Source: Bacillota bacterium
GTDB lineage: Bacteria > Bacillota > Clostridia > Peptostreptococcales > Anaerovoracaceae
Direction: 5' to 3'
NCBI GenBank assembly: GCA_017432345.1
Contig: JAFRJI010000024.1
Span: 50,092 to 114,091, forward strand
Length of the DNA stretch: 64,000 nt
Both the position numbers and the translations under genes were made by a program. Positions 1 through 64,000 of the stretch are shown piece by piece. Positions within the stretch are counted from its first letter, which is position 1; every line of letters begins with the position of its first letter. The notes beneath the pieces are model-generated. The model was not told the DNA's origin, made no database searches, and saw only the letters and a list, made by a program, of their open reading frames with translations.

Positions 1-404
1 TCTTCGAAATCCTCGAGAAGATCGTTGATATCGATCTCGTCGATATTGAAATCTTCAACGGTGTCCTGCTCTGCCGATTGCTGCGCCTGTGGCTCCGGCG
101 GAGCCGCCTGCACTGGCTGCGTCGGCTGCATTGCTTCCGCTGGCTGCTGAACGATGATCTGCTCGATCGGCCGTTCCGCCTGCTTCTGCAGCTCCTGAAG
201 AATGGTCTCATCAGCTCTTTGCGATTCGGCAACAGACCTCGAAACCAACGAGCTGATGTTGCCCAGATCTTTTTCTACGGCAACCATCCTTTTTGCAAAG
301 TTCTGCGTCTCTTTTTGCGACCTTGACATCGAGATCAGACACAAAACTCCGAATGCTATTATTACGACACCGGCAACTATGATAATCATCATTGTTTCCG
401 TCAT
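1..404 (-). CDS. Membrane-anchored hypothetical protein, partial (C-terminus off the left edge)
   Basis: The gene starts at an ATG at 404 behind an AGGAGATAG ribosome site and stays open to base 1, giving about 134 codons without a stop. The first ~24 residues form one hydrophobic segment (MMIIIVAGVVIIAFGVLCLI). A charged coiled-coil-like stretch and a Gln/Pro/Ala/Glu-rich segment follow, then an acidic Asp/Ile-rich tail. This suggests a single-span protein with a cytoplasmic low-complexity domain. I recognise no family. It is transcribed leftward from a -10 hexamer at 466-471 and is separated from thrH by the thrH terminator. Confidence 0.7.
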   Translation of the reverse strand, partial: MTETMMIIIVAGVVIIAFGVLCLISMSRSQKETQNFAKRMVAVEKDLGNISSLVSRSVAESQRADETILQELQKQAERPIEQIIVQQPAEAMQPTQPVQAAPPEPQAQQSAEQDTVEDFNIDEIDINDLLEDFE

Positions 405-465
405 TATTTCTATCTCCTGTTAGGGTATTTTTGTCGCAGAGTATTCTGAACCCATAATAATCTAC

Positions 466-471
466 ATTATA
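466..471 (-). promoter_or_regulatory. -10 hexamer of the partial membrane gene
   Basis: TATAAT reads on the minus strand about 60 nt upstream of the ATG at 404. No convincing -35 is visible. Confidence 0.45.
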
Positions 472-521
472 CAATAAAAAGTTTCCTATTTCTACCTTTT
501 AGGAGGTTTTTTTCCATATAC

Positions 522-555
522 AAAAAGACCGCCGCAATCGTTCTGATGCGGCGGT
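522..555 (-). terminator. Intrinsic terminator of the DUF202–thrH operon
   Basis: A 10-bp perfect GC-rich stem (527-536 with 546-555) is followed on the minus strand by five U. It lies 27 nt beyond the thrH stop. Confidence 0.9.
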
Positions 556-581
556 CCGGTTGTCTTCGTTTACGTAGTTTC

Positions 582-1181
582 CTACAGGACTCCCTTGATG
601 GCTTCCAGCAGGTCGTCGAACTCTTCGAACGCCGGGTACTGCGGGTAGTCTTTTTTGATCTGCTCCGTCGTTCGGAACAGGAATCCGGCCTTGCTGGCCT
701 GGATCATAGCCAGGTCATTAAAACTGTCTCCGCTGGCGATCGTTTCATAGCCGATGGTCTGCAGCGCTTTAACGGTTGAGAGTTTGGACTTTTCAACACG
801 CATCTTGTGCTTCAGGATCGTGCCGTCTTCACCGACTACCAGCGTGTTGCACATGAGCGTCGGATAGCCCAGCTTCTTCATCAGCGGCATAGCAAACTGC
901 TCGAACGTGTCGCTGATCACGATGACCTGCGTGATCTCACGAAGCTTGTCGAGAAATTCTTTGGCGCCCGGGAGCGGATCGATCTTCGCAATCGTGTCCT
1001 GGATCTCCTTCAGGCCCAGTCCGTGTTCCTTCAGGATGTTGATCCTGTACTCCATCAGCTTGTCGTAATTCGGCTCGTCACGTGTCGTTCTTCTGAGCTC
1101 AGGAATGCCCGTGACATCTGCGAAAGTGATCCAGATTTCCGGCACTAAAACGCCTTCCATATCCAAGCAAACAATATTCAT
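582..1181 (-). CDS. thrH: ThrH-type phosphoserine phosphatase / homoserine phosphotransferase
   Basis: This 199-residue HAD-superfamily protein has the N-terminal nucleophile motif CLDMEGVLVPE, with Asp7 as nucleophile and the ThrH-specific Glu in the second acid position. Also present are motif II (SDTFEQF), a motif III lysine near 130, and the GDSFNDL metal motif near 150. The block WITFADVTGIPELRRTTRD is diagnostic of ThrH rather than SerB. The family dephosphorylates phosphoserine and can pass the phosphate to homoserine, linking serine and threonine synthesis in the cytoplasm. Its ATG overlaps the stop of the upstream DUF202 gene (TAATG), so the two are probably translationally coupled. 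Confidence 0.9.
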   Translation of the reverse strand: MNIVCLDMEGVLVPEIWITFADVTGIPELRRTTRDEPNYDKLMEYRINILKEHGLGLKEIQDTIAKIDPLPGAKEFLDKLREITQVIVISDTFEQFAMPLMKKLGYPTLMCNTLVVGEDGTILKHKMRVEKSKLSTVKALQTIGYETIASGDSFNDLAMIQASKAGFLFRTTEQIKKDYPQYPAFEEFDDLLEAIKGVL

Positions 1182-1486
1182 TATTCGTCCTCCATTTCGT
1201 CTAGCAAATATTTCAACTTATTTCTAACTTTTATGTAATGAACCACCCCGATGATCATGATGACAGGGGAAATTGCCATCAGTATCACGCCTATCGTAAC
1301 GATGGTCTGATTGCTAATGAATTCAAACATTCCGATACCCGCCGCGAAGACAGCGATCGTGGTCCTGGAATAGGACAGCAGCGTCTGCGAATTCGCAAGG
1401 CTCGTCCGTTCAAAAGCCAGGCTGGTCCGCTCGACGGACAGTCCCGTTCTTTTTTCAGCAAGCTCCGTTTCCCTGCTCTTTTCCAT
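1181..1486 (-). CDS. DUF202-family small membrane protein
   Basis: The protein has 101 residues. I start it at the ATG at 1486, which follows CGGAGGAACG, rather than at longer in-frame starts that lack a ribosome site. It has a charged N-terminal repeat (RTGLSVERTSLAFERTSLA), which is the DUF202 hallmark, followed by two membrane segments (about 35-57 and 62-86) and a short acidic tail. The function of DUF202 proteins is not known. It is the first gene of a two-gene unit with thrH, with a 1-nt overlap. Confidence 0.75.
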   Translation of the reverse strand: MEKSRETELAEKRTGLSVERTSLAFERTSLANSQTLLSYSRTTIAVFAAGIGMFEFISNQTIVTIGVILMAISPVIMIIGVVHYIKVRNKLKYLLDEMEDE

Positions 1487-1526
1487 CACGTTCCTCCGGG
1501 ATGAACATTTAACAATTACAGAAAGT

Positions 1527-1557
1527 ATTATAACACAGGATTTGCGCATAGATGCAA
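1527..1557 (-). promoter_or_regulatory. Promoter for DUF202–thrH
   Basis: TATAAT at 1527-1532 and TTGCAT at 1552-1557 on the minus strand, with a 19-nt spacer. A divergent TATAAT on the plus strand (1567-1572) serves the lipoprotein gene. Confidence 0.5.
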
Positions 1558-1566
1558 TTTTTATGT

Positions 1567-1572
1567 TATAAT
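1567..1572 (+). promoter_or_regulatory. -10 hexamer of the lipoprotein gene
   Basis: Perfect TATAAT about 40 nt before the ATG at 1613. The -35 is weak. Confidence 0.5.
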
Positions 1573-1612
1573 AATTCAAAATCAAAACGGGGTAAAAAGG
1601 AGATTGAAAATA

Positions 1613-2068
1613 ATGTTGAAACGAACGAAAAAAATAGGCTATATGGTCGTTGTTGTGGCCTTTGCAATCGCGATGGTGGGCTTTGCGCTGACCGGCTGCG
1701 GGAGCAAGTATAACGCGCCGGCCGGTATTGTGGGGGACTGGACGTGCCGTGATCTGGCTTCGGATGAGACGACCGATACGAGTTTTTATAAGCTGACGGT
1801 CTCAGAGGACGGCTCGTTCTCGCTGTACGATTATGCTTCCGGAAATCCGGGGATTTCCGGCAATATGTACTGCGATGATACGGGCAATCTAGGTATCATC
1901 AATATCGAGTGCGACAGCGCTGATTTCGATCCGCCGTTTTGCTGGCAGAGTCTCAGTCAAAACGCGCGTCTCCGATACAAGGTGATCAGCAGCGATACCA
2001 TCAAGCTGGGCTATGTCGGAGTCTGGCTGATCTTCGACCGATCTACTGAAGAGGAGAGCGACGAGTAG
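1613..2068 (+). CDS. Putative secreted lipoprotein, unknown function
   Basis: The protein has 151 residues from the ATG at 1613, which has AAAAGGAG ten nt upstream. A TTG at 1604 is in frame but sits on the ribosome site. The basic N-terminus (LKRTKKIGY) and a long hydrophobic stretch end in a lipobox (LTGC), so signal peptidase II processing and membrane anchoring outside the cell are likely. The mature part holds a GDWTC motif followed by beta-rich sequence. That resembles small lipocalin-like or DUF-type Firmicutes lipoproteins, but I cannot name a family. It is monocistronic and ends at a strong hairpin. Confidence 0.75.
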   Translation: MLKRTKKIGYMVVVVAFAIAMVGFALTGCGSKYNAPAGIVGDWTCRDLASDETTDTSFYKLTVSEDGSFSLYDYASGNPGISGNMYCDDTGNLGIINIECDSADFDPPFCWQSLSQNARLRYKVISSDTIKLGYVGVWLIFDRSTEEESDE

Positions 2069-2210
2069 TGACCGCAGCGCTTCCGCAGGAGCAGCTAAAT
2101 CCCGTGCACTGTCTGAGCTATCAGGCGAGTTTGCACGGGATTCTGTTTTCTGTGAATGAGCATCTATGGCCTGCTGTGACGAGGACCCAGCTGCGGTCAC
2201 TGCTCGTCGC
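2058..2210. repeat. Near-perfect 21-bp inverted repeat flanking the lipoprotein terminator
   Basis: Bases 2058-2078 (the last codons and stop of the lipoprotein gene) reappear inverted at 2190-2210 with one mismatch. The intrinsic terminator lies between the arms. Confidence 0.75.
2098..2149 (+). terminator. Intrinsic terminator of the lipoprotein gene
   Basis: AATCCCGTGCA pairs with TGCACGGGATT (2098-2108 with 2132-2142). A T-rich tail follows. Confidence 0.75.
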
Positions 2211-2305
2211 CTCCACACAGAGAAGATGCCAGCACAGAGAAAGCGGAGGTACCGCCCGATGCGACACCCCCGCTTTGCTGCATGATTTTTGCGATGAGAT
2301 CCGGC

Positions 2306-2539
2306 TTATTCCTTGATAAGGCCCTTCTCCAGCTTTGCTCCATGGATGATCTGAAGAATCTCGTCTTCTTCAAAGTGCTTGATATATTTATCTTCGATCT
2401 CCTGCACTTCTTCCTCCGTCATTGCCTTGTCCAGCAGGTCCTTCAGAAGCTCTTTCGCAAGGTGATTTTCATGATGCGGTACCAGCATTTTTTCGGATGC
2501 GTCTTCGATCTCATGAATCAAGTCTTTTACAGATTCCAT
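2306..2539 (-). CDS. Small acidic helical protein, unknown
   Basis: The 77-residue protein is rich in Glu, Lys and Leu and is predicted to be all-helical, with no membrane segment or cysteine pair. The ATG follows an AGGGGGC ribosome site. A minus-strand -10 (TACAAT, 2584-2589) preceded by TTTTGTGG lies 45 nt upstream. It stands alone between two convergent or tandem units. I recognise no family. Codon use and signals look genuine, so I keep it. Confidence 0.6.
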   Translation of the reverse strand: MESVKDLIHEIEDASEKMLVPHHENHLAKELLKDLLDKAMTEEEVQEIEDKYIKHFEEDEILQIIHGAKLEKGLIKE

Positions 2540-2583
2540 TGTTTTTGCCCCCTATCGTTCGGTAAGATTTATTTCACATCAGT

Positions 2584-2589
2584 ATTGTA
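2584..2589 (-). promoter_or_regulatory. Extended -10 promoter of the 77-residue gene
   Basis: TGTGG-TACAAT on the minus strand, the same extended -10 seen at 3936, 14129, 23151 and 31762. Confidence 0.5.
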
Positions 2590-2737
2590 CCACAAAACCC
2601 AGAAATTACTCGTATATTTATTACAGAAAATGCGTTTTTCTTATTGACTGTCATAAATTAATATGCTATCCTTTTACCATGTTAAAGCAGAACAACAACT
2701 CATAAATATATATTCCCTCTAAAATTAACCATCTAAC

Positions 2738-2772
2738 GCAAAAAGCCGCCCTTTTCACAAGAGCGGTTTTTT
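2738..2772 (-). terminator. Terminator of the racemase gene
   Basis: An AAAAAGCCGC/GCGGTTTTTT hairpin gives a U-run on either strand. It sits 30 nt beyond the racemase stop. Confidence 0.75.
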
Positions 2773-2800
2773 GTATCTCGAAACTGCTTTTTTCGTGTTT

Positions 2801-3886
2801 TTAGATGAATTCTTTGGTCACGTACTCGCTGGTCGCAAGCCGCAGAACGGCGCCGTATTCCAGCGTGAACTGGACCGTATCGCCGACCTTGTATTCCCGA
2901 TCCGACTTCGTGACATCGAGGATCAGATGGTCGGAGCTGGCGCCCAGTACATCGACCTTCTCATCCAGCGGAATCATGCCGCCCCGGTCCGTATCCTGCT
3001 GCCCGATGGCGAGGATCGCCCGCTTGATTTCCCCGCGGTCTTCATAGTACGGCTTCTGCCCGAACGCATCCACGCCCACTTCGCCAATCGGCAGCGAAGG
3101 CTTTGTTTTCAGTTCCACGATCTGCGCTTCGCAGAGAAGCCCGTCGCCGACGGTTCCCGGCAGATCCGCGCCGTACGCCGTGTCGTTGCCGAGCAGGAAA
3201 CTCTCGCCGAGACGGAGATTGTTGATCTTTTCCGGCAGCTGCCCTTCGCCCACCAGATAGATGGAACTGGAATTTCCGCCGGAAATCATCTGCAGCTGGA
3301 TGCCCAGCTTCTCTTCCACTTTCCCGGCGATGTCGCAAAGCACCGAAAGGTTGTCGTATTTCGGAATGATGGCGCCGTAACAGGTCAGGTTCGTGCCCAT
3401 CCCGTACAGTTCTACGTTCTTCATGGCGTGGATCTTTGCCGCCGTCTCCAGGATCTCCTCTTTGTTCCGGAAGAAGATCCCCTCCCGCAGATCGCCGAGG
3501 TCCACCATCAAAACGACCTTGTGGGTTTTGCCCTGTTTCGCCGCCTCCTGATCGAGTGCCTCGATCGTCGCCAGCTCGGAATTGAAGCTGATGTCCGCGT
3601 ACTTCACAACGTCTTCGATCTCGGACATCATCGGCAACCGCAGCAAAACACTCTGCTTGCCGCTGACCTCCACGAGATCCTGATATTTCTTTATGTTTTC
3701 GATCCGTGAATCCGCCAGGAAATCGACCCGCGGATGGTCGGTGATCATCTTCGCGACCTCACGGTTCGCGCAAAGGCATTTGGTGACGATCATCATCGTG
3801 CAGCCCCCGTCGTCCTTCGTGATCTTCGCGACCGCGTCGATATTCTCCCTAAGTTTCTTTAGATCGATCAGTAATTTCGGATACAT
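2801..3886 (-). CDS. PLP-dependent alanine/ornithine racemase family protein
   Basis: This 361-residue protein has the alanine-racemase N-terminal TIM barrel. The PLP-binding lysine is Lys36 in the motif MIVTKCLCAN. The short LIDLKKLRENI start, the SGGNSSS motif and the LRLGESFLLGND block fit the alanine/ornithine racemase subfamily, which lacks a normal C-terminal alanine racemase domain. Known members interconvert L- and D-ornithine for reductive ornithine degradation. No ornithine aminomutase or OraS/E gene is nearby, so the substrate is not settled and an alanine-like amino acid is possible. It is divergent from ridA across 95 nt. RidA often protects PLP enzymes from 2-aminoacrylate. Confidence 0.8.
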   Translation of the reverse strand: MYPKLLIDLKKLRENIDAVAKITKDDGGCTMMIVTKCLCANREVAKMITDHPRVDFLADSRIENIKKYQDLVEVSGKQSVLLRLPMMSEIEDVVKYADISFNSELATIEALDQEAAKQGKTHKVVLMVDLGDLREGIFFRNKEEILETAAKIHAMKNVELYGMGTNLTCYGAIIPKYDNLSVLCDIAGKVEEKLGIQLQMISGGNSSSIYLVGEGQLPEKINNLRLGESFLLGNDTAYGADLPGTVGDGLLCEAQIVELKTKPSLPIGEVGVDAFGQKPYYEDRGEIKRAILAIGQQDTDRGGMIPLDEKVDVLGASSDHLILDVTKSDREYKVGDTVQFTLEYGAVLRLATSEYVTKEFI

Positions 3887-3918
3887 ATTCCCTTCCTCCT
3901 TGTATTATGCTTGCCCTC

Positions 3919-3941
3919 ATTATACCATTTTGTGCTACAAT
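3919..3941. promoter_or_regulatory. Divergent promoters of the racemase gene and ridA
   Basis: Minus-strand TGGTATAAT (-10 at 3919-3924) faces the racemase gene. Plus-strand TGTGC-TACAAT (-10 at 3936-3941) faces ridA. Confidence 0.55.
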
Positions 3942-3981
3942 ATAGCCATGATGAACGAAAAAATATGAGGAGGAGCATAAA

Positions 3982-4356
3982 ATGAAAATCATCCACACTG
4001 AAAAAGCTCCGGCTGCGGTCGGTCCATATTCACAAGCTATCGTCATCGGTGACCTGGTCTACACATCCGGCCAGATTCCACTCGATCCGGCAACCGGCAA
4101 CATCGTTCAGGGAGATGTCCAGGCGCAGACCGAACAGGTCATGACCAATCTGGGGGCTGTTCTGGAAGAAGCCGGCGCTTCCTTCGAGAGCGCCGTCAAG
4201 ACGATGTGTTTCCTGGCAGACATGAACGACTTCGGCGCGTTCAACGAGATCTACGCGAAATACTTCACCGGCAAGCCGGCCCGTTCCTGCGTAGCGGTCA
4301 AAGAACTGCCGAAGGGGGCCCTTTGCGAGGTCGAAGTGATTGCCGTCTGCAAATAG
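3982..4356 (+). CDS. ridA: RidA family reactive intermediate deaminase
   Basis: At 124 residues it is full length for the YjgF/YER057c/UK114 family. It has the N-terminal [10 protein letters not shown] and [11 protein letters not shown] blocks and the catalytic arginine Arg101 in KPARSCVAV, followed by Glu116 (CEVEVIA). RidA trimers hydrolyse enamine and imine intermediates such as 2-aminoacrylate in the cytosol and protect PLP enzymes. The start has a GAGGAGGAG ribosome site. It ends at a bidirectional terminator shared with rpsI. Confidence 0.93.
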
Positions 4357-4377
4357 CATCAAAAATCAGTGGCAACG

Positions 4378-4406
4378 AAAAAACCCCGGAATGTTCCGGG
4401 GTTTTT
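4378..4406. terminator. Bidirectional terminator between ridA and rpsI
   Basis: The perfect CCCCGGAA/TTCCGGGG stem (4384-4401) is flanked by A6 and T5, so it serves both converging genes. Confidence 0.95.
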
Positions 4407-4426
4407 GAGTACATAGTTCGTAAAAA

Positions 4427-4822
4427 CTAACGCTTTGAGAACTGGCTTGCTCTTCTCGCCTTCTTGAGTCCGTACTTCTTTCTTTCTTTCATACGGGAGT
4501 CTCTCGTCAGGAATCCAGCAGCCTTCAGCGGTGCTCTATAAGCTTCTCTGTCCGCTTCGCAAAGAGCTCTGGAGATACCATGTCTCAGCGCTCCGGCCTG
4601 TCCGGTGTAGCCGCCGCCCTTAACGGTAGCGATCACGTCGAACTTGCCTTCACAACCGGCGATCTCGAACGGTCTCTTTACCTCTCTCTTAACGATATCC
4701 AGTGCAAGGTATTCGTCGAGAGGCTTGTCGTTTACTGTGATATTTCCAGTGCCAGGGATGAGTCTTACTCTGGCAACGGATGATTTTCTTCTACCTGTTC
4801 CGTAGTACTGTGTCTTAGCCAT
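4427..4822 (-). CDS. rpsI: 30S ribosomal protein S9
   Basis: The 131-residue protein is full length. It has the N-terminal [15 protein letters not shown] motif, the central [15 protein letters not shown] block and the conserved C-terminal [12 protein letters not shown] tail that reaches the P-site tRNA. It lies 20 nt behind rplM in the usual bacterial order and shares its promoter. It ends at a terminator shared with ridA. Confidence 0.98.
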
Positions 4823-4842
4823 CGTTCAAATCCTCCCTTCCA

Positions 4843-5271
4843 CTAAATATCCAGAACTTCCGGTTTCTGAGCTGCGTGATCGTGCTCAGGACCTGCATAG
4901 ACCTTTAACTTCTTGAACATCTGTCTGCCAAGCTTGCCGTTCGGCATCATGCCCTTGACTGCGTGTCTTACAACTTCGGTCGGGTGCTTTTCCAGCATCT
5001 GTTCCATCGTCATTTCTCTCAGGCCACCCGGATAACCAGTGTGATGCTTATAGATCTTTTCCTGTCTCTTCTTGCCTGTTACCGCGACCTTCTCTGCGTT
5101 GATAACGATGACGTAATCTCCACAGTCAACGTGCGGTGTGTAGATCGGCTTGTTTTTTCCTCTGAGGATCATGGCGATCTGTGAAGCCATTCTTCCCAGA
5201 TTCTTTCCGTCTGCATCGATCACGTACCACTTACGTTCGACCTCTGCAGGCTTTGCGATAAATGAACTCAT
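4843..5271 (-). CDS. rplM: 50S ribosomal protein L13
   Basis: The 142-residue protein is full length. It carries the [16 protein letters not shown] and [12 protein letters not shown] blocks, the [13 protein letters not shown] signature and the [21 protein letters not shown] region. L13 is an early 23S rRNA binder in 50S assembly. It is the first gene of the rplM–rpsI operon behind a consensus promoter and a long leader, which is where autogenous control would act. Confidence 0.98.
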
Positions 5272-5466
5272 GTCTCTTCCTTTCTACCTACTCAGTTCCA
5301 GTCGGAACGCTTTCGGCCCTGCCTACTGGGATCTGCCGCGGTCTCTGCCTGCGGTGATCGTGTTCGGCGAACAAAAGTAACTTCTGCCGTGCTCGCTGCC
5401 GGGTCTTGCAAAGGCCTTAGCCCCGCACCCTGCTCACACGAAAAAACCATGCCACGTGCGTGACAC
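5272..5466 (-). promoter_or_regulatory. rplM–rpsI 5' leader, candidate L13-type autoregulatory leader
   Basis: About 195 nt separate the predicted transcription start (near 5466) from the rplM ATG, and no credible gene lies there. Structured ribosomal-protein leaders are known in front of rplM in Firmicutes. I see GC-rich segments but did not derive a fold. Confidence 0.4.
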
Positions 5467-5472
5467 GAAGTC

Positions 5473-5501
5473 ATTGTATACTTCCGGCACATGACTGTCA
5501 A
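5473..5501 (-). promoter_or_regulatory. Consensus sigma-A promoter of rplM–rpsI
   Basis: TTGACA (5496-5501), a 17-nt spacer and TACAAT (5473-5478) on the minus strand. This is one of the two best -35/-10 pairs in the window. Confidence 0.85.
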
Positions 5502-5522
5502 GTATTTTCAATCGATCCAAGG

Positions 5523-7283
5523 CTATTGGATGACGATCTTGACTTTCTTCTTCAGCGCTTTGCCGTTGATGTTCTTCGCCTCGAAAATGGTGATGTAGGC
5601 CGTCCCTTTTTTCTTCGGGGTGACGACGCCTTTCGAGGATACCTTGATCTTCTTATTGGAAGCTCTGTATTTCAGCGTCCAGCCGTCAGTCGCCATGGCA
5701 CCCAGCGAGAACTTGCCATCGGCCTTGAGAACTTTGTACGTCTTCTGCGGCGTGATGATCGCGCGCTTCGAATACTCGAGATTCGTGAACTTTATCCGCT
5801 TCTTTTTCGCGTATTTCTGCGCCGCGGAGTTGCTGTAGCCTTTGATTCTCTTGAGATAGCCGCTGTCGAACGCATCCGACTCGATTTTCTTGACGCCGGC
5901 CGGGATCGTAATGTTCGTCAGCCGTTTGCAAAATTCAAATGCGCCGCCTTCGATCCGCTGGACGGAATTCGGGATGTTGATCTTCTTTAACTGGTAACAG
6001 AATCGGAAGGCATCTTCCGGGATGATGGTCAACTTATTGCTGAGCGTCGGGAATGTGGTCAGATGCGTGCACTCCGTGAACGCGCTCTCCCCGATCGCAT
6101 CGATCGGATTCGGGAAATGGATCGTTTTCAGTTTGCCGCACTGCAGGAACATATTGATTGGGATTTCTCTTGACACCTTGGAATACTCGACGGATTCCAA
6201 CCTCAAGCACCGGAAGAACATGGTGCGTCCCAGATATTCCGCGCTGGAAATATCCATTTTCGTAAGATGTGTGCACTCTTCAAAAGCGTCTTCGTCAATA
6301 AATGAGACCTTTTCTGTGTTGATGCCTGTCAGCCTTGTGCACTTGTCAAAGGCGCCTTCTCCGATATACTTGACGGATTCCGGCAGGACGACTTTCTCCA
6401 GCACCTTGTTGGTGCGGACTTCCGCAAGCGGCCGGTCCCACTGCTCCACTAATTCATAGTTCGCGAAGGCATAATCGCCGATTGCCACGATTCCGTCCGG
6501 AACGTTCACGGCGATCTCACTGTTGGCGTATTGGTATTCCATGAGGGTGCCGCCGACGATCTTCATGTTATTCTCTTCCCGCACGTAAGGTTCCATAACG
6601 TCCGGCTCAAAGGCATGAAAACCGACAAATTCCACCTGATCGAGCCCTTCAACGGAGGTCAGCTGCGAATCATAAAACGCTCCCAGCCCGATGTATTTGA
6701 CCGACCCCGGAATGCGGACCGTTTCAAGCGGCGTGTCGACGAAGGCCTGGTCGTCGATCTTCTCCAGACCGTCCGGAAGCTGGATCTCCGTGAGGCTGTT
6801 GTTGCAGAAGAACGCGGAATCCCCGATCACCTTTAAAGTGGACGGAAGCTGTACGCGCTCCAGTCCGCAGAACAAAAAGGCTCCTTCGCCGAGTTCCTCC
6901 ACGCCTTCCGGAATGACGATCTCCGTTGCGCCGATCTGGTTGAAACAGTAGTATCCGATCCGCTTCAGCGTGCTCGGCAGCTGCACTTCCGTGATCGATT
7001 TGTCATAGGCGAACCACTCGCTGCCGGTGTCGGTGATTCCTTCCCCGATGACGACCTTCTGGATCTGCTCTTCGTAAGCGCGCCAAGGTTTCTTGGTTTC
7101 ACCGCCGTTATAGTCCGGCATTGCGCCTTCGCCTTCGATCGTCAGTACGCCGTCTTCGAAGCTCCATGTAAAGCCGTCCCCGAAGGTCCCTTCTGCCGCA
7201 AATGCAAAAGCCGCAGTGACCATGACGATGGCCACTGCAACTGTACTGATGATGGATACTCTTAAAATGCGTTCCTTTCTCAT
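5523..7283 (-). CDS. Secreted BspA-type leucine-rich-repeat protein with Ig-like C-terminal domain
   Basis: The protein has 586 residues. A signal peptide ends near residue 29 (AFAFAAEG). About a dozen LRR_5 (BspA/Treponema type) units follow, with phrases such as LPSTLKRIGYYCF, IPEGVEELGEGAF and IPNSVQRIEGGAF. The last ~75 residues (NKKIKVSSKGVVTPKKKGTAYIT) form a BIG_2-like bacterial Ig domain. There is no LPXTG motif or membrane tail, so it is probably released or held by the Ig domain. BspA-type repeats usually bind host or community surfaces. Its ATG overlaps the tyrS stop (ATGA), an odd coupling for an exported protein. No clear terminator was found before the rplM promoter. Confidence 0.85.
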   Translation of the reverse strand: MRKERILRVSIISTVAVAIVMVTAAFAFAAEGTFGDGFTWSFEDGVLTIEGEGAMPDYNGGETKKPWRAYEEQIQKVVIGEGITDTGSEWFAYDKSITEVQLPSTLKRIGYYCFNQIGATEIVIPEGVEELGEGAFLFCGLERVQLPSTLKVIGDSAFFCNNSLTEIQLPDGLEKIDDQAFVDTPLETVRIPGSVKYIGLGAFYDSQLTSVEGLDQVEFVGFHAFEPDVMEPYVREENNMKIVGGTLMEYQYANSEIAVNVPDGIVAIGDYAFANYELVEQWDRPLAEVRTNKVLEKVVLPESVKYIGEGAFDKCTRLTGINTEKVSFIDEDAFEECTHLTKMDISSAEYLGRTMFFRCLRLESVEYSKVSREIPINMFLQCGKLKTIHFPNPIDAIGESAFTECTHLTTFPTLSNKLTIIPEDAFRFCYQLKKINIPNSVQRIEGGAFEFCKRLTNITIPAGVKKIESDAFDSGYLKRIKGYSNSAAQKYAKKKRIKFTNLEYSKRAIITPQKTYKVLKADGKFSLGAMATDGWTLKYRASNKKIKVSSKGVVTPKKKGTAYITIFEAKNINGKALKKKVKIVIQ

Positions 7284-8644
7284 TTCAATGTTACCATGAT
7301 TTTCTTTTTCTTACCCTTCTCGACGAGCATTTTGCCGTCCTTGAAGGAATCCGCTGTGATAAGGAATTTCTTATCGGTGATTTTCTCGCCGTCGATCTTC
7401 AGACCGCCCTGTTCGATGGTCATGAATCCTTCGCGGTTGCTCGGAACGAGCCCCAGTTCCTTGATGAAGGAAACGACGCCGAGACCGCCCATATCATTTC
7501 CGTCCTTGTCAGTGCTCTGCAGATCCGACGCGGCGAATTCCACAACCGGCAGATTCTCGATGCCGCCGCCACCGCCTCCGAACGCGGCACGGGCCGCGGC
7601 CTGAGCTTTTGCAGCCTCTTCTTCACCGTGCACCAGCTTCGTGACCTCGAACGCGAGGATCTCTTTCGCCTGGTTGATTTGTTCACCCGGAAGCGCGGAA
7701 AGCCGCTCGACTTCTTCCATCGGCAGGAACGTCAGCATGCGCAGGCACTTGTTCACGTCAGCGTCGCCCACGTTTCTCCAGTACTGATAGAACTCATATG
7801 GCGATGTCTTTTCCGGACTGAGCCACAGCGCGCCCTTCTGGGTCTTGCCCATCTTCTTGCCTTCGCTGTTGGTCAGGAGTGAGAACGTCATGCCGTAAAC
7901 TTCCTTGCCGACTTTCTTTCTCGTCAGGTCGACGCCGCCGATGATGTTCGACCACTGGTCGTCTCCGCCGAACTGAATCTTCACGTCAATGTCTCTGGCC
8001 ATGACCATGAAGTCGTAGCTCTGCATGAGCATGTAGTTCATCTCGAACATCGTCAATCCGCCTTCGCGGGCCATTCTCTGCTTGAACGCCTCCGCCCGGA
8101 GCATCGTGTTGACGTTGAACAGGGAACCGATCTCGCGCAGGAAATCGATATAATTCAACGGTCTCAGCCAGCGCGCGTTGTTCACGGCGATCGCCTTGCC
8201 CGGTTCCGGCGTCTTGTTCTCGTGTCCCGGCGTGTAGACGCCTTCGTTGCCTTCGTACTTCCATTCCTCGTCGAACTCCAGGAACTGTTCAAAAAGCTTT
8301 TTGAACTGCTCGCAGTTGTGCTCGATCGTTTCGATGTCCATGACCTTACGCATATCCGTTCTGCCGGACGGGTCGCCGACCATGCCGGTGCCGCCGCCGA
8401 TAAGAACGACCGGCGTGTGTCCGAACTTCTGCATGTACATCATGATTATTACCTGCATGAAATGCCCTACGTGAAGGCAGTCAGCCGTCGGGTCAAAGCC
8501 GATATAGAACCTGACCTTCTCATTCTTCAGAAGATCGCGGACCTTTTCTTCATCGGTCGACTGCTCGATGAAGCCGCGTTCTTTCAATACGTCATATACA
8601 TTTGTGAACTTGCTGACATTATCAGGAATAAAATCACAATTCAT
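7280..8644 (-). CDS. tyrS: Tyrosyl-tRNA synthetase
   Basis: The protein has 454 residues. The class I signature HVGH lies at 58-61 after GFDPTADCL. The Tyr/tRNA-binding blocks FMVMARDIDVKIQFGGDDQWSN follow, and the KMSKS-equivalent is KKMGKT in the segment LLTNSEGKKMGKTQKG. A C-terminal S4-like RNA-binding domain ends the protein. A six-glycine linker (near 360) is unusual and probably flexible. It charges tRNA-Tyr. Only 94 nt separate it from upp and no T-box fits there, so transcription probably continues from upp. Confidence 0.95.
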   Translation of the reverse strand: MNCDFIPDNVSKFTNVYDVLKERGFIEQSTDEEKVRDLLKNEKVRFYIGFDPTADCLHVGHFMQVIIMMYMQKFGHTPVVLIGGGTGMVGDPSGRTDMRKVMDIETIEHNCEQFKKLFEQFLEFDEEWKYEGNEGVYTPGHENKTPEPGKAIAVNNARWLRPLNYIDFLREIGSLFNVNTMLRAEAFKQRMAREGGLTMFEMNYMLMQSYDFMVMARDIDVKIQFGGDDQWSNIIGGVDLTRKKVGKEVYGMTFSLLTNSEGKKMGKTQKGALWLSPEKTSPYEFYQYWRNVGDADVNKCLRMLTFLPMEEVERLSALPGEQINQAKEILAFEVTKLVHGEEEAAKAQAAARAAFGGGGGGIENLPVVEFAASDLQSTDKDGNDMGGLGVVSFIKELGLVPSNREGFMTIEQGGLKIDGEKITDKKFLITADSFKDGKMLVEKGKKKKIMVTLK

Positions 8645-8687
8645 TACTATCCTCCAAATTTAACCAAAAAATACGGGACCCAAAGCC

Positions 8688-8708
8688 CACCTGCCGCATT
8701 GGCAGGTG
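8688..8708 (-). other. Stem-loop between upp and tyrS
   Basis: The perfect CACCTGCC/GGCAGGTG stem has a 5-nt loop and no U-run. It could be a processing or attenuation hairpin. Confidence 0.5.
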
Positions 8709-8738
8709 TGCCTTGCGTCTTCTCTGTGTCCTTAATTC

Positions 8739-9368
8739 TTACTTTGTGCCAAAGATTCTGTCGCCGGCGTCGCCGAGGCCCGGAACGATGTACGCGTTCT
8801 CATTGAGGCAACGGTCGGTTGCGGCGATGTAGATGTCTACATCCGGGTGCGCTTCCTGCAGGACCTTGATTCCTTCCGGAGCAGCGATCAGGCAAAGGAA
8901 TACGATGTCCTTGCCGCCTCTGGCCTTTACGAAATCGATGGCCGCGACAGCGCTTCCGCCTGTTGCCAGCATCGGGTCGGTAACGAGGATCTTTCTCTTA
9001 TCGATGTCCTCCGGCATTTTGCAGTAGTACTCGACCGGTTCGTGGGTCTCCGGATCTCTGTAGAGACCGACGTGACCGACTTTGGCGTTCGGGATGATTT
9101 CGAGAACTCCGTCAACCATTCCCAGTCCTGCACGGAGGATCGGAACGATCGCAACGTCTTCGCCCTTGAGCATCTTTACCTTCGTGGCGCAGATCGGCGT
9201 TTCGATGTCGACGTCTTCCAGACTCAGATCACGTGTGGATTCATATGTCATCAGCATAGCGATTTCTTTTACCAGCTGACGAAAATCCCTCGTGTTCGTG
9301 TTCTTGTCCCGGATCTGTGCAACTTTGTGCTGAATCAACGGATGATCGAAAACATAAATTTTACCCAT
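8739..9368 (-). CDS. upp: Uracil phosphoribosyltransferase
   Basis: The 209-residue protein is full length. It has the N-terminal [16 protein letters not shown] block, the PRPP loop [14 protein letters not shown] near 125-140 and the C-terminal uracil site [17 protein letters not shown]. It converts uracil and PRPP to UMP in pyrimidine salvage. It lies 39 nt behind rpiB in the prfA–sua5–rpiB–upp order common in Firmicutes. Confidence 0.97.
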
Positions 9369-9407
9369 TTTGTCCTGCCTTTCTTATATAAAACAAACTT
9401 TGATTAA

Positions 9408-9845
9408 CTAAATCATTTCGTCGAGCATGTCGGTCCGGCGTTTGTGCCGGCCGCCCTCGAACTCGGTGTCAAGCCACGTCTTCGTGATCTCCAGCGCCAG
9501 TTCCGGGTCGGTCGTTCTGCCGCCCAGCGCCAGCATATTCGCGTTGTTGTGCTTTCTCGTCAGCTCCGCCATTTCCACGCTCGTGCAAAGCCCACAGCGC
9601 ACGCCCTTGACTTTGTTGGCCGCGATGGAGATGCCGATGCCGGTGCCGCAGCACACGATCCCGCGGTCCGCTTTGCCGCTGGCGACCGCTTCACCGCAGG
9701 CTTTGCCGTAGATTGGATAGTCCACGGATTCCTCGGAGTGCGTTCCCAGATCCACGATCTTGATGTCATCTCTGGTCCGCAGGTATTCTTTGATTTTCTC
9801 TTTCAGCGCATAACCGCCGTGGTCGCTGGCTACTGCTATGATCAT
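9408..9845 (-). CDS. rpiB: Ribose-5-phosphate isomerase B
   Basis: The 145-residue protein has the RpiB/LacAB fold signature: IAVASDHGGYALK at the N-terminus, the catalytic cysteine region GIVCCGTGIGISIAANK (about 63-79) and NNANMLALGGR. It interconverts ribose-5-phosphate and ribulose-5-phosphate in the non-oxidative pentose phosphate pathway. It lies 29 nt after sua5. Confidence 0.95.
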   Translation of the reverse strand: MIIAVASDHGGYALKEKIKEYLRTRDDIKIVDLGTHSEESVDYPIYGKACGEAVASGKADRGIVCCGTGIGISIAANKVKGVRCGLCTSVEMAELTRKHNNANMLALGGRTTDPELALEITKTWLDTEFEGGRHKRRTDMLDEMI

Positions 9846-9874
9846 CTTGTTCCTCCTGTCTGTTGATGCTTTGC

Positions 9875-10906
9875 CTAAACTTTCGCGATGTTGTATCCGG
9901 CGGATTTGAGCATGCGGTTCATCACGGCGAATCCCACGCCGTCGGTGTCGCTCAGCGCACCCGCCAGGATCATGTCGACTCCTTCATTATCCAGATCGCG
10001 GAGTTTTGCAAAGAAATCGTGCGCCGCCTCGATAAAGGCCCGCTCCTCGAAAAGGATGACGCCGACTTTGTTGCCCAGCCGCTCATTCAGCGCCTTAAGC
10101 CGGTCGATCTCCGCGATGACGTCTTCGCGCCGTCCTTCGACGACCAGCATGTCCGCCTTCGGCGCGTAGTGCTTGTATTTCATGCCCGGCGACTTCGGCT
10201 GGAAATCGCTTTCGCCGACGCCGTCTGCCGGGTCCAGTTCGATGTGTTTATTGGCTTCCTTCAGGGACTTGTCGTATTCGACGGTTTTGCCCAGCGCCGC
10301 TTCGATGCTCTCCGCGGTGATGATGCCCGGGCGCAGGATCGTCGGGACTTCGGAGGTCATGTCGATGACCGTGGATTCGATGCCCACGCGGCAGTCATCG
10401 CCTGCGATGATCGCGTCCACCCGGCCGTCCAGATCCGCGATGACGTCTTTGGCTCTCGTCGGGCTCGGGCTTCCGCTGAGGTTCGCGCTCGGCGCCGCGA
10501 TCGGGCAGCCTGCCATCGTGATCAGATCCAGCGCCGCCTGGCTGTCCGGCATCCGCACGCCGACAGTGTCGAGACCGCCCGTCGTCCGGTCCGGAATCTC
10601 CGGCCGCTTTTTCACGACCATGGTCAGCGGACCCGGCCAGAAATTATCGATGATCGAAATGATGTCCGGATTCAGATACCGCGTCAACTGGCCGATGTCG
10701 CTGGCCCGTGAAACGTGCACGATCATAGGGTTGTCGCTCGGCCGTCCCTTTGCTTCATATACTCTCGCCACGGCATCCGCATCCAGCGCGTTGGCGCCCA
10801 GCCCATAGACCGTTTCGGTCGGGAATGCGACCAGTCCGCCTTTCTGAATGATCCTTGCTGCGATTGCGATGTCTTCTTTACTTGTGGTCAGTATCTTTGT
10901 TTTCAT
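9875..10906 (-). CDS. tsaC: L-threonylcarbamoyladenylate synthase (Sua5 type)
   Basis: The 343-residue protein has two domains. The YrdC/TsaC domain (about 1-205) contains FPTETVYGLGANAL, KGRPSDNPMIVH, FWPGPLTMV and the PSANLSGSPSPT motif. A Sua5 C-terminal domain (about 235-343) follows, with SPGMKYKHYAPKA at the junction. It makes threonylcarbamoyl-AMP from threonine, bicarbonate and ATP for t6A37 tRNA modification. It is 15 nt downstream of prfA. The prmC gene that often accompanies prfA is absent here. Confidence 0.95.
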   Translation of the reverse strand: MKTKILTTSKEDIAIAARIIQKGGLVAFPTETVYGLGANALDADAVARVYEAKGRPSDNPMIVHVSRASDIGQLTRYLNPDIISIIDNFWPGPLTMVVKKRPEIPDRTTGGLDTVGVRMPDSQAALDLITMAGCPIAAPSANLSGSPSPTRAKDVIADLDGRVDAIIAGDDCRVGIESTVIDMTSEVPTILRPGIITAESIEAALGKTVEYDKSLKEANKHIELDPADGVGESDFQPKSPGMKYKHYAPKADMLVVEGRREDVIAEIDRLKALNERLGNKVGVILFEERAFIEAAHDFFAKLRDLDNEGVDMILAGALSDTDGVGFAVMNRMLKSAGYNIAKV

Positions 10907-10921
10907 GCTTGTGTTCTTCTC

Positions 10922-11983
10922 TTAGAATGCCTTCATTTTTTCTGCCTGGTCGTTGGTGATCAGTCCGTCGATGATCTCATCGATATCTCCGTCGAGGAAT
11001 GATTCCAGCTTATACAGCGTCATGCCGATCCGGTGGTCGGACACCCTTCCCTGCGGGAAGTTGTAGGTCCGGATCCGTTCGCTCCGGTCGCCCGAGCCGA
11101 CCTGGCTCTTACGCTGACCGGCGATCTCGTCCTGCTGCTTTTGCATTTCCAGATCGTAGAGACGCGCCTTGAGAACTTTGAACGCCTTGTCTTTGTTCTT
11201 GATCTGGGACTTTTCGTCCTGGCACGTGACGACGAGACCCGTCGGTTCGTGGGTCAGACGCACGGCGGAGTCGGTGGTGTTGACGCACTGCCCGCCGTTG
11301 CCGGACGCCCTGTAGACGTCGACCCGGACATCGTTCGGATCGAGATTGACTTCCACGTCGTCGACTTCCGGCAGCACCGCCACCGTTGCCGCGGAGGTGT
11401 GCACCCTGCCGCTGGACTCGGTTTCCGGAACGCGCTGCACCCGGTGCGCGCCGCTCTCGAACTTGAGGCGGGAGTAGGCGCCCTTGCCTTTGATCAGCAT
11501 AACCGCTTCCTTCACGCCGCCGAGGCCGGTATCGTTCAGGTCCATGAGTTCCGTCTTCCAGCGGTTGCGCTCCGCATAGCGCGTGTACATTCTGAGCAGG
11601 TCCGCCCCAAACAGCGCGGCTTCTTCTCCGCCCGTTCCCGCGCGGATCTCCAGGATGACGTTCTTGTCGTCGTTCGGGTCCTTCGGCAGCAGCAAAACCT
11701 TCAGTTCTTCTTCGTTCTGCTGGATCTGCTCCTCCAGATCCCCGATCTCCATCTTGGCCAGTTCGCGCATTTCCTCGTCGCCTTCTTCCAGCATTTCCTT
11801 GGCTTCGGCGAGGTCGGACTTGGCTTTTTTATATTCTTTATACTTCTTGACGATCGGCTCGATCTCGCCCATTTCCTTGATGTGCTTCTGCCAGACCGGC
11901 TGGTTGTTGATCACATCCGGATCGGAAACGAGCTTCGAAAGTTCGTCGTATTTTTCTGTTATAAAATCCAGTTTGTCAAACAT
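10922..11983 (-). CDS. prfA: Peptide chain release factor 1
   Basis: The 353-residue protein is full length. It has the GGQ peptidyl-hydrolysis motif in [20 protein letters not shown] (near 230), the codon-recognition region [14 protein letters not shown] (P-x-T tripeptide PET, RF1 type) and the helical N-terminal domain. It reads UAA and UAG. It is the first gene of the block running to tyrS and the LRR protein. A TATAAT on the minus strand (12009-12014) lies just upstream. Confidence 0.96.
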
Positions 11984-12008
11984 AATTTCTCCTTTACTCT
12001 AACTTGTA

Positions 12009-12014
12009 ATTATA
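12009..12014 (-). promoter_or_regulatory. -10 hexamer of the prfA operon
   Basis: Perfect TATAAT on the minus strand 25 nt before the ATG. The -35 falls in the preceding terminator and is poor. Confidence 0.45.
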
Positions 12015-12030
12015 ACAGAAATCGCGTCTC

Positions 12031-12061
12031 TAAAAAAGCCGAAACACAAAGTTTCGGCTTT
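12031..12061 (-). terminator. Terminator of the thioesterase gene
   Basis: An AAAGCCGAAAC/GTTTCGGCTTT stem is followed by a U-run on the minus strand. It separates the thioesterase gene from prfA. Confidence 0.9.
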
Positions 12062-12066
12062 CGTTT

Positions 12067-12501
12067 TTAACTCTTTTTTTGGAAGAAGGTTTCCGCTTCC
12101 TTCCGCCACTTGGCTTCTTCCTCGTCCGCCGGCTCGTCGAGGACGATGCCGTGCGGGACAGGTACCCCTGTTTCCGGATCCACCGACACGAAGGTCGTGA
12201 ATCCCTCCGCCATGAGCTCGCCGGTCTTTTCGTTGTATAATCCGACGCGGATCGTCAAACTCGTCCGGCCTGTCCGGACAATGACCCCTTCGTAATAGAC
12301 GATGTCGCCCGGATTGACGGATTTGTAGAAATCAAATTTATGCGTGTTCTTGTAAAGCAATCCCTGTGGATCGCCGTATTCACAATTGACGACGATGAAG
12401 GAATTCTCCACCATCCACTCGATGGCCTGCCCTGCGTACAGGTTGCCGTGGTGGTTGAGGTGTTCCATCCTTATCATTCGTGATGCTTTGTATCGTTTCA
12501 T
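12067..12501 (-). CDS. Acyl-CoA thioesterase, hotdog fold
   Basis: The 144-residue protein has the single hotdog domain of the YciA/BACH group: MEHLNHHGNLYAGQAIEWM near the N-terminus, then the SVNPGDIVYYEG and GRTSLTIRVGLYNEKTG strands. Members hydrolyse acyl-CoA thioesters in the cytosol as hexamers. The chain-length preference cannot be read from the sequence. It stands alone with its own terminator. Confidence 0.85.
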   Translation of the reverse strand: MKRYKASRMIRMEHLNHHGNLYAGQAIEWMVENSFIVVNCEYGDPQGLLYKNTHKFDFYKSVNPGDIVYYEGVIVRTGRTSLTIRVGLYNEKTGELMAEGFTTFVSVDPETGVPVPHGIVLDEPADEEEAKWRKEAETFFQKKS

Positions 12502-12589
12502 TGTTGTTTAGTTAAGGTTGTGTAAGGTTGTGTGTGATTACTTGTTTATGCCTCGATGGGCCGCACCGTTGTCCGGTGATGTTCCCTAT

Positions 12590-14080
12590 CTACTTGATAA
12601 AACGGCGTCCCCGTTTCTCGACGAACGAGTCGTCATCGTCGTCTACGTCCACTTCGAGTTCCGGATCTTCCGGCGCCTTGAAGGATCTCATGTTATCCGT
12701 CAGTTTTCCGTGGAGCTCTTCCAGTCTGTCTTCCAGCCGGTAAGTCTGGCGTTTTTCGGTTTCTTCGAACTTGATGTTCATGACCTCACGTAGCAGTTCG
12801 ATTTCCTTCGTCACATCCATGATCTTTTTATTCACATCAGCGCTCTGTGCGGCAAGCTGCTGCGTAAACAGTTCGCTCAGTTTCTGGGAGATCGTTTCGG
12901 CCTGCTGGTCCGCAGCGGCGTTGATGGCTTCTACGGTTGCTTCAGCAGAAACTGCGTCTTTTGTTTCTGTCTGCTGCTCCGCAGCTGCATTCATCGCTTC
13001 AGCCTGCTGTTCCGCGGCGGCGTTCATTGCCTCGGCCTGCTGCTCCACGACTGCATTGATTGCTTCAGCCTGATGTTCCATAGCTGCATTCATCGCTTCA
13101 GCCTGCTGCTCTATAGCTGCGTTCATCGCTTCGGCCTGCTTGTCCATAGCGTCGTTCATCGCCTCGGCCTGCTGTTCCATAGCGGCATTCATCGCTTCGG
13201 TCTGCTGGCCCACAGCTTTATTGATTGCTTCGACGGCTGCTTCCGTAGCGGCGACGGTTGCCTTTGCTTGTTCGGCATTCAGATCTGCTGCCCGCGCGAC
13301 AGCTTGCTCGACCGCTTCCCCGGTCACGGCTGAAGCATCCACCGGAACTGCGACCACTTTTCTGCCGTTCCGGAATTCCTTGATCGCCTTGCCGATGCCC
13401 AACGAAATGATGCCGAATGCCAGGTACGGCACGAACTGTCCGATCACGTACTGGATCGAATTCGACCACATATCCGCAAAGGCCGCGTCGTAGGACTCCA
13501 GATATGTTCTCGTGTAGGTGATTGCTGTGAACAGCATGAATGCTGAAACAATCAGGAAGATAATTCCGAGGATGTACATCACGACGGTGATGCCCGGCGT
13601 TTTGTCTTTGGTGACCAACTTGTCATCAGCTCTGGCTTCCAGTCTGGCAGCCGCTTCTTTCGCGGCTTTTGCATCAGCCAAGTCACTGGCAGCCTCCTCT
13701 GCATCCTCTTCCACTTCGTCGGCAGCCTCTTCTACCTCTTCGATTTCCTCGGCAGCTTCTTCTTCGACGACTTCCTCGGCCTCTTCGACTTCTTCAGTCA
13801 CTTCGACTTCTTCGACGACTTCCTCAGCCTCTTCGGTAACTTCTTCAGCCTCTTCAGCGACGTCTTCCGCCTCTTCAACCGCTTCTTCAGTGTCTTCAAC
13901 TGCTTCTTCGGCTTCTTCAACTACTTCTTCGGCTTCTTCAACGGTTTCTTCAACCGCTTCATCGACCTCTTCTGCAGCTTCTTCAACTACTTCTTCCGTT
14001 TCTTCGACGATTTCTTCCGTTACCTTTTCTTCTATTTCAACATTTTTCTTGTTATTTTTGTTCTTTTTTTTCTTCGCCAT
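12590..14080 (-). CDS. Repeat-rich acidic membrane protein with coiled-coil decapeptide repeats
   Basis: The protein has 496 residues from the ATG at 14080, which is preceded by GAGGTC; a TTG seven codons upstream lacks a ribosome site. Layout: a Lys/Asn patch (1-14), a ~115-residue Glu/Val/Ala region of EEAEEVV-type heptads, two membrane segments (about 165-185 and 210-235), then at least eight copies of a QQAEAMNAAM decapeptide (about 285-375), a coiled coil and a poly-Asp end. The decapeptides are encoded by 30-bp tandem repeats at about 12,960-13,215. I recognise no family. The membrane pair between two long charged coils suggests a structural or scaffold protein. The repeat number may vary between strains. 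Confidence 0.8.
   Translation of the reverse strand: MAKKKKNKNNKKNVEIEEKVTEEIVEETEEVVEEAAEEVDEAVEETVEEAEEVVEEAEEAVEDTEEAVEEAEDVAEEAEEVTEEAEEVVEEVEVTEEVEEAEEVVEEEAAEEIEEVEEAADEVEEDAEEAASDLADAKAAKEAAARLEARADDKLVTKDKTPGITVVMYILGIIFLIVSAFMLFTAITYTRTYLESYDAAFADMWSNSIQYVIGQFVPYLAFGIISLGIGKAIKEFRNGRKVVAVPVDASAVTGEAVEQAVARAADLNAEQAKATVAATEAAVEAINKAVGQQTEAMNAAMEQQAEAMNDAMDKQAEAMNAAIEQQAEAMNAAMEHQAEAINAVVEQQAEAMNAAAEQQAEAMNAAAEQQTETKDAVSAEATVEAINAAADQQAETISQKLSELFTQQLAAQSADVNKKIMDVTKEIELLREVMNIKFEETEKRQTYRLEDRLEELHGKLTDNMRSFKAPEDPELEVDVDDDDDSFVEKRGRRFIK
12960..13215 (-). repeat. 30-bp in-frame tandem repeat
   Basis: About eight imperfect copies encode the QQAEAMNAAM decapeptide inside the acidic membrane protein gene. 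Confidence 0.85.
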
Positions 14081-14128
14081 AATTGACCTCGCGCTCCCCA
14101 ATTATTATCTCCCGATATATGCCAATCC

Positions 14129-14134
14129 ATTATA
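14129..14134 (-). promoter_or_regulatory. Extended -10 promoter of the repeat-rich membrane protein
   Basis: TTGTGG-TATAAT on the minus strand 49 nt upstream of the ATG at 14080. Confidence 0.55.
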
Positions 14135-14201
14135 CCACAAGGCAGATGATTGTGGAGTAGTTGCATTATTATTTTATGTTAATACTTTTATCTATTCCTA
14201 T

Positions 14202-16037
14202 CTATTCCGCGAATTGGCTGTTGTACAGTTCGGCATAGAAGCCGTTCTTGGCCAGCAGCTCTTCGTGGCGGCCCTGCTCGATAATGTTGCCGTCTTTCAT
14301 GACCAGGATGAAATCCGCGTCTTTGATCGTCGACAGGCGGTGCGCGATGATGAAGCTGGTCCGGTCTGCCATGAGTTTTGCCATGGCCGACTGGATCTGG
14401 CGCTCGGTCCGCGTGTCGACGGAGCTGGTCGCTTCGTCAAAGATCAGGATCGGCGCATCCTCCAGGAACGCACGGGCGATGGTCAGCAACTGCTTCTGCC
14501 CTGCTGAGATGTTGGTCGCCTCTTCGTTGATCTTCATCCGATAACCCTTCGGCAGCGTCCGGATAAATCGGTGCGCGTGGGCGGCCTTCGCCGCGGCCTT
14601 GACTTCTTCGTCGGTGGCGTCGGTGCGGCCGTACCGGATGTTCTCCTTGACCGTGCTGCTGTTCAGCCAGGTCTCCTGCAGGACCATTCCAAAGAGTGCC
14701 CGCAGATTGTTGCGGCTGAGATCTTTGATGTTGTGGCCGTCGACGGAAATGCTGCCGCCGTCCAGTTCATAGAACCGCATGAGCAGCTTGACGACGGTCG
14801 TCTTGCCGGCGCCGGTCGGGCCGACGATGGCGATCCGCTGACCAGGTCTCGCTTCGAACGAGAAGTCCGTGATGATCGGCTCGTTTTCCTTGTATCCGAA
14901 TTTCACGTGATCGAACGTGACGCGGCCTTCGACCTTTTCCGGGTCGAGCACGACAGCCGGTTCTTTGTCGAGGTCCACCTCTTCCTCTTCATCCAAAAGC
15001 TCAAATACGCGCTCCGCGGCAGCCGCTGTGGACTGCAGCTGGTTGGCGATGTTTGCCACCTGCTGGACCGGCTGGTTAAAGGACCGGACGTATTGGATGA
15101 ACGCCTGGATCTGCCCGATCGAGACCTTCCCATTCAGGGCCAGATACCCGCCGAGGAAGCAGACCAGCACGTAAGCCAGGTTGCCGATGAACTGCGTCAG
15201 CGGCATCATCAGTCCCGACAGGAACTGGGATTTCCACGCCGCCTCGCAAAGCGCATCGTTGTATTCGTCAAAGACTTCCTCTGACATTTCTTCCCGGTTG
15301 AATGCCTTTACGATATCGTGGCCGGAGTACATCTCCTCCACGTGGCCGTTGACTTTGCCCAGGAATTTCTGCTGGTTCTTGAAGTGCCGCTGGGATTTGC
15401 TGACCACCAGTTTGATCACCAACAGCGAAACCGGGATCACGACCAGTGCGGTCACCGTCATGATCACGCTGATCCGCAGCATCATGATCAGGATGCCGGC
15501 CAGCGTGACGATTGCCGTGATCATCTGCGTGATCGTGGCCGTCAGCGTCTGGTTGACGGTCTCGATGTCGTTGATCATCCGGCTCTGCACTTCGCCGTAC
15601 GGTACGCGGTCGAAGTACTTCAGCGGCAGGCGGTCGAGCTTTTTGGACATGTTGTCGCGCAGTGTGTAGATGACCTTCTGCGACACGATGGCCATGATCC
15701 AGCTCTGCAAAACCCCGAAGAGCCAGCTCGCCAGATACATGCCGAGGAGCAGCATCAAAATCTCCAGCAGCGCCTTGTAATCCACGCCGGTTCCCATGAC
15801 GCCCTGCACCACTTCGTCGGTGGCCATGCCCAGGATCGTCGGCGATACGATAGCGAACACCGTGCTGAGGATCGCTGTAAAGAAGACGATCGTCAACTGG
15901 ATCTTGTACGGCTTCAGGTATCCTGCCAGCTTCAGTATGGTTCCCTTGAAATCACGGGCTTTTTCGCCAGGCATCATCTTGGCTGCTCTGCCGCCCGTCT
16001 GAGGGGGATGCTTTCGTTCACCAAGGTCTTTCGCCAT
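14202..16037 (-). CDS. Heterodimeric ABC exporter, catalytically complete half
   Basis: The 611-residue half-transporter has six membrane helices (about 40-330) fused to a C-terminal ATPase. Walker A is GPTGAGKTT, Walker B is ILIFDEATSSVD with the catalytic Glu, and the H-loop is AHRLST. Its signature is degenerate (ISAGQ instead of LSGGQ). The partner encoded immediately upstream has the reverse pattern, so the pair should form one consensus and one degenerate ATP site, as in BmrCD- and TM287/288-type exporters. Substrates of this class are usually drugs, peptides or lipids. Start and partner stop overlap (TGATG). Confidence 0.92.
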   Translation of the reverse strand: MAKDLGERKHPPQTGGRAAKMMPGEKARDFKGTILKLAGYLKPYKIQLTIVFFTAILSTVFAIVSPTILGMATDEVVQGVMGTGVDYKALLEILMLLLGMYLASWLFGVLQSWIMAIVSQKVIYTLRDNMSKKLDRLPLKYFDRVPYGEVQSRMINDIETVNQTLTATITQMITAIVTLAGILIMMLRISVIMTVTALVVIPVSLLVIKLVVSKSQRHFKNQQKFLGKVNGHVEEMYSGHDIVKAFNREEMSEEVFDEYNDALCEAAWKSQFLSGLMMPLTQFIGNLAYVLVCFLGGYLALNGKVSIGQIQAFIQYVRSFNQPVQQVANIANQLQSTAAAAERVFELLDEEEEVDLDKEPAVVLDPEKVEGRVTFDHVKFGYKENEPIITDFSFEARPGQRIAIVGPTGAGKTTVVKLLMRFYELDGGSISVDGHNIKDLSRNNLRALFGMVLQETWLNSSTVKENIRYGRTDATDEEVKAAAKAAHAHRFIRTLPKGYRMKINEEATNISAGQKQLLTIARAFLEDAPILIFDEATSSVDTRTERQIQSAMAKLMADRTSFIIAHRLSTIKDADFILVMKDGNIIEQGRHEELLAKNGFYAELYNSQFAE

Positions 16038-17869
16038 CAGCTCCGCCCCCTTTCCAGTTCTTCCTTACTGAGCTGCGAATAGGCGATCTCGCTGTAGACC
16101 GGGCACGTCTCCATCAATTGCTGATGCGTGCCCTTGCCGGCGATCTGTCCATCCTCCAGTACGATAATCTGGTCCGCGTCCATGATTGTGTTGATGCGCT
16201 GGGCGACGATGATGAACGTGCTCCTGTCCGCCTGCTGCCGCAGTGCCTTCCGGAGCGCTTTGTCCGTCGCGAAATCCAGCGCGCTGAAACTGTCGTCAAA
16301 GACCAGGATCTCCGGGTTCTTGACCAGCGCACGCGCGATGCAAAGCCTTTGCTTCTGACCGCCGGATACGTTGGTCCCGCCCTGTGCGACTTCCGTCTGG
16401 AAGCCGTCCGGTTTATCGTTGATGAAAGCCAGGGCCTGCGCGATTTCCGCGGCCCGGGCCAGTTCTTCCGTAGTTGCGTCAGCATCCCCGTAAAGGAGAT
16501 TGCTTTCGATGGTCCCGCTGAACAGCGTGCCTCTTTGCGGCACCAGCCCGATCAGCCGGTGCAGATCCGTTTGCCGCATATCGCGGACGTCGATTCCGTC
16601 CACCAGGACCTGCCCTTCCGTGGCATCATAAAAGCGCGGGATCAGATTGATGAGTGTGGATTTGCCGCATCCGGTCCCGCCGATGATGGCGGTGGTCTTT
16701 CCCGCTTCGGCCGTGAAGGTGATCCCCTGCAGCGCCATTTCCTCCGCGTCCGGGTAAGCAAAGGCTACGTCGCGGAACTCGACGGTGCCGCCAGCAGAAG
16801 TTGTCTTAAGAACTGTGCCTGTTTCGGTCTGCGGCATCGCATCGTCTGTCAGTGCACCCGCGTCCGTCTGCGTCGCCGTAGTTGCCAGCGCCGGCACTTC
16901 CACCGGATTCTCCGGATCGGTGATGGACACCTTCGTATCGATGACCTGCCCGACACGCTTGGCCGAGACGGCCGCCCGTGGGATCATGACGAAGATCATC
17001 GTCACGAACATGAAGGACATGATCACGTGCATCGCATACTGCAGATACGCCAGCACGTCCCCGATCATCAGGTGCTGCGCTTCAACCAGATGCGCGCCTG
17101 CCCAGATGATGAGGATCCCGACGCCGCTCATAATCAGTGTCATCGTCGGCATCATGAACGCCAGGCACTTGTTGACGAAGATGTAGAGTTTTGTCAGATC
17201 CATGTTGGCGTCATCGAAACGTTTCTGCTCGTGGAGTTCCGTCCGGAACGCGCGCACGACCAGCGTCCCGGAGAGCCGCTCTTTCATGATCAGATTGACG
17301 CGGTCCAGCTTTTCCTGCATCAGCCGGAACCGCGGGAAGATCGCGACAAACGAAAATACCATCAGCCCGCAGACGCAGATCAGCGCCAGACCGACGGTCC
17401 AGGAAAGTGCCACGCTCGTCCGCAACGCCATGAATACGGCGCCGATGCCCATGATCGGGGCGAACATCATCATGCGCAGACACATGACCGTCGCCTGCTG
17501 GATCATCTGCACATCATTGGTGGACCGCGTGATCAGCGACGCCGTGCTGAACGTCTCGATCTCCGCCCGGCTGAAAGCCGTGACCTTCGTAAAGAGGGAC
17601 TTGCGGATGCTGCGCGCGGCCTTTGCAGCTGTCATGCTGGCAAAGAAACTGCCGGTCACGCTGAACACCACCGCCGCGAAAGCGATGACGATCATGATCA
17701 TGCCCACGTGCTTGATGTGCTCCAGGTCTCCCGCGACGATGCCGTTGTTGATGATGTCCGACATGTACGTCGGCAGCAGCAGCTCGCTGATGACCTGTCC
17801 GAACAGCACGAGAAATATGATACACACGAACGGTATGTATTTTTTGTAGTAACGTAAGACGGTTCTCAT
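16037..17869 (-). CDS. Heterodimeric ABC exporter, degenerate-site half
   Basis: The 610-residue half-transporter has six membrane helices and a C-terminal ATPase. Walker A is GGTGCGKST and the signature is canonical (VSGGQ). The catalytic Glu is replaced by Asp (VFDDSFSALD) and the H-loop His by Gln (AQRINT). A Thr/Ala-rich linker of about 35 residues separates the membrane and ATPase parts. It is the first gene of the exporter pair. No regulator gene is adjacent. Confidence 0.92.
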   Translation of the reverse strand: MRTVLRYYKKYIPFVCIIFLVLFGQVISELLLPTYMSDIINNGIVAGDLEHIKHVGMIMIVIAFAAVVFSVTGSFFASMTAAKAARSIRKSLFTKVTAFSRAEIETFSTASLITRSTNDVQMIQQATVMCLRMMMFAPIMGIGAVFMALRTSVALSWTVGLALICVCGLMVFSFVAIFPRFRLMQEKLDRVNLIMKERLSGTLVVRAFRTELHEQKRFDDANMDLTKLYIFVNKCLAFMMPTMTLIMSGVGILIIWAGAHLVEAQHLMIGDVLAYLQYAMHVIMSFMFVTMIFVMIPRAAVSAKRVGQVIDTKVSITDPENPVEVPALATTATQTDAGALTDDAMPQTETGTVLKTTSAGGTVEFRDVAFAYPDAEEMALQGITFTAEAGKTTAIIGGTGCGKSTLINLIPRFYDATEGQVLVDGIDVRDMRQTDLHRLIGLVPQRGTLFSGTIESNLLYGDADATTEELARAAEIAQALAFINDKPDGFQTEVAQGGTNVSGGQKQRLCIARALVKNPEILVFDDSFSALDFATDKALRKALRQQADRSTFIIVAQRINTIMDADQIIVLEDGQIAGKGTHQQLMETCPVYSEIAYSQLSKEELERGRS

Positions 17870-17904
17870 ACAACCTCTTTTCCTCTGATCCCTGCCCCCT
17901 ATGA

Positions 17905-17937
17905 TAAGGACCGCACCGGAATGTCGGTACGGTCCTT
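17905..17937 (-). terminator. Hairpin downstream of glyA
   Basis: An AAGGACCG/CGGTCCTT stem lies 35 nt past the glyA stop. The U-run is poor. Confidence 0.55.
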
Positions 17938-17973
17938 GATCCGGATCAATTCATTCTTTCTAATGCAAAACCC

Positions 17974-19227
17974 TTAGTACGGGAAGTTCTTATGCAGCGG
18001 ATATTTATCAGTCAGTGTCTTCACGATGGCCTTTGCTTCTTCCATCTTCGCTTCGTCTTCGCCCTTGCAGTCGATGACCAGCGCGATGGCGTCCGTAACT
18101 GCCTTGACGTCCTCTTCCTTGAAGCCTCTGGATGTCATGGCCGGCGTTCCCATCCGCAGACCGGATGTGATCATCGGTTTTCTCGGGTCGTTCGGAATCG
18201 CGTTCTTGTTCGTCGTGATGTTAGCTTCATCCAGCAGTCTCTCCGCCTTCTTTCCGGAGATGTCCTTATTCAGGAGCTTGACCAGGATGAGGTGGTTGTC
18301 ACTGCCGCCGGAAACCAGTTCGAAACCGTGCGCGTTCATGCCCTGAACGAGCGCCTGGCAGTTGTCGATGACCTGCTGCTGGTAAACCTTGAATTCCGGC
18401 TCCATCGCTTCCTTCAGGCAGACTGCCTTCGCAGCGATGACGTGCATCAGAGGGCCGCCCTGCAGTCCCGGGAAGATCGCGGAGTTGATCGCCTTCTTGT
18501 ACTCTTCCGTACAGAGGATCAGGCCGCCTCTTGGGCCACGGAGGGTTTTGTGCGTCGTGGTCGTAACGATGTCAGCGTATGGGACCGGATTCTCGTGGAG
18601 ACCCGCGGCGACGAGACCCGCGATGTGCGCCATGTCGACCATCATGATCGCGCCGACTTCATCAGCGATCTCTTTGAAGGTCTTGAAGTCGATCGCTCTC
18701 GGATACGCGGAAGCGCCCGCGACGATCAGCTTCGGCTGGTGTTTCTTCGCCATCTCGCGCACGTTGTCGTAGTCGATTCTTTCGTCTTCGCCCAGTCCGT
18801 ACGCAACGAAGTTATAGGATTTACCGGAAATGTTGACCGGAGATCCGTGGGAAAGGTGTCCGCCGTTGGAAAGATCCATGCCCAGTACGGTGTCACCGTA
18901 ATTCAGGACCGCCTGATAAACGGCCGTGTTGGCGTTCGCGCCGGAGTGCGCCTGCACGTTGGCGTGGTCTGCGCCGAACAGTTTACACGCGCGGTCGATG
19001 GCCAGCTGCTCAACCTCATCGACGAATTCGCATCCGCCATAGTAGCGCTTGCCCGGATAGCCTTCTGCGTACTTGTTTGTCAGCGCGCTTCCCATCGCTT
19101 CCATGATCTCGTAATTTACAAAGTTCTCAGAAGCGATCATTTCGATTTTTGTTTCCTGCCGGTTGATTTCCCGTTTGATCGATGCTGCGACCTCCGGATC
19201 AGCCTTTTCCAAGTAATTAAAATACAT
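17974..19227 (-). CDS. glyA: Serine hydroxymethyltransferase
   Basis: The 417-residue protein is full length. It has [11 protein letters not shown] near the N-terminus, the tetrahydrofolate and PLP blocks [14 protein letters not shown] and [14 protein letters not shown], and the PLP lysine in [15 protein letters not shown] (near 228). It interconverts serine and glycine with transfer of a one-carbon unit to tetrahydrofolate. It is 34 nt behind the pucR-like gene, so ftsH, the regulator and glyA are probably cotranscribed. Confidence 0.97.
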
Positions 19228-19261
19228 TCCTTCTCTCCTTTCTAACTATATCAAACGATCG

Positions 19262-20833
19262 TTACGTCACGGATCTCTCCAGACGCTTTAATGCGAGCGC
19301 CATCGTCAGCCCCGGGATCACTCGGTTCCCGGTGATTTCGACGCCCAGCATCTCGTTGATCTTCTTTAATCGGTACTGCACCGTGTTCGCGTGGATGTTC
19401 ATGAACTCGGCCGTCTTGCTGCTGTTCATGCCGGCGTCCAGCACGAACGTCTCCAGCGTATCCAGCAGCTGCTTGCCTTTGTTCTCTCCCGCTTCTTTGA
19501 ACGGCTCCAAAAGTTCGACGTAATTCTTCTTGACGAATCCGCCCTGGATCTGGATGTTGATGCAGTTGTTGACCAGTGTCAGCTCATACTTCGTGAAGAC
19601 CCGCTTGTACGGGAATACGTCCTGCACGAAGGCCCAGCTTTCGCTGATCAGTTTGTACGCGTCGCCGGCTCCTTCGATCCCGTTCAGTCCGGTCACGTGG
19701 AATATCCGAGCCGCCTTGTCCGCCTTGAGTCTGGCAAACAGATTCGCGCAGTCGTTCTGCTGCAGGCTCCGGTTCCCGTCGTCCACGGTGTTCAGGATCA
19801 TGCCGTACGTTTCGTCTTCTTCCGTGATCTTCATGATCTCCAGATCGGTGTTCTTTTCGAATTCCGCAAAAGCCTGACTTTCCGCTTCGCGCTGGAAGCC
19901 TTTGGAGAAGAAGACGCATACGATGTCGGATCCCTGGATCCTGGCTTCATCCTGCAGCGCGTAAGCGAGACTCTTGTTGCCGCGGATGAGCGCTTTGATG
20001 AACTCCGATTTGGCGTCGCGCTCCGGCGTGTACTTCCACATGCCCATGGCCAGCTCGATGATCTCAGCCAGCTTGGTGACCTCGCCTGCCGTGTAGGAAT
20101 CTTCGTTATCGACGATCAGCATGTAGTACTTCTCGCCGCCGATGTTGACCAGGCCCCAGTACGTGAGGGCGCCGTCCACATCGACCAGCGTGTAGGTCTT
20201 GCTGCTCTCGGTCTGCATATTCTTTTCTTTGCCCTGCCGGATCGCGTCGGACAGCTTGACTTTCTGGCGCGTCTCCACCGTGAAGATCGGGTTGAAGTCC
20301 TCGCTCAGGAGGATCACCTGAAAGTCGTTGTTGATCGCCGCCTCCCGCACTGCCGACTGGAAGTTGCTGTGCTTCTCGAAGTTCAGCAGGTGGAACACGG
20401 TGTTGCTGATCAGGCTGTTCTTGAAGTTGTCTCCGTAAAGGACGCGGTCCATGATCTCGGAGATCGCTTTGGAATACGTGGCGTCCTCCGGCATCCGGAT
20501 CAGCGGGAGTCCCGCTTTGTCGGCTGCCTCCAGCACCTTGTCGTCCAGCTTTTTGACTGCTTTGCCGACGAAGAATACGGCCAATGCGGCGCAGCCCTTC
20601 TCCGCAGCGTTTTGCACGATTTCGCACTGTTTGGCGACATCCTTGCGCGCGCCGAGAAAGCCCGTGAGGAGGATCTCCGTCTTCTGGAACTCGGCCAGCT
20701 CAAAATCGGAAATCTCGCTGACGTCGAGAACAGACACGGATTTCACTTCATTGGTCATCCCGGCTTTGCCGCCGACGACTTCCGCGCCTTTGAAGACGCT
20801 CAGTTCCATGCAGTCATTTACCGTGACTTTCAT
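19262..20833 (-). CDS. PucR-family transcriptional regulator
   Basis: The 523-residue protein has an N-terminal PucR ligand-binding domain (about 1-125, [16 protein letters not shown] and [11 protein letters not shown]). A GGDEF-derived middle region follows, then a C-terminal PucR helix-turn-helix (about 455-515; [20 protein letters not shown]). PucR proteins usually activate nitrogen, purine or amino-acid catabolism genes. Here the gene sits between ftsH and glyA. Its ATG overlaps the ftsH stop (ATGA), so it is made together with the protease. The ligand is unknown. Confidence 0.88.
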
Positions 20834-23103
20834 GACTCATCATCTCCCTCGTAGTCCGGAGTATCCTCCGGTTCCTCAGCAGGGGCATCCGCCAGCTCTT
20901 CGACCGGTTCTTCCACCAGATCTTCGGCGGTCTCGACTGGTTCCTCGATAGGCTCTTCCATCGGTTCCTCAATCGATTCTTCCATCGGTTCCTCGATCGG
21001 TTCTTCCACCGGTTCCTCGACAGACGCCTTGGCCGGCCGTTCAATTGGCTCCGCTTTGTTGGTGACGTCGTTATATGTCATGATTTTCGGCTTGAACCGG
21101 GCGTTCTTCCCCTGTGCTTCGATGAGCTCAGCGAGTTCGTCCAGTCCTTCCTGCTTCCGTTCTTCGGCTTCGCGCTTCTCGCGTTCGCGCTGCTCTCTTC
21201 TCTGGCGCTTGGCTTCCTTCGCTTCGGCCTTGTCCTTTTCTTTCTGTTCTTCCGACTTGACCTTCAGTTCCTCAGCCAGCTCTTCTGGCGTCTTCACGCC
21301 GTCGTACAGGTCGACGAACTGCTGTCCATCCAGTGTCTCTACCGCCAGCAGTCCATTGGCGACTGCCGTCAGCTGATCGATGTGCTCTTCCAGGATCGTC
21401 ATCGCCGCATCGTATGCTTCTTCGATGATCGCCTTGACTTCTTCGTCGATCTCGTTGGCCGTTTCTTCCGAGTACGCCTGCTTGGACGTGAAGTCCTTGC
21501 CCAGAAATACTTCTTCCGAAGAACTGTAGTTGACCGGACCCAGCTTCTCGCTGAAGCCGTACTTGGTCACCATTTCCCTGGCGATTTCGGTGGCTCTCTG
21601 GATGTCGTTGCTGGCACCGGTGCTGATGTCGTCCAGCGTCAGTTTCTCGGCAACACGTCCGCCCAACAGATGGATGATCTGCTCGCGCATCTCTTCCTTG
21701 GTTCCGTAGTATTTGTCTTCCTTCGGCAGGATCATCGTGAATCCGCCGGCTCTGCCTCTCGGAATGATGGTGATCTGGTGCACCGGATCCGACTTCGGCA
21801 GGCAGTGCGCAACAACTGCGTGTCCCGCTTCGTGGAACGCGGTCAGCTTGCGTTCGTCCTCGCTGATGACACGACTCTTCTTTTCCGGTCCCGCGATGAC
21901 CTTCGTAATGGCTTCTTCGATTTCTTCCATGCGGATGACCATGCCGTTCCGGCGGGCTGCCAGCAGCGCCGCTTCATTCAGCATGTTCTCGATATCCGCA
22001 GGCGTGAAGCCCGGTGTCCGCCGCGCCAGCACGACAGGGTCGACGCCCTTATCCAGCGGCTTGTTGCGCGAGTGGACTTTAAATATCTCTTCTCTTCCGA
22101 CGATGTCCGGAATGCCGATGACGATCTGCCGGTCGAATCGGCCCGGTCTCAGAAGCGCCGGGTCCAGTACGTCCGGACGGTTCGTCGCTGCCAGGATGAT
22201 GATGCCGGAGTTCTCCGCGAATCCATCCATCTCGACAAGCAGCTGGTTGAGCGTCTGCTCACGTTCGTCATGGCCGCCGCCAAGTCCGGCGCCACGTTTC
22301 CGTCCTACCGCATCGATCTCATCGATGAAGACGATGCAAGGCGCGTTCTTCTTCGCCTGCTCGAACAGGTCACGGACACGGGATGCGCCGACACCGACGA
22401 ACATCTCCACGAAGTCCGAACCGCTGATCGTAAAGAACGGAACACCAGCTTCGCCGGCCGTAGCCTTTGAAATATACGTTTTACCGGTTCCCGGAGGCCC
22501 CACGAGGAGGATGCCCTTCGGGATCCTGGCTCCGAGGCTGTTGTATTTGGCAGGATGCTTGAGGAAGTCGACGATCTCTTCGAGTTCTTCCTTCTCCTCC
22601 TTCAACCCCGCTACGTCGTTGAATGTGATTTTCTTAAGGTCATCCTTCTTCTGGAGCTTCGCCCGGCTCTTTCCAAAGGCCATAGCTTTGCCCCCGCCGC
22701 CCTGTTGGCGCATGATGAACACAAAGAAGAAGACCATGATTGCGATCATCAGCAGCGTCGGCAATATGGTGATCCAGATCGACTCCTGCTGCGGCGGCGG
22801 ACTATCAAGTTTCAGTTCCCCCGCGTCCACCTGCGGCATGATGTACATGTCGTAGATGTAGTTCAGGTCGACCGCGCTGTTCACATAGGAATATACCTTT
22901 TCACCCGATTTCAGTTCGGCCGTCAGTTTCGTCTCCGCGACCGTGATGCTCTCGACGTCGTTCTGTTTCAGATGCGTGATCATCGTCGACGTCTTGATCT
23001 GTTTCATATCCGGTTCTTTATCCCCGGAAAAGAAATAGAAGAACCCCAATACAAGAGCAAAAATAAGCAGGTAAATGGTGATGTTCTTGCTTAGTCTTTT
23101 CAA
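20830..23103 (-). CDS. ftsH: ATP-dependent zinc metalloprotease FtsH
   Basis: The protein has 757 residues, longer than the usual 610-680. Two membrane helices lie at about 8-24 and 111-131. The AAA domain has Walker A GPPGTGKT (202-209) and Walker [10 protein letters not shown] (256-264). The zinc site HEAGH is at 424-428. It degrades membrane and unstable cytosolic proteins as a hexamer. The extra C-terminus (about 625-757) is a Lys/Arg/Glu coil followed by an acidic tail of [10 protein letters not shown]-type repeats, encoded by imperfect 12-bp repeats near 20,934-21,022. Such a tail is lineage-specific and its role is unknown. A good promoter lies directly upstream. Confidence 0.96.
20934..21022 (-). 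repeat. 12-bp imperfect tandem repeats in the ftsH tail
   Basis: Repeated GGTTCCTC-GATNGG-like units encode the acidic EEP(M/I)EE tail of FtsH. Confidence 0.75.
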
Positions 23104-23150
23104 ACTCTACTCCCTTCATTTTTGTTGTCTGGTAACAAATTTTGCAATAT

Positions 23151-23179
23151 ATTCTACCACAGTTGTACTAATTGTTCAA
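23151..23179 (-). promoter_or_regulatory. Promoter of the ftsH–pucR–glyA operon
   Basis: TTGAAC (23174-23179), 17-nt spacer and TAGAAT (23151-23156) on the minus strand, with TGTGG in front of the -10. Confidence 0.8.
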
Positions 23180-23188
23180 TAATATCTG

Positions 23189-26100
23189 CTATTTGACGTT
23201 GATTGTTACGACGGACTTTTCGGTTGCCGCTTTGTAGTTCTCATTTCCGGCTGCTTTCACGTTCACCGTGACTACGTACGTGCCCTTTTTCACGTTCTTT
23301 TTCACGGTGATATTGCCGGTCGTCTTGTTGACCTTGACCTTCTTGGCGAATGCTTTTTTGACGACTTCGCCCTTGGAGAATGTCAGGTCGCCTTGATCGT
23401 TGCTGATCGTGATCGCCTTCTTGCACTTGATGACCACTTTCTGTTTCGCCAGCTTTTTCGCCTTCAGCGTTACGGTATTCCCCGTGACGGTCACCGGATT
23501 CTCCGCTTTATCAATGATCAGGGATCCGTTGACGACCGTGACGTTGAACTGGTTCGTGACGTCTTTCCCGTTACTGTCTTCCACGGCCCATGTTCCCGTT
23601 ACCGGAATGCTTGCCACGCTGTCGCTGACATTCTTTCCGGAAGCTTCCGATGTGAGGCCGGTCACGTAATAGTACTTGCCGTTCGCTTTGACGGCTGTTT
23701 TGCCCTCTTCCACATCGGTGGTGAAACCGCTGACGGAATGATCTTTGCCGTCATATACAACGTTGCAGCTGTTCGCGGTAACGGTGACTTCGTATTTCGC
23801 TTCGCGGTTCGTGACGCTGAGCTGTCCTTCGGTTTTGGTGACGGCGTAGTTGCCCAGATCCGTTTCGTCTTTCGCTGCCACAAAGAACGCATTGGCGCCG
23901 TTCTCTCCCGGATTGGTCACGCTTCCGACGAACGTGTAGGCCGCGCCTTCACCTTCAATCCATCCGTCCTCCACCAGAAGGCCGTTCTCATTGACCTTTA
24001 CTCCCAGATCCGCCGCGTCCGCGTTGGTCAGAGCATTACCATCGTATTCCTTGCTCAGGCTTGCCGATGTCAGGGTCAGCGGAGCTTTGGAGATGTTCAG
24101 GGCTCCGTTGACGATGTTGACGTTGAACTGTCTCGTCACATCCTGCCCGCCGGCCTCCTTAACAGCCCATGTTCCCGTGACCGGAATCACGCTCATGCTG
24201 TCGCTGACATTCTTTCCGGAAGCTTCTGACGTGAGGCCGCTGACATAGTAAGTCTTTCCGTTCGCCGTGACTTCGATCTTGCCGTTCTGCTCGCCGGCAA
24301 AGCCGCTGACGGTGTGAGTCTTGCCGTCATAGGTGCCGCTGTAGCTGTTGGCGGTGACCGATACTTCAAACGCGGCATCCCGGTTCGTGATGCTCAGCTG
24401 TCCTTCCGTCTTGGTCACTGCGTAGTTATTCAGATCCGTTCCGGACTTTGCCGTGACGGTGAATGCGTTGGCCGCATTTTCTTTCGGATTCTTTACGCTT
24501 CCTGTAAATTCATAGGTGGCGCCTTCACCCTCGATCCATCCGTCTTCGACCAGAAGGCCGTTTTCGTTGACGGTCACGCCAAGGTCCGCCGCGTCAGCAT
24601 TCGTCAGAGCATCCCCGTCATATTCCTTGGAAAGGTTCGCGGATGTCAGTGTCAGCGACGCTTTCTCTATATTCAGCGATCCCTTGACGATCGTGATATC
24701 GAACTGTTCCGTCACGTCGGTCCCGTCCGCATCTTTCACGGCCGGAGTGCCAGTGACCGGAATGCTTTCAACGCTGTCGCTGACGTATTTGCCGGACGCT
24801 TCCGATGTAAGGCCGGTCACATAGTAGGTGTGTCCGTTGGCTGTGACCGCCGTTCCCTTTCCTTCAACGTCGCCGGCAAAACCGCTGGCGGTATGGTTCT
24901 TTCCGTCATAAGTGCCGCTGTAGCTGTTGGCGGTGACCGTTGCCTCGAACGGTGCCGTCCGGTTCGTCACGTCCAGCTGTCCTTCTATTTTAGTAACGTT
25001 ATAGTTGTCGAGGTTCGTTCCCTTCTTTGGCTCGATGGTATATGAATTCGTTACTCTTTCGCCCGGGTTCTTGACGCTTCCCGTAAACGTGTAGCGCGCA
25101 CCCTCGTTGTCGATCCAGCCTTCTTCCTCCAGAAGCCCGTTCTCGTTGACGGCCACTCCCAGGTCTGCCGCTTCTGCATTGGTCAAAGCGTTTCCGTTAT
25201 ATTCTCTGGACAGAGATGCAGATTTGAGCGTTAACGGAATCTCCTCGATCGTATAGGTCGCCTCGGTTTCCCCTTCGTACTCACCCTTTCCGCGGATCTT
25301 CAGGGTATAATCACCGGCATTTGACAGATCTTTCTGCGGCCAGAAGATGTCATAATCCTTTCCTTCGGTCAGTTCTTTTCCGCCGATGGTCTGAACGGTC
25401 GGCTTCTGCACTTCCCCGTTATAGGTGAAAGTGTCATTCGACAGGACGACTTCCGCACCTTCAATGCTGTAACACGTTTCCCAAAACGCTGAGATGGTCG
25501 TGGCTCCTGCGACCCAGGCGGGGTTACCCGGCGCGTAAGCATGGGTCGTGTCACTTCCGATCTGCCAGCCTGCGAATCGCTTTTCCGGAGGCACCGTAAA
25601 GCCGTTTTCCGGCAATGTGAACGCTCCATCCTTCGGCACCGTCATCGGATTCATGCTGCCGGCTGCATACGGATCGCCCTTATCAAAGGTGACCTCCACC
25701 GGCCAGCAAAGCGCCGCTTCACCTCTTTCGGTCAGCCCGACGAGATAGGAGTCCGAATCGCTTACAAAATTATCGGGAGTTCCATTCTCGTAAAGGCCGT
25801 TGGTGATGATTTCTGTCCTTTCCCGCTCATCAAAGCTAGTGTGGATGCGTTGAATATGCAACTCCGCTTCCTCATTGAGCGCTCCCTCGATCTCCATTGG
25901 AACGGCACTTTGTAACACCACATTGGAGGCTTCGATATCCGGCTCGTTGCCTACTATATTGTCCTTAACGACCGGAGATCCGGAAACGTACATTGGGCAT
26001 AATTCGCCTTCTGTATTTACAAACACTCCGCCACCCGCCGAGTGTGCAAGGTTCCCCGTGATCGATCCGCCGGACATATGGAAGCCGTAATCGACAAGGG

Positions 26101-26866
26101 TCGCGTTGTACTCTACCTCAACGCCGCCGCCTGCGCTTTGCGCTATATTGTCGCAGATGACGCCGCCCGTCATAATGCATTTTCCGTATCCGACCAGAAC
26201 GCCGCCCGCATCAGGGGCTATATTATCCTTGATGGTGCCGCCGGTCATGACGAACTGTCCGTTCGCGACACCGACACCGCCGCCTTTGTTATAACCATCC
26301 ACATGATTATTTCTAATCACGCCGCCCTCCATATAGAAGGCTCCGCCGTTGACAATGCAGACGCCGCCGCCTTTCGCGTAACTGCCTGTCAGCCAATTGT
26401 TCACGATGGTGCCGCTCTGCAGGGTAAGTGTCCCCCCGTATACGCAGATCCCGCCACCATCCTCTAAGGTGTTGTTACATCTGTTGTTTCCTCCGGTGAT
26501 CTGGCCTGTTTGATCGTCACTGCTGTCACATATGGTCAGATTGCCTTCGACGCGAATGGCGTATCCCTGTTCCATCGCATCATACAGCGAGCGGTTAATC
26601 TCGTTTCCTTGCAGATCGATCGTGACTGTCTTGTCTGCCGGAACGAGAATATAGCCTTCACTCTGATCGACCGGCGACAAATTTTCGCTCAAATTGATCA
26701 CATCTCCCTCTTCGGAACTATTGATCGCGCTCTGCAAGCCCACCCATGAGTTGACATAGTATTCTCCATTCTCCGCAAATGCCGGCGCCGATAGGACCGG
26801 AACCGCCAGAATAAGCGCAAACAGCGCTGCCGCTGCAATAAAAATCATCTTTTTCTTCACTATCAT
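23189..26866 (-). CDS. Large secreted repeat protein: beta-helix, InlB-like and MBG-type domains
   Basis: The protein has 1,225 residues. A signal peptide ends near residue 31 (APAFAENG). Residues ~45-310 form a right-handed parallel beta-helix with GGGVxVxNG and MTGGTI rungs. An InlB/Listeria-Bacteroides-type repeat (about 385-460) and one MBG-like domain follow. Three ~192-residue repeats then begin with SxxLSREYNGNALTN-like text (about 540-1,110). A Lys-rich Ig-like domain ends the protein. No LPXTG motif or C-terminal anchor is visible. The three long repeats correspond to ~577-bp near-identical DNA blocks, a substrate for recombination. The layout is that of an adhesin or polysaccharide-binding protein. 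It follows the aromatic operon with one base between start and preceding stop, so it may be read from it. Confidence 0.85.
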   Translation of the reverse strand: MIVKKKMIFIAAAALFALILAVPVLSAPAFAENGEYYVNSWVGLQSAINSSEEGDVINLSENLSPVDQSEGYILVPADKTVTIDLQGNEINRSLYDAMEQGYAIRVEGNLTICDSSDDQTGQITGGNNRCNNTLEDGGGICVYGGTLTLQSGTIVNNWLTGSYAKGGGVCIVNGGAFYMEGGVIRNNHVDGYNKGGGVGVANGQFVMTGGTIKDNIAPDAGGVLVGYGKCIMTGGVICDNIAQSAGGGVEVEYNATLVDYGFHMSGGSITGNLAHSAGGGVFVNTEGELCPMYVSGSPVVKDNIVGNEPDIEASNVVLQSAVPMEIEGALNEEAELHIQRIHTSFDERERTEIITNGLYENGTPDNFVSDSDSYLVGLTERGEAALCWPVEVTFDKGDPYAAGSMNPMTVPKDGAFTLPENGFTVPPEKRFAGWQIGSDTTHAYAPGNPAWVAGATTISAFWETCYSIEGAEVVLSNDTFTYNGEVQKPTVQTIGGKELTEGKDYDIFWPQKDLSNAGDYTLKIRGKGEYEGETEATYTIEEIPLTLKSASLSREYNGNALTNAEAADLGVAVNENGLLEEEGWIDNEGARYTFTGSVKNPGERVTNSYTIEPKKGTNLDNYNVTKIEGQLDVTNRTAPFEATVTANSYSGTYDGKNHTASGFAGDVEGKGTAVTANGHTYYVTGLTSEASGKYVSDSVESIPVTGTPAVKDADGTDVTEQFDITIVKGSLNIEKASLTLTSANLSKEYDGDALTNADAADLGVTVNENGLLVEDGWIEGEGATYEFTGSVKNPKENAANAFTVTAKSGTDLNNYAVTKTEGQLSITNRDAAFEVSVTANSYSGTYDGKTHTVSGFAGEQNGKIEVTANGKTYYVSGLTSEASGKNVSDSMSVIPVTGTWAVKEAGGQDVTRQFNVNIVNGALNISKAPLTLTSASLSKEYDGNALTNADAADLGVKVNENGLLVEDGWIEGEGAAYTFVGSVTNPGENGANAFFVAAKDETDLGNYAVTKTEGQLSVTNREAKYEVTVTANSCNVVYDGKDHSVSGFTTDVEEGKTAVKANGKYYYVTGLTSEASGKNVSDSVASIPVTGTWAVEDSNGKDVTNQFNVTVVNGSLIIDKAENPVTVTGNTVTLKAKKLAKQKVVIKCKKAITISNDQGDLTFSKGEVVKKAFAKKVKVNKTTGNITVKKNVKKGTYVVTVNVKAAGNENYKAATEKSVVTINVK
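23500..25235 (-). repeat. Three ~577-bp direct repeats inside the secreted protein gene
   Basis: Equivalent codons (LTN.EAADLGV.VNENGL) recur at about 24,021, 24,598 and 25,176, a period of 577-578 bp. Confidence 0.8.
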
Positions 26867-29407
26867 TTATCCAAACTCCTCCTGGTTATTTATCTCAACA
26901 TCGCTCCATGCTGTATATCTATCCTGACGCCGTTCGTAGATCGCGGCCAGCCCGTCGGTCTGCGTGATCGGACGGTTGTCCGCCGGCAATTCTTCCAAAG
27001 GCCGCTTCAGGTAGACCACGTAGCCGTTCGCTCTCAGAATGTCCCGGTTTTCGTCCCGCTCGACGATTCCGCCGCCGGTGGCGAGCACAAAGCCCTTTGC
27101 CGTATTCTGCCGGGCCGGATCGCGGAGGATCTGCTTCAGCGTTTCGGTCTCGATGGTCCGGAAGACGCCTTCTCCCTCGCTGCGGATGATGTCTTCCGGC
27201 GTGCGGCCGGTGGCATCCTGAATCGCTTCGTCGAGATCGACGAAGGTCCGGCCGGTCTTCTGTGCGAGAATTTTGCCGATGGTGGTCTTGCCGCTGCCCG
27301 GCATGCCGATCAGGACGATGTGCTGCAGTCCCTTCCGCATGATTTCGATGACCTTTCTGGTCCGTTCTTCCGGAACCGGTCTGCCGGTAAAGAGCCGGGC
27401 CGCTTCCGCCGCCTGTGCCACCAGCATGGCCAATCCGCCAAAGGCCGGGATGCCCCGTGCTTCCGCGTCCAGCATCAACTGCGTCCTTAGCGGGTTATAG
27501 ATCACATCGAAAACAGCGCGGCACTGCGGAAACAGTACCAGATCGATCGGCGCGACGCCTACGTCCGGGAACATTCCCACCGGCGTCGCGTTGACGATGA
27601 TCTCCGCGTCTGCGTGTCGATCGAGGTTGTCGTAGTTATTTTCTCCTTTTCGGGAGATGTTGATGATCGGATCCGCGCCCAGGTCTTTCAGTACGTTGAT
27701 GACGGTCCCCGAAACGCCGCCACTGCCCAGCACGAGGGTCTTTGCCCCGTTGATATCGATTCCGGAAGTCTCGATGGTGTAACGGAATCCGGCATAATCC
27801 GTGTTGTCGCCGTAGAGCGTGCCGTCTTCGCGGCACACGATGGTGTTCACGCTCCGGCAGGTCGCCGCCCGGTTCGAGATCTCGCTGCAGTACGGGATCA
27901 CTGCACGCTTGTACGGCATGGTCACGCTGATGCCCCGGAACGTTCCGCTGCTCATGAATGCGTCCAGCTGTTCTTCCGTCCGGTCGAATACGCCGTATTC
28001 ATAGCCGCCCAGCAATTTATGGACCTGCGGCGAATGGCTGTGCGTCAGGTTTTTTCCGAGCAAGCCGAACACGTGCCGGTGCTCCTGCTGGAACGCGCGG
28101 CTTTCGGCCAGGATCGCTTCGAAATCCGCCCGTATGTGCGCTTTCGTTTCTTCCTTGCAAAGCCCTTCGATTCCATCCAGCAGTTCGCTTTCGCGGTTGC
28201 TGTCCAGGATCGGCAGGCCGTATCGTTCTTTGTACCGGATCACGTCGCGTGCGACGTCGAACCGTTCTTCCAAAAGCTCCACGAGCTCCCGGTCGATGGC
28301 GTCGATGCGATCGCGGCACGCGGAAAGGTCTGATTCGGACGTTCCCGTTCCGGATTTTTTTTCTTCGATTGCTACAGCGCCGGTGAACCGCCCTTCTTCC
28401 ATCAGCAGGTCGCCGATGGCGATGGCGGCTGCCGCTTCAATGCACGGCAATGCCCGCGGCACGATGCACGGGTCGTGGCGGCCTTTGACCTGCAGCTTGG
28501 TTTCTGTCATCTGCTTCAGGTCTACGCTGTCCTGCTCCAACGCGATGGACGGCGTCGGCTTCATGGCCGTGCGGAAAACGATCGGCATTCCGGACGATAG
28601 TCCGCCCAAAATCCCGCCGTGATGATTGGTCTTCGTCCGGACCTGCCCGTCCTCGATGCAGTAAGGGTCGTTGTTTTCGGAACCCTTCATGTTTGCCGCG
28701 GCAAATCCCTCACCGAATTCGATGCCTTTTACCGCCGGCACCGCAAATACCGCCTGGCAGATCCGGCTCTCGATATTTCCGAATAACGGGCTTCCGACAC
28801 CTGCCGGAAGCCCGGTGATTTCACATTCGATGATGCCGCCGATGGAGTCGCCGGCTTCTTTGGTCCGGGCGATGAGATCTTTCATCGCCTCCGGGAACTC
28901 TGCGCCGGCATTCTCGATCCCGCCGATGGATGCGATGCGGGCATTGATCTTGACGCCCGTTTCTTCCAGCCACTGCAGGAAGATCCCGCCCGCCACGCAA
29001 AGCGGTGCGGTCATGCGCGCGGAAAACGCTCCCCCGCCGGATGCGATCCGGCCGTATTTGACCCACGCGGGATAATCCACATGTCCCGGCCGCGGTACCG
29101 TTGCTGTATTCTCGTAGTCGTCCGGACGGACGTCGGTGTTCTCAATCACGGCCTCCAGTATCGTACCGTCGGTCTCGACGGCTGCGCCCTTTTGCCGCAC
29201 GCCTGATAGGAAGACCGGCACATCCGGTTCTTTCCGCTGGGTGGACCAAGCATTCCGACCCGGTGCCCGGCGCTCCAGGAACTGCTGCAGCTTTTGCAGA
29301 TCGATGCGCTTGCCCGCCGGCAGTCCCTCGATCTTTACGCCGACGCGCTCCGCGTGGGATTCTCCGTAGATCTCAATATATATCTTTTCTCCAAAGGTCA
29401 CAGCCAC
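26867..29407 (-). CDS. Four-domain fusion: chorismate synthase – chorismate mutase – shikimate dehydrogenase – shikimate kinase
   Basis: The protein has 846 residues in four recognisable parts. Chorismate synthase AroC spans about 1-350 (YGESH at 14-18, ENTDVRP, RPGHVDYPAWVKYG, NHHGGILGGLSSG). An AroQ-class chorismate mutase spans about 360-440 (ACRDRIDAIDRELVELLEER, with VIRYKERYGLPILD). Shikimate dehydrogenase AroE spans about 445-690 (catalytic Lys500 in SVTMPYK, Asp537 in GDNTDY, NADP loop GSGGVSGT 561-568). Shikimate kinase AroK spans about 695-846 (Walker A GMPGSGKT 701-708, Arg750, GGG 778-780). It could perform the AroE, AroK, AroC and mutase steps; aroA supplies EPSP synthase separately. 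The start overlaps the aroA stop by 10 nt. All key residues I checked are present, so all four parts look active. Confidence 0.93.
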   Translation of the reverse strand: MAVTFGEKIYIEIYGESHAERVGVKIEGLPAGKRIDLQKLQQFLERRAPGRNAWSTQRKEPDVPVFLSGVRQKGAAVETDGTILEAVIENTDVRPDDYENTATVPRPGHVDYPAWVKYGRIASGGGAFSARMTAPLCVAGGIFLQWLEETGVKINARIASIGGIENAGAEFPEAMKDLIARTKEAGDSIGGIIECEITGLPAGVGSPLFGNIESRICQAVFAVPAVKGIEFGEGFAAANMKGSENNDPYCIEDGQVRTKTNHHGGILGGLSSGMPIVFRTAMKPTPSIALEQDSVDLKQMTETKLQVKGRHDPCIVPRALPCIEAAAAIAIGDLLMEEGRFTGAVAIEEKKSGTGTSESDLSACRDRIDAIDRELVELLEERFDVARDVIRYKERYGLPILDSNRESELLDGIEGLCKEETKAHIRADFEAILAESRAFQQEHRHVFGLLGKNLTHSHSPQVHKLLGGYEYGVFDRTEEQLDAFMSSGTFRGISVTMPYKRAVIPYCSEISNRAATCRSVNTIVCREDGTLYGDNTDYAGFRYTIETSGIDINGAKTLVLGSGGVSGTVINVLKDLGADPIINISRKGENNYDNLDRHADAEIIVNATPVGMFPDVGVAPIDLVLFPQCRAVFDVIYNPLRTQLMLDAEARGIPAFGGLAMLVAQAAEAARLFTGRPVPEERTRKVIEIMRKGLQHIVLIGMPGSGKTTIGKILAQKTGRTFVDLDEAIQDATGRTPEDIIRSEGEGVFRTIETETLKQILRDPARQNTAKGFVLATGGGIVERDENRDILRANGYVVYLKRPLEELPADNRPITQTDGLAAIYERRQDRYTAWSDVEINNQEEFG

Positions 29408-30663
29408 TGCAGTTTCCCTCCCAGTTTCTGATAATCCTCAAAAAATCGCGGATACGATTTGTTCACCGCTGTTGCCCCTTTGATGGTGATCGGCTCCGCA
29501 GCGATGCAGGCTGCGGCGGCCGCCATCATGACGATCCGGTGGTCGCCGAACGAGTCCGCCGTCCCGCCGGTCAGTCTCCCCTTGGAGCGGGTCGTCAGCG
29601 ATGTTTCTGTTTCTGTGATATCTGCGCCGAGGCCCGACAAGACTTCAGCTGCCGCATGCAGGCGGTCGCTTTCTTTGAAGCGCAAACGCCCCGCGTTGAT
29701 GATGTTCGTGATGCTGCCCGCCGGTCGGCCGCAGGAAAGGACGGCCAGCGCCGGTACCAGATCCGGCACATCGGCTGCGTCGATGTCTATCTCTGCCGTG
29801 CCCGCTGCCAGCATCTGTTCAGCGATGGTCACCACCGCCTTGTCGCCCTGGGCGGACGCCGGGTCCAGTCCTTGACAAACGATATGGCCGCCCGCCTCAC
29901 GCAGGCGCAGCATGGCGTCCATCACGATCCAGAACGCCGCATTGGACCAATCCCCTTCGATTTGCTCCAGCGCCGCGGCCGGAAGATGGTATGCCTGCCC
30001 GCCCGAAACAGAAAATATCGTTTCGGTTTTTGTTTCCGTTAATGATTCTCTTTCGTCTATCCGTATACCCGCTTCACGCAGCACCTGCAGCGTCAAGTCG
30101 ACATACGGCCGGGACTGCAGCCGCCCTTCGACGACGATCTCGCTGTCCTCTTTCACCAACGGCAGCGCCATCAGCAGCCCTGTCACGTACTGGGAAGAAA
30201 CGTCGCCCGGCAGACGGAACGTTCCGCCGGTCAGCCGGCCGCTCAGATGTTTCGGATTTCTTCCTTCTACCTTGCAGCCGTGTTCCGCCAGGCATTCCAG
30301 GAGCGGCTCCATCGGCCGGTCCGGAAGCCTTCCCTGACACACAAAATCGCTCTCGATCCCCAGCGCGCCGGCAAGCGGCAGCAGGAACCGGAGCGTGGAG
30401 CCGCTCTCCCCACACGGAAGAACGCAGTCCGCAACGATGCGGTCCCCGGCGGAGCCGGACTGCCGCAGCGCGGTGCATAGTCTTTGCAGACAGATTTTCG
30501 TCGCGGTGATGTCGTCCGACAGCTCGTCACACACACCGTCCAAATCCAACCCGGACAAAAAACCCGCGATCAGAATTCGGTGCGCCGCGGATTTTGAAGC
30601 AATGGCATCGACGGTCCCGCCGTCTGGTGCTTTTGTGATAAGGATATCGTTCATCGGCTTCAT
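29398..30663 (-). CDS. aroA: 3-phosphoshikimate 1-carboxyvinyltransferase (EPSP synthase)
   Basis: The protein has 421 residues from the ATG at 30663, which overlaps the aroF stop (ATGA). Longer in-frame starts read through aroF and give arginine-rich nonsense. Motifs are IASKSAAHRILIAG at the N-terminus, the PEP-binding CGESGSTLRFLLPLAG near 90, and KESDRLHAAAEVL and FGDHRIVM near the C-terminus. It joins PEP to shikimate-3-phosphate. It is the middle gene of the aroF–aroA–aroC/CM/E/K operon. Confidence 0.95.
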   Translation of the reverse strand: MKPMNDILITKAPDGGTVDAIASKSAAHRILIAGFLSGLDLDGVCDELSDDITATKICLQRLCTALRQSGSAGDRIVADCVLPCGESGSTLRFLLPLAGALGIESDFVCQGRLPDRPMEPLLECLAEHGCKVEGRNPKHLSGRLTGGTFRLPGDVSSQYVTGLLMALPLVKEDSEIVVEGRLQSRPYVDLTLQVLREAGIRIDERESLTETKTETIFSVSGGQAYHLPAAALEQIEGDWSNAAFWIVMDAMLRLREAGGHIVCQGLDPASAQGDKAVVTIAEQMLAAGTAEIDIDAADVPDLVPALAVLSCGRPAGSITNIINAGRLRFKESDRLHAAAEVLSGLGADITETETSLTTRSKGRLTGGTADSFGDHRIVMMAAAAACIAAEPITIKGATAVNKSYPRFFEDYQKLGGKLQWL

Positions 30664-31661
30664 GCCAGCGCTTCCCTGACTTTCGCGACTTTGGCGGAGA
30701 GTTTTGCGAACTGGGCCGGCGTCAGCGACTGGGCCCCGTCGCACAGTGCCCGTTCCGGATCGTTGTGGACTTCGATCATGAGTCCGTCCGCGCCTGCGGC
30801 GACCGCGGCCAGCGCCATCGGCTCGACCAGAGAGGCTTTGCCCGTCGCGTGGCTCGGGTCGACGATGATCGGCAGATGCGTGTGTTCCCGCAGCACCGGG
30901 ATCGCGGAAAGATCCAGCGTGTTTCTCGTATATTTTTCGAAGGTCCGAATGCCCCGCTCGCATAAAATGACGTTTTTATTGCCTTCGGACATGATGTATT
31001 CAGCGCTCATCAGCAGTTCTTTCAGCGTACTGCCGAGCCCGCGTTTCAGGAGGACCGGCTTGCTGGTCCGGCCGACCGCTTTCAGAAGCTCAAAATTCTG
31101 CATGTTCCGCGCACCGATCTGGATCACGTCCACGTTCTCGAACAGCGGCAGGTGGTTGACGTTTATGATCTCCGACACGATCGGCATTCCCGTCTCTTCT
31201 TTCGCCTTCCGCAAAAGCTCCAGCCCCTCGGCCTTCATTCCCTGGAAATCGTAAGGCGAAGTCCGCGGCTTGAACGCGCCGCCGCGAAGGAGCGCGGCGC
31301 CGGCCAGACTGACGCTTCGGGCGACCTCCAGGATCTGCTTTTCGGATTCCACGGAGCATGGTCCCGCGATCATTGCAAAATTCCCGCCGCCGATCCGGAC
31401 GTCTCCGATGGATACCACGGTGTCCTCCGGATGGAACTTGCGGCTGGCTTCTTTGTATACTTCTGTTACCCTGGTCACTTGTTCAACGAAATCCAGCGAA
31501 TCGATCAGGCCTTCATCAATCTGGGAAGTGTCCCCGACCAGGCCCAGCACCGTCTGGTATTCGCCTTCTGAAACGTGGACCTCAAGACCCCGGGCTTCGA
31601 GCCACTGGATCAGGTCGTCCCGCTGCTGTTTCGTTGCATTTTTCTTCAATATAGTGATCAT
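30660..31661 (-). CDS. aroF: 3-deoxy-7-phosphoheptulonate synthase
   Basis: The 333-residue protein has an N-terminal ferredoxin-like regulatory domain (about 1-70), as in the Thermotoga/Clostridia AroF type. A type I beta DAHP synthase barrel follows, with AGPCSVES near 98, GGAFKPRTSPYDFQG, the IQIGARNMQNFELLK block and the metal site PSHATG near 275. It condenses PEP with erythrose-4-phosphate, the committed step of aromatic synthesis. The N-terminal domain usually mediates tyrosine or phenylalanine feedback. The operon lacks aroB and aroD/aroQ, which must lie elsewhere. Confidence 0.95.
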   Translation of the reverse strand: MITILKKNATKQQRDDLIQWLEARGLEVHVSEGEYQTVLGLVGDTSQIDEGLIDSLDFVEQVTRVTEVYKEASRKFHPEDTVVSIGDVRIGGGNFAMIAGPCSVESEKQILEVARSVSLAGAALLRGGAFKPRTSPYDFQGMKAEGLELLRKAKEETGMPIVSEIINVNHLPLFENVDVIQIGARNMQNFELLKAVGRTSKPVLLKRGLGSTLKELLMSAEYIMSEGNKNVILCERGIRTFEKYTRNTLDLSAIPVLREHTHLPIIVDPSHATGKASLVEPMALAAVAAGADGLMIEVHNDPERALCDGAQSLTPAQFAKLSAKVAKVREALA

Positions 31662-31761
31662 GGTCGTCTCCTGTGTTTTCGCGATTAAAGTCTATACTTG
31701 TATTATGATAAATCGGCGCCCTAAAGTCAAAGAAAAACATGTTTCAGAGCGCATTTTGTGG

Positions 31762-31767
31762 TACACT
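31762..31767 (+). promoter_or_regulatory. Extended -10 promoter of the ferritin gene
   Basis: TTTTGTGG-TACACT on the plus strand about 50 nt before the ATG at 31817. Confidence 0.5.
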
Positions 31768-31816
31768 GTTTCCAGAAAGAAGAATAAAAAAGCACATCAA
31801 ATAAAAGGAGGAGCCT

Positions 31817-32332
31817 ATGTTATCCAAAAACGTAAGAGACCTGCTCAACGCACAGGTCAACGCCGAATTCTACTCGGCCTATCTGTATCTCGATTTTTCC
31901 AACTTCTATAAAGATGAGGGACTGGACGGCTATTCCAACTGGTACATGATTCAGGCGCAGGAAGAGCGCGACCACGCGATGCTGTTCATCCAGTACCTGC
32001 AGCAGAATGGTGAAGCCGTTGTTCTGGAAGCCATCGACAAGCCGGACAAGGAACTTAAGAACTTCATCGATCCGCTGAATTTCGGCGCAGAGCACGAACG
32101 CCACGTGACCGACCTGATCAACAACATCTATGCGGCAGCTTATGAAGAAAAGGACTTCCGTACGATGCAGTTCCTCGACTGGTTCGTCAAGGAGCAGGCT
32201 GAAGAAGAAGACAATGCGGACGACAACATCAAGAAGTTCGAACTGTTTGGCAGCGACAGCAAGGGCCTGTACATGCTGGACAGCGAGATGCAGTCCAGAG
32301 TCTACACGGCACCGTCCCTGACACTCGATTAA
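31817..32332 (+). CDS. ftnA: Ferritin
   Basis: The 171-residue four-helix protein has bacterial ferritin motifs. NAEFYSAYLYL holds the first ferroxidase Glu, QAQEERDHAMLF the Glu-x-x-His site, and the final-helix region EQAEEEDNADD follows. No haem-binding Met of bacterioferritin is evident. It stores iron as a 24-mer and lowers oxidative stress in anaerobes. The ribosome site is AAAGGAGGAG. It is monocistronic with a shared terminator. Confidence 0.95.
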   Translation: MLSKNVRDLLNAQVNAEFYSAYLYLDFSNFYKDEGLDGYSNWYMIQAQEERDHAMLFIQYLQQNGEAVVLEAIDKPDKELKNFIDPLNFGAEHERHVTDLINNIYAAAYEEKDFRTMQFLDWFVKEQAEEEDNADDNIKKFELFGSDSKGLYMLDSEMQSRVYTAPSLTLD

Positions 32333-32336
32333 TTAC

Positions 32337-32385
32337 AAAACCGTCAATGCCCTGCACGATCGCTGACGTTGGCGGTTTTTTATTT
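32337..32385. terminator. Bidirectional terminator between ferritin and tilS
   Basis: AAAACCGTCAA pairs with TTGGCGGTTTT (one G-U pair) with a T-run on the plus side. The genes converge. Confidence 0.8.
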
Positions 32386-32400
32386 GCGTTTTTATTGATT

Positions 32401-33429
32401 TCACTTGCTGATCCGGACTTTGCCGGCGGCGACTTTGAGCCGGTAGCTGTGCGGGAATTCCACGACCTTCGGGCCCTGTTTGACGCGGATGATCTTATCC
32501 GCCGCTTCCAGGCGCTCCGCCGTGATGTTCTGCTCCAGCCCGACCTCCGCAAAAGCCTTCAGCAGCACGCGGTGTTCGATGGCCGGGTGAAGCGCCGCCA
32601 ATCCGACGCGGTCCAGTACGACCTCGGCGCCTGCATCTGCCTCGGCAGCGTCCGTCTCTTCCACCAGCACGTGCTCATAGGCCATCTGCGCCTGCTGCCA
32701 GATATAATCTTTGTCGGCCGCTGCGATGTGCCCGAGCCGGACCAAACTTTCTTTCATATTCTCATTGTACTTGCTTTCCAGATATGGCAGAAGCTCCAGA
32801 CGGATGCGGTTCCGCGCGTAGATCGCTTCGTTATTGGTGTGATCCGTTACAGGATCTAAGCCTTTTGCAGCGCAGTACGCCTCGATGTCCTCCCGATAAA
32901 CGTCGAGGAGCGGCCGGATGACGCAGATGCCGCGCTCGTATCGTTTATAGGCAATGCCTGCCAGCCCGTCCGTGCCCGTTCCGCGCAGGATCCGGAAGAG
33001 AATCGTTTCCGCCTGATCGTTGGCGTTCTGGGCAACCGCGATCTTGACCGACGCCGTCCCGTCCGCCTCCAGAATCTCCATGGCCGTCTCGTAGAACGCA
33101 TCGTAGCGCGCCTTGCGGCCGGCCTCTTCGCTGGTCATGCCCAGTTCTTTCGCCAGCGCGTTGCAGTCGACGACGACGCTCTTGCACTGCAGCCCGTTCT
33201 TTTCGCAAAGCCCTTCGACATAGGCCTGATCCCGTTCGGCGTCCCCCGGACGGAACTGGTGGTTGACGTGGACCGGATGGATCGTCAGATCCATGGAACC
33301 GGCGATTCTGAGGAGCAGATCGAACAGGCAGACCGAATCCGGCCCGCCCGAAAGCCCGATGACGATGTGGTCACCGGTTTCGATCAAATCGTATGCAGTT
33401 ATCGTTTCAAGGAATGGTTTCTTTAACAT
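32401..33429 (-). CDS. tilS: tRNA(Ile)-lysidine synthetase, short form
   Basis: The 342-residue protein has the PP-loop ATP site GLSGGPDSVCLFDLL near 24-38 and the HVNHQFRPGDAERD block. The conserved SEEAGRKARYDAFYE and GTGTDGLAGI regions follow. It lysidinylates C34 of tRNA-Ile(CAU). The usual ~430-470-residue proteins have a complete C-terminal domain; here only a short remnant follows the middle domain, as in known shorter TilS proteins. It is separated from its common partner ftsH, which lies at 20.8-23.1 kb. Confidence 0.9.
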   Translation of the reverse strand: MLKKPFLETITAYDLIETGDHIVIGLSGGPDSVCLFDLLLRIAGSMDLTIHPVHVNHQFRPGDAERDQAYVEGLCEKNGLQCKSVVVDCNALAKELGMTSEEAGRKARYDAFYETAMEILEADGTASVKIAVAQNANDQAETILFRILRGTGTDGLAGIAYKRYERGICVIRPLLDVYREDIEAYCAAKGLDPVTDHTNNEAIYARNRIRLELLPYLESKYNENMKESLVRLGHIAAADKDYIWQQAQMAYEHVLVEETDAAEADAGAEVVLDRVGLAALHPAIEHRVLLKAFAEVGLEQNITAERLEAADKIIRVKQGPKVVEFPHSYRLKVAAGKVRISK

Positions 33430-33472
33430 AGTCCCATGTTATCACATTTTTGTGAATTGTACGATGGGAAAC

Positions 33473-33501
33473 TTTACGGTCTTTCGGCGCTTTGATATAA
33501 T
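33473..33501 (+). promoter_or_regulatory. Promoter of the zinc-ribbon genes
   Basis: TTTACG (33473-33478), 17-nt spacer and TATAAT (33496-33501), with TGA in front of the -10. Confidence 0.65.
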
Positions 33502-33525
33502 CGTTCTCAAAGAAAGGAACACACT

Positions 33526-34104
33526 ATGATCTGTAAGAATTGCGGGGCTGCCATGCCCGATGACGCGACGTTCTGCGGCGAATGTGGCACGAAAGTCGAG
33601 AAAGCAAAAACAAAATCCCCAGCTTTTGCTAAAGCAAAGGCTGACGCGAAACGGTTCAAGATCATTTCGGCCATCCTCGCGGGGCTTTGCATTGTGCTGG
33701 CGATCGGATGGATCGCTACGTCGAACGATCCGTACCGGGACATCGATAATTACGAGAACGATGTGCTGGACGTGGAACGTGCCGGGATCGAATTGACTGG
33801 AACGTATGTGGTCGGAGAAGACGAAGAGCTTCCGGAGGGCCGGTATAATATCTATCCGCCGAAGGGAGAAAGTTATTTCAGCGTTTCCATTTACGCGACG
33901 ACGGAAGATGCCAAGAAAAAATACGACAAGGACGATAACAGCCTGGCCATACAGTACCTCTACTCCCTGACCCGGGGGTACAAGCTCAAGGCGGGGCAGG
34001 TCGTTGTGATCGAATACGACAGCGCCTATTTCGAACTGGTCTCCGAGAGCGGCGAGCCGGCTTCCGAAGAGGCGGCAGATACGGATGAAGCGGCGGATGA
34101 ATGA
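33526..34104 (+). CDS. Zinc-ribbon, single-pass membrane protein
   Basis: The 192-residue protein begins with a treble-clef zinc ribbon (Cys3, Cys6, Cys17, Cys20). A Lys/Ala-rich linker and one membrane helix (about 46-66) follow, then an outer beta-rich domain (about 85-170) with a GRYNIYPPKGESYFSVSI motif. The acidic Ala/Glu/Asp tail may be disordered. Zinc-ribbon plus membrane plus small beta domain is a common Firmicutes layout of unknown role. It probably forms an operon with the next gene (15 nt apart), which also has a zinc ribbon. Confidence 0.75.
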   Translation: MICKNCGAAMPDDATFCGECGTKVEKAKTKSPAFAKAKADAKRFKIISAILAGLCIVLAIGWIATSNDPYRDIDNYENDVLDVERAGIELTGTYVVGEDEELPEGRYNIYPPKGESYFSVSIYATTEDAKKKYDKDDNSLAIQYLYSLTRGYKLKAGQVVVIEYDSAYFELVSESGEPASEEAADTDEAADE

Positions 34105-34119
34105 TAGGGGTTTAGGATC

Positions 34120-34896
34120 ATGAGCAAAAAAAATGAACAAAAATTTGGATGGCCGAAAGCCACAGCGGTCGTGCTGCTGGCGCTATTTGGAGCCTATCTC
34201 ATTTCAAATTATCAGCCGGTCGGATGGATCTTCATCATCGCTATGTTCTGCTTGATTTTTGCAGACCGTTTGCCTGCGCGGTCTTCCAGGAGCCAATCTA
34301 CTGAGTCGAAACACGTAACGGAGAAGCCGGCTTCGAAGGCGGCGGAAGAAACTGTTCCTGACTATGACCCTGCCAATCATGGCAAGCATGTCAAGTGCCC
34401 GTATTGCGGCAAATCGGTTCCGCTGGATATCCGGTTCTGTTTTTTCTGCGGCAAATCGCTGGAGGCATTCAAACAGATACGGGAAGTGCGGCTCCACAGC
34501 CTCGGCGTGATCGACAAGGCGCTGCCAAATGTCGATGCCGAAGCGCCGGGCGGCGATATTCGCGAGATCCGGAAACTGACCGACCAGATTCTGACGAAAT
34601 TCGAAGAAAAGCCGGAACGCGTGGACCATTCCTCCAAATTCATGGAGTACTATCTGCCGAAGGCCGTTTCCGCAATCGAGCACTATGGAGTTTTGTGTTC
34701 TCTGGAGGATCTGGATGAAGATGAGGTTCGGATCAAAGGCCAGATCGAAGATTCTCTCTCCGTGATCGCGGAGGCATTTTCGAATATTCTAAACCGCGTT
34801 TCCACCGAAGGCCTGTTCGACATCTCGGCGGATGTCCGGGTTCTGGAAACGGTATTAAAACAGGACGGCCTCACGGACCCGGAATTCGATCTGTAG
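34120..34896 (+). CDS. Membrane zinc-ribbon protein with XpaC-like C-terminal region
   Basis: The 258-residue protein has two short hydrophobic segments (about 12-27 and 32-47), a polar linker, and a zinc ribbon CPYCGKSVPLDIRFCFFCG near 89-107. An all-helical C-terminal region (about 130-250) has MEYYLPKAVSAIEHYGVL, which resembles XpaC/5-bromo-4-chloroindolyl-phosphate hydrolysis proteins. That family often accompanies TelA-type toxic-anion resistance proteins, but none is nearby. Function unknown. The ribosome site is weak (TTTAGGATC), so coupling to the preceding gene is likely. Confidence 0.7.
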   Translation: MSKKNEQKFGWPKATAVVLLALFGAYLISNYQPVGWIFIIAMFCLIFADRLPARSSRSQSTESKHVTEKPASKAAEETVPDYDPANHGKHVKCPYCGKSVPLDIRFCFFCGKSLEAFKQIREVRLHSLGVIDKALPNVDAEAPGGDIREIRKLTDQILTKFEEKPERVDHSSKFMEYYLPKAVSAIEHYGVLCSLEDLDEDEVRIKGQIEDSLSVIAEAFSNILNRVSTEGLFDISADVRVLETVLKQDGLTDPEFDL

Positions 34897-34916
34897 AGGC
34901 TTAAGATTCTTACGAT

Positions 34917-35450
34917 TTATTCGATATACACGGCGTCGGTCCGCCGGAATCCCTGAATGATGCGCATCGCCCCGGAATAGACCAGGCCGAGAGAATAGAT
35001 GACGACGGCCACCTCTACGGTCTTCAGGAACACGAGGCACAGCGCCGCCATGATCACGTTGATGACGCCATGGCTGAAGCTCAGTTTCCAGGAAGAAGCC
35101 TGCAGACGTTTCGATTCCATCGCCCGCAGGATGTCTATGATCCCGGAGAACCCATGGATCCCGGCCAGATAGAGGACCACAAAAATCAACGGGACATGGT
35201 TCAATGACAAGGTAAAGATACCCAGGTCAAGGATGATGACCGCGCGGTAAAGTACGGATTTGCCGCCCACCATATGCCGCGCCATCGTCGCGTAGTAGAT
35301 CATCGACCGGATGCCGGACAAGAGCAAAGAAAAGCCCAGGATCAGAATAATAATGGAATATACGGAATCCGGATCGACCGCAAAAGAAAGGCCGAACAAA
35401 AGGATGATCAATCCGGTCAGAACGCTGCCGACACGTCTTGCCTTTGTCAT
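34917..35450 (-). CDS. DUF308/HdeD-like membrane protein
   Basis: The 177-residue protein has about six short membrane helices in pairs (LTGLIILLFGLSFAVDP, IIILILGFSLLLSGI and later), the pattern of the HdeD/DUF308 family. HdeD is linked to acid stress in enterobacteria; in Firmicutes the role is unknown. It is the last of three coupled genes. Its ATG overlaps the stop of the DUF6765-like gene (ATGA). Confidence 0.75.
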   Translation of the reverse strand: MTKARRVGSVLTGLIILLFGLSFAVDPDSVYSIIILILGFSLLLSGIRSMIYYATMARHMVGGKSVLYRAVIILDLGIFTLSLNHVPLIFVVLYLAGIHGFSGIIDILRAMESKRLQASSWKLSFSHGVINVIMAALCLVFLKTVEVAVVIYSLGLVYSGAMRIIQGFRRTDAVYIE

Positions 35451-36547
35451 TCGCTCTCACCTCTTTTCACGATCCCGGCAAGCCTATTGCCGGAAGCGGC
35501 GATCTCCTTCGCCACCATACTCTTCTGCGCCAATGCGGCCTGCACGAAATTCCCGAGAAATGTCTCGGGTTTTTTTTCGGCCGGCGCGTCCATATATTCT
35601 TTCTGGAACCGGTCGATATCGAATTCATCGATAGCGCATCCGGACAGGCGCTCTCCCAAAGCCCTCCAATCCGCTGCCGCGGACAGTTGCCGCCGCGTGA
35701 GGATCTGTTCGATCTCTTCCCGGTATGGCGCCACGGTATCGAAATCATAGGCACCCGCCTCAAACGACGGAATGACCCCACGCAGGTACCGCAGGGCCTG
35801 CACCATCTGACAAAAAGCGTGCAGATAATCGGACGGATTGTCCTTCAGGACCTCCCGGAATTCTCCCCAAGCCGGAAGGTATTTATAGCGGGCGAAACTG
35901 TAATCCGGCAGATGTCCCGCTCTGCCGTGGCCCAGATTCATGACGTTGTTCTCACTGCCCTGGAACACGCTGTTCGTATACTTCCCTTCTTTGAGATCAT
36001 CTGGCGCATTCGGACTATGACGGAACTCGATGAGGCGCGTTTCAGCCTCTTCACCTTCGCCCAGCAGTTCATAAAAATGATAATTTGTATTGTTGATGAC
36101 CAGTGATGGCGTGCCGGCAAAGTACCGATGCGCCCAAGTGTCCGCCAGCACATGCATGGCAACGCCCGCCGCCTGCAGGCTCTTGCCTTTGGCCAGCTCG
36201 ACGGTCTTGACCGCCAGTTCTCCGTTCGGACCGCAAATCAGCCGGTACTTGTTGCGGTAGCGCCTGCTGCCCTTTATCTCCGCATACAGATTCTCCGGAA
36301 GGAAGTGGAATGATGTCCAGATGCGGGTGATGTCCTGCAGCCCGATATAGTCCATCCGCGCGTCCATCAGCTCCAGCTGAAGCTGTGTAGTGGCGGCGGC
36401 AGCCGGCGCTTTGTTTTTGCGCAGGAGTGTCTTGGAGCAAAGATCCACGAACTGGGCACTGTAACAGATGGCCTGGCTCTCCTCATGGGAATAACCGGCC
36501 ATGTACGCAGCGCAGTATGTAGCATAATAATGATAATCCGCGTTCAT
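35447..36547 (-). CDS. DUF6765-like protein, possible metal-dependent helical hydrolase fold
   Basis: The 366-residue soluble protein starts with MNADYHYYATYCAAYMAG and contains AICYSAQFVD. The central AMHVLADTWAHRYFAG and late YLHAFCQMVQALRYLRG are His/Asp-containing helices reminiscent of the zinc-dependent phospholipase C/S1-P1 nuclease fold. These are the hallmarks I associate with DUF6765. No activity is established. It is the middle gene of a three-gene unit, sharing ATGA overlaps with both neighbours. Confidence 0.7.
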   Translation of the reverse strand: MNADYHYYATYCAAYMAGYSHEESQAICYSAQFVDLCSKTLLRKNKAPAAAATTQLQLELMDARMDYIGLQDITRIWTSFHFLPENLYAEIKGSRRYRNKYRLICGPNGELAVKTVELAKGKSLQAAGVAMHVLADTWAHRYFAGTPSLVINNTNYHFYELLGEGEEAETRLIEFRHSPNAPDDLKEGKYTNSVFQGSENNVMNLGHGRAGHLPDYSFARYKYLPAWGEFREVLKDNPSDYLHAFCQMVQALRYLRGVIPSFEAGAYDFDTVAPYREEIEQILTRRQLSAAADWRALGERLSGCAIDEFDIDRFQKEYMDAPAEKKPETFLGNFVQAALAQKSMVAKEIAASGNRLAGIVKRGESE

Positions 36548-37080
36548 TGCAGTTCCTCCCGAAGCGCAAGTTCCTTCCGAAGCCGCCGAACCATGATCGC
36601 GGCGATGATCATCTCGATCAGCGCCAGCAACGAAGTCAAATCGACGATCGTGGACACACTGGCTGTCTCAAAACTGTCGACCCATATGGTATCCTGCTCC
36701 GTTCTAAAGAATCTCGTGACCAAGCTCGAGACCAGTCCGGCTGCGACCAGAAAGGCCATGACCACATACGTGATGCGCTTCTTTCGAAGGTGCCGGCCAT
36801 CAGCTACAGCCGATCTGCCGATGTACAGGCGCAGCAAAAGATCCAGCACCAGCAAGAACAAGATGACGGCAATCAGCAAATACCCCACAGTGTTCTCGCT
36901 CAGGTCGCCAAATTGCAGCTGCGCCAGTTCATCGTTTTTAATATTCTTTACCAATCCCTCTGGCGAAACCATGATGAAGTAGAGCACCGCCTTGACGATG
37001 CTCCAAAGGCCAAAGGTGACCACGGCCGCGCCGCTGATCACCAGCGTATTTTCATATTTCCTGAGTTTCGCGTCTTCCAT
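36544..37080 (-). CDS. Four-helix membrane protein, unknown
   Basis: The 178-residue protein has hydrophobic segments at about 14-36, 64-86, 102-122 and 140-162 with a basic C-terminus. I recognise no family. It is the first gene of the coupled unit ahead of the DUF6765-like and DUF308 genes, and starts 6 nt after the stop of the VanX-like gene, so it may be read from that promoter. Confidence 0.65.
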   Translation of the reverse strand: MEDAKLRKYENTLVISGAAVVTFGLWSIVKAVLYFIMVSPEGLVKNIKNDELAQLQFGDLSENTVGYLLIAVILFLLVLDLLLRLYIGRSAVADGRHLRKKRITYVVMAFLVAAGLVSSLVTRFFRTEQDTIWVDSFETASVSTIVDLTSLLALIEMIIAAIMVRRLRKELALREELQ

Positions 37081-37085
37081 TTGTA

Positions 37086-37907
37086 TTATTTCCCAACTGA
37101 TTCACTGTTGACCGGGAAGGTGAAATATGTATCCGGATATGGTTCGTTTTCCAACGTGAAATGCCACCACTCTTCCGGCAGCGGCTTGAATCCGTTATCC
37201 GTCATCGCTTTTCGTAGGATCATCCGGTTTTCATACTGTTCATTGGTGATGCCTTTTTTATAATCAGGATGGCTGCGCTTTCCGAAATAGTCGAACGTGC
37301 CGCCCATGTCTACTTCCTTCTCCGTTTCCATGTCGAACAGCGTCAAGTCGACCGTACTGCCGCGGCTGTGTCCGGAGTGCTCCGCTATATATCCCTGAGG
37401 AAACAACACACTCTTGTCCAGTTTCGGATAGAAATACTCTTTCATCCTCGTATCATTTTCGTCCTGCGCCCATTCCACGAAGTTGGTCACGGCTTCCTGC
37501 GGCCGGTACGCATCATAGATCTTCAGCCGGTATCCCTGCTTTTCGACATCGTCGCTGACTTCCTTGAGGGCCTCGGCGGATTCCTTCGTCATGAGTGCCA
37601 GCGGCTCCTCATAGCCATCGATGCGGTCGCCCACGAAATTATACGTGGAATAGTAACGGATCTCCAGGATCGCGTCCGGAACCACATCCGTGACCAACAC
37701 GAAATCCGACGCGTCATTGGACAACGTCACGCCATCTTCCGATTCGACGGTCGTCGGTTCCTCCGCCTCAAAGGATTCAGACGTTTCGACCGCCTCTGTA
37801 CTTTCTTCCGAAGTATCGGTATTGCTATCCCCGCAGCCGCAGACGGTCCCGATGACCAGCATCAAAACCATCAACGCTGAGAGCCACTTCATCTTTGTCT
37901 GTCTCAT
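37086..37907 (-). CDS. VanX-like D-Ala-D-Ala dipeptidase, lipoprotein
   Basis: The protein has 273 residues from the ATG at 37907, preceded by GGGAGA. A signal sequence ends in VCGC, so Cys25 is the likely lipid-anchored residue. A Ser/Thr/Glu-rich linker follows. The peptidase M15D domain (about 68-265) has Arg135 in AYRP, zinc ligands His180 and Asp187 (SGHSRGSTVD), and the EWWH motif with catalytic Glu246 and ligand His249. Family members cleave D-Ala-D-Ala or other D-dipeptides. Being extracellular and with no VanHA genes nearby, it more likely recycles or trims wall peptides than confers glycopeptide resistance. Confidence 0.88.
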   Translation of the reverse strand: MRQTKMKWLSALMVLMLVIGTVCGCGDSNTDTSEESTEAVETSESFEAEEPTTVESEDGVTLSNDASDFVLVTDVVPDAILEIRYYSTYNFVGDRIDGYEEPLALMTKESAEALKEVSDDVEKQGYRLKIYDAYRPQEAVTNFVEWAQDENDTRMKEYFYPKLDKSVLFPQGYIAEHSGHSRGSTVDLTLFDMETEKEVDMGGTFDYFGKRSHPDYKKGITNEQYENRMILRKAMTDNGFKPLPEEWWHFTLENEPYPDTYFTFPVNSESVGK

Positions 37908-37920
37908 GCAAAATTCTCCC

Positions 37921-38601
37921 TTAGTCTGATTTCGGAATGTACTTCGCGATCTGCATCGCAACATTTGAGAGCGGCATCGTCTGGAGCCAGATGTTGCCCG
38001 GCCCCTGAACAATCGTGTTGAACAAGCCTTCTCCGCCGAACATGATATTCTTTGCTCCCTTGATGCGTTCGATCGTATACTGTACATTGCTGCCGAGAAT
38101 CGCCAGGTGCGGTCCGTCGATCACCTTCACTTCTCCGGCAGCCAGTTCATACTTCTGCAGGCTTCCGTCGATTTCCAGGAAAACGGTTCCCGGTCCGGTG
38201 AATTTCTGCATTATAAATCCCATGCCGCCAAAAATGCCGCCGCCGACCTTTTCATGGATATGCACCGCGACATCGACGCTCTTCTCACAGGCCAGGAAGG
38301 AATCTTTCTGCGCGATGATAGTCTGTCCCGCCTGCAGCTCGATCGGGATGATACATCCTGGGAATGAAGACGAAAAGACGATTTCCGCCTGATCGACGGT
38401 GCTTGTAAAGTGGTTGAAGAAAATCTTCTCACCGGAAAACGCTCTTCCCAGCGCTTTCCCAAGGCCGCCACCGCCTTCCGTGGACATTTCGATTCCCCGG
38501 TCCATCCAGCTCATGGCTCCGCCTTCGCACTTCATGACTTCCCCTTTCGCGAGCGTGCATTTCACAGCCGGAAATGAACCTCCAATGATCTCGTAATTCA
38601 T
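37921..38601 (-). CDS. AIM24/TIGR00266 family protein
   Basis: The 226-residue beta-rich protein has the family blocks LAKGEVMKCEGGAMSWMD, GGGLGKALGRAFSGEK, FVAHF-like FFNHFTS and ILGSNVQYTIERIKG. The repeated double beta-helix fold is related to tryptophan RNA-binding attenuator-like and Aim24 proteins. Its function in bacteria is unknown. It starts behind a good AAGGAGG site and lies 13 nt before the VanX-like gene, probably cotranscribed. Confidence 0.88.
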   Translation of the reverse strand: MNYEIIGGSFPAVKCTLAKGEVMKCEGGAMSWMDRGIEMSTEGGGGLGKALGRAFSGEKIFFNHFTSTVDQAEIVFSSSFPGCIIPIELQAGQTIIAQKDSFLACEKSVDVAVHIHEKVGGGIFGGMGFIMQKFTGPGTVFLEIDGSLQKYELAAGEVKVIDGPHLAILGSNVQYTIERIKGAKNIMFGGEGLFNTIVQGPGNIWLQTMPLSNVAMQIAKYIPKSD

Positions 38602-38626
38602 AGTATCCTCCTTTTTATTAATTCTG

Positions 38627-41305
38627 CTACTCTACATGCATTTCGATTTGTTCCGTCGTCATGACTCTCTGGTAAACGTCGGTCAACACGCCGCCAAAGT
38701 AGATGTCGCAATCGCCGATCGGTTCGTCGCTGACCGTCAGACGGTTCTGCTTCGTGACACGAACTTTCCCTCCGCTTTGCTTTTCTTTGACGAGATTTCC
38801 TTCCTTATCATAGTAGTCGAACAGGAATTCGATTGTATCGCCGGCTTTCAGAATCTTTGTATCCTTTGTTCCAACCAGGGAATCCCATACGCTGTCTGAA
38901 TCATAGCCTATGACATGTCCCTGCACAGGGGCATCCGCTTCGTCTGCGACCGGGTCCCATTCGATTTTAAGCTGGATATCTTTCTTGTCATTCAAACGGG
39001 CCTTGACCGTGCCAGTGAACACATCTCCGTCATCGGTCACACGCACCGGCTGCGCTTCATAGCAGACCAGTTTCCCATCGATGTGCACCCAATCTCCATC
39101 CATGCCGATGAGCGGATGTCCGTTGGCGTCATCGCTGCCGATATGATCCGATCCTAGATAGCGCATGGCAGCTCCATTCGCTTCTCCCTCTGTCTTCTGA
39201 TAGACCATGGTCTGGCAGTCCGCGATGATCTTCCATGCCTTGTTCGGCAATTCGATTTCATACCCGTCAGCCGTCTCCTTCAACGGGATATCTACGAAGG
39301 CCTTTGTCTGATCGTAATCCTCAAAGCCCTTGATGTACCAGGATTCCTTGGTGTAATCCGTATATTGCAGCATCTCCCACATTGCGGACAGGGAAGGATC
39401 GTCTTCGGATTCTTTCTTCTTTTTCTTCATATCCTTCTTCTGCTGCGCGGCGATGATGCTGAAGATCTCGTCAAATGTTTTCTTCTCCGACTTCATGGAC
39501 AGCTTCTTCAGCTGCTTGCTGGTATCCCCGTAATACTCGATTGCCTTATACGGGAATGCGATCGACATTCCGTTGATGCCCTTTGCAGAATCCCCGTTGC
39601 GGTAGAGAACGCTCGCCTGGATCGAACGGATGAGATCCATCTTCTCTTTGTGGGTGCAGATCGCCTCATCGTAGTCCATCTTGTCAAGGATCTTCAGGAA
39701 TCCGATCAGATCGATCTGCATATTATCGTAAAACGCGTACGCGCTGGACGCCGCACCCGCAAAATCCGCATAGCTTGAAGGATCATTCCGGATCGCATCG
39801 CTCGCCGATGTCAATACAGCGCTCAGCTTATCGTACGCCGGTGCTGCCAATGTCAGATCGACGAAAGATAGCGTCGCCTCTGTATCCGGCGCACCGTCTT
39901 CATCCTTAATGATCGTATTGTACGGGTCATAGCAGGCAATCATTTCACGTCCGAATTTCTTGCTGGCTATGCCCGGATTCTCTGCCAGTTTTCCAAAGGC
40001 TGACGTATAGAACCATCCATAGCCGCCTTCGGTCTCCTCGGAGGCCAGATAGTAATCGGCATATGGCTCCAGAGCCGCAGCGATCTCGAGATCCTGCATC
40101 AGGCAGGCGTCGAACCCGATGATATCAAACTTCACATCCGCCTGCTTGATGGCGGACACAACTTCCGAAGTTTGGATGGTATTCATCTCGCCGTCCTTCA
40201 CTTTGCGCTTGTTCAGGTAATCCTGCCCATATCCGAAGGCCACGCCGCCGCCATGATCCCATAACACCAGCATGTACCGGTCAGCCGGATAGTTTTTCTT
40301 CGCCCAGACGATAAAGTCTGTCAGATTCTCCGGTTCTGACATGCAGGTGTTGGAAGGCAGCTTCTTTACTTTACTGACCTTCCCGTTCTGGATCATATAA
40401 CGGCCGACGGAGTCGTCCGCTATGCCTTTTGTAAACCATCGGCCGGAACCGCCCGCTTCCATGACGAACGTCAGCCCGTCGCCTTGTTTCGTCGCATCAA
40501 TCATCTGGGAGATGTTCGCGGAAGCCAGGCCGCTCCTGTCCTCCAGATTGGAGCCGATCACGTAGGCCATGACCACGACGTTTTGATTGTTTTTATGGGT
40601 CGGGAAGAAATGCTCCCGGCTAGTCTTCATATCAGCGATGGATGCCGCGGCATTCTTCATGGCGTCTTCCCGGGTAACGACGTCACCGGTGCCAGTCACA
40701 TCCTTGGTTTTATCATATGTCTCTTCCAGTATCATGCCCACCAGCGGTGCCGGTGGAGTATCCTGTATCGTCAGGAAGCCAACGCCGCAAACAATTGCAA
40801 GTATCTCAACTGCAGAGACGACGACCAGGCAGGTCTTCCGAATGATCCTTCCTCCTCTGCTGTGCTCTTTCAAAGGCTTCAGGTCCAGTGGATGATACTG
40901 CGATCTGCCAAGTCCCAGAATCAGCAGGAAGAGAGCCGGGAACAGAAGTGTAAGAATCCGGAAAAGTTTGCCTTTGCCGAGCGACTTGGCCAGTCTCCAG
41001 TAGAGGCGGATCAGGAAAATGCCGTAAATGACATAGGCGACCATCATAAAGATGCGGCCCATGCCGACGGTCGGATCCAGGTATAGTGCGGCCAGCGCCA
41101 GTATCACTGTGATGACGAACGGCCGGTAGAATGTCCGCAGCCGGCGGAACAGCACCTTGGTGAACTGCCGGTCAGCCAGAAACGGGATGATGGCCGTCCA
41201 CTTCTTCAGGTGCAGTTTCCTCAGAAGGAAGAAATAGGCGATGGTCTGAATGAGCCATGGAAGGATCCAGTATAGAGGTTCTTTAAAAAAGTAAATTGCA
41301 ATCAT
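38627..41305 (-). CDS. Membrane-anchored clostripain-family (C11) cysteine protease
   Basis: The protein has 892 residues. The N-terminal membrane part (about 1-180) has five or six helices. The C11 protease domain follows (about 240-640) with catalytic His351 in VLWDHGGGVAFG and Cys401 in IGFDACLMQ. A beta-rich C-terminal region (about 690-892) resembles domains seen behind other Clostridia C11 enzymes. C11 proteases cleave after Arg or Lys, are calcium-dependent and often self-activate. The multi-span anchor makes this a cell-surface protease. A TATAAT at 41335-41340 (minus) serves it alone. Confidence 0.88.
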   Translation of the reverse strand: MIAIYFFKEPLYWILPWLIQTIAYFFLLRKLHLKKWTAIIPFLADRQFTKVLFRRLRTFYRPFVITVILALAALYLDPTVGMGRIFMMVAYVIYGIFLIRLYWRLAKSLGKGKLFRILTLLFPALFLLILGLGRSQYHPLDLKPLKEHSRGGRIIRKTCLVVVSAVEILAIVCGVGFLTIQDTPPAPLVGMILEETYDKTKDVTGTGDVVTREDAMKNAAASIADMKTSREHFFPTHKNNQNVVVMAYVIGSNLEDRSGLASANISQMIDATKQGDGLTFVMEAGGSGRWFTKGIADDSVGRYMIQNGKVSKVKKLPSNTCMSEPENLTDFIVWAKKNYPADRYMLVLWDHGGGVAFGYGQDYLNKRKVKDGEMNTIQTSEVVSAIKQADVKFDIIGFDACLMQDLEIAAALEPYADYYLASEETEGGYGWFYTSAFGKLAENPGIASKKFGREMIACYDPYNTIIKDEDGAPDTEATLSFVDLTLAAPAYDKLSAVLTSASDAIRNDPSSYADFAGAASSAYAFYDNMQIDLIGFLKILDKMDYDEAICTHKEKMDLIRSIQASVLYRNGDSAKGINGMSIAFPYKAIEYYGDTSKQLKKLSMKSEKKTFDEIFSIIAAQQKKDMKKKKKESEDDPSLSAMWEMLQYTDYTKESWYIKGFEDYDQTKAFVDIPLKETADGYEIELPNKAWKIIADCQTMVYQKTEGEANGAAMRYLGSDHIGSDDANGHPLIGMDGDWVHIDGKLVCYEAQPVRVTDDGDVFTGTVKARLNDKKDIQLKIEWDPVADEADAPVQGHVIGYDSDSVWDSLVGTKDTKILKAGDTIEFLFDYYDKEGNLVKEKQSGGKVRVTKQNRLTVSDEPIGDCDIYFGGVLTDVYQRVMTTEQIEMHVE

Positions 41306-41344
41306 TGAATGGTTCTCCTATCTTTAATAACGTTATTATACCCC

Positions 41345-41377
41345 AAAGAGCCAGACTCGATAAGAATCCGGCTCTTT
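41345..41377 (-). terminator. Hairpin terminator of hisD
   Basis: An AAAGAGCC/GGCTCTTT stem lies 46 nt after the hisD stop. A short U-tract merges into the next promoter. Confidence 0.6.
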
Positions 41378-41422
41378 CATTAATCATGTCTGATGATGTC
41401 ATTGTCTCAGTGTTTGTCTCTT

Positions 41423-42691
41423 CTATTCGAATCTGCCCAGTATAGACAATGCGTGACCTTCCAGGCCTTCCTCTCTTGCCAGCAGCGCCACCTTATCTTT
41501 CGCCTTCTCGAGAGCTGATGAATCATAGTATGTCAGGGACATGCTCTTCATGAAGTCATCCACTGCCAGCGGACTTGCGAACATGGCCGTTCCCGACGTC
41601 GGGAGTGTGTGGTTCGGTCCCGCGAAGTAGTCACCCAGAGCTTCCGGACAGTTCTTGCCCACGAAAACGGCTCCGGCATTCTCGACCTTATCCGCGTATT
41701 CTTCCGCGTCATCCAGGAAGAGTTCCAAATGCTCCGGTGCCAGTTCGTTGGCCAGATCAATGGCCTCATCAATGGTATCTACGATGATGATCTTGCCGTT
41801 GGCCTCGAGAGCTTCTCTCGCGATCTCCTGTCTCGGCAGTGCAGCTAGCTGAACTTCCAGCTCCTCGGCTGTTTTCTCCGCAACATCTTTATCGTTGGTG
41901 ATCAGAACGGCAGTTGCCATCCTATCGTGCTCTGACTGACAAAGCAGATCTGCCGCAACGATACGTGCATCGCTGTCTTTGTCCGCGATCACGATGACTT
42001 CACTCGGGCCTGCAATAAGGTCGATTCCCACATGTCCGAAGACCTGCTTTTTGGCCTCGGCAACATACGCATTACCAGGGCCGACGATCTTATCGACTTT
42101 CGGCACCGTCTTCGTTCCATATGCCAGCGCGGCAATCGCCTGGGCACCTCCGATCCGGAAGACTCTGTCTACACCCGCGATCTTCGCCGCTGCCAGAGTG
42201 ACCAGCGGGATGTTGCCTTTCGCCGTTGGAGGGGTTACCATTATAATCTCCTCAACACCGGCGATCTTGGCAGGAATCGCGTTCATCAGAACAGTGGACG
42301 GATACGCGGCCGTACCGCCCGGAATGTAGATGCCGACCTTTTTCAGCGGCATGACTTTCTGGCGGAGCTTTATACCGTCTTCCTCAACCGTATAACCTTC
42401 CTTCACCTGTGCCTTATGATAATTTGCGATCCTGTCGGCCGCTTCCTGAAGCGTTTCCATAACATCTTCCGGAACTTCCGCGACGGCAGCATCAATTTCC
42501 TCCTCTGTAAGTTCCAGACTGGCAACTTCCGCCTTGTCCAGTTTTCTGCAATAGTCGATGAGTGTCGGATCTCCTCCCATCTTAACACCAAAAATAATGT
42601 CCGACACGACTTGGCTTATGTCCAGACTGAATCTTTCTCTGTTCAGCACATCGTCCAGCGCATATTCACCCTTGTTCAAAATCTTAATCAT
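41423..42691 (-). CDS. hisD: Histidinol dehydrogenase (isolated)
   Basis: The 422-residue protein is full length. Family blocks are [29 protein letters not shown] and [11 protein letters not shown]. The zinc and catalytic residues are in place: Gln/His in LLCQSEHD, Glu-His in LAPEHLEL, Asp in [16 protein letters not shown] and His in EGLEGHALS. It oxidises histidinol to histidine with two NAD+. No other his gene is in the window. It is divergent from the acetoacetate-decarboxylase-like gene and shares its intergenic region with a predicted LysR operator, so a role as a co-opted alcohol dehydrogenase cannot be excluded. Confidence 0.92.
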
Positions 42692-42749
42692 ATTCCTCTC
42701 CTTCAGCGCTTTACTGCTTTATCTGAATAAAAGGTTAAATGTCACTGTT

Positions 42750-42778
42750 AATATAACGCTAACACCTGTCTATGTCAA
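42750..42778 (-). promoter_or_regulatory. Consensus promoter of hisD
   Basis: TTGACA (42773-42778), 17-nt spacer and TATATT (42750-42755) on the minus strand. It looks constitutive. Confidence 0.8.
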
Positions 42779-42802
42779 GGGGGAATGCACTGTTTGTGTT
42801 CG

Positions 42803-42821
42803 TTATGCACTTTCCGCATGA
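42803..42821 (+). promoter_or_regulatory. LysR-type operator 1, upstream of the ADC-like gene
   Basis: Dyad TTATG-N9-CATGA, matching the T-N11-A rule of LysR proteins. It is followed 42 nt later by a -10 hexamer (TAAAAT, 42864-42869), which places it near -64 of the inferred transcript. Confidence 0.75.
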
Positions 42822-42863
42822 ACGTGATGTCCCATAGCATTAAACATTTTTACCACCAACTGT

Positions 42864-42869
42864 TAAAAT
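42864..42869 (+). promoter_or_regulatory. -10 of the ADC-like gene
   Basis: TGT-TAAAAT without a good -35, as expected for an activator-dependent promoter. Confidence 0.6.
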
Positions 42870-42909
42870 GTTATCAGAAAGAAAACCGTATATAAAGGAG
42901 GATAATCTA

Positions 42910-43773
42910 ATGAGTCTGAAATTCGAAAAGAAGCCTTATTTCATGCCTGTTTTTTTCAGCGGTGAGGACGATCATGGAATCAATGATACTTCCTTCCACG
43001 AACCGGCTGACATCAATGTAATTTCCCTCACGTACGAAACCGACCGTGAGGCTCTTGAAAGTATTATTCCAGATTGCTATGAACTTCTGGAGCCATACGT
43101 TAACATCAAGTTCTGTGAGTTTTTTGGCTGCAGCTGGATGGCCGGCAAGGGATATACTCTCATCAATGTCAACTGTCCGGTCCGCTTTAAGGGGGAACGC
43201 GATGAAATGGAAGGTGATCTGATTCTGGTTATGTTCGAGAATCACGCCGATCCGATTATCGGCGGCCGTGATTCCATGGGTTATGCCAAGTACTTCGCAG
43301 AGATTCCGCTCATCGAAAAGCTCAACGGAAAATTCTCCTGCAAGGCTTCCGCATGGGGCAAGCCATTCCTGGAAATGACGGTCGATACAAACGTCAAGGC
43401 ATCTGAGGAAGATATTGAAGAAATCAAGAAGGTCGAAGGCCGTGCCAAAGGCAAGTTCCAGTACAAGTACATGCCGAAAGTCAGAGAAAAGGACGAGCCA
43501 TATGAGGCAAACTACACCACACCTGATTGTGCTTATCCGGTCGTTCTTCCTGCTTTTGAAAAGCCGGTTGACTATCCATACGAACTGGGTGCTTCCGAGA
43601 GCGAATGGGGCATGGGCAGCATTAAGCTGACGCCTACAGCATGGGAAGACTGGCCGCACGGATGGCGTATCGGTGCAGGCCTTGCGAAATTACAGCCAAA
43701 GCGTATCATTGCTGCAAGACATTTCACCTACAAGGATCCGGGCGTTTACTACACCTGCTACATACTGCGCTAA
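42910..43773 (+). CDS. Acetoacetate-decarboxylase-like protein
   Basis: The protein has 287 residues from the ATG at 42910, with AAAGGAGG eight nt upstream; an in-frame ATG 42 nt earlier lacks such a site. Family features are the DREALESIIPDCYELLEPYV strand, the GDLILVMFENHADPIIGGRD core and Lys127 in YAKYF. Lys127 aligns with the Schiff-base Lys115 of clostridial Adc, whose neighbour Lys116 is Tyr here. The fold also serves aldolase/dehydratase and lyase roles. In this cluster it could decarboxylate or cleave a beta-keto acid released by the diketone hydrolases. It is monocistronic under predicted LysR operator 1, with terminator 43809-43843. Confidence 0.82.
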   Translation: MSLKFEKKPYFMPVFFSGEDDHGINDTSFHEPADINVISLTYETDREALESIIPDCYELLEPYVNIKFCEFFGCSWMAGKGYTLINVNCPVRFKGERDEMEGDLILVMFENHADPIIGGRDSMGYAKYFAEIPLIEKLNGKFSCKASAWGKPFLEMTVDTNVKASEEDIEEIKKVEGRAKGKFQYKYMPKVREKDEPYEANYTTPDCAYPVVLPAFEKPVDYPYELGASESEWGMGSIKLTPTAWEDWPHGWRIGAGLAKLQPKRIIAARHFTYKDPGVYYTCYILR

Positions 43774-43808
43774 AATTACCCTTTTCCCCAAAAAAGGTAA
43801 TTATAATA

Positions 43809-43843
43809 GAAAACCGATTGGCTTAGCTGCCGGTCGGTTTTTC
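43809..43843. terminator. Bidirectional terminator between the ADC-like and MDR genes
   Basis: An AAAACCGA/TCGGTTTT stem with A- and T-runs. The genes converge here. Confidence 0.8.
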
Positions 43844-43870
43844 TCTATTCTTAATGATTCGACGTGGTTA

Positions 43871-44863
43871 TTATGGATGCATGATGATCTTCCCAATCGC
43901 GTTGCCGCTGTCAAGAAGTTCATGAGCCTGTCTTGCCTGTTCGAGCGGGAATTCTTTGCATACAAACGGTTTTACCCTTCCGTCCCGGATCATATCAAAG
44001 CACTTTTCGGCGTTTGCCATTCTTCTCTCCGGTTTGTCATCAAAAACATGGAAGGAAAATGGTCTGATTGCCTGTGCGTGCCATGCACACTTAATAACTG
44101 TTTCCAGCTGTGGCAACTCGGGGGATCCGTTCAGCCAGTTATATAGAATGATCTGCCCGAAGTCTGCCAGATAATCAAATCTCTCCACTAGCTCTTTTCC
44201 CGCCGTCTGGTCATAGATGACATCTGCGCCCTTTCCATCCGTTGCCTCAAGAACAATCTCTTTTGTGTCGCTCTCTTTATAATTGAAGACCGTATCTGCG
44301 CCCAGTTTCCTGAGAACTTTGCATTTCTCTTCACTCGAAGCAGACGCAATGGTCTTGATTCCTGCGGACTTGGCCATCTGAATCATTGTCGTTCCAATGC
44401 CACCTGCTGCACCAGAGATATACATGCTGTCACCTTCTCCGATTTTTCCCGCATCGAACAACAGCGCATATGCCACCTGCAGGTTCAAAACGCCCGGAAC
44501 CATTTCAGGTTCGATACCCTCAGGTAATATGATGGCGTACTGTTCCTTTGAAACAGAATACTCGGCATGGGAACCGCAACCTGTGGCGTTTAGTACAGCC
44601 ACCTTATCTCCTGGTCGGATGGTTTTAACATCGGAACCCACTTTTTCCACAATCCCGGCGCTTTCATTCCCGATGATAAGACCTCCTGCGAGCGCCTCTG
44701 CCAGATACGGATCATTGCCGCTTCTGACGAGATAGTCGGGTTTGCCGACGCCGATGATCTTGTTTCGGACGAGGATTTCATCAGCTTTTGGTGATGGCTT
44801 GGGCATATCACCAAAGCGAATTACTTCCGGTCCGCCAAATGAATGAATATATGCTGCTTTCAT
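43871..44863 (-). CDS. MDR-superfamily quinone/enone oxidoreductase
   Basis: The 330-residue zinc-free medium-chain reductase has an N-terminal GroES-like part and the nucleotide loop SGAAGGIGTTMIQMAK near 145-160. SASSEEKCKVLRKLGAD marks probable NADPH preference. Relatives reduce quinones or conjugated enones (curcumin and leukotriene reductase types). It is the last gene of the cupin–MFS–MFS–MDR operon and overlaps the MFS stop (ATGA). In this pathway it may reduce an enone or ketone intermediate; that is inference. Confidence 0.85.
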   Translation of the reverse strand: MKAAYIHSFGGPEVIRFGDMPKPSPKADEILVRNKIIGVGKPDYLVRSGNDPYLAEALAGGLIIGNESAGIVEKVGSDVKTIRPGDKVAVLNATGCGSHAEYSVSKEQYAIILPEGIEPEMVPGVLNLQVAYALLFDAGKIGEGDSMYISGAAGGIGTTMIQMAKSAGIKTIASASSEEKCKVLRKLGADTVFNYKESDTKEIVLEATDGKGADVIYDQTAGKELVERFDYLADFGQIILYNWLNGSPELPQLETVIKCAWHAQAIRPFSFHVFDDKPERRMANAEKCFDMIRDGRVKPFVCKEFPLEQARQAHELLDSGNAIGKIIMHP

Positions 44864-46071
44864 ATCGTTCTTCCTTTCCGTGTTTTACTTGTGCCCCAGA
44901 TCACCGCAGGCACACCCATCCCGGCAAGCAATAACGCAGCTAACAAATAAGTCAGCGTGCTCGGATGCACACTACCCGTAATCCCTGTAATAAAGTTCAT
45001 GATATACGGACAGACGAACTGTCCCAGATTTTGTGCGCACATGGTGATTGAAAGCGCCATGGCAGACGAAAAAGCATCCACGGAATTCGCCGTGTTGACG
45101 AAGGCCGCTGGCATGCAGACCGCCATGGCGATGCCATAGATGAAGCCTCCGATATAAATGAGCACCATACTCCCAGCAAGTGCAAGAACCAGATATGACA
45201 GTGCCATGATGAACAAACCGATGGCGAAGGTCAAGTCGCCCGCCTTACCGGCCAGCTTCCCATACAAAATACCCATGATGAAACCACCGATACAGGCCAC
45301 CGCCACTGTTGCGCCGGACTCAGCAGCTCCGCCGATTGACTTCTCATTCAAAACATAGGAAATGTACACCGTGTACACCTGGACACCGATGAACAACAGG
45401 AAGGTGATGCCAGCCCAGCTCCAGGAGCTTTTGTTCAGGTGGGTCTTTTGCCGGCTGCTCCCACCAGCGCCTTCTGCAAAATTCTCTCTGCCAGGAATGT
45501 CCTTTTTCGGTGTTCTGACAAGTGGCAGACACACGATGGCAACGATCAACGACAGAATGGCAATCCCGTGCACCAGGAAAGATGCGTTCCAGGCGATGTC
45601 TCCCAGCCACCCCCCGGCAAACACCATTACAGCGCAGCCAAGCATCTGGGCAGAAGTCATCGTTCCCTGCACCGATTCCCGTTCTGGTCCGAAGAAATTT
45701 TCGGCTACGAGTGCTGAAGCAACTGCCTGCACGATGCCGACGCCGATACCGAACAGCGCCCGAAAAAGCAGAATTATCGGCAGAGAGGTAAGTGCCACCG
45801 GCACAACACCCCCGATTAGGAAAATCAGCATGCCGATGATACCAAGCGTCTTCTTCGGCATGATTTCCATCAGTTTACCGGAAAGAATCGTTGTCGGGAG
45901 CACGGCCAGACACGGGATGGAGATGATGCTCTGGATCATGGACTGTGATGCGGATGAAAATTGTGATCCGATCACTGTCAGGGAACCTGACACCCCAACG
46001 ATCCCCATCATGAGAATGGCCATGGCGTAGATTCCGATTTTTATTTTTGTTTTGTTATGGTTCATATCCAT
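44860..46071 (-). CDS. MFS transporter
   Basis: The protein has 403 residues and twelve predicted helices. I start it at the ATG at 46071, six nt after GAGGAG, instead of an ATG eight codons upstream that would sit before the ribosome site. FRALFGIGVGIVQAVASALVAE near 110 is the MFS motif region, and a central loop separates two six-helix bundles. The substrate is unknown. It lies between a second MFS gene and the MDR reductase, so it may import the diketone-type substrate or export a product. Confidence 0.85.
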   Translation of the reverse strand: MDMNHNKTKIKIGIYAMAILMMGIVGVSGSLTVIGSQFSSASQSMIQSIISIPCLAVLPTTILSGKLMEIMPKKTLGIIGMLIFLIGGVVPVALTSLPIILLFRALFGIGVGIVQAVASALVAENFFGPERESVQGTMTSAQMLGCAVMVFAGGWLGDIAWNASFLVHGIAILSLIVAIVCLPLVRTPKKDIPGRENFAEGAGGSSRQKTHLNKSSWSWAGITFLLFIGVQVYTVYISYVLNEKSIGGAAESGATVAVACIGGFIMGILYGKLAGKAGDLTFAIGLFIMALSYLVLALAGSMVLIYIGGFIYGIAMAVCMPAAFVNTANSVDAFSSAMALSITMCAQNLGQFVCPYIMNFITGITGSVHPSTLTYLLAALLLAGMGVPAVIWGTSKTRKGRTI

Positions 46072-46105
46072 GTTCTGCTCCTCAAAAAATGTCAAAAGGA
46101 ACTGT

Positions 46106-46142
46106 AAACGCCGACTGCCATGACTGGCAGCCGGCGTCTGTT
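46106..46142 (-). other. Intercistronic stem-loop between the two MFS genes
   Basis: An ACGCCG…CGGCGT stem with inner TGCCA/TGGCA and a short U-tract. It may act as a partial terminator or an mRNA-stabilising hairpin. Confidence 0.5.
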
Positions 46143-46174
46143 TAGAGATATTAAAATGTCATTGAATACTGTGT

Positions 46175-47458
46175 TTATCCTTCGTGATCGTAGTCTTCAT
46201 TTCCTACCGCTACCTTGACGTGGACAAAGATGAAGATCAGGCCGCCAATCAGCGCAACGATTGCGAAAAATACATATGGCACTGTATACCCTGATGTTAT
46301 TCCGCGCAGGATCGCAAGGATAATGAAGGAACAGGATCTGACGATACCTACGATGGTGTTAACGCATGCATAGCATGTCGGGAAGTCCTTACGTCCGAAT
46401 GCCAGCGCTGTCATGGATGGCGGGAAATTGCCATTTCCGCCGATGCCGGCACCCAACATTACGATGCCAATCCACATAATGAAGGTATTCGGTGCCAATA
46501 GGAGCAGAATGCCGATGCAATACCAGATACCGAAAATGGTGGATGTCTTCTTGGTACCGATCTTCTGGTCTATGGTTCCCCACATAACGGAACCCGCCAT
46601 TCCGATAATCGCCGCGATTGTAACCGTATTCAATGCGGTCTGAAGCTCCCATCCTCTGGTTTCCATGAAGAAGCCGACGAGTTGTGACATGATACCGACA
46701 GTGGCCATTCCAAAGAATCCGTAGGCGATACCAAAGATCCACACATACTTATTCTTCAATGCTTCTTTGTAACCTGTTGGTTTTTCATCTTTCGTTCTCT
46801 CTTCTTCCGCTTCGATAAGCTTCGCAACTTCCGGGTCATTGTCCGGATAACATCCGGCGTCTTCCGGTCTTTCCTTGACGAAAATCGCTGTCAGCAATGC
46901 CACAAACAGAATGACGCAGCCCATGATGGTAATCGCCCCAGCGATACCCCAATGGTTCGAAAGCTGGTTCAGGACCTGGCTGATCAAGGCGCTTGCCAAG
47001 TTCATGCCGATGGTGGCAACGCCCATAACAACACCTTTCTTTGTCGGGAACCAGTTGGTCGTAATGGCCATACCTACATTGATAGCGAATGCGTTGATCA
47101 GTGTGACCATCAGCACCAGCGCGATGAAATAGAGCGGGATCGTCGCTGCATTGCCGTAGAATATTGTCGCCAGCCCTGCAGCCACCATGGTTATGAGCAT
47201 CATTTTCTTCGCACCGAACTTAACGATGAGGCCGCCCCACAGGGCACATAAGATCAAAGCGATAATGGATGCTGGCGTTGAGAATGACAGGATCGTATTC
47301 GGATCCCATCCTCTGAAAGCTGCAATTCCCGGTACGATGATGTTCAGTCCGTCAACCGTCATACCCGTCATGAAGAACAGCCAAACGATCTGGAAGCCTA
47401 CGACGGACCATCCTCTAGCGCCAAAGGCATATAATCCTGGTTTTTTTGTAGTCTGCAT
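46175..47458 (-). CDS. MFS transporter, oxalate/formate-antiporter-like
   Basis: The 427-residue protein has twelve helices. The conserved loop ALWGGLIVKFGAKKMM, the NWFPTKKGVVMGVATIGMNL block and the central charged loop with PEDAGCYPDNDPE are typical of the OFA branch, which carries organic anions. The GAGIGGNGNFPPSM region near 335 is the pseudo-symmetric counterpart. It lies 21 nt behind the cupin gene under the same predicted LysR operator. Confidence 0.85.
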   Translation of the reverse strand: MQTTKKPGLYAFGARGWSVVGFQIVWLFFMTGMTVDGLNIIVPGIAAFRGWDPNTILSFSTPASIIALILCALWGGLIVKFGAKKMMLITMVAAGLATIFYGNAATIPLYFIALVLMVTLINAFAINVGMAITTNWFPTKKGVVMGVATIGMNLASALISQVLNQLSNHWGIAGAITIMGCVILFVALLTAIFVKERPEDAGCYPDNDPEVAKLIEAEEERTKDEKPTGYKEALKNKYVWIFGIAYGFFGMATVGIMSQLVGFFMETRGWELQTALNTVTIAAIIGMAGSVMWGTIDQKIGTKKTSTIFGIWYCIGILLLLAPNTFIMWIGIVMLGAGIGGNGNFPPSMTALAFGRKDFPTCYACVNTIVGIVRSCSFIILAILRGITSGYTVPYVFFAIVALIGGLIFIFVHVKVAVGNEDYDHEG

Positions 47459-47479
47459 AATGACACCTCCTCTTTCTGC

Positions 47480-47830
47480 TTAATCCATCTTCGGCAGCGG
47501 GCTGGCAATTACCAGCATGGTAGTCACATAGTTTGTCTTGTTCAGGATCTGCTTACCTTCTCCTGCTGCAAAGTGCATGGAGTCATACTTTCCGAGAACT
47601 TCAATCACATTGTCGTCCTTATCCAGTACCGTCAGTTCTCCTTCGAGAATGAAATAAACTAATTCAACCGGTGGCTCTACATATGCCGTTCCGCCGCCCG
47701 GCAGGAAGTGTGACATTCCCAGCGAGAATGCCTGACAATCATTGGCCGGTCCGTGCAAACGGATCGCTCTCATATCAAAATGCCCTGGTGCGTTATATGC
47801 TTCAGACTTGTTTACTTCTACTTTATTCAT
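47480..47830 (-). CDS. Small single-domain cupin protein
   Basis: The 116-residue protein has the two cupin motifs in reduced form: GGGTAYVEPPVELVYFILEGELTV and the later YDSMHFAAGEG. Only one or two potential metal-binding His/Glu residues are present, so a metal site is uncertain. Small cupins serve as isomerases, decarboxylases, cyclases or ligand sensors. It is the first gene of the four-gene transport/reductase operon, 79 nt downstream of a -10 (TACAAT, 47909-47914). Confidence 0.75.
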   Translation of the reverse strand: MNKVEVNKSEAYNAPGHFDMRAIRLHGPANDCQAFSLGMSHFLPGGGTAYVEPPVELVYFILEGELTVLDKDDNVIEVLGKYDSMHFAAGEGKQILNKTNYVTTMLVIASPLPKMD

Positions 47831-47908
47831 GGTGGATCTCCTTTCGATTCATTGTTGATTTCACTTCAATTAACGATTACAAAACAATTGATCACATCTC
47901 TTGATTTC

Positions 47909-47914
47909 ATTGTA
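47909..47914 (-). promoter_or_regulatory. -10 of the cupin–MFS–MFS–MDR operon
   Basis: TACAATGAAATC on the minus strand. The same text with one change occurs at the crotonase operon promoter (52127-52132). Confidence 0.65.
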
Positions 47915-47956
47915 AATTCAGTGGTTTCACAAAGGAAATTCCGTTCCCATCGCTTG

Positions 47957-47975
47957 TTATGTTCATTTGGAATAG
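47957..47975 (-). promoter_or_regulatory. LysR-type operator 3, cupin operon
   Basis: In gene orientation it reads CTATT-N9-CATAA, so the distal half is degenerate. The 42-nt spacing to the -10 is identical to the other sites. Confidence 0.65.
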
Positions 47976-47993
47976 CAAAAAATAGGCATCAAT

Positions 47994-48022
47994 TTGATTT
48001 AATTGAACCGACTTGTTAAAAT
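47994..48022 (+). promoter_or_regulatory. Promoter of the lysR gene
   Basis: TTGATT (47994-47999), 17-nt spacer, TGT-TAAAAT (48017-48022). Confidence 0.6.
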
Positions 48023-48094
48023 AAAGATGCCAGGCCCGTAAGATAGACCTGATTGATTATCCGTTATCACACGTATCACAAAGGATTATTAGAA

Positions 48095-48991
48095 ATGGAT
48101 ATCAACAGAATACGAGAATTTCTGACACTTTCTGAACATCTCAATTACAGCAAAGCTGCGAATCTTCTCTATATTACCCAGCCTGTTCTCAGCCGTCACA
48201 TTCACGATCTTGAAGAGACCCTGGGGGGACAACTGTTCCTGCGCGATACGCATAAAGTTGAATTGACGGAGTTCGGGGAGATCTGCGCCAATCAACTGCG
48301 GGAGGTGGTCAATGCTTATGACTCCGCGCTAATCCATATCAGAAACGCTGCTGACACATCCAGCGATACATTGACCATTGGTTTTTTGGAATATGCAGTC
48401 AGACCATTTTTGAGCCAGTTCGCCAACTGGTTCCAGACGGCGCATCCCAACATTGAAATCGATTATGATTCCGGCAATCTGGACGATCTGGCGGACTCTG
48501 TTCTGGAGGACCGGATGGATCTGGCCTTCGTAACAAGTGTTGGCTCTGATTCATCGTTCAGCAAAGAACTGGATAGCCAGACCGTCTATGAGGACCGTTT
48601 GTTTGCCGTTGTCTCTCCAAGGCACGATATCAGCAGCAAGGAATCCATCACCATTGAAGAGTTGTCCACCTATCCGCTGATCAATTATTCCAAAACAAAC
48701 AATCCTCACACCTCGAACTTCCACAAAAGTTTGTTTGAGAGCAGGGGTCTTCATATGCAGACGGCCAAAGAAGTTACCAGCTTTGAGTCCGGAATGTTCT
48801 ATGCAAAAGCAGGCATCGGAGTGTTCCTGATTCCGCAGCACCTCAGCTTTATTGCGGAAGATCTGATTACCGTTCCGATCTCCGACAAAGACTGTGTGGT
48901 CCCTCTGAATCTGATTTGGAAGACCCAGAATCCGAAACAATCTCTGCAGACTTTTGTTAAAGAATTCCAGCTGTTTTACAAGAACCGTTGA
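48095..48991 (+). CDS. LysR-family transcriptional regulator of the diketone cluster
   Basis: The protein has 298 residues from the ATG at 48095 behind AAAGGA. The winged helix-turn-helix lies at about 1-60 (FLTLSEHLNYSKAANLLYITQPVLSRHIHDLE). A LysR substrate-binding domain (about 88-295) follows. It is the only regulator in the 42-53 kb island and sits at its centre, divergent from the cupin operon. The four conserved T-N11-A dyads at a fixed distance from -10 elements are its likely targets, so it is probably an activator that responds to a pathway metabolite. Confidence 0.92.
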   Translation: MDINRIREFLTLSEHLNYSKAANLLYITQPVLSRHIHDLEETLGGQLFLRDTHKVELTEFGEICANQLREVVNAYDSALIHIRNAADTSSDTLTIGFLEYAVRPFLSQFANWFQTAHPNIEIDYDSGNLDDLADSVLEDRMDLAFVTSVGSDSSFSKELDSQTVYEDRLFAVVSPRHDISSKESITIEELSTYPLINYSKTNNPHTSNFHKSLFESRGLHMQTAKEVTSFESGMFYAKAGIGVFLIPQHLSFIAEDLITVPISDKDCVVPLNLIWKTQNPKQSLQTFVKEFQLFYKNR

Positions 48992-49022
48992 TCGAATGAA
49001 AATATGTTGAAATATAATGAAG

Positions 49023-49046
49023 CCGGCCCTCAATATTGAGGGCCGG
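49023..49046. terminator. Hairpin between lysR and the SDR gene
   Basis: Perfect 24-bp palindrome CCGGCCCTCAAT and its complement, between converging genes. It has only short T-tracts. Confidence 0.7.
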
Positions 49047-49094
49047 TTCTAACAATAGAGGTAATTATGTTATTCAACGTATCGTTCTTTTCTC

Positions 49095-49976
49095 TTAAGA
49101 AGTAGCTACCAGACCGCCGTCCGGATAGATCGTCGTTGCTGTTACCATATCCGAAGCTGCTGAGGCCAGGAACAGTGCAACACCGACAACATCGATCTCA
49201 TAACCGATTCTTCTTGCTGGCAGACCATCCGCGATCTTGTTGCGTGTCTCTTCGTCCGGCGGAAGCAGGCCGACCATCATCGGTGTATAAGTGATATTCG
49301 GTCCGATGGCGTTGACTTGGATGTTCGGTCTCAGATCTGCTGCAAATGACTTGGTAAGCATTTCCACTGAACCCTTGGTCGTGCAGTAACCGACATTACC
49401 CATACCGCCATTGCCGATAATCCGGATGCCGCGTACAGAACCCATATTGATGATTTTGCCGTAGCCTTCGCAAGGGGAAGGCTGACCCGGTGTGAATTCT
49501 GATTCATCATAAACTTTACCGTCTTCTGTGTTGTTCTCCTTCATCCAGTTGCCGAAGTAGCGGTTCGTGTACATGGTGGAAGTAATGTTTGTCTTCAGCA
49601 TCTTCTCCCAGTAATCGGAGTCGATCTCCCATGAGAACATCTTCTTGTTCAGGCCCTGGGTATTGACCAGAATATCGCATCCTCCCAGGCCCTCTTCACT
49701 GACCATAAAATCTCTGGCAGCGATAACCTCATCTTCGACACAGGCATCACATGCGTAGTATTTTACCTGAACGCCTTCTGCTGCGACAGCTTTGATTTCT
49801 TCAACTGCCTGCTTCAGTGCTTCCTCTCTTCTGGACAGAATCAGCACATCCACTCCGTTTGCGGCAAATCCTTCCGCAATGGCCTTGCCGAATCCACCGG
49901 CACCGCCAAAGATTGCGGCTTTCTTTCCGCTGATATCGAACATATTTGTCAGTTTTCCGTCATATACTTTAGGCAT
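49095..49976 (-). CDS. Short-chain dehydrogenase/reductase
   Basis: The 293-residue protein has a Rossmann loop GGAGGFG (24-30, replacing TGxxxGIG), a VNTQG motif in place of NNAG, and the catalytic Ser180, Tyr197 and Lys201 (MGS, YCTTK). An insertion of about 25 residues at 148-172 is unusual and may shape the substrate pocket. The C-terminal TATTIYPDGG is classical. It probably oxidises or reduces a hydroxyl/keto group in the same pathway as the two crotonase-like hydrolases, from which it is separated by 15 nt. Confidence 0.88.
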   Translation of the reverse strand: MPKVYDGKLTNMFDISGKKAAIFGGAGGFGKAIAEGFAANGVDVLILSRREEALKQAVEEIKAVAAEGVQVKYYACDACVEDEVIAARDFMVSEEGLGGCDILVNTQGLNKKMFSWEIDSDYWEKMLKTNITSTMYTNRYFGNWMKENNTEDGKVYDESEFTPGQPSPCEGYGKIINMGSVRGIRIIGNGGMGNVGYCTTKGSVEMLTKSFAADLRPNIQVNAIGPNITYTPMMVGLLPPDEETRNKIADGLPARRIGYEIDVVGVALFLASAASDMVTATTIYPDGGLVATS

Positions 49977-49991
49977 TGTTATTTCCTCCTT

Positions 49992-51011
49992 TTATTCATC
50001 GTCTTTTTTCGGTCTGTATGGTTTGATGGTTTTGAGTTTGAAAGGATTGACTGCTTTTCCTGCTTCTACTTCCTTGAACCACTCAAACGGCTTGGTTCTG
50101 AAGCCCGCCCAGCTTTCTCTGGTCGGAGGCTGCTGCATCCAGTCATTCTGATATCTCCAGTCATTGGTCTGACTGATATATTTCTCATCCTGCTGACCAG
50201 CATTGGTATCACCCATTTCACCGGCGGCGATTCTGAGCAGCGATCCATACTGTTCGCTGACGGTATGGAGCTTTAAGTCGTCCATAAAGAGCTTCTTCAG
50301 CGGTCTCTTCGCCAGATTGGACATGATCGTTCTGTTTTCATAAGGCATCGTCTTCCACATTCTTGCGATTTCCCATGCTCTATCCAGGACTTCACCTTTT
50401 TTGCAAATCTCGCTGATCATTCCCCAGTCAAGCATCTGCTGCGCTGTCCACTGACGGGCAGTCATCATGTAGTAGGTTCCTCTCTTTGTTCCAAAGAAGT
50501 GCTGCGCCATGAGGCCCATGCCGTCTCCCGGAACCAGTCCGCCATGTGCATGAGGAACTTCCATCCATGTGTCTTCGGAAGCAAGCGTAACATCACAGAG
50601 CATCGCTGAATCCCAGTGGAATCCAGGACCCGGGATGGCACCAATCGTCGGAACATCCAGATCGAATACCATATTCTTGATCAGGTTTGTGTCGTCGAAA
50701 TACTGATGCTGGAATCTCTCCTTCGGAAGCTCTGAATATGTTTCCCATCCGTTCGGATCGGATTCTGTCATCCAGCTGTCTCCCAAATGGGTGAAAATGA
50801 TGATTTCATTCTTATTGTCCATCGAGATGAACCTGGTCAGCTGGCTAGCAGCTCTGTGTGACATACCGCTATGGCACATCTGATGATCATTTGTCTTCCA
50901 GGTGACCTGAAGGATTCCATCTTCACGATAGAGATCTGCAAAGTCCTTAAACCATTCTTTATATTCTTCCAGTTCCGGAAGCTTAACGTAATCTGCTAAA
51001 GGTCTTGCCAT
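49992..51011 (-). CDS. Crotonase-superfamily protein, 6-oxocamphor-hydrolase-like (copy B)
   Basis: The 339-residue protein is a paralogue of its upstream neighbour, with about two-thirds identical positions by eye. It has the OCH-type active-site layout: His132 in GPGFHWDS, His154 in VPHAHGGLVPGDG and Asp163 in the same block. These match the catalytic His122/His145/Asp154 of Rhodococcus 6-oxocamphor hydrolase. The following MAQHFFGTKRGTYYMMTARQ also parallels OCH. OCH cleaves a C-C bond between two ketones of a beta-diketone without CoA. An extra ~30-residue N-terminus and ~70-residue C-terminus set it apart. The start has AAAGGAGGAG. Confidence 0.85.
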   Translation of the reverse strand: MARPLADYVKLPELEEYKEWFKDFADLYREDGILQVTWKTNDHQMCHSGMSHRAASQLTRFISMDNKNEIIIFTHLGDSWMTESDPNGWETYSELPKERFQHQYFDDTNLIKNMVFDLDVPTIGAIPGPGFHWDSAMLCDVTLASEDTWMEVPHAHGGLVPGDGMGLMAQHFFGTKRGTYYMMTARQWTAQQMLDWGMISEICKKGEVLDRAWEIARMWKTMPYENRTIMSNLAKRPLKKLFMDDLKLHTVSEQYGSLLRIAAGEMGDTNAGQQDEKYISQTNDWRYQNDWMQQPPTRESWAGFRTKPFEWFKEVEAGKAVNPFKLKTIKPYRPKKDDE

Positions 51012-51029
51012 AATAGTCTCCTCCTTTAA

Positions 51030-52046
51030 TTAGAACTTGTACCAATCCGGTTCATTGCTGTGCTCGAACTGGAATGGATTCTCGATTTCACCGCTGTCGA
51101 CCTTATCCCACCATTCCTTGGCTCTCTTAGGCATTCCACGCCACAGTTCCTTGGTCATCGGCTGTTCCATATCGGTCGTAGCATAACGGTAATCGTTGAC
51201 ACGGCTGATGTATTTTTCATCCTGCTGTTCGGAGTTTTCGTCTCCCAGCGTTCCTGCAGCAACACGAAGCATGGAAGCGTACTGCTCGCTGACAGTGTGG
51301 AGTTTCAGATCTTCCATCAGGAGCTTCTTCAGTGGTCTCTTCGCCAGATTGGACATTATCGTTCTGTTCTCATAAGGCATGGTCTTCCACATTCTTGCGA
51401 TTTCCCATGCTCTGTCAAGCGCTTCGCCTTTCTTTGTGACTTCGCTGACGGCGCCTGCATCCAGTAGCTGCTTTGCTGTGATCTGCCGTGTTGTCATCAT
51501 ATAGTAATTGCCACGCTTAGTTCCCAGATAATGCTGGAACATGAGGCCCATTCCGTCTCCAGGAACCAGGCCGCCCTGTGCGTGCGGCACTTCGATCTTA
51601 GTATCTTCTGTAACGATGGTCACGTCACAAAGGAAAGCGGAATCCCAGTGGAATCCAGGTCCCGGCATAACACCGATGGTTGGAACATCGATATCAAAGA
51701 CCATGTTCTTGATAAGATTTGTGTCATCGAAGTACTGATGCTCAAATCTTTCTCTCGGAAGCTGTGAATATCTTTCCCATCCGTTCGCGTCGGATTCGAT
51801 CATCCAGTTGTCACCGATATGGGTGAAGATGATGATTTCATTTTCATAATCCAGTGACAGCATTCTGGTCAGCTGGCTGGCAGCTCTGTGGGACATACCG
51901 CTGTGGTGCATCGGACCATCATTGGTTTTCCATGTTACCTGTACGATGCCGTCTTCTCTCTTCAAATCTGCAAATGCCTTGAACCATTCTTTGTATTCAT
52001 CGAACGAAGGCAGTTTCACATAATCTGCTAATGGCTTATTACTCAT
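51030..52046 (-). CDS. Crotonase-superfamily protein, 6-oxocamphor-hydrolase-like (copy A)
   Basis: The 338-residue protein is the first gene of the crotonase–crotonase–SDR operon. Catalytic candidates are His133 (GPGFHWDS), His155 and Asp164 (VPHAQGGLVPGDG), as in OCH. The position of OCH Trp40 is His48 here, in MHHSGMSHRA, and the same histidine occurs in copy B. The oxyanion-hole region differs from CoA-dependent enoyl-CoA hydratases, and the expected catalytic glutamates are absent. A beta-diketone hydrolase (retro-Claisen) is therefore the best call. Two tandem copies suggest a hetero-oligomer or two successive or stereo-divergent hydrolyses. The ribosome site is AGGAGG. Confidence 0.85.
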   Translation of the reverse strand: MSNKPLADYVKLPSFDEYKEWFKAFADLKREDGIVQVTWKTNDGPMHHSGMSHRAASQLTRMLSLDYENEIIIFTHIGDNWMIESDANGWERYSQLPRERFEHQYFDDTNLIKNMVFDIDVPTIGVMPGPGFHWDSAFLCDVTIVTEDTKIEVPHAQGGLVPGDGMGLMFQHYLGTKRGNYYMMTTRQITAKQLLDAGAVSEVTKKGEALDRAWEIARMWKTMPYENRTIMSNLAKRPLKKLLMEDLKLHTVSEQYASMLRVAAGTLGDENSEQQDEKYISRVNDYRYATTDMEQPMTKELWRGMPKRAKEWWDKVDSGEIENPFQFEHSNEPDWYKF

Positions 52047-52126
52047 AATTCTTTCCTCCTAAGTCTTTGCTGTTTAACTTGGTGTTAGATGATTGATCAG
52101 AGTGTTCAATTGGTTTTGTTGATTTC

Positions 52127-52132
52127 ATTTTA
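52127..52132 (-). promoter_or_regulatory. -10 of the crotonase–crotonase–SDR operon
   Basis: TAAAATGAAATCAAC on the minus strand, nearly the same as the cupin promoter. No good -35. Confidence 0.65.
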
Positions 52133-52174
52133 GATGCACCGTATTCAAATGAGAAATTCTTGATCATGCACTTG

Positions 52175-52193
52175 TTATGTAAAAAATGCATAA
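52175..52193 (-). promoter_or_regulatory. LysR-type operator 2, crotonase operon
   Basis: Perfect half-sites TTATG-N9-CATAA, 42 nt from the -10. Confidence 0.8.
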
Positions 52194-52194
52194 A

Positions 52195-52231
52195 GAAAAA
52201 GGAACGTCGTAGACAATGTCTGCAACGTTCC
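52195..52231 (-). terminator. Terminator of the nitroreductase operon
   Basis: A GGAACGT…ACGTTCC stem with inner AGAC/GTCT (52201-52231) is followed by U5 on the minus strand. It abuts operator 2. Confidence 0.85.
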
Positions 52232-52267
52232 TTTTATATGGCAACTTTTCATTATTTCATGATCCTT

Positions 52268-52786
52268 TTAAGCGCGAACAATGCGGCCGGGTTTTCTCTC
52301 CGCGGCTTCCGGCAGATCCCCCTCACGATAACCAAGGATGCAGTTTCCGATGCCGACATAACCCTCCGGCACGCCCCACTTCCGCATGAGCGCTTTGCCT
52401 TCTTCCGTCTCGAAGGTTTCCTTTGCGCGGTGGATCCAGCATGAATCCACGCCGATGGAAGCCGCCGCCAACATCATGGTTCCGATGACCAGGCTCCCGT
52501 CTTCCACAAATGTCAGACGGTTGTTATCTGCAAAAACGACCACGACAGTCGGTGCGCCATAGAACGGATCGATATCCATTCCCATAACCTGGGCATTCAA
52601 CCCGCTCATCTGGGCGATGATTTCCGGATCCTGAACGGCAACCATCATACTCGCCTGTTGTCCCATACCACTTGGAGCGTAGGATCCGGCATCTAGAATA
52701 GTTTTCAGCTGTTCATCTGTAATCTGCTCGTTGCGGTAGCTTCGTATGCTTCTGCGCGTATTGATCGTTCTTATTGTTTCATTCAT
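52268..52786 (-). CDS. Nitroreductase-family flavoprotein
   Basis: The 172-residue protein has the FMN-binding RRSIRSYRNEQI start, the GSYAPSGMGQQ block and the C-terminal IGNCILGYREG motif of the small NfsB/YdjA-like group. These enzymes use FMN and NAD(P)H to reduce nitro, quinone or enone compounds. The gene overlaps the preceding 81-residue gene (ATGA). Operator 4 upstream predicts co-regulation with the diketone cluster, where it may carry out a reduction step. Confidence 0.88.
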   Translation of the reverse strand: MNETIRTINTRRSIRSYRNEQITDEQLKTILDAGSYAPSGMGQQASMMVAVQDPEIIAQMSGLNAQVMGMDIDPFYGAPTVVVVFADNNRLTFVEDGSLVIGTMMLAAASIGVDSCWIHRAKETFETEEGKALMRKWGVPEGYVGIGNCILGYREGDLPEAAERKPGRIVRA

Positions 52787-53028
52787 TGGGCACCCGCCTC
52801 CTTTTCGCCAAACTTGTCAGCGATCAAATTGCAAAGCCCACCTAGCAGCTTCAAATTGCAATAATAATTGCCATCCTGCGCCGGATAAACAAGAACATCT
52901 TCCGGATCATGTTCCGTTTCCGCTTCATACTTCTTAATTACGGTGATCAGTTCATCACGAACCACAAGTAGTTCCTCATATGTTTTTCCCTTATTCTTCT
53001 CGACAAATGCTTCAGGGCTGATTCTCAT
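52783..53028 (-). CDS. 81-residue protein coupled to the nitroreductase
   Basis: This small soluble protein has a helical N-terminus (TYEELLVVRDELITVIKKYE) and the segment EDVLVYPAQDGNYYCNLKLLGGLC with two cysteines. I recognise no family. Start at 53028 with AGGAGATATG. Overlap with the nitroreductase start implies stoichiometric production, perhaps as a partner. Predicted operator 4 and a TACCAT -10 lie upstream. Confidence 0.65.
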   Translation of the reverse strand: MRISPEAFVEKNKGKTYEELLVVRDELITVIKKYEAETEHDPEDVLVYPAQDGNYYCNLKLLGGLCNLIADKFGEKEAGAQ

Positions 53029-53075
53029 TTACGCATATCTCCTTTCCTATTATTTGGTTTCTCTTTGATATGCTA

Positions 53076-53081
53076 ATGGTA
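53076..53081 (-). promoter_or_regulatory. Predicted -10 of the nitroreductase operon
   Basis: TACCAT on the minus strand. It is weak on its own but lies at the same 42-nt distance from a dyad as in the other three operons. Confidence 0.45.
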
Positions 53082-53123
53082 ACACCCGGATTGCCATTTG
53101 TTTAATGCAAATACACGGTTGGC

Positions 53124-53142
53124 TAATGCATAACCAACATAA
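53124..53142 (-). promoter_or_regulatory. LysR-type operator 4, nitroreductase operon
   Basis: In gene orientation it reads TTATG-N9-CATTA, nine of ten half-site bases conserved. It is embedded in a near-palindrome GTTGG…CCAAC. Confidence 0.6.
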
Positions 53143-53175
53143 ACACAGCATCTTAGATAAACGGAGGACAAACCA

Positions 53176-53201
53176 AAAGAGACCAGCTGCCTGGTCTCTT
53201 T
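53176..53201 (-). terminator. Terminator of the cardiolipin synthase gene
   Basis: An AAAGAGACCAG/CTGGTCTCTTT stem with a U-run on the minus strand. Confidence 0.85.
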
Positions 53202-53209
53202 GTTGAACG

Positions 53210-54802
53210 CTATAGCAACGGGGCGATAAGCTTTGCAAGCGGTCCCACGATCTTATAAAAAGCCCCGAACTCTTTGATGCTTTCCCTCGTTACCTGCCGG
53301 CACTTGCTCAGGGTCTCCTGAAAATCCTTTTCCAGATCCGGAATGCACTCCGTCCGGTACATATATGTGGCGCACTCGAAGTGGTGATACAGGCTCCGGT
53401 AATCGAGATTGATCGTACCGACCACGCCCTTTTCGTCATCGCTGACGCAGACTTTGGCGTGAACAAAGCCCGGTGTGTATTCGTAGATCTTGACGCCTGC
53501 GTCAAGCAGAGATCCGTAGTGCCCTCTTGCCAGTGAGTACGCGAGTTTTTTGTCCGGTATGCCCGGCAGGATCAGTTTGACATCGATGCCCCGCTGACCG
53601 GCATACTTCAGCGCCGTTTCCAGTTCGCCGTCCAAAATCAGGTACGGCGTCATGATATGCACGTATCTCCCGGCCCGGTTCAGGATATCCATGTAGACCG
53701 CTTCACCGACTTTGTCGTCATCCAGCGGGCAGTCGCAATATGGAACAACGTAGCCAGATGGAGTTACGCCATCCTTCGCGGCCTGATTTCCCTCATCGGA
53801 TGTCAACGCTTCGATTTCCGAAAGATCCGGCTCCTTCTCATCAACCTTCCACATCTGCAAAAACATCAGCGTGAAACTGCTGACCGCGTCTCCCTTCAAC
53901 ATGACCGCCGTGTCTTTCCAGTGTCCGAACCGTTCGATTTCGTTGATGTACTCATCCGCCAGATTCACTCCGCCTGTGAACGCCGTCTTTCCGTCGATCA
54001 CGCAGATCTTACGGTGGTCTCTGTAATTGTAGTGCGACGAGAGCAACGGTTTGATCGGCGCAAAGGATTTTGCCTTGATCCCCTGTTCTCCCAGAAGCTT
54101 GCAGTAGTTCGACGGCAGCGTGGAGATCTCGCACATCCCGTCATACATGATACGCACATCCACGCCAGCCTCGGCCTTGGCGAGGAGAATGTCCAGGATC
54201 TTGCCCCACATGTAGCCTTCTTCGATGATGAAGTACTCCATAAAAATGTACTTCTCGGCTTTTGCCAGCTCCGTGAGGAGCGCTTCGAATTTTGCTTCTC
54301 CCGATGGGAAATACGTTGTTTCCGTCTGCACAAAGGCCGGGAAACAGCCGCTGCGGTTCAGGTACCGGACCAGATCGTCGGTGTAGCTGTCTTCCTCCCG
54401 CAGTTTCTTTATGGCCTCCGGGTCCTGTGGGATCATCGTCTTCGTGTCCGCGATGATCGTCTCGCTTCTCTCCTTGATCAGCCGGTGTCCGGCGTTGGTC
54501 TGGATGAACAAAAGCATCAGCGCTCCCGCGACCTGCAGGAAGGTTATAAGAAGCATCCACGTCAGTTTCGCGGTGGAATCCATGCTGCTATTGAACAAGT
54601 AGATCAGCATGATAATGGTAAAAATACCGAGTGCTGCGATGAAGTGCGGGAAGTGTTCGGTCAGAAAGATAAATGGAATAACAACAACCGCCAGTTCGAC
54701 AAGGATCAGCAGCACGATAATGAAAAATCTGCTGAAAATCAGTGAAAGGATTCCCTTTCTTTTTGGTTTTGCCAACCGAGTAACGGCATCCTGCTCATTC
54801 AT
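53210..54802 (-). CDS. cls: Cardiolipin synthase
   Basis: The 530-residue protein has two or three N-terminal membrane helices (about 15-110) and two phospholipase-D HKD motifs: HRKICVID in the segment ending TGGVNLADEY, and HAKVCVSD in the segment ending GTINLDYRS. It condenses two phosphatidylglycerols to cardiolipin at the membrane. It is 102 nt behind a membrane GDPD gene, linking it to phospholipid turnover. Confidence 0.94.
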   Translation of the reverse strand: MNEQDAVTRLAKPKRKGILSLIFSRFFIIVLLILVELAVVVIPFIFLTEHFPHFIAALGIFTIIMLIYLFNSSMDSTAKLTWMLLITFLQVAGALMLLFIQTNAGHRLIKERSETIIADTKTMIPQDPEAIKKLREEDSYTDDLVRYLNRSGCFPAFVQTETTYFPSGEAKFEALLTELAKAEKYIFMEYFIIEEGYMWGKILDILLAKAEAGVDVRIMYDGMCEISTLPSNYCKLLGEQGIKAKSFAPIKPLLSSHYNYRDHRKICVIDGKTAFTGGVNLADEYINEIERFGHWKDTAVMLKGDAVSSFTLMFLQMWKVDEKEPDLSEIEALTSDEGNQAAKDGVTPSGYVVPYCDCPLDDDKVGEAVYMDILNRAGRYVHIMTPYLILDGELETALKYAGQRGIDVKLILPGIPDKKLAYSLARGHYGSLLDAGVKIYEYTPGFVHAKVCVSDDEKGVVGTINLDYRSLYHHFECATYMYRTECIPDLEKDFQETLSKCRQVTRESIKEFGAFYKIVGPLAKLIAPLL

Positions 54803-54904
54803 AGGTAATTACTCCTGTTCTGATGTTTTTATGCAATGCACAGTTATATTATACACACAATACACACATCCATGGCCGCTTCAATTCTTTGTTCTTGATA
54901 GTGA

Positions 54905-56653
54905 TCAGCTCACGATCGTCATGATGCGGTCGACCATTCTCTGAAGATCCGTTCTGTTCCTAAGCTCCTGCTGTACCTCAACGGCCTGCTTCACGTTGTC
55001 CGTGATCAATCCGTCCGCATTCGAGCACAGGAAATGCTTTTGCTTTTCTCTTTCGTTCGCGGTCCAGACCAGCATCTTCTTGTGCTGATCGTGGGTCGCG
55101 GAGATCGCGTTTTCCGTGGCGGATTCCTCCTCCAGCCCCAGGTAATCGCAATTGAGCCGTTCGGTAGAACCGAAGGAAGCGAACAACAGGAATCCGGTCT
55201 GGATTTCCGGATAGTTTCCTTCGATGTAATCGATCAGATCATATTTCAGAGAAATCAGTACGCATTCCTCTTCCATGTTGTTTTCTTTTATGATTTTGAC
55301 AGCGTCATCGGCCATCTTCTTGTCCGCTGTCTTGCCCTTCAGCTCGGTGAACAGGACGATCTTGCCTTTGCTGGCAACGAGCGCTTCCTCGAAGGTCGGT
55401 ATAGGCTGTCCGTCAACGGACAGTTTACGGATCTGCTTCAGCGTCATATCTTCCGGCTTTCGCTCATCCCCTGCAACGCGCAGGAAATTCCCATCATGGA
55501 GGAGCACATATTCGCCGTCCTTCGTCCGCTGGATATCGATTTCGCTTCCATATGCGCCAAGGGCATAGGCTGCCTCGATTCCCTCAACTGTATTCTCCGA
55601 GCCTTCATATCCTCCGCCTCGATGGGCGATGATCTTGGTGTCTTTATCCGCCGGGAAGAGCGTGTCGAAATTGGCGTCCATCCAGATGGAACACACAATC
55701 AGGAGCACAAAGGCGGCCGCGGCTGCCGTGATCACGACCGGATGCTTCTTTTTCTCCTGCTTCGCGTACTCCACCGGCTCCCCTTTCTTGTAGGAATAGA
55801 ACAGCTGCGTCATCTTCATGATGTAGACCGGCGTCGTACACAAACTCGCCAACAACGAAATGGCGCATCCGATCAGAATTAGCAGTATCGTAAGAATACG
55901 CCGCACTCCGTCTGAAAGCGGCAATATGTGCAGGATGAGCTGCGGAATGATCAGTGATATCAAGACCACGACACCAAGAGCCGCGACGATCACGACAAGG
56001 AAAAACATCGTCTGCTTCAGATAATCCTGCCAGTTCGCCCGAACCAGCTTACCTGACTGCTCGCTGGCCTCCTTTACGGACAGTTTGTCGATCACGATTC
56101 CATGGAGAATGAACAGATTCGCCACGCCAATGGACAGGAACACCAGCACCGCGAAGGATGCCAGGATCAAATATAGCGGGGTGTCCGCGATCACCGATGC
56201 GATAAAAGTAGGGATGTACAGCCCTTCCGTCAGGGAAACGGAGACCCCGAATCCCAGAAGCGGCGCGATCAAAGCAATATACAGCGCGACAATGATCCCC
56301 CGCGGACAGAGCAACGCCTTGATGGACCGGAATCCTTCATCCATGCTCTTCCATACGGAAATCGTCTCCCCCGTGACCATCTTCCTGCTGAGCACGATTT
56401 TCGTGTTCAAGTCAAAGGCAATATAGATAAACAAAGAAACGAGCCCGAGCAGCAGGATCAGATACCCTTGCCAGGTCTGGAAGAGAAATGAAAAATCCCC
56501 GGATGTCACCGCGACCCTGCCCGTGCTTTTGAGCAATGTCTGCGTGATCCAGCCCAGCAAGTAGATCCATATTCCAATCAGCACCTTCGTCAGAATCTGA
56601 TAGTTAAAAATCGTTGGCAGTGCCTGCCAATAAGGCTTCAGTTTCTCCGGCAT
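54905..56653 (-). CDS. Membrane glycerophosphodiester phosphodiesterase
   Basis: The protein has 582 residues. A ~300-residue N-terminal membrane domain of six to eight helices (GlpQ-associated membrane domain) is followed by a GDPD domain (about 335-580). The latter has AHRGGGYEGSENT, YGSEIDIQRTKDG and VLLHDGNFLRVAG, the metal and catalytic residues of the family. It hydrolyses deacylated phospholipid headgroups or teichoic/lipoteichoic-acid glycerophosphates at the membrane. The -10 (TAAAAT, 56688-56693, minus) has TTTGTGA in front. Confidence 0.9.
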   Translation of the reverse strand: MPEKLKPYWQALPTIFNYQILTKVLIGIWIYLLGWITQTLLKSTGRVAVTSGDFSFLFQTWQGYLILLLGLVSLFIYIAFDLNTKIVLSRKMVTGETISVWKSMDEGFRSIKALLCPRGIIVALYIALIAPLLGFGVSVSLTEGLYIPTFIASVIADTPLYLILASFAVLVFLSIGVANLFILHGIVIDKLSVKEASEQSGKLVRANWQDYLKQTMFFLVVIVAALGVVVLISLIIPQLILHILPLSDGVRRILTILLILIGCAISLLASLCTTPVYIMKMTQLFYSYKKGEPVEYAKQEKKKHPVVITAAAAAFVLLIVCSIWMDANFDTLFPADKDTKIIAHRGGGYEGSENTVEGIEAAYALGAYGSEIDIQRTKDGEYVLLHDGNFLRVAGDERKPEDMTLKQIRKLSVDGQPIPTFEEALVASKGKIVLFTELKGKTADKKMADDAVKIIKENNMEEECVLISLKYDLIDYIEGNYPEIQTGFLLFASFGSTERLNCDYLGLEEESATENAISATHDQHKKMLVWTANEREKQKHFLCSNADGLITDNVKQAVEVQQELRNRTDLQRMVDRIMTIVS

Positions 56654-56728
56654 TTTCTAAATCGTCACCTCTGAATATCGATACATTATTTTATCACAAA
56701 CCGAATGACCGTAATAGGTGTTTCCCAC

Positions 56729-56760
56729 AAAAAAAGATGCGCGGGCCGAAACCCGCGCAC
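56729..56760 (-). terminator. Terminator of the PTS operon
   Basis: TGCGCGGG pairs with CCCGCGCA. It is followed on the minus strand by U7. Confidence 0.92.
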
Positions 56761-56801
56761 CATGATTTCATCCAGGCTTAGTCGCTCATTCCTCCGCAAT
56801 G

Positions 56802-58874
56802 CTATTCGCTTTGTGCGATGATGATCATTGGGGAAAGGCCCGCGTCTTGAATGATGTCAAGATCCATCTGCAAGACCAGATCACCCTGTTTTACCGCATC
56901 TCCGGCCTTTGCGATAATGGTAAATCCCCGACCGCCCAGCGTGACCGTGTCAAGACCCGCATGCACGAGGATGTTCCGGCCGTCCGCGGTCTCGAATGTG
57001 ATGGCGTGACCTGTCTCCGCAACGCCTGTAACAATGCCGTCGCAAGGTGCGTAGATGTTGCCGTTTTCCGGTATGATGCCAACGCACTCACCTAGTGTTC
57101 CTGATGCAAAAGCTTCGTCCGGGATTTTATCCATCGGGATCAACGTTCCGTCTGCCGGCGCGGCAAGCGCCTTTGGCGAGCTCGCTGCGAGGGCCTCTTC
57201 CGCTTCCGCAGCCTTTGCTTTTGTTGCCTCGACTTTCCCAATGGACACGGACAGTTCATCCACCCCGCGTTCGATGAGCAGTTTGATGGCCTTCGGATTA
57301 GAACCCAATTCACCGCAGATCGCAGTCGGGATGTGATGTTCATGGCCCGCTTCGACCGTTCGCTCAATCATGCGAAGCACTGCTTCATGACAAGGGTCAT
57401 AGAAGTCATCCAGACCCTCCGCCTCGCGGTCCAGCGCCAACGTATACTGCGTCAGATCGTTGGTTCCGATGCTGAAGAAATCGACAACTTCCGCCAACTT
57501 ATCTGCAATCATCGCCGCAGCCGGCGTTTCGACCATGATCCCCAAAGGCGGGATTTTGTATTCCACACCTTCCGCGTAGAGTTCCTCAGCACATGTATGC
57601 ATTTCGGCACGCACTGCGTCAACTTCCCAAACTGATGCAATCATCGGAATCATGACTTTCACATTACCGTAAGCAGACGCCCGAAGCAATGCGCGAAGCT
57701 GTGTGCGGAACAACGCTTCTTCCAGAAAAGCCAACCGGAGGCCTCTGCAGCCCAAAGCAGGGTTCTTTTCCTCCGGCATTTTGAGCCACCCTGCCTTCTT
57801 GTCCGATCCCAGATCCATGGTGCGGATGATCGTTTCCTTGCCGGTCATTGCCTCCGCGACACTTTTGTATTCTTGAAACTGCACCTCCTCTGTTGGCGCA
57901 CCCTCTTCTCCGAGGAACAAAAACTCTGTGCGGAACAGTCCGACTCCCTCGGCGCCGGATTCCAGCAAAGCGTCAATGTCTTTAGCACTCGTAATATTAG
58001 CGTAAATTCTGGTGCGTCTTTTGTTGCTGTTCGCCTCCTGTTCCAAGCGCTGCTCCGTTGCCTTGGCTTCTGCCATGGCCGTTTCTGCCATAACGTATGC
58101 TGCATCATCAGGATCAATCGTCAGTTTGCCATCGTTGAGGATCAGCCGCACGCCCGATTCAGGATCCGGGCTGCTTTGAGAAGCGCGCCTTACTCTTTCT
58201 TTGATCTCTGCAACGGCCTCATCGGAACCGTAATAATATGGGATGTCCATGTTTCCGGCAAGGATCGAAACGTGGGACGTCGGCGCGCCTTTTGCAGTGA
58301 TGATTCCCAAAAGCATCGCAGGGTCCACTGTGGAAAGCTGTACCGGACTGAGCTCATCCGCAACGAGAATGGATGCTTCGTTGATGGTGTCTGCCGCATC
58401 GCCTCTTAAGAGATGAAGGAATCTTTCCGTCATCCCACGCACATCATCGCTGCGCTGGCTGATGTATGCGTTGTCGCTTCTGCTCATCTCGTCCGCCAGC
58501 TGCGTGCCGATATTCTCGATGACAGTTGTTGCATCTATACCTTCGTTTACCACAATCGCCCGGGCCGCTCCAGCGAACTTTTCGTCATTGAGGATCATCC
58601 GCTCCGCTTCAAAAATTGCGGCATTATCTTCTCCTGCTTTTGCTGCAGCAGCGGCCAGCTCCTGATTGAGTTTCTCTAAAGCGGCGTCGAATCGGCTGAT
58701 TTCCGCATTCCGGTCGGCGGCAGTCAATATGCCCGGTTCGGACGTCGAACATGGCCAATCGGTGCCGTTCGGACCGACCGTGCGCTGCACCCGGTCCTCT
58801 AAGCAAAATGCTTTGCCGGCAGCGATGCCGTCCTGTGCTATTTTCAAACTATATTCTTTCATTGCCTTCCTCAT
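56802..58874 (-). CDS. PTS enzyme I fused to a glucose-type EIIA domain
   Basis: The protein has 690 residues. Enzyme I (about 5-555) has the phosphohistidine His201 in GAPTSHVSIL, the PEP-site RTEFLF and IRTMDLGSDKK blocks and the active-site Cys520 in TAICGELGSN. A ~20-residue Ala/Glu linker leads to an EIIA-Glc-type domain (about 570-690) with His623 (TGHAIT) and the phosphorylated His638 (NILVHAGLDTV). It takes phosphate from PEP and delivers it to EIIB; HPr is fused to the partner protein. The first ATG overlaps the upstream stop (TAATG). A second ATG four codons on, behind AGGAAGG, is possible. Confidence 0.93.
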   Translation of the reverse strand: MRKAMKEYSLKIAQDGIAAGKAFCLEDRVQRTVGPNGTDWPCSTSEPGILTAADRNAEISRFDAALEKLNQELAAAAAKAGEDNAAIFEAERMILNDEKFAGAARAIVVNEGIDATTVIENIGTQLADEMSRSDNAYISQRSDDVRGMTERFLHLLRGDAADTINEASILVADELSPVQLSTVDPAMLLGIITAKGAPTSHVSILAGNMDIPYYYGSDEAVAEIKERVRRASQSSPDPESGVRLILNDGKLTIDPDDAAYVMAETAMAEAKATEQRLEQEANSNKRRTRIYANITSAKDIDALLESGAEGVGLFRTEFLFLGEEGAPTEEVQFQEYKSVAEAMTGKETIIRTMDLGSDKKAGWLKMPEEKNPALGCRGLRLAFLEEALFRTQLRALLRASAYGNVKVMIPMIASVWEVDAVRAEMHTCAEELYAEGVEYKIPPLGIMVETPAAAMIADKLAEVVDFFSIGTNDLTQYTLALDREAEGLDDFYDPCHEAVLRMIERTVEAGHEHHIPTAICGELGSNPKAIKLLIERGVDELSVSIGKVEATKAKAAEAEEALAASSPKALAAPADGTLIPMDKIPDEAFASGTLGECVGIIPENGNIYAPCDGIVTGVAETGHAITFETADGRNILVHAGLDTVTLGGRGFTIIAKAGDAVKQGDLVLQMDLDIIQDAGLSPMIIIAQSE

Positions 58875-60736
58875 TACAGTGTTTCTTCCATGTATTTCTT
58901 TAAGTCCCGGATCGCTATCTGTGCACGTTGTCCTTCTGCGGAGACTATCACCTTTGTGCCTTTGGAAATGCCAAGATTCATCATCTCGATCGGGCTTGTG
59001 GCGGAAACGGTTTTGCCGTCCGCGGTCAGTGTGATCTTACAGTCATAGTTTTTGGCAATCTCTGCGAGTCTGCCTGCCGGCCGTGCGTGAAGGCCGATCG
59101 GATCGTTCACGACATACTCAAAGGACGCCGTTCCGGATGGTGCCGCGTTTTGCTGCGCCGCGTTTTGCTGCGCCACGCCGTCGGGACCAGTGCCGCCAAG
59201 GCAGATCGGGTCGCCATGCCGCACGGTTTGATACGCGCCTACCAGTTCTTCCGTACGAAGGGAAACCTGCGTTTCGTCCGCAGTTTCCGGCAGCAACTCC
59301 TTTTCACTATAAAATATGCTTGTGATGATAAACGCGCAGATATATGAAATTATAAGGCCCGCCAGATAAATCAGCGCGCTTTTGACTGCGCCGCATGGTC
59401 CATCGGTCATGACGAAAATGCCCAAAAGCCCGGATGGCCCCCATGTCGTCGAGGCGACCTCCGCCGCCATGACAAGCGCACCGCCAAATCCCGCACCGAG
59501 GCCTGCCGTAATAAACGGTTTACCCAACGGCAGCGTGACACCATAGATCAACGGTTCTCCGATCCCGAGAAATCCTGCCGGAAGTGCCCCTGCTATTACG
59601 GAACAGAGGCTTTTGTTTCCAACACGCTTTGCTTTGATCCAAAGCGCGATGCATGCGCCAACCTGACCCGCACCTGCCATAGCAAGCGCCGGATAAAGCG
59701 TAATATATCCGAGTTCCTGTAGCTGTACAGTATACAACGCAACCATGCCATGGTGCATGCCCGCCGCAACGAGCGGCAAAAACAGCGCCGCCGATGTGTA
59801 GCCGGCGATGATCCGCACCACAATGCTGCTGGATAGACAAAGTTGGCTGAACACCCAAACGATACCGCTGGATACATATCCGAGCAGCGGCATGATCACG
59901 AGAATATACGGAACGGTACAAATCAGAAGCGACAACAGCGGCGTAAAAATCACGTCGATGCTCTCCGGCATTTTGGACCGGATTTTTTTCTCGACGATGG
60001 ACAGCAAAAAGACCCCAACGATCACTGCCAGAACGCCGCCTTTGCCGGAACGCAGAATCGAGCTCAAAGGGTTTTGCTCGTCATACAGCCCCAACAGCTG
60101 AGCGATTGTGTTGATTCCATCCAGTGACGTGATCATCCCCAGCATGCCGCCGAGAATCGGGGTCACGCCAAACCGCTCCGCCGCCCGATATCCCGCCCAC
60201 GCGGTCAAATATGTCATGAACGAAACGCTGACGAGCGTGAGGAGATTGTAGATGATGTTCCAGACTTTGATGCTGTCATAACCGGGAACGGCTTGCGCAA
60301 TGAGTCCTGCGAAACCCGCGCAAAGGCCTGCCGTGATGATTCCAGGGATCAACGGAACGAAAATGTCGCCGAGGAGTTTCAGTCCGGATTTGAGTCTGCT
60401 GCCTTTTTGCTTGCTGCGCAGATCTGCTTTGTTCTTCTGCCAGTCTGCCGTTGCCTTACCGGCCTCGTCGGCGCTTGCCTTGAGGCCCATCTCGTGGAAC
60501 TGATCGGCGTACTTTCTGCTTTTACCCGGCCCGACAACGATTTCATATGAACAATCACGGTCATGAACGAGTCCGAGCACATCCCCCATGTTCTGGATGT
60601 TCTTCTCGTCCACGAGGTGTTCATCCTTTACGACCGTGCGTACGCGCGTCATGCAGTTCGTGACGGATACGATGTTACCGGCGCCGCCAAGATACTCGAT
60701 CATAAGCGCCGTGTTTTTCTTATAATCACTACCCAT
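58874..60736 (-). CDS. PTS EIIB-EIIC permease fused to HPr
   Basis: The protein has 620 residues from the ATG at 60736 with AAAGGA upstream; longer in-frame readings cross the upstream repeat element and are rejected. The EIIB domain (about 5-85) has the phosphocysteine Cys28 in TNCMTRVR. An EIIC of the glucose/sucrose superfamily (about 105-480, ten helices, with AAGMHHGMVALYTVQ and GIGEPLIYGVTLPL) follows, then an Ala/Gln linker. The complete HPr (about 538-620) has His550 (GLHARPAG) and regulatory Ser581. Domain order B-C matches sucrose/trehalose/MurP permeases. The sugar is unknown and no glycosidase is adjacent. Confidence 0.93.
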   Translation of the reverse strand: MGSDYKKNTALMIEYLGGAGNIVSVTNCMTRVRTVVKDEHLVDEKNIQNMGDVLGLVHDRDCSYEIVVGPGKSRKYADQFHEMGLKASADEAGKATADWQKNKADLRSKQKGSRLKSGLKLLGDIFVPLIPGIITAGLCAGFAGLIAQAVPGYDSIKVWNIIYNLLTLVSVSFMTYLTAWAGYRAAERFGVTPILGGMLGMITSLDGINTIAQLLGLYDEQNPLSSILRSGKGGVLAVIVGVFLLSIVEKKIRSKMPESIDVIFTPLLSLLICTVPYILVIMPLLGYVSSGIVWVFSQLCLSSSIVVRIIAGYTSAALFLPLVAAGMHHGMVALYTVQLQELGYITLYPALAMAGAGQVGACIALWIKAKRVGNKSLCSVIAGALPAGFLGIGEPLIYGVTLPLGKPFITAGLGAGFGGALVMAAEVASTTWGPSGLLGIFVMTDGPCGAVKSALIYLAGLIISYICAFIITSIFYSEKELLPETADETQVSLRTEELVGAYQTVRHGDPICLGGTGPDGVAQQNAAQQNAAPSGTASFEYVVNDPIGLHARPAGRLAEIAKNYDCKITLTADGKTVSATSPIEMMNLGISKGTKVIVSAEGQRAQIAIRDLKKYMEETL

Positions 60737-60770
60737 GCAGTTGTCCTTTCTGGCATTTTTTATTGCTATC

Positions 60771-60776
60771 ATTATA
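60771..60776 (-). promoter_or_regulatory. Extended -10 promoter of the PTS operon
   Basis: TGC-TATAAT on the minus strand 34 nt before the ATG, with no good -35. The repeat element starts about 25 bp upstream. Confidence 0.6.
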
Positions 60777-60801
60777 GCATAAACTTCCGTTGAAATAGTT
60801 G

Positions 60802-61018
60802 GAACCCAGACTTCTACACAAAACTGCCTTTGAAGCCTTTGTTTGTGTAGATTTTTCAAGGAATCATCATTTTTTCTCGCCTCTCCATGGACGCATCTAC
60901 ACAAAACATCTGTTATTCCCATGATTTGTGTAGATGAGCTTTCTCCAAGTCGCGATTCTTCCTGAATATCTACACAAACAAGGTGGTTTGACCGTGTTTT
61001 GTGTAGAAGTCTGGGTTC
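60802..61018. repeat. 217-bp element with 23-bp perfect terminal inverted repeats and three 39-bp dyads
   Basis: Bases 60802-60824 and 60996-61018 are perfect inverted repeats. Inside are three units of the form TCTACACAAA-N19-TTTGTGTAGA at 60813-60851, 60896-60934 and 60969-61007. Each is exactly 39 bp with different 19-nt centres. Most of the gene-free stretch 60737-61318 is this element plus the tRNA remnant. There is no open reading frame in it and no evident target-site duplication. It may be an operator array for the PTS operon, a MITE-like element, or the source of a multi-hairpin RNA. Confidence 0.85.
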
Positions 61019-61040
61019 AGACATGTTGACCAACAAAAGA

Positions 61041-61069
61041 AAAAAGCCCTGAAACGCTTCTGTTTCAGG
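61041..61069 (-). terminator. Terminator behind the tRNA 3' fragment
   Basis: A CCTGAAAC/GTTTCAGG stem plus U-run on the minus strand. It begins 7 nt after the CCA end, as expected for a tRNA transcription unit. Confidence 0.8.
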
Positions 61070-61075
61070 ACTTTC

Positions 61076-61113
61076 TGGCACCCCCAGCCGGAATCGAACC
61101 AGCAACTAATCTT
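61076..61113 (-). pseudogene. tRNA 3' fragment, probable integration attachment site
   Basis: On the minus strand the sequence has a T-stem/loop GCTGG-TTCGATT-CCGGC, a 3' acceptor strand TGGGGGT, a discriminator G and CCA. A tRNA 5' half with a matching acceptor strand and D-arm is missing on the right. The orientation puts the lost 5' half, and so the inserted DNA, to the right. The isoacceptor cannot be assigned. Confidence 0.75.
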
Positions 61114-61318
61114 TTGCTCCCTAGCAAAAACGGAAACCCTTGGTATTGCTGGGTTTCCGCGAAAATACGTTGAAATTCAAACGGTGTTTGTAAGTTGTAA
61201 CTCCTGCTGATCCGTGACCATTTGAGGCACTCGGTGGCAAAAAGTGTGGGAAAAATGTGGGAGTTAGCCCCTTTGCAGCAAGACATGACATGGTATCTAT
61301 AAAACCATGTAAGCTGGT
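61114..61318. other. Integration-junction remnant without a gene
   Basis: It holds a GGAAACCC/GGGTTTCC hairpin (61132-61158) and a short direct repeat GTGGGAAAAATGTGGGA near 61247. Both are compatible with recombinase arm-site or integrase 3' debris. No intact coding sequence is visible. Confidence 0.4.
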
Positions 61319-62146
61319 TTATTCCAGCAGCTTTCTTACCGCTTCTATCGTCTCTTCAAAGGAGATATCCTTGGCATAATAAAACTCTCTGCGGTATTTT
61401 TCCCACAAATTCTGCAGGTCATTGTTGAATGCCAATCTGTCCAAAATTGGTTTCCAATTCTCTATTCTTTCCCAGGATCCTCGATGATCCGCCGTGGCAC
61501 GCAGGGCATTTCGGAACGTTTTCAGATTATATTCCTGCCCGTTCACAAGAATATAAACATCATAATAGTCTCTTGGTCTCGTATTAAGAACGTCCCTGCT
61601 CAGAATCGTTTCAACCTTCTCCGCCAATGCTGTTTCAATATTATATCCCCACAGTTTTATCCTGACGGAATCATCCATAATGCCGCCTATTTCATACTCA
61701 ACGGCTTCCGGTGTGATGATATCGCCTGTTGACACATCAACTGACAACGGTGTTATCATCTCCTCGAACAGCGCCTCCATCTTAACTCTGTATCCGCCAT
61801 ATATATCATCCTTGCGGATCGGAGAAACCGAATTGATTCGAAATGAAATACCATCAGACAGATCGGTATCGCATATCTTTCCTAATGCTTCCCGGACCTT
61901 TTCTTTTGTGAGTTCGAGCTTGCGAAGAGTAGTGTCCAGGTCCATTGTAGCTCTGGTATCGAGCCCTACAAGCGCGGAAATAAGCATGCCTCCCTTGATA
62001 ACAAACTTATCTTTATATTCGGATTTTGAAAGGCGTTCCAGAAACCTCTCGAACATAACGTTCTGCAAAACGACCTGCGCCGGAAGATGATTCTTCTTGG
62101 CGTAGTTATTGACCTTTGCTTTGAAACTCATTGATTTTGAACTCAT
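61319..62146 (-). CDS. AbiEii-family nucleotidyltransferase toxin
   Basis: The 275-residue protein has the DNA-polymerase-beta-like fold of AbiEii/AbiGii: KFVIKGGMLISALVGLDTRATMDLD near 48-72 (the G-G and D-x-D catalytic region), and later AEKVETILSRDVLNTRPRDYYDVYIL near 190-215. AbiEii toxins modify targets such as tRNA with nucleotides and abort phage infection, and act as type IV toxin-antitoxin effectors. Its start overlaps the antitoxin stop (ATGA). Confidence 0.9.
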   Translation of the reverse strand: MSSKSMSFKAKVNNYAKKNHLPAQVVLQNVMFERFLERLSKSEYKDKFVIKGGMLISALVGLDTRATMDLDTTLRKLELTKEKVREALGKICDTDLSDGISFRINSVSPIRKDDIYGGYRVKMEALFEEMITPLSVDVSTGDIITPEAVEYEIGGIMDDSVRIKLWGYNIETALAEKVETILSRDVLNTRPRDYYDVYILVNGQEYNLKTFRNALRATADHRGSWERIENWKPILDRLAFNNDLQNLWEKYRREFYYAKDISFEETIEAVRKLLE

Positions 62147-62733
62147 AATAATACCTCCATATACCCCTTTACCTGCTTGCTTACCCTTAGTTTCTCTGCG
62201 TAATCGGCAAGCTTTTGCAGATTCTTATTCTTATACTCGCCGTAATTCCTGATGGCTGCAATGACAGTTTCCTCGTCTATACGGCTCCTGCTCCGCAGGA
62301 TATCACATATGGTCCGCTCCGGATTATAGCAACGGACTGTATTTCCAAAAGTCGTGTTCCTTTCTGTCAGACCCATCTCGTGTAGTTCCGGCTTCACATA
62401 ATAGCACTTGCACTGTTCCTTAATCGTTGCCGGGATCGCAGCTGTGCTCGGAATCGTAACTGCATGAACAAATGGAGTACGGTCTGACAATCCGTTCAGA
62501 AAAAGAGCTGTTTCATGTGAAAAAATAATATGTTTCGATCGCAGCATCACAAGGTACATATCATCTTCAATGGAATCCGGCACTGTATAAAAACCATGAC
62601 CACATCTCTCCAACAGCCCGTCTCTGACATAATTCGTCAAAGTTGTTTTGGATACACCAATATCCGTCAGCTGTTCTGTCGTGAGTATGTAATTGCTTTC
62701 CTTCATTCTTTTGTTGATTTCGTCCATGATCAT
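62143..62733 (-). CDS. AbiEi-family antitoxin / autorepressor
   Basis: The 196-residue protein has an N-terminal winged helix-turn-helix (about 15-60, LTTEQLTDIGVSKTTLTNYV). A C-terminal antitoxin domain follows with LMLRSKHIIFSHETALFLNGL and YNPERTICDILRSR. AbiEi neutralises AbiEii and represses the operon by binding inverted repeats. A perfect inverted repeat covering the promoter lies 22 bp upstream. The start is ATG at 62733 with GGAGGTGAGC upstream. Confidence 0.9.
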   Translation of the reverse strand: MIMDEINKRMKESNYILTTEQLTDIGVSKTTLTNYVRDGLLERCGHGFYTVPDSIEDDMYLVMLRSKHIIFSHETALFLNGLSDRTPFVHAVTIPSTAAIPATIKEQCKCYYVKPELHEMGLTERNTTFGNTVRCYNPERTICDILRSRSRIDEETVIAAIRNYGEYKNKNLQKLADYAEKLRVSKQVKGYMEVLL

Positions 62734-62755
62734 TTCAGCTCACCTCCAATCAAAA

Positions 62756-62803
62756 GTTGACTTTCATATCGAAATTATAGTTTGTTTCGATATGAAAGTC
62801 AAC
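62756..62803 (-). promoter_or_regulatory. abiE promoter embedded in a perfect 19-bp inverted repeat
   Basis: Arms 62756-62774 and 62785-62803 are perfectly complementary around a 10-nt centre. On the minus strand the -35 TTGACT (62797-62802), a 17-nt spacer and -10 TATAAT (62774-62779) all lie inside it. Confidence 0.9.
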
Positions 62804-62843
62804 CGCATGTTCTCTATCCTTCCATCATGCGTTTCGCTACATG

Positions 62844-62867
62844 CCCTATTATCTATAGATAATAGGG
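62844..62867. repeat. 24-bp perfect palindrome
   Basis: CCCTATTATCTA and its complement, between the right-edge gene and the abiE promoter. It has no U-run, so it is either a weak terminator of the right-edge gene or a binding site. Confidence 0.65.
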
Positions 62868-62895
62868 TTCGTCTCTTTCCATATATGGATATTCA

Positions 62896-64000
62896 TCATT
62901 CGTGCTTCCACTCTGCTCGATTCTTACTCCTCACTGGCATTATAACATTCTTGGCCATGGAGCCTCCTGCAAGGTTTTCAATGGCTTTAATATCCTCTTC
63001 TGTACTGCCGTAGTCTATATCTACAAGGCTGCTTTTCAATAATCCGTTATAGATGACACCGGTTTTGTCTATTATTGCGCACTCAAGATCTGCATTCCGT
63101 AGACCAAGCTCCGGATCCCCTGCCGGAGAATTCTGGACCAGTGCCACTTTATCCTTTTGGGAAGTAACGGCAAGTCCCGGGGCAATACCGTGCTCATATC
63201 TGTCATGGGAGTTCTTCCTGGTTATCATTTCTGTTGTGAACAACTCATCATCGAGGCCTTTTGCTACCCCGCCGGAATAAAGCAGCTGGTATCCGCTATC
63301 ATCGGGTTTAGTCAGAATCGCAACATGATTATTATGGTCTGTTGCCGCCAACGTGCCATCTTCTCCCCACGTATAAGACATTTTTCCGGCTGCCGGGAAC
63401 ATCTTCGCCATACATTTAGACTTCCATGTGTCTGCATCTACGATCTCAACGCAGTAATCGCCCTTTTTCACAGAGAATATCGCCAGATTCCTATGATCCC
63501 CTGACAGGCTGATATCTACATATTCCGCTGTTTCATCCAAAGGATAGGTCATATTCAACTGATCTGACAGCGGCGTCGGATCCGGTATCAAAAGGTTTTT
63601 CCTGCCTTTGCCTATGCTAATTCTTGCATCTGTATCGATCGGCAGTTCATATATACCGTAGCCGCCTTTGATTTGCGAAACATCAATCGGCTTTCCTTTG
63701 ACTGTACGATTGTTCACAACAAAAAGCAGCCTGTTTTTCAATCCATAGTCGGATGCTTTATGCGCCACATCATCTCCCTGGCTCTCTTTGTTTGCTGCTG
63801 TGTCAGGATGTTCCCATTTCTTTCCGTCCTTGATGTTTTCCTGCTGGAGAAAGATAACGGGATCGAATTCATAATAGTCTTTCCCCGCTCCAAGTGGCTT
63901 CTTTATTGTTGTCTTACTGACGGAAAATCTCTTGTTCGAGGAATCCTGTTCACTGGAAACACTGTAATCCTGATACTCATCGTCGATTACCGGAATCCTG
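62896..64000 (-). CDS. Unknown protein, N-terminus beyond the right edge
   Basis: The reading frame is open from the window edge to the stop at 62896, at least 367 codons. An apparent GTG start at 63768 is internal, because the frame continues upstream without a stop or better start. Several blocks look like beta-propeller blades: YVDISLSGDHRNLAIFSV, CVEIVDADTWKSK and GEDGTLAATDHNNHVAIL. No membrane segment is visible in this part. It lies to the right of the tRNA junction with the AbiE pair and so is probably cargo of the integrated element. I do not recognise the family. Confidence 0.7.
   Translation of the reverse strand, partial: RIPVIDDEYQDYSVSSEQDSSNKRFSVSKTTIKKPLGAGKDYYEFDPVIFLQQENIKDGKKWEHPDTAANKESQGDDVAHKASDYGLKNRLLFVVNNRTVKGKPIDVSQIKGGYGIYELPIDTDARISIGKGRKNLLIPDPTPLSDQLNMTYPLDETAEYVDISLSGDHRNLAIFSVKKGDYCVEIVDADTWKSKCMAKMFPAAGKMSYTWGEDGTLAATDHNNHVAILTKPDDSGYQLLYSGGVAKGLDDELFTTEMITRKNSHDRYEHGIAPGLAVTSQKDKVALVQNSPAGDPELGLRNADLECAIIDKTGVIYNGLLKSSLVDIDYGSTEEDIKAIENLAGGSMAKNVIMPVRSKNRAEWKHE

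Follow-up and report, generated by a model that had tools for sequence, protein, structure and literature searches.

The locus

The window analyzed here, a stretch of 64,000 nucleotides from a bacterium of the Bacillota (Clostridia; Anaerovoracaceae), carries two adjacent genes whose products resemble 6-oxocamphor hydrolase (OCH), and it raises the question of which reaction such a pair would catalyze in an anaerobe. An earlier note on this DNA had placed the pair at 49095-52046. Both genes, here OCH1 and OCH2, are intact ORFs, and their products are 74% identical across 325 amino acids. That interval does contain them, but the pair proper occupies 49992-52046, and the remainder includes an SDR gene. 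The SDR, ADC-like protein, MDR protein, nitroreductase and two transporters described alongside were all confirmed, and cupin-like and LysR genes that had gone unmentioned were also observed. The features are as follows.

42868..43773, + strand: acetoacetate-decarboxylase-like (ADC-like) protein, proposed aldolase or decarboxylase
43871..44863, - strand: MDR/quinone-oxidoreductase-like protein, peripheral
44860..46095, - strand: MFS transporter MFS1
46175..47458, - strand: MFS transporter MFS2, separated by 21 bp from the preceding cupin gene; other OCH loci have comparable MFS genes
47480..47830, - strand: cupin-like protein without a Pfam match, 40% identical to the Cupin_2 protein of a cluster encoding phloroglucinol reductase (PGR) and the ring opener DPGC
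48053..48991, + strand: LysR-type regulator, oriented divergently from the cupin gene and convergently with the SDR gene
49095..49976, - strand: SDR, putative ring reductase, following OCH1 at a distance of 15 bp
49992..51011, - strand: OCH1, predicted C-C hydrolase like OCH and Anabaena beta-diketone hydrolase (ABDH), 339 amino acids
51030..52046, - strand: OCH2, paralogue of OCH1 from a second old clade, 338 amino acids
52268..52786, - strand: small nitroreductase-family flavoprotein, peripheral; a 75% identical paralogue lies in the C39 cluster

Matches to a LysR-type binding pattern numbered 253 against 294 expected, promoter-like sites occurred at chance frequency (14 against 14.6 expected), and terminator-like sites numbered 16 against 8.0 expected. 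A plasmid match search returned none.

Family placement and active-site residues

When PDB sequences were searched with OCH1, the closest were those of ABDH (2j5g/2j5s; 1.5e-32 for 2j5g) and OCH (5e-30 for 1o8u and 2e-29 for 1szo), compared with 9e-9 for the best other crotonase. Profile-profile comparison gave E values of 3e-40 over 229 columns for OCH/ABDH fragments and 6e-17 over 175 columns for seven CoA-type crotonases. Among the seven crotonase rows of the residue alignment, one (L105) is a wrong-frame ORF; it was excluded from the tree, in which the window family and OCH/ABDH were split from the remaining six crotonases with support of 100/100, subject to a long-branch warning. The kinship with OCH claimed in the earlier note is thereby borne out.

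Residues H45, H122, H145, D154 and E244, which we take to be the active-site set of OCH, correspond to H52, H132, H154, D163 and E253 of OCH1 and to H53, H133, H155, D164 and E254 of OCH2. All five, including the His/His/Asp set already pointed out, are conserved in both copies and in 71/71 relatives of at least 300 amino acids. The alignment leaves out truncated or shorter copies, the two L009 copies (near-identical to those of the window) and L091, a duplicate of L066; in alignment A2, Met1 is absent from row 1, whose reference is 3 bases off. Given that 6/7 crotonase rows also have the catalytic Glu, this residue is not diagnostic. The enoyl-CoA hydratase (ECH) Glu144 column holds His in 71/71 relatives, and the Glu164 column holds Tyr in 71/71 but Glu in 5/7 crotonase rows, in keeping with the claim that CoA-hydratase features are absent. 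Trp133 (70/71) and Lys176 (69/71) are specific to the window-type family.

In the available part of PMC3584854 (section 8), the catalytic residues of ABDH are given as H43, H144, D153 and E243. OCH and ABDH thus share the five active-site positions of the window pair (four are visible in the ABDH fragment) and have likewise lost the ECH glutamates. They differ in that the window family is ∼80 amino acids longer at the C terminus, has its own Trp133 and Lys176, and occurs in anaerobic gut hosts in a phloroglucinol-type gene context.

By sequence, then, OCH1 and OCH2 group with the CoA-independent beta-diketone hydrolases OCH and ABDH and not with CoA-dependent crotonases. The automatic family label would instead make them enoyl-CoA hydratases or isomerases, and Pfam ECH_1 does match them at 44 and 43 bits. 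The residues, the tree and the PDB and profile scores rule against a CoA-dependent crotonase, which is very improbable, and among the NCBIfam models listed no cut-off was passed. The cyclase family of DPGC, PF04199, was not matched, Pfam giving crotonase-family models only.

OCH loci in other genomes

A neighborhood survey was performed on 76 OCH loci, of which 73 were counted after exclusion of L081, L083 and L084, where the OCH match was too short. The loci are mutually non-independent. Because long antisense ORFs mislead ORF calling, roles were counted by tblastn, at ≥38% identity for SDR, MFS, LysR and MDR and ≥28% for the others; the CoA-transferase count includes acetyl-CoA hydrolase homologues. 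An antisense ORF lay over the OCH gene at 22 loci, long antisense ORFs being found in GC-rich ones.

Among the 53 loci of at least 10 kb, 33 hold a beta-keto-acid cleavage enzyme (BKACE), 3-hydroxyacid dehydrogenase, thiolase, CoA-transferase, window-type SDR or ADC, whereas none of these was found in 20 control 20-kb stretches; the other 20 are without any phloroglucinol-type partner gene. Operons were found in which OCH takes the place of the unrelated ring opener DPGC, and a cyclase query matched 0/73 loci. Given that phloroglucinol-type genes surround them in many gut bacteria, the OCH-like enzymes are good candidates for the ring-opening step. Obligate pairing of two OCH copies is ruled out, since loci with one copy, from whichever clade, have the same partners.

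The neighborhood had earlier been read as one coherent gene set. It does look like a catabolic cluster of an anaerobe, but the MDR gene occurs at 4/73 and the nitroreductase gene at 2/73 OCH loci (both close kin of the window), the latter also in 1/20 control stretches, and neither looks like a core part of the set.

OCH and canonical PGR occur together in 8/14 genomes checked. In these eight, OCH is not a plain substitute in the PGR pathway because PGR is also present, and substituted phloroglucinols are therefore indicated as the substrate. Olsenella profusa F0195 and P. australiense have a complete OCH cassette without PGR (at 1e-40) or a PF04199 cyclase. Flavonifractor plautii carries an OCH operon without an SDR, and a flavin ene-reductase-type gene adjoins the OCH copy of E. 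ramulus.

The SDR and cupin proteins

The window SDR is 26% identical to the PGR of E. ramulus (PDB 5g4k is presumably a PGR) and was ruled out as a PGR orthologue. Mean identity was 31% between window-type SDRs and PGRs and 67-68% within each kind, window-type SDRs being 26-31% identical to PGR. An S-x-R-x-x-R motif of the window-type SDRs, suggestive only, was present in 14/17 SDR-like frames. In the SDR alignment, the L033 row is out of frame.

A cupin gene adjoins the SDR gene at 8 OCH loci and the PGR gene in 6 canonical clusters. Here the separation is less clear than for the SDRs, with mean identities of 39% between kinds and 62-63% within. At 47-55%, the cupin of the E. ramulus PGR cluster is nearer to 6/7 of the non-window OCH-type cupins, and its distance to the seventh is similar (53%). 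For the window cupin, identity to all others compared is 35-47%.

The lower pathway

BKACE was found at 24 and ADC at 6 of the 73 loci, never together, which matches expectation for alternative lower routes. In the BKACE identity matrix, rows L043 and L097 were out of frame, and that matrix was set aside. The window ADC-like protein has a PF06314 domain (104.5 bits; cut-off 29.8). Both lysines of the acetoacetate decarboxylase PKK motif have functional roles; the window protein reads AKY, with K141 kept and the second lysine lost, as do L013, L025 and L041. For the single HCDH tested (L017), the nearest PDB entries were CoA-independent hydroxyacid dehydrogenases; no NCBIfam cut-off was passed, the top model being 3-hydroxyacyl-CoA dehydrogenase.

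Malonate-semialdehyde dehydrogenase (MSDH) exceeded its family cut-off in 4/14 chosen genomes, precisely those whose ADC cassettes carry an MSDH, and not in the window organism's own genome, which is 82% complete and does hold the ADC. The four MSDHs are 72-82% identical to those of two Coriobacteriia PGR/DPGC/DeoC-aldolase clusters; the OCH cassettes have MSDH in common with these clusters but a different reductase, ring opener and aldolase. A pathway of this aldolase-dependent kind is described for Collinsella sp. zg1085 (Li et al. 2024, as cited in PMC13039779, section 39); OCH cassettes share its malonate-semialdehyde route but have an ADC-like protein, another SDR and OCH in place of its DeoC-type aldolase, PGR and DPGC. 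The Clostridium scatologenes pathway comprises PGR, DPGC, TfD and TAL (PMC10470551). Homologues of its downstream enzymes, thiolase and CtfAB occur in many OCH operons, with OCH replacing the Mn-dependent cyclase DPGC and the window-type SDR replacing PGR. The earlier separation of this gene set from the phloroglucinol route therefore needs correcting: relatives occur where the cyclase-family ring opener would be, next to proteins homologous to that route's downstream enzymes or to the MSDH of its second lower route.

These data bear on whether plain phloroglucinol is the substrate, a narrower version of the explanation favored below in which SDR, OCH and ADC would simply replace PGR, DPGC and the DeoC-type aldolase. 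The shared MSDH and the two PGR-free genomes speak for it; the side-by-side occurrence of OCH and PGR in 8/14 genomes speaks against it, as does the exchange of reductase, ring opener and aldolase but not MSDH, which a different ring would explain better. Plain phloroglucinol is thus possible but somewhat doubtful.

A proposed pathway

The pair is OCH-like, lacks the catalytic glutamates of CoA crotonases and belongs to what looks like a catabolic gene cluster in an anaerobe. That it hydrolyzes a cyclic 1,3-diketone, opening the ring, may fairly be inferred from this, and the interpretation first offered is partly supported. OCH1 and OCH2 are probably CoA-independent crotonase-fold hydrolases that open a cyclic 1,3-diketone derived from a reductively dearomatized phloroglucinol-type ring, the likelier substrate being a C-substituted form rather than dihydrophloroglucinol itself. 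Each reaction and substrate is deduced from homology, active-site conservation, gene order and co-occurrence. Following import by MFS, the SDR would reduce the keto tautomer of a 1,3,5-trihydroxybenzene ring with NAD(P)H, and OCH1/OCH2 would attack one carbonyl with water and cleave a C-C bond (retro-Claisen), yielding a 3-hydroxy-5-oxo acid. In many relatives, 3-hydroxyacid dehydrogenase, BKACE, thiolase and CoA-transferase would complete breakdown; in others, the ADC-like protein would perform a retro-aldol split to a methyl ketone and malonate semialdehyde, the latter being converted by MSDH to acetyl-CoA. Counting against this explanation, OCH prefers non-enolizable bicyclic diketones and dihydrophloroglucinol is enolized.

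A cyclic or linear beta-diketone of other origin (resorcinol, hop acids or curcumin, for example) would suit the stand-alone OCH genes of 20/53 longer loci and the ene-reductase-type gene of E. ramulus. It is nevertheless unlikely, given that 3-hydroxyacid dehydrogenase with BKACE, or ADC-like protein with MSDH, fits a 3-hydroxy-5-oxo acid, as would arise from a 1,3,5-oxygenated ring. Crotonase-fold enzymes are capable of retro-aldol chemistry, and two copies could divide two cleavages, so that OCH might instead work on a ring already opened by another protein, whether by retro-aldol cleavage or by hydrolysis of the linear dioxo acid. The active site is of the C-C hydrolase type, single-copy loci retain the same partners, and nothing else in the OCH operons stood out as a ring opener, the cyclase query matching 0/73 loci, making this role improbable.

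For the favored hydrolase, a more specific role is offered tentatively: OCH operons may constitute the pathway, so far missing, by which the A-ring of C-substituted phloroglucinols is cleaved, with the diphenylpropan-2-ols from catechins and condensed tannins as the foremost case. OCH would open the reduced A-ring, 3-hydroxyacid dehydrogenase, BKACE, thiolase and CoA-transferase would trim the product to 4-hydroxy-5-arylvaleric acid and phenyl-gamma-valerolactone, and a PTE-family protein would serve as lactonase. F. plautii is reported, in partly available sources, to cleave the A-ring in catechin intermediates and form these products; the enzymes are not named in the available parts of the open-licence literature found, nor are A-ring enzymes in those of PMC13134046, PMC12940152 and PMC10930907. 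A peat catechin route differs, proceeding via taxifolin and phloroglucinol according to the available part of PMC12203004. Among the best open-licence matches, as far as their text is available, none ties OCH-like enzymes to anaerobic phenol breakdown, which is weak evidence of absence.

If correct, the proposal would add a second, unrelated anaerobic enzyme class for retro-Claisen ring opening in polyphenol breakdown, with such ring openers masked by crotonase-family annotation. It would then become feasible to score genomes from gut, rumen and soil for OCH-type ring opening, and the search for the enzymes that turn catechin intermediates into phenyl-valerolactones, major dietary tannin metabolites, would have a small set of genes to start from. 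In gut anaerobes, OCH operons may thus encode a ring-opening step of polyphenol digestion that has so far escaped notice.

Locus Structure and Family Placement

The window is part of contig C8 of a 1.8-Mb genome that is 82% complete. Two tandem proteins resembling 6-oxocamphor hydrolase (OCH) lie there in a minus-strand run, with intergenic gaps of 18 bp (OCH2-OCH1) and 15 bp (OCH1-SDR).

52268-52786, minus strand, nitroreductase (NTR), first gene of the run
51030-52046, minus strand, OCH2
49992-51011, minus strand, OCH1
49095-49976, minus strand, short-chain dehydrogenase (SDR), last gene of the run
49046-49023, terminator-like hairpin after the SDR gene

Past a convergent LysR gene, the order is cupin-MFS2-MFS1-MDR, followed by a convergent acetoacetate-decarboxylase-like (ADC) gene. 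Thus, the SDR, ADC-like enzyme, MDR, nitroreductase, and two transporters that the earlier note had placed beside two OCH copies are all present. The nearest two loci in a GTDB scan (L009 and L010, 97%) belong to a MAG from goat jejunum and to a Clostridia MAG whose source is not stated, and the host is therefore called a gut anaerobe.

Among PDB sequences, OCH1 matched OCH and Anabaena beta-diketone hydrolase (ABDH) at about 1e-30, compared with 9e-9 at best for other crotonases. A 51-row family alignment scored 3e-40 against OCH/ABDH, compared with 6e-17 against CoA-type crotonases. In a 47-row tree, the window family, OCH, and ABDH split from six crotonases with support of 100/100, a split at which long branches meet (treekit warning); the placement on the OCH side proposed previously is thus recovered. 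The residues that we take to form the OCH active site (H45/H122/H145/D154/E244) are invariant in both window copies and in 71/71 full-length relatives, which bears out the reported retention of the His/His/Asp set. The column of Glu164 of enoyl-CoA hydratase (ECH) holds Tyr in all 71 relatives, in agreement with the claimed lack of CoA-hydratase features; the Glu244 column is non-diagnostic, with Glu also in 6/7 crotonase rows. Catalytic residues of ABDH and ECH were taken from an excerpt of PMC3584854 (section 8).

Distribution and Gene Context of OCH Loci

The GTDB scan returned 76 loci, with carriers including Flavonifractor plautii, other Flavonifractor, Pseudoflavonifractor, Intestinimonas, Eubacterium ramulus, Coprococcus catus, Olsenella profusa, Propionibacterium australiense, a Treponema MAG, and many ruminant/deer MAGs. 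Among 391 sampled genomes of the window's class, a match at 1e-30 was found in its own genome only, and 3 of 41 relatives (own genome counted) matched at 1e-20. OCH is a patchy accessory trait. The tree contains two clades with one window copy in each; Flavonifractor An112 also has one copy per clade, C. catus has two of one clade, and others have a single copy of either. The window's genus also contains a more remote OCH relative, at 33-36%, that keeps all five active-site residues (L007 2649-8895); its strand likewise carries thiolase, BKACE, CtfAB, and an ORF that looks HtpG-like by eye.

The neighborhood survey covered 53 OCH loci of at least 10 kb, which are non-independent; 33 of these held at least one of six catabolic partners, namely beta-keto-acid cleavage enzyme (BKACE, 19), 3-hydroxyacid dehydrogenase (HCDH, 17), thiolase (18), CoA-transferase (22), window-type SDR (14), and ADC (6), and 20 held none. 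None of the six was found in 20 control stretches of 20 kb from four OCH-bearing genomes; one stretch contained a nitroreductase.

The An112 operon reads MFS, DUF362, 105-aa protein, HCDH, MFS, CtfA, CtfB, thiolase, OCH1, OCH2, BKACE, PTE. The set in F. plautii ATCC 29863 agrees with this as far as BKACE (second MFS unconfirmed), and a recombinase-like ORF (by eye) follows; the OCH2 frame there stops at 267 aa, and two PTE-family matches of this genome lie away from the operon. DUF362 proteins were observed in OCH operons and a cyclase cluster (L017 3410-4985; L043 5798-7081; L095 8590-10184), with a partner of 92-105 aa in L017 and L095. Directly upstream of an OCH gene in E. ramulus, and on its strand, is a flavin reductase of the old-yellow-enzyme type (676 aa; L091 1-2031). 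A cupin gene lies next to SDR in 8 OCH loci (9-94 bp), and 6 canonical clusters have one next to phloroglucinol reductase (PGR), at 81-348 bp; the cupin loci are the window (47480-47830, 1.2 kb from SDR), L013, L016, L025, L040, L041, L048, L049, L051, L092, L094, and L097-L100.

Relation to Phloroglucinol Clusters

An E. ramulus cluster (L092) contains cupin, PGR, HCDH, dihydrophloroglucinol cyclohydrolase (DPGC), and BKACE, and its SDR scored 525 bits against PDB 5g4k, which we take to be a PGR. This cluster is of the clostridial-pathway kind, for which an excerpt of PMC10470551 gives PGR, Mn-dependent DPGC, TfD, and TAL (BKACE family), plus thiolase and CtfAB. A second lower route converts 3-hydroxy-5-oxohexanoate to acetone and malonate semialdehyde (excerpt of PMC13039779, section 39, citing Li et al. 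2024). With a DPGC query, clusters fitting the latter (malonate-semialdehyde dehydrogenase (MSDH), DeoC-like protein, cupin, PGR, and DPGC) were found in 2/296 genomes of Olsenella's class; the DeoC domain scored 30.7 bits in one and 22.7 in the other, just below the Pfam cut-off of 23.8. A ferredoxin-nitroreductase-like fusion adjoining the An112 cyclase cluster (L095 6323-7189) is a possible ring reductase.

Cupin, SDR, ADC, and MSDH occur together with OCH in O. profusa F0195, P. australiense, the Treponema MAG, and a Clostridiales MAG, three of these four cassettes also having an MFS gene. These are exactly the carriers of MSDH over cut-off among 14 chosen genomes; three have a second MSDH elsewhere, and the sole MSDH over cut-off of F0195 sits in its OCH cassette. 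Between the four cassettes and the two DPGC-type clusters, MSDH is 72-82% identical (mean 76%), compared with 78% and 73% within kinds. By contrast, SDR and PGR share 31% identity across kinds, against 67-68% within, cupins are intermediate (39% versus 62-63%), and OCH and DPGC, like ADC and the DeoC-like protein, come from different families. Given that MSDH is alike and the other three enzymes are exchanged, the gene content suggests that the OCH cassette probably yields the same C3 end product from a starting ring that requires other enzymes, which would favor a substituted phloroglucinol as substrate. PGR was found alongside OCH in 8/14 genomes checked; neither PGR nor a PF04199 cyclase was found in F0195 and P. 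australiense, so the cassette could possibly be a convergent replacement acting on plain phloroglucinol. PGR, DPGC, an aldolase, and MSDH were reportedly phloroglucinol-induced in an O. profusa strain in the work of Li et al. 2024. If that DPGC is an OCH-like protein, our main claim is already published; if that strain has a DPGC-type cluster, the claim remains unpublished by that paper.

Candidate Lower-Pathway Genes in the Host and a Proposed Flavan-3-ol Link

The window's own genome has SDR, two OCH, ADC, cupin, and transporters; at 82% completeness it contained no MSDH over cut-off (best 207 versus 448.5 bits) and no PGR at 1e-40. A second BKACE is on contig C7, and contig C39 carries a further cluster.

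L088 5990-13145, PF04199 cyclase, BKACE, HCDH, thiolase, MFS, sigma54-type regulator, nitroreductase

Its nitroreductase is 75% identical to NTR, and its cyclase is 34-39% identical to DPGC copies and 89% to a second E. ramulus cyclase (L093). The cluster looks like a third phloroglucinol-like pathway.

According to excerpts of PMC9281540 and PMC8276758, F. plautii converts catechin-derived diphenylpropan-2-ol to phenyl-gamma-valerolactone and 4-hydroxyvaleric acid. An excerpt of PMC12232328 (2025) gives strains for diphenylpropan-2-ol conversion and describes knowledge of the strains and enzymes involved as very limited. We infer a route in which, on paper, OCH would open a 2-alkyl dihydrophloroglucinol, and HCDH, BKACE, thiolase, and CoA-transferase would then yield 4-hydroxy-5-arylvaleric acid.
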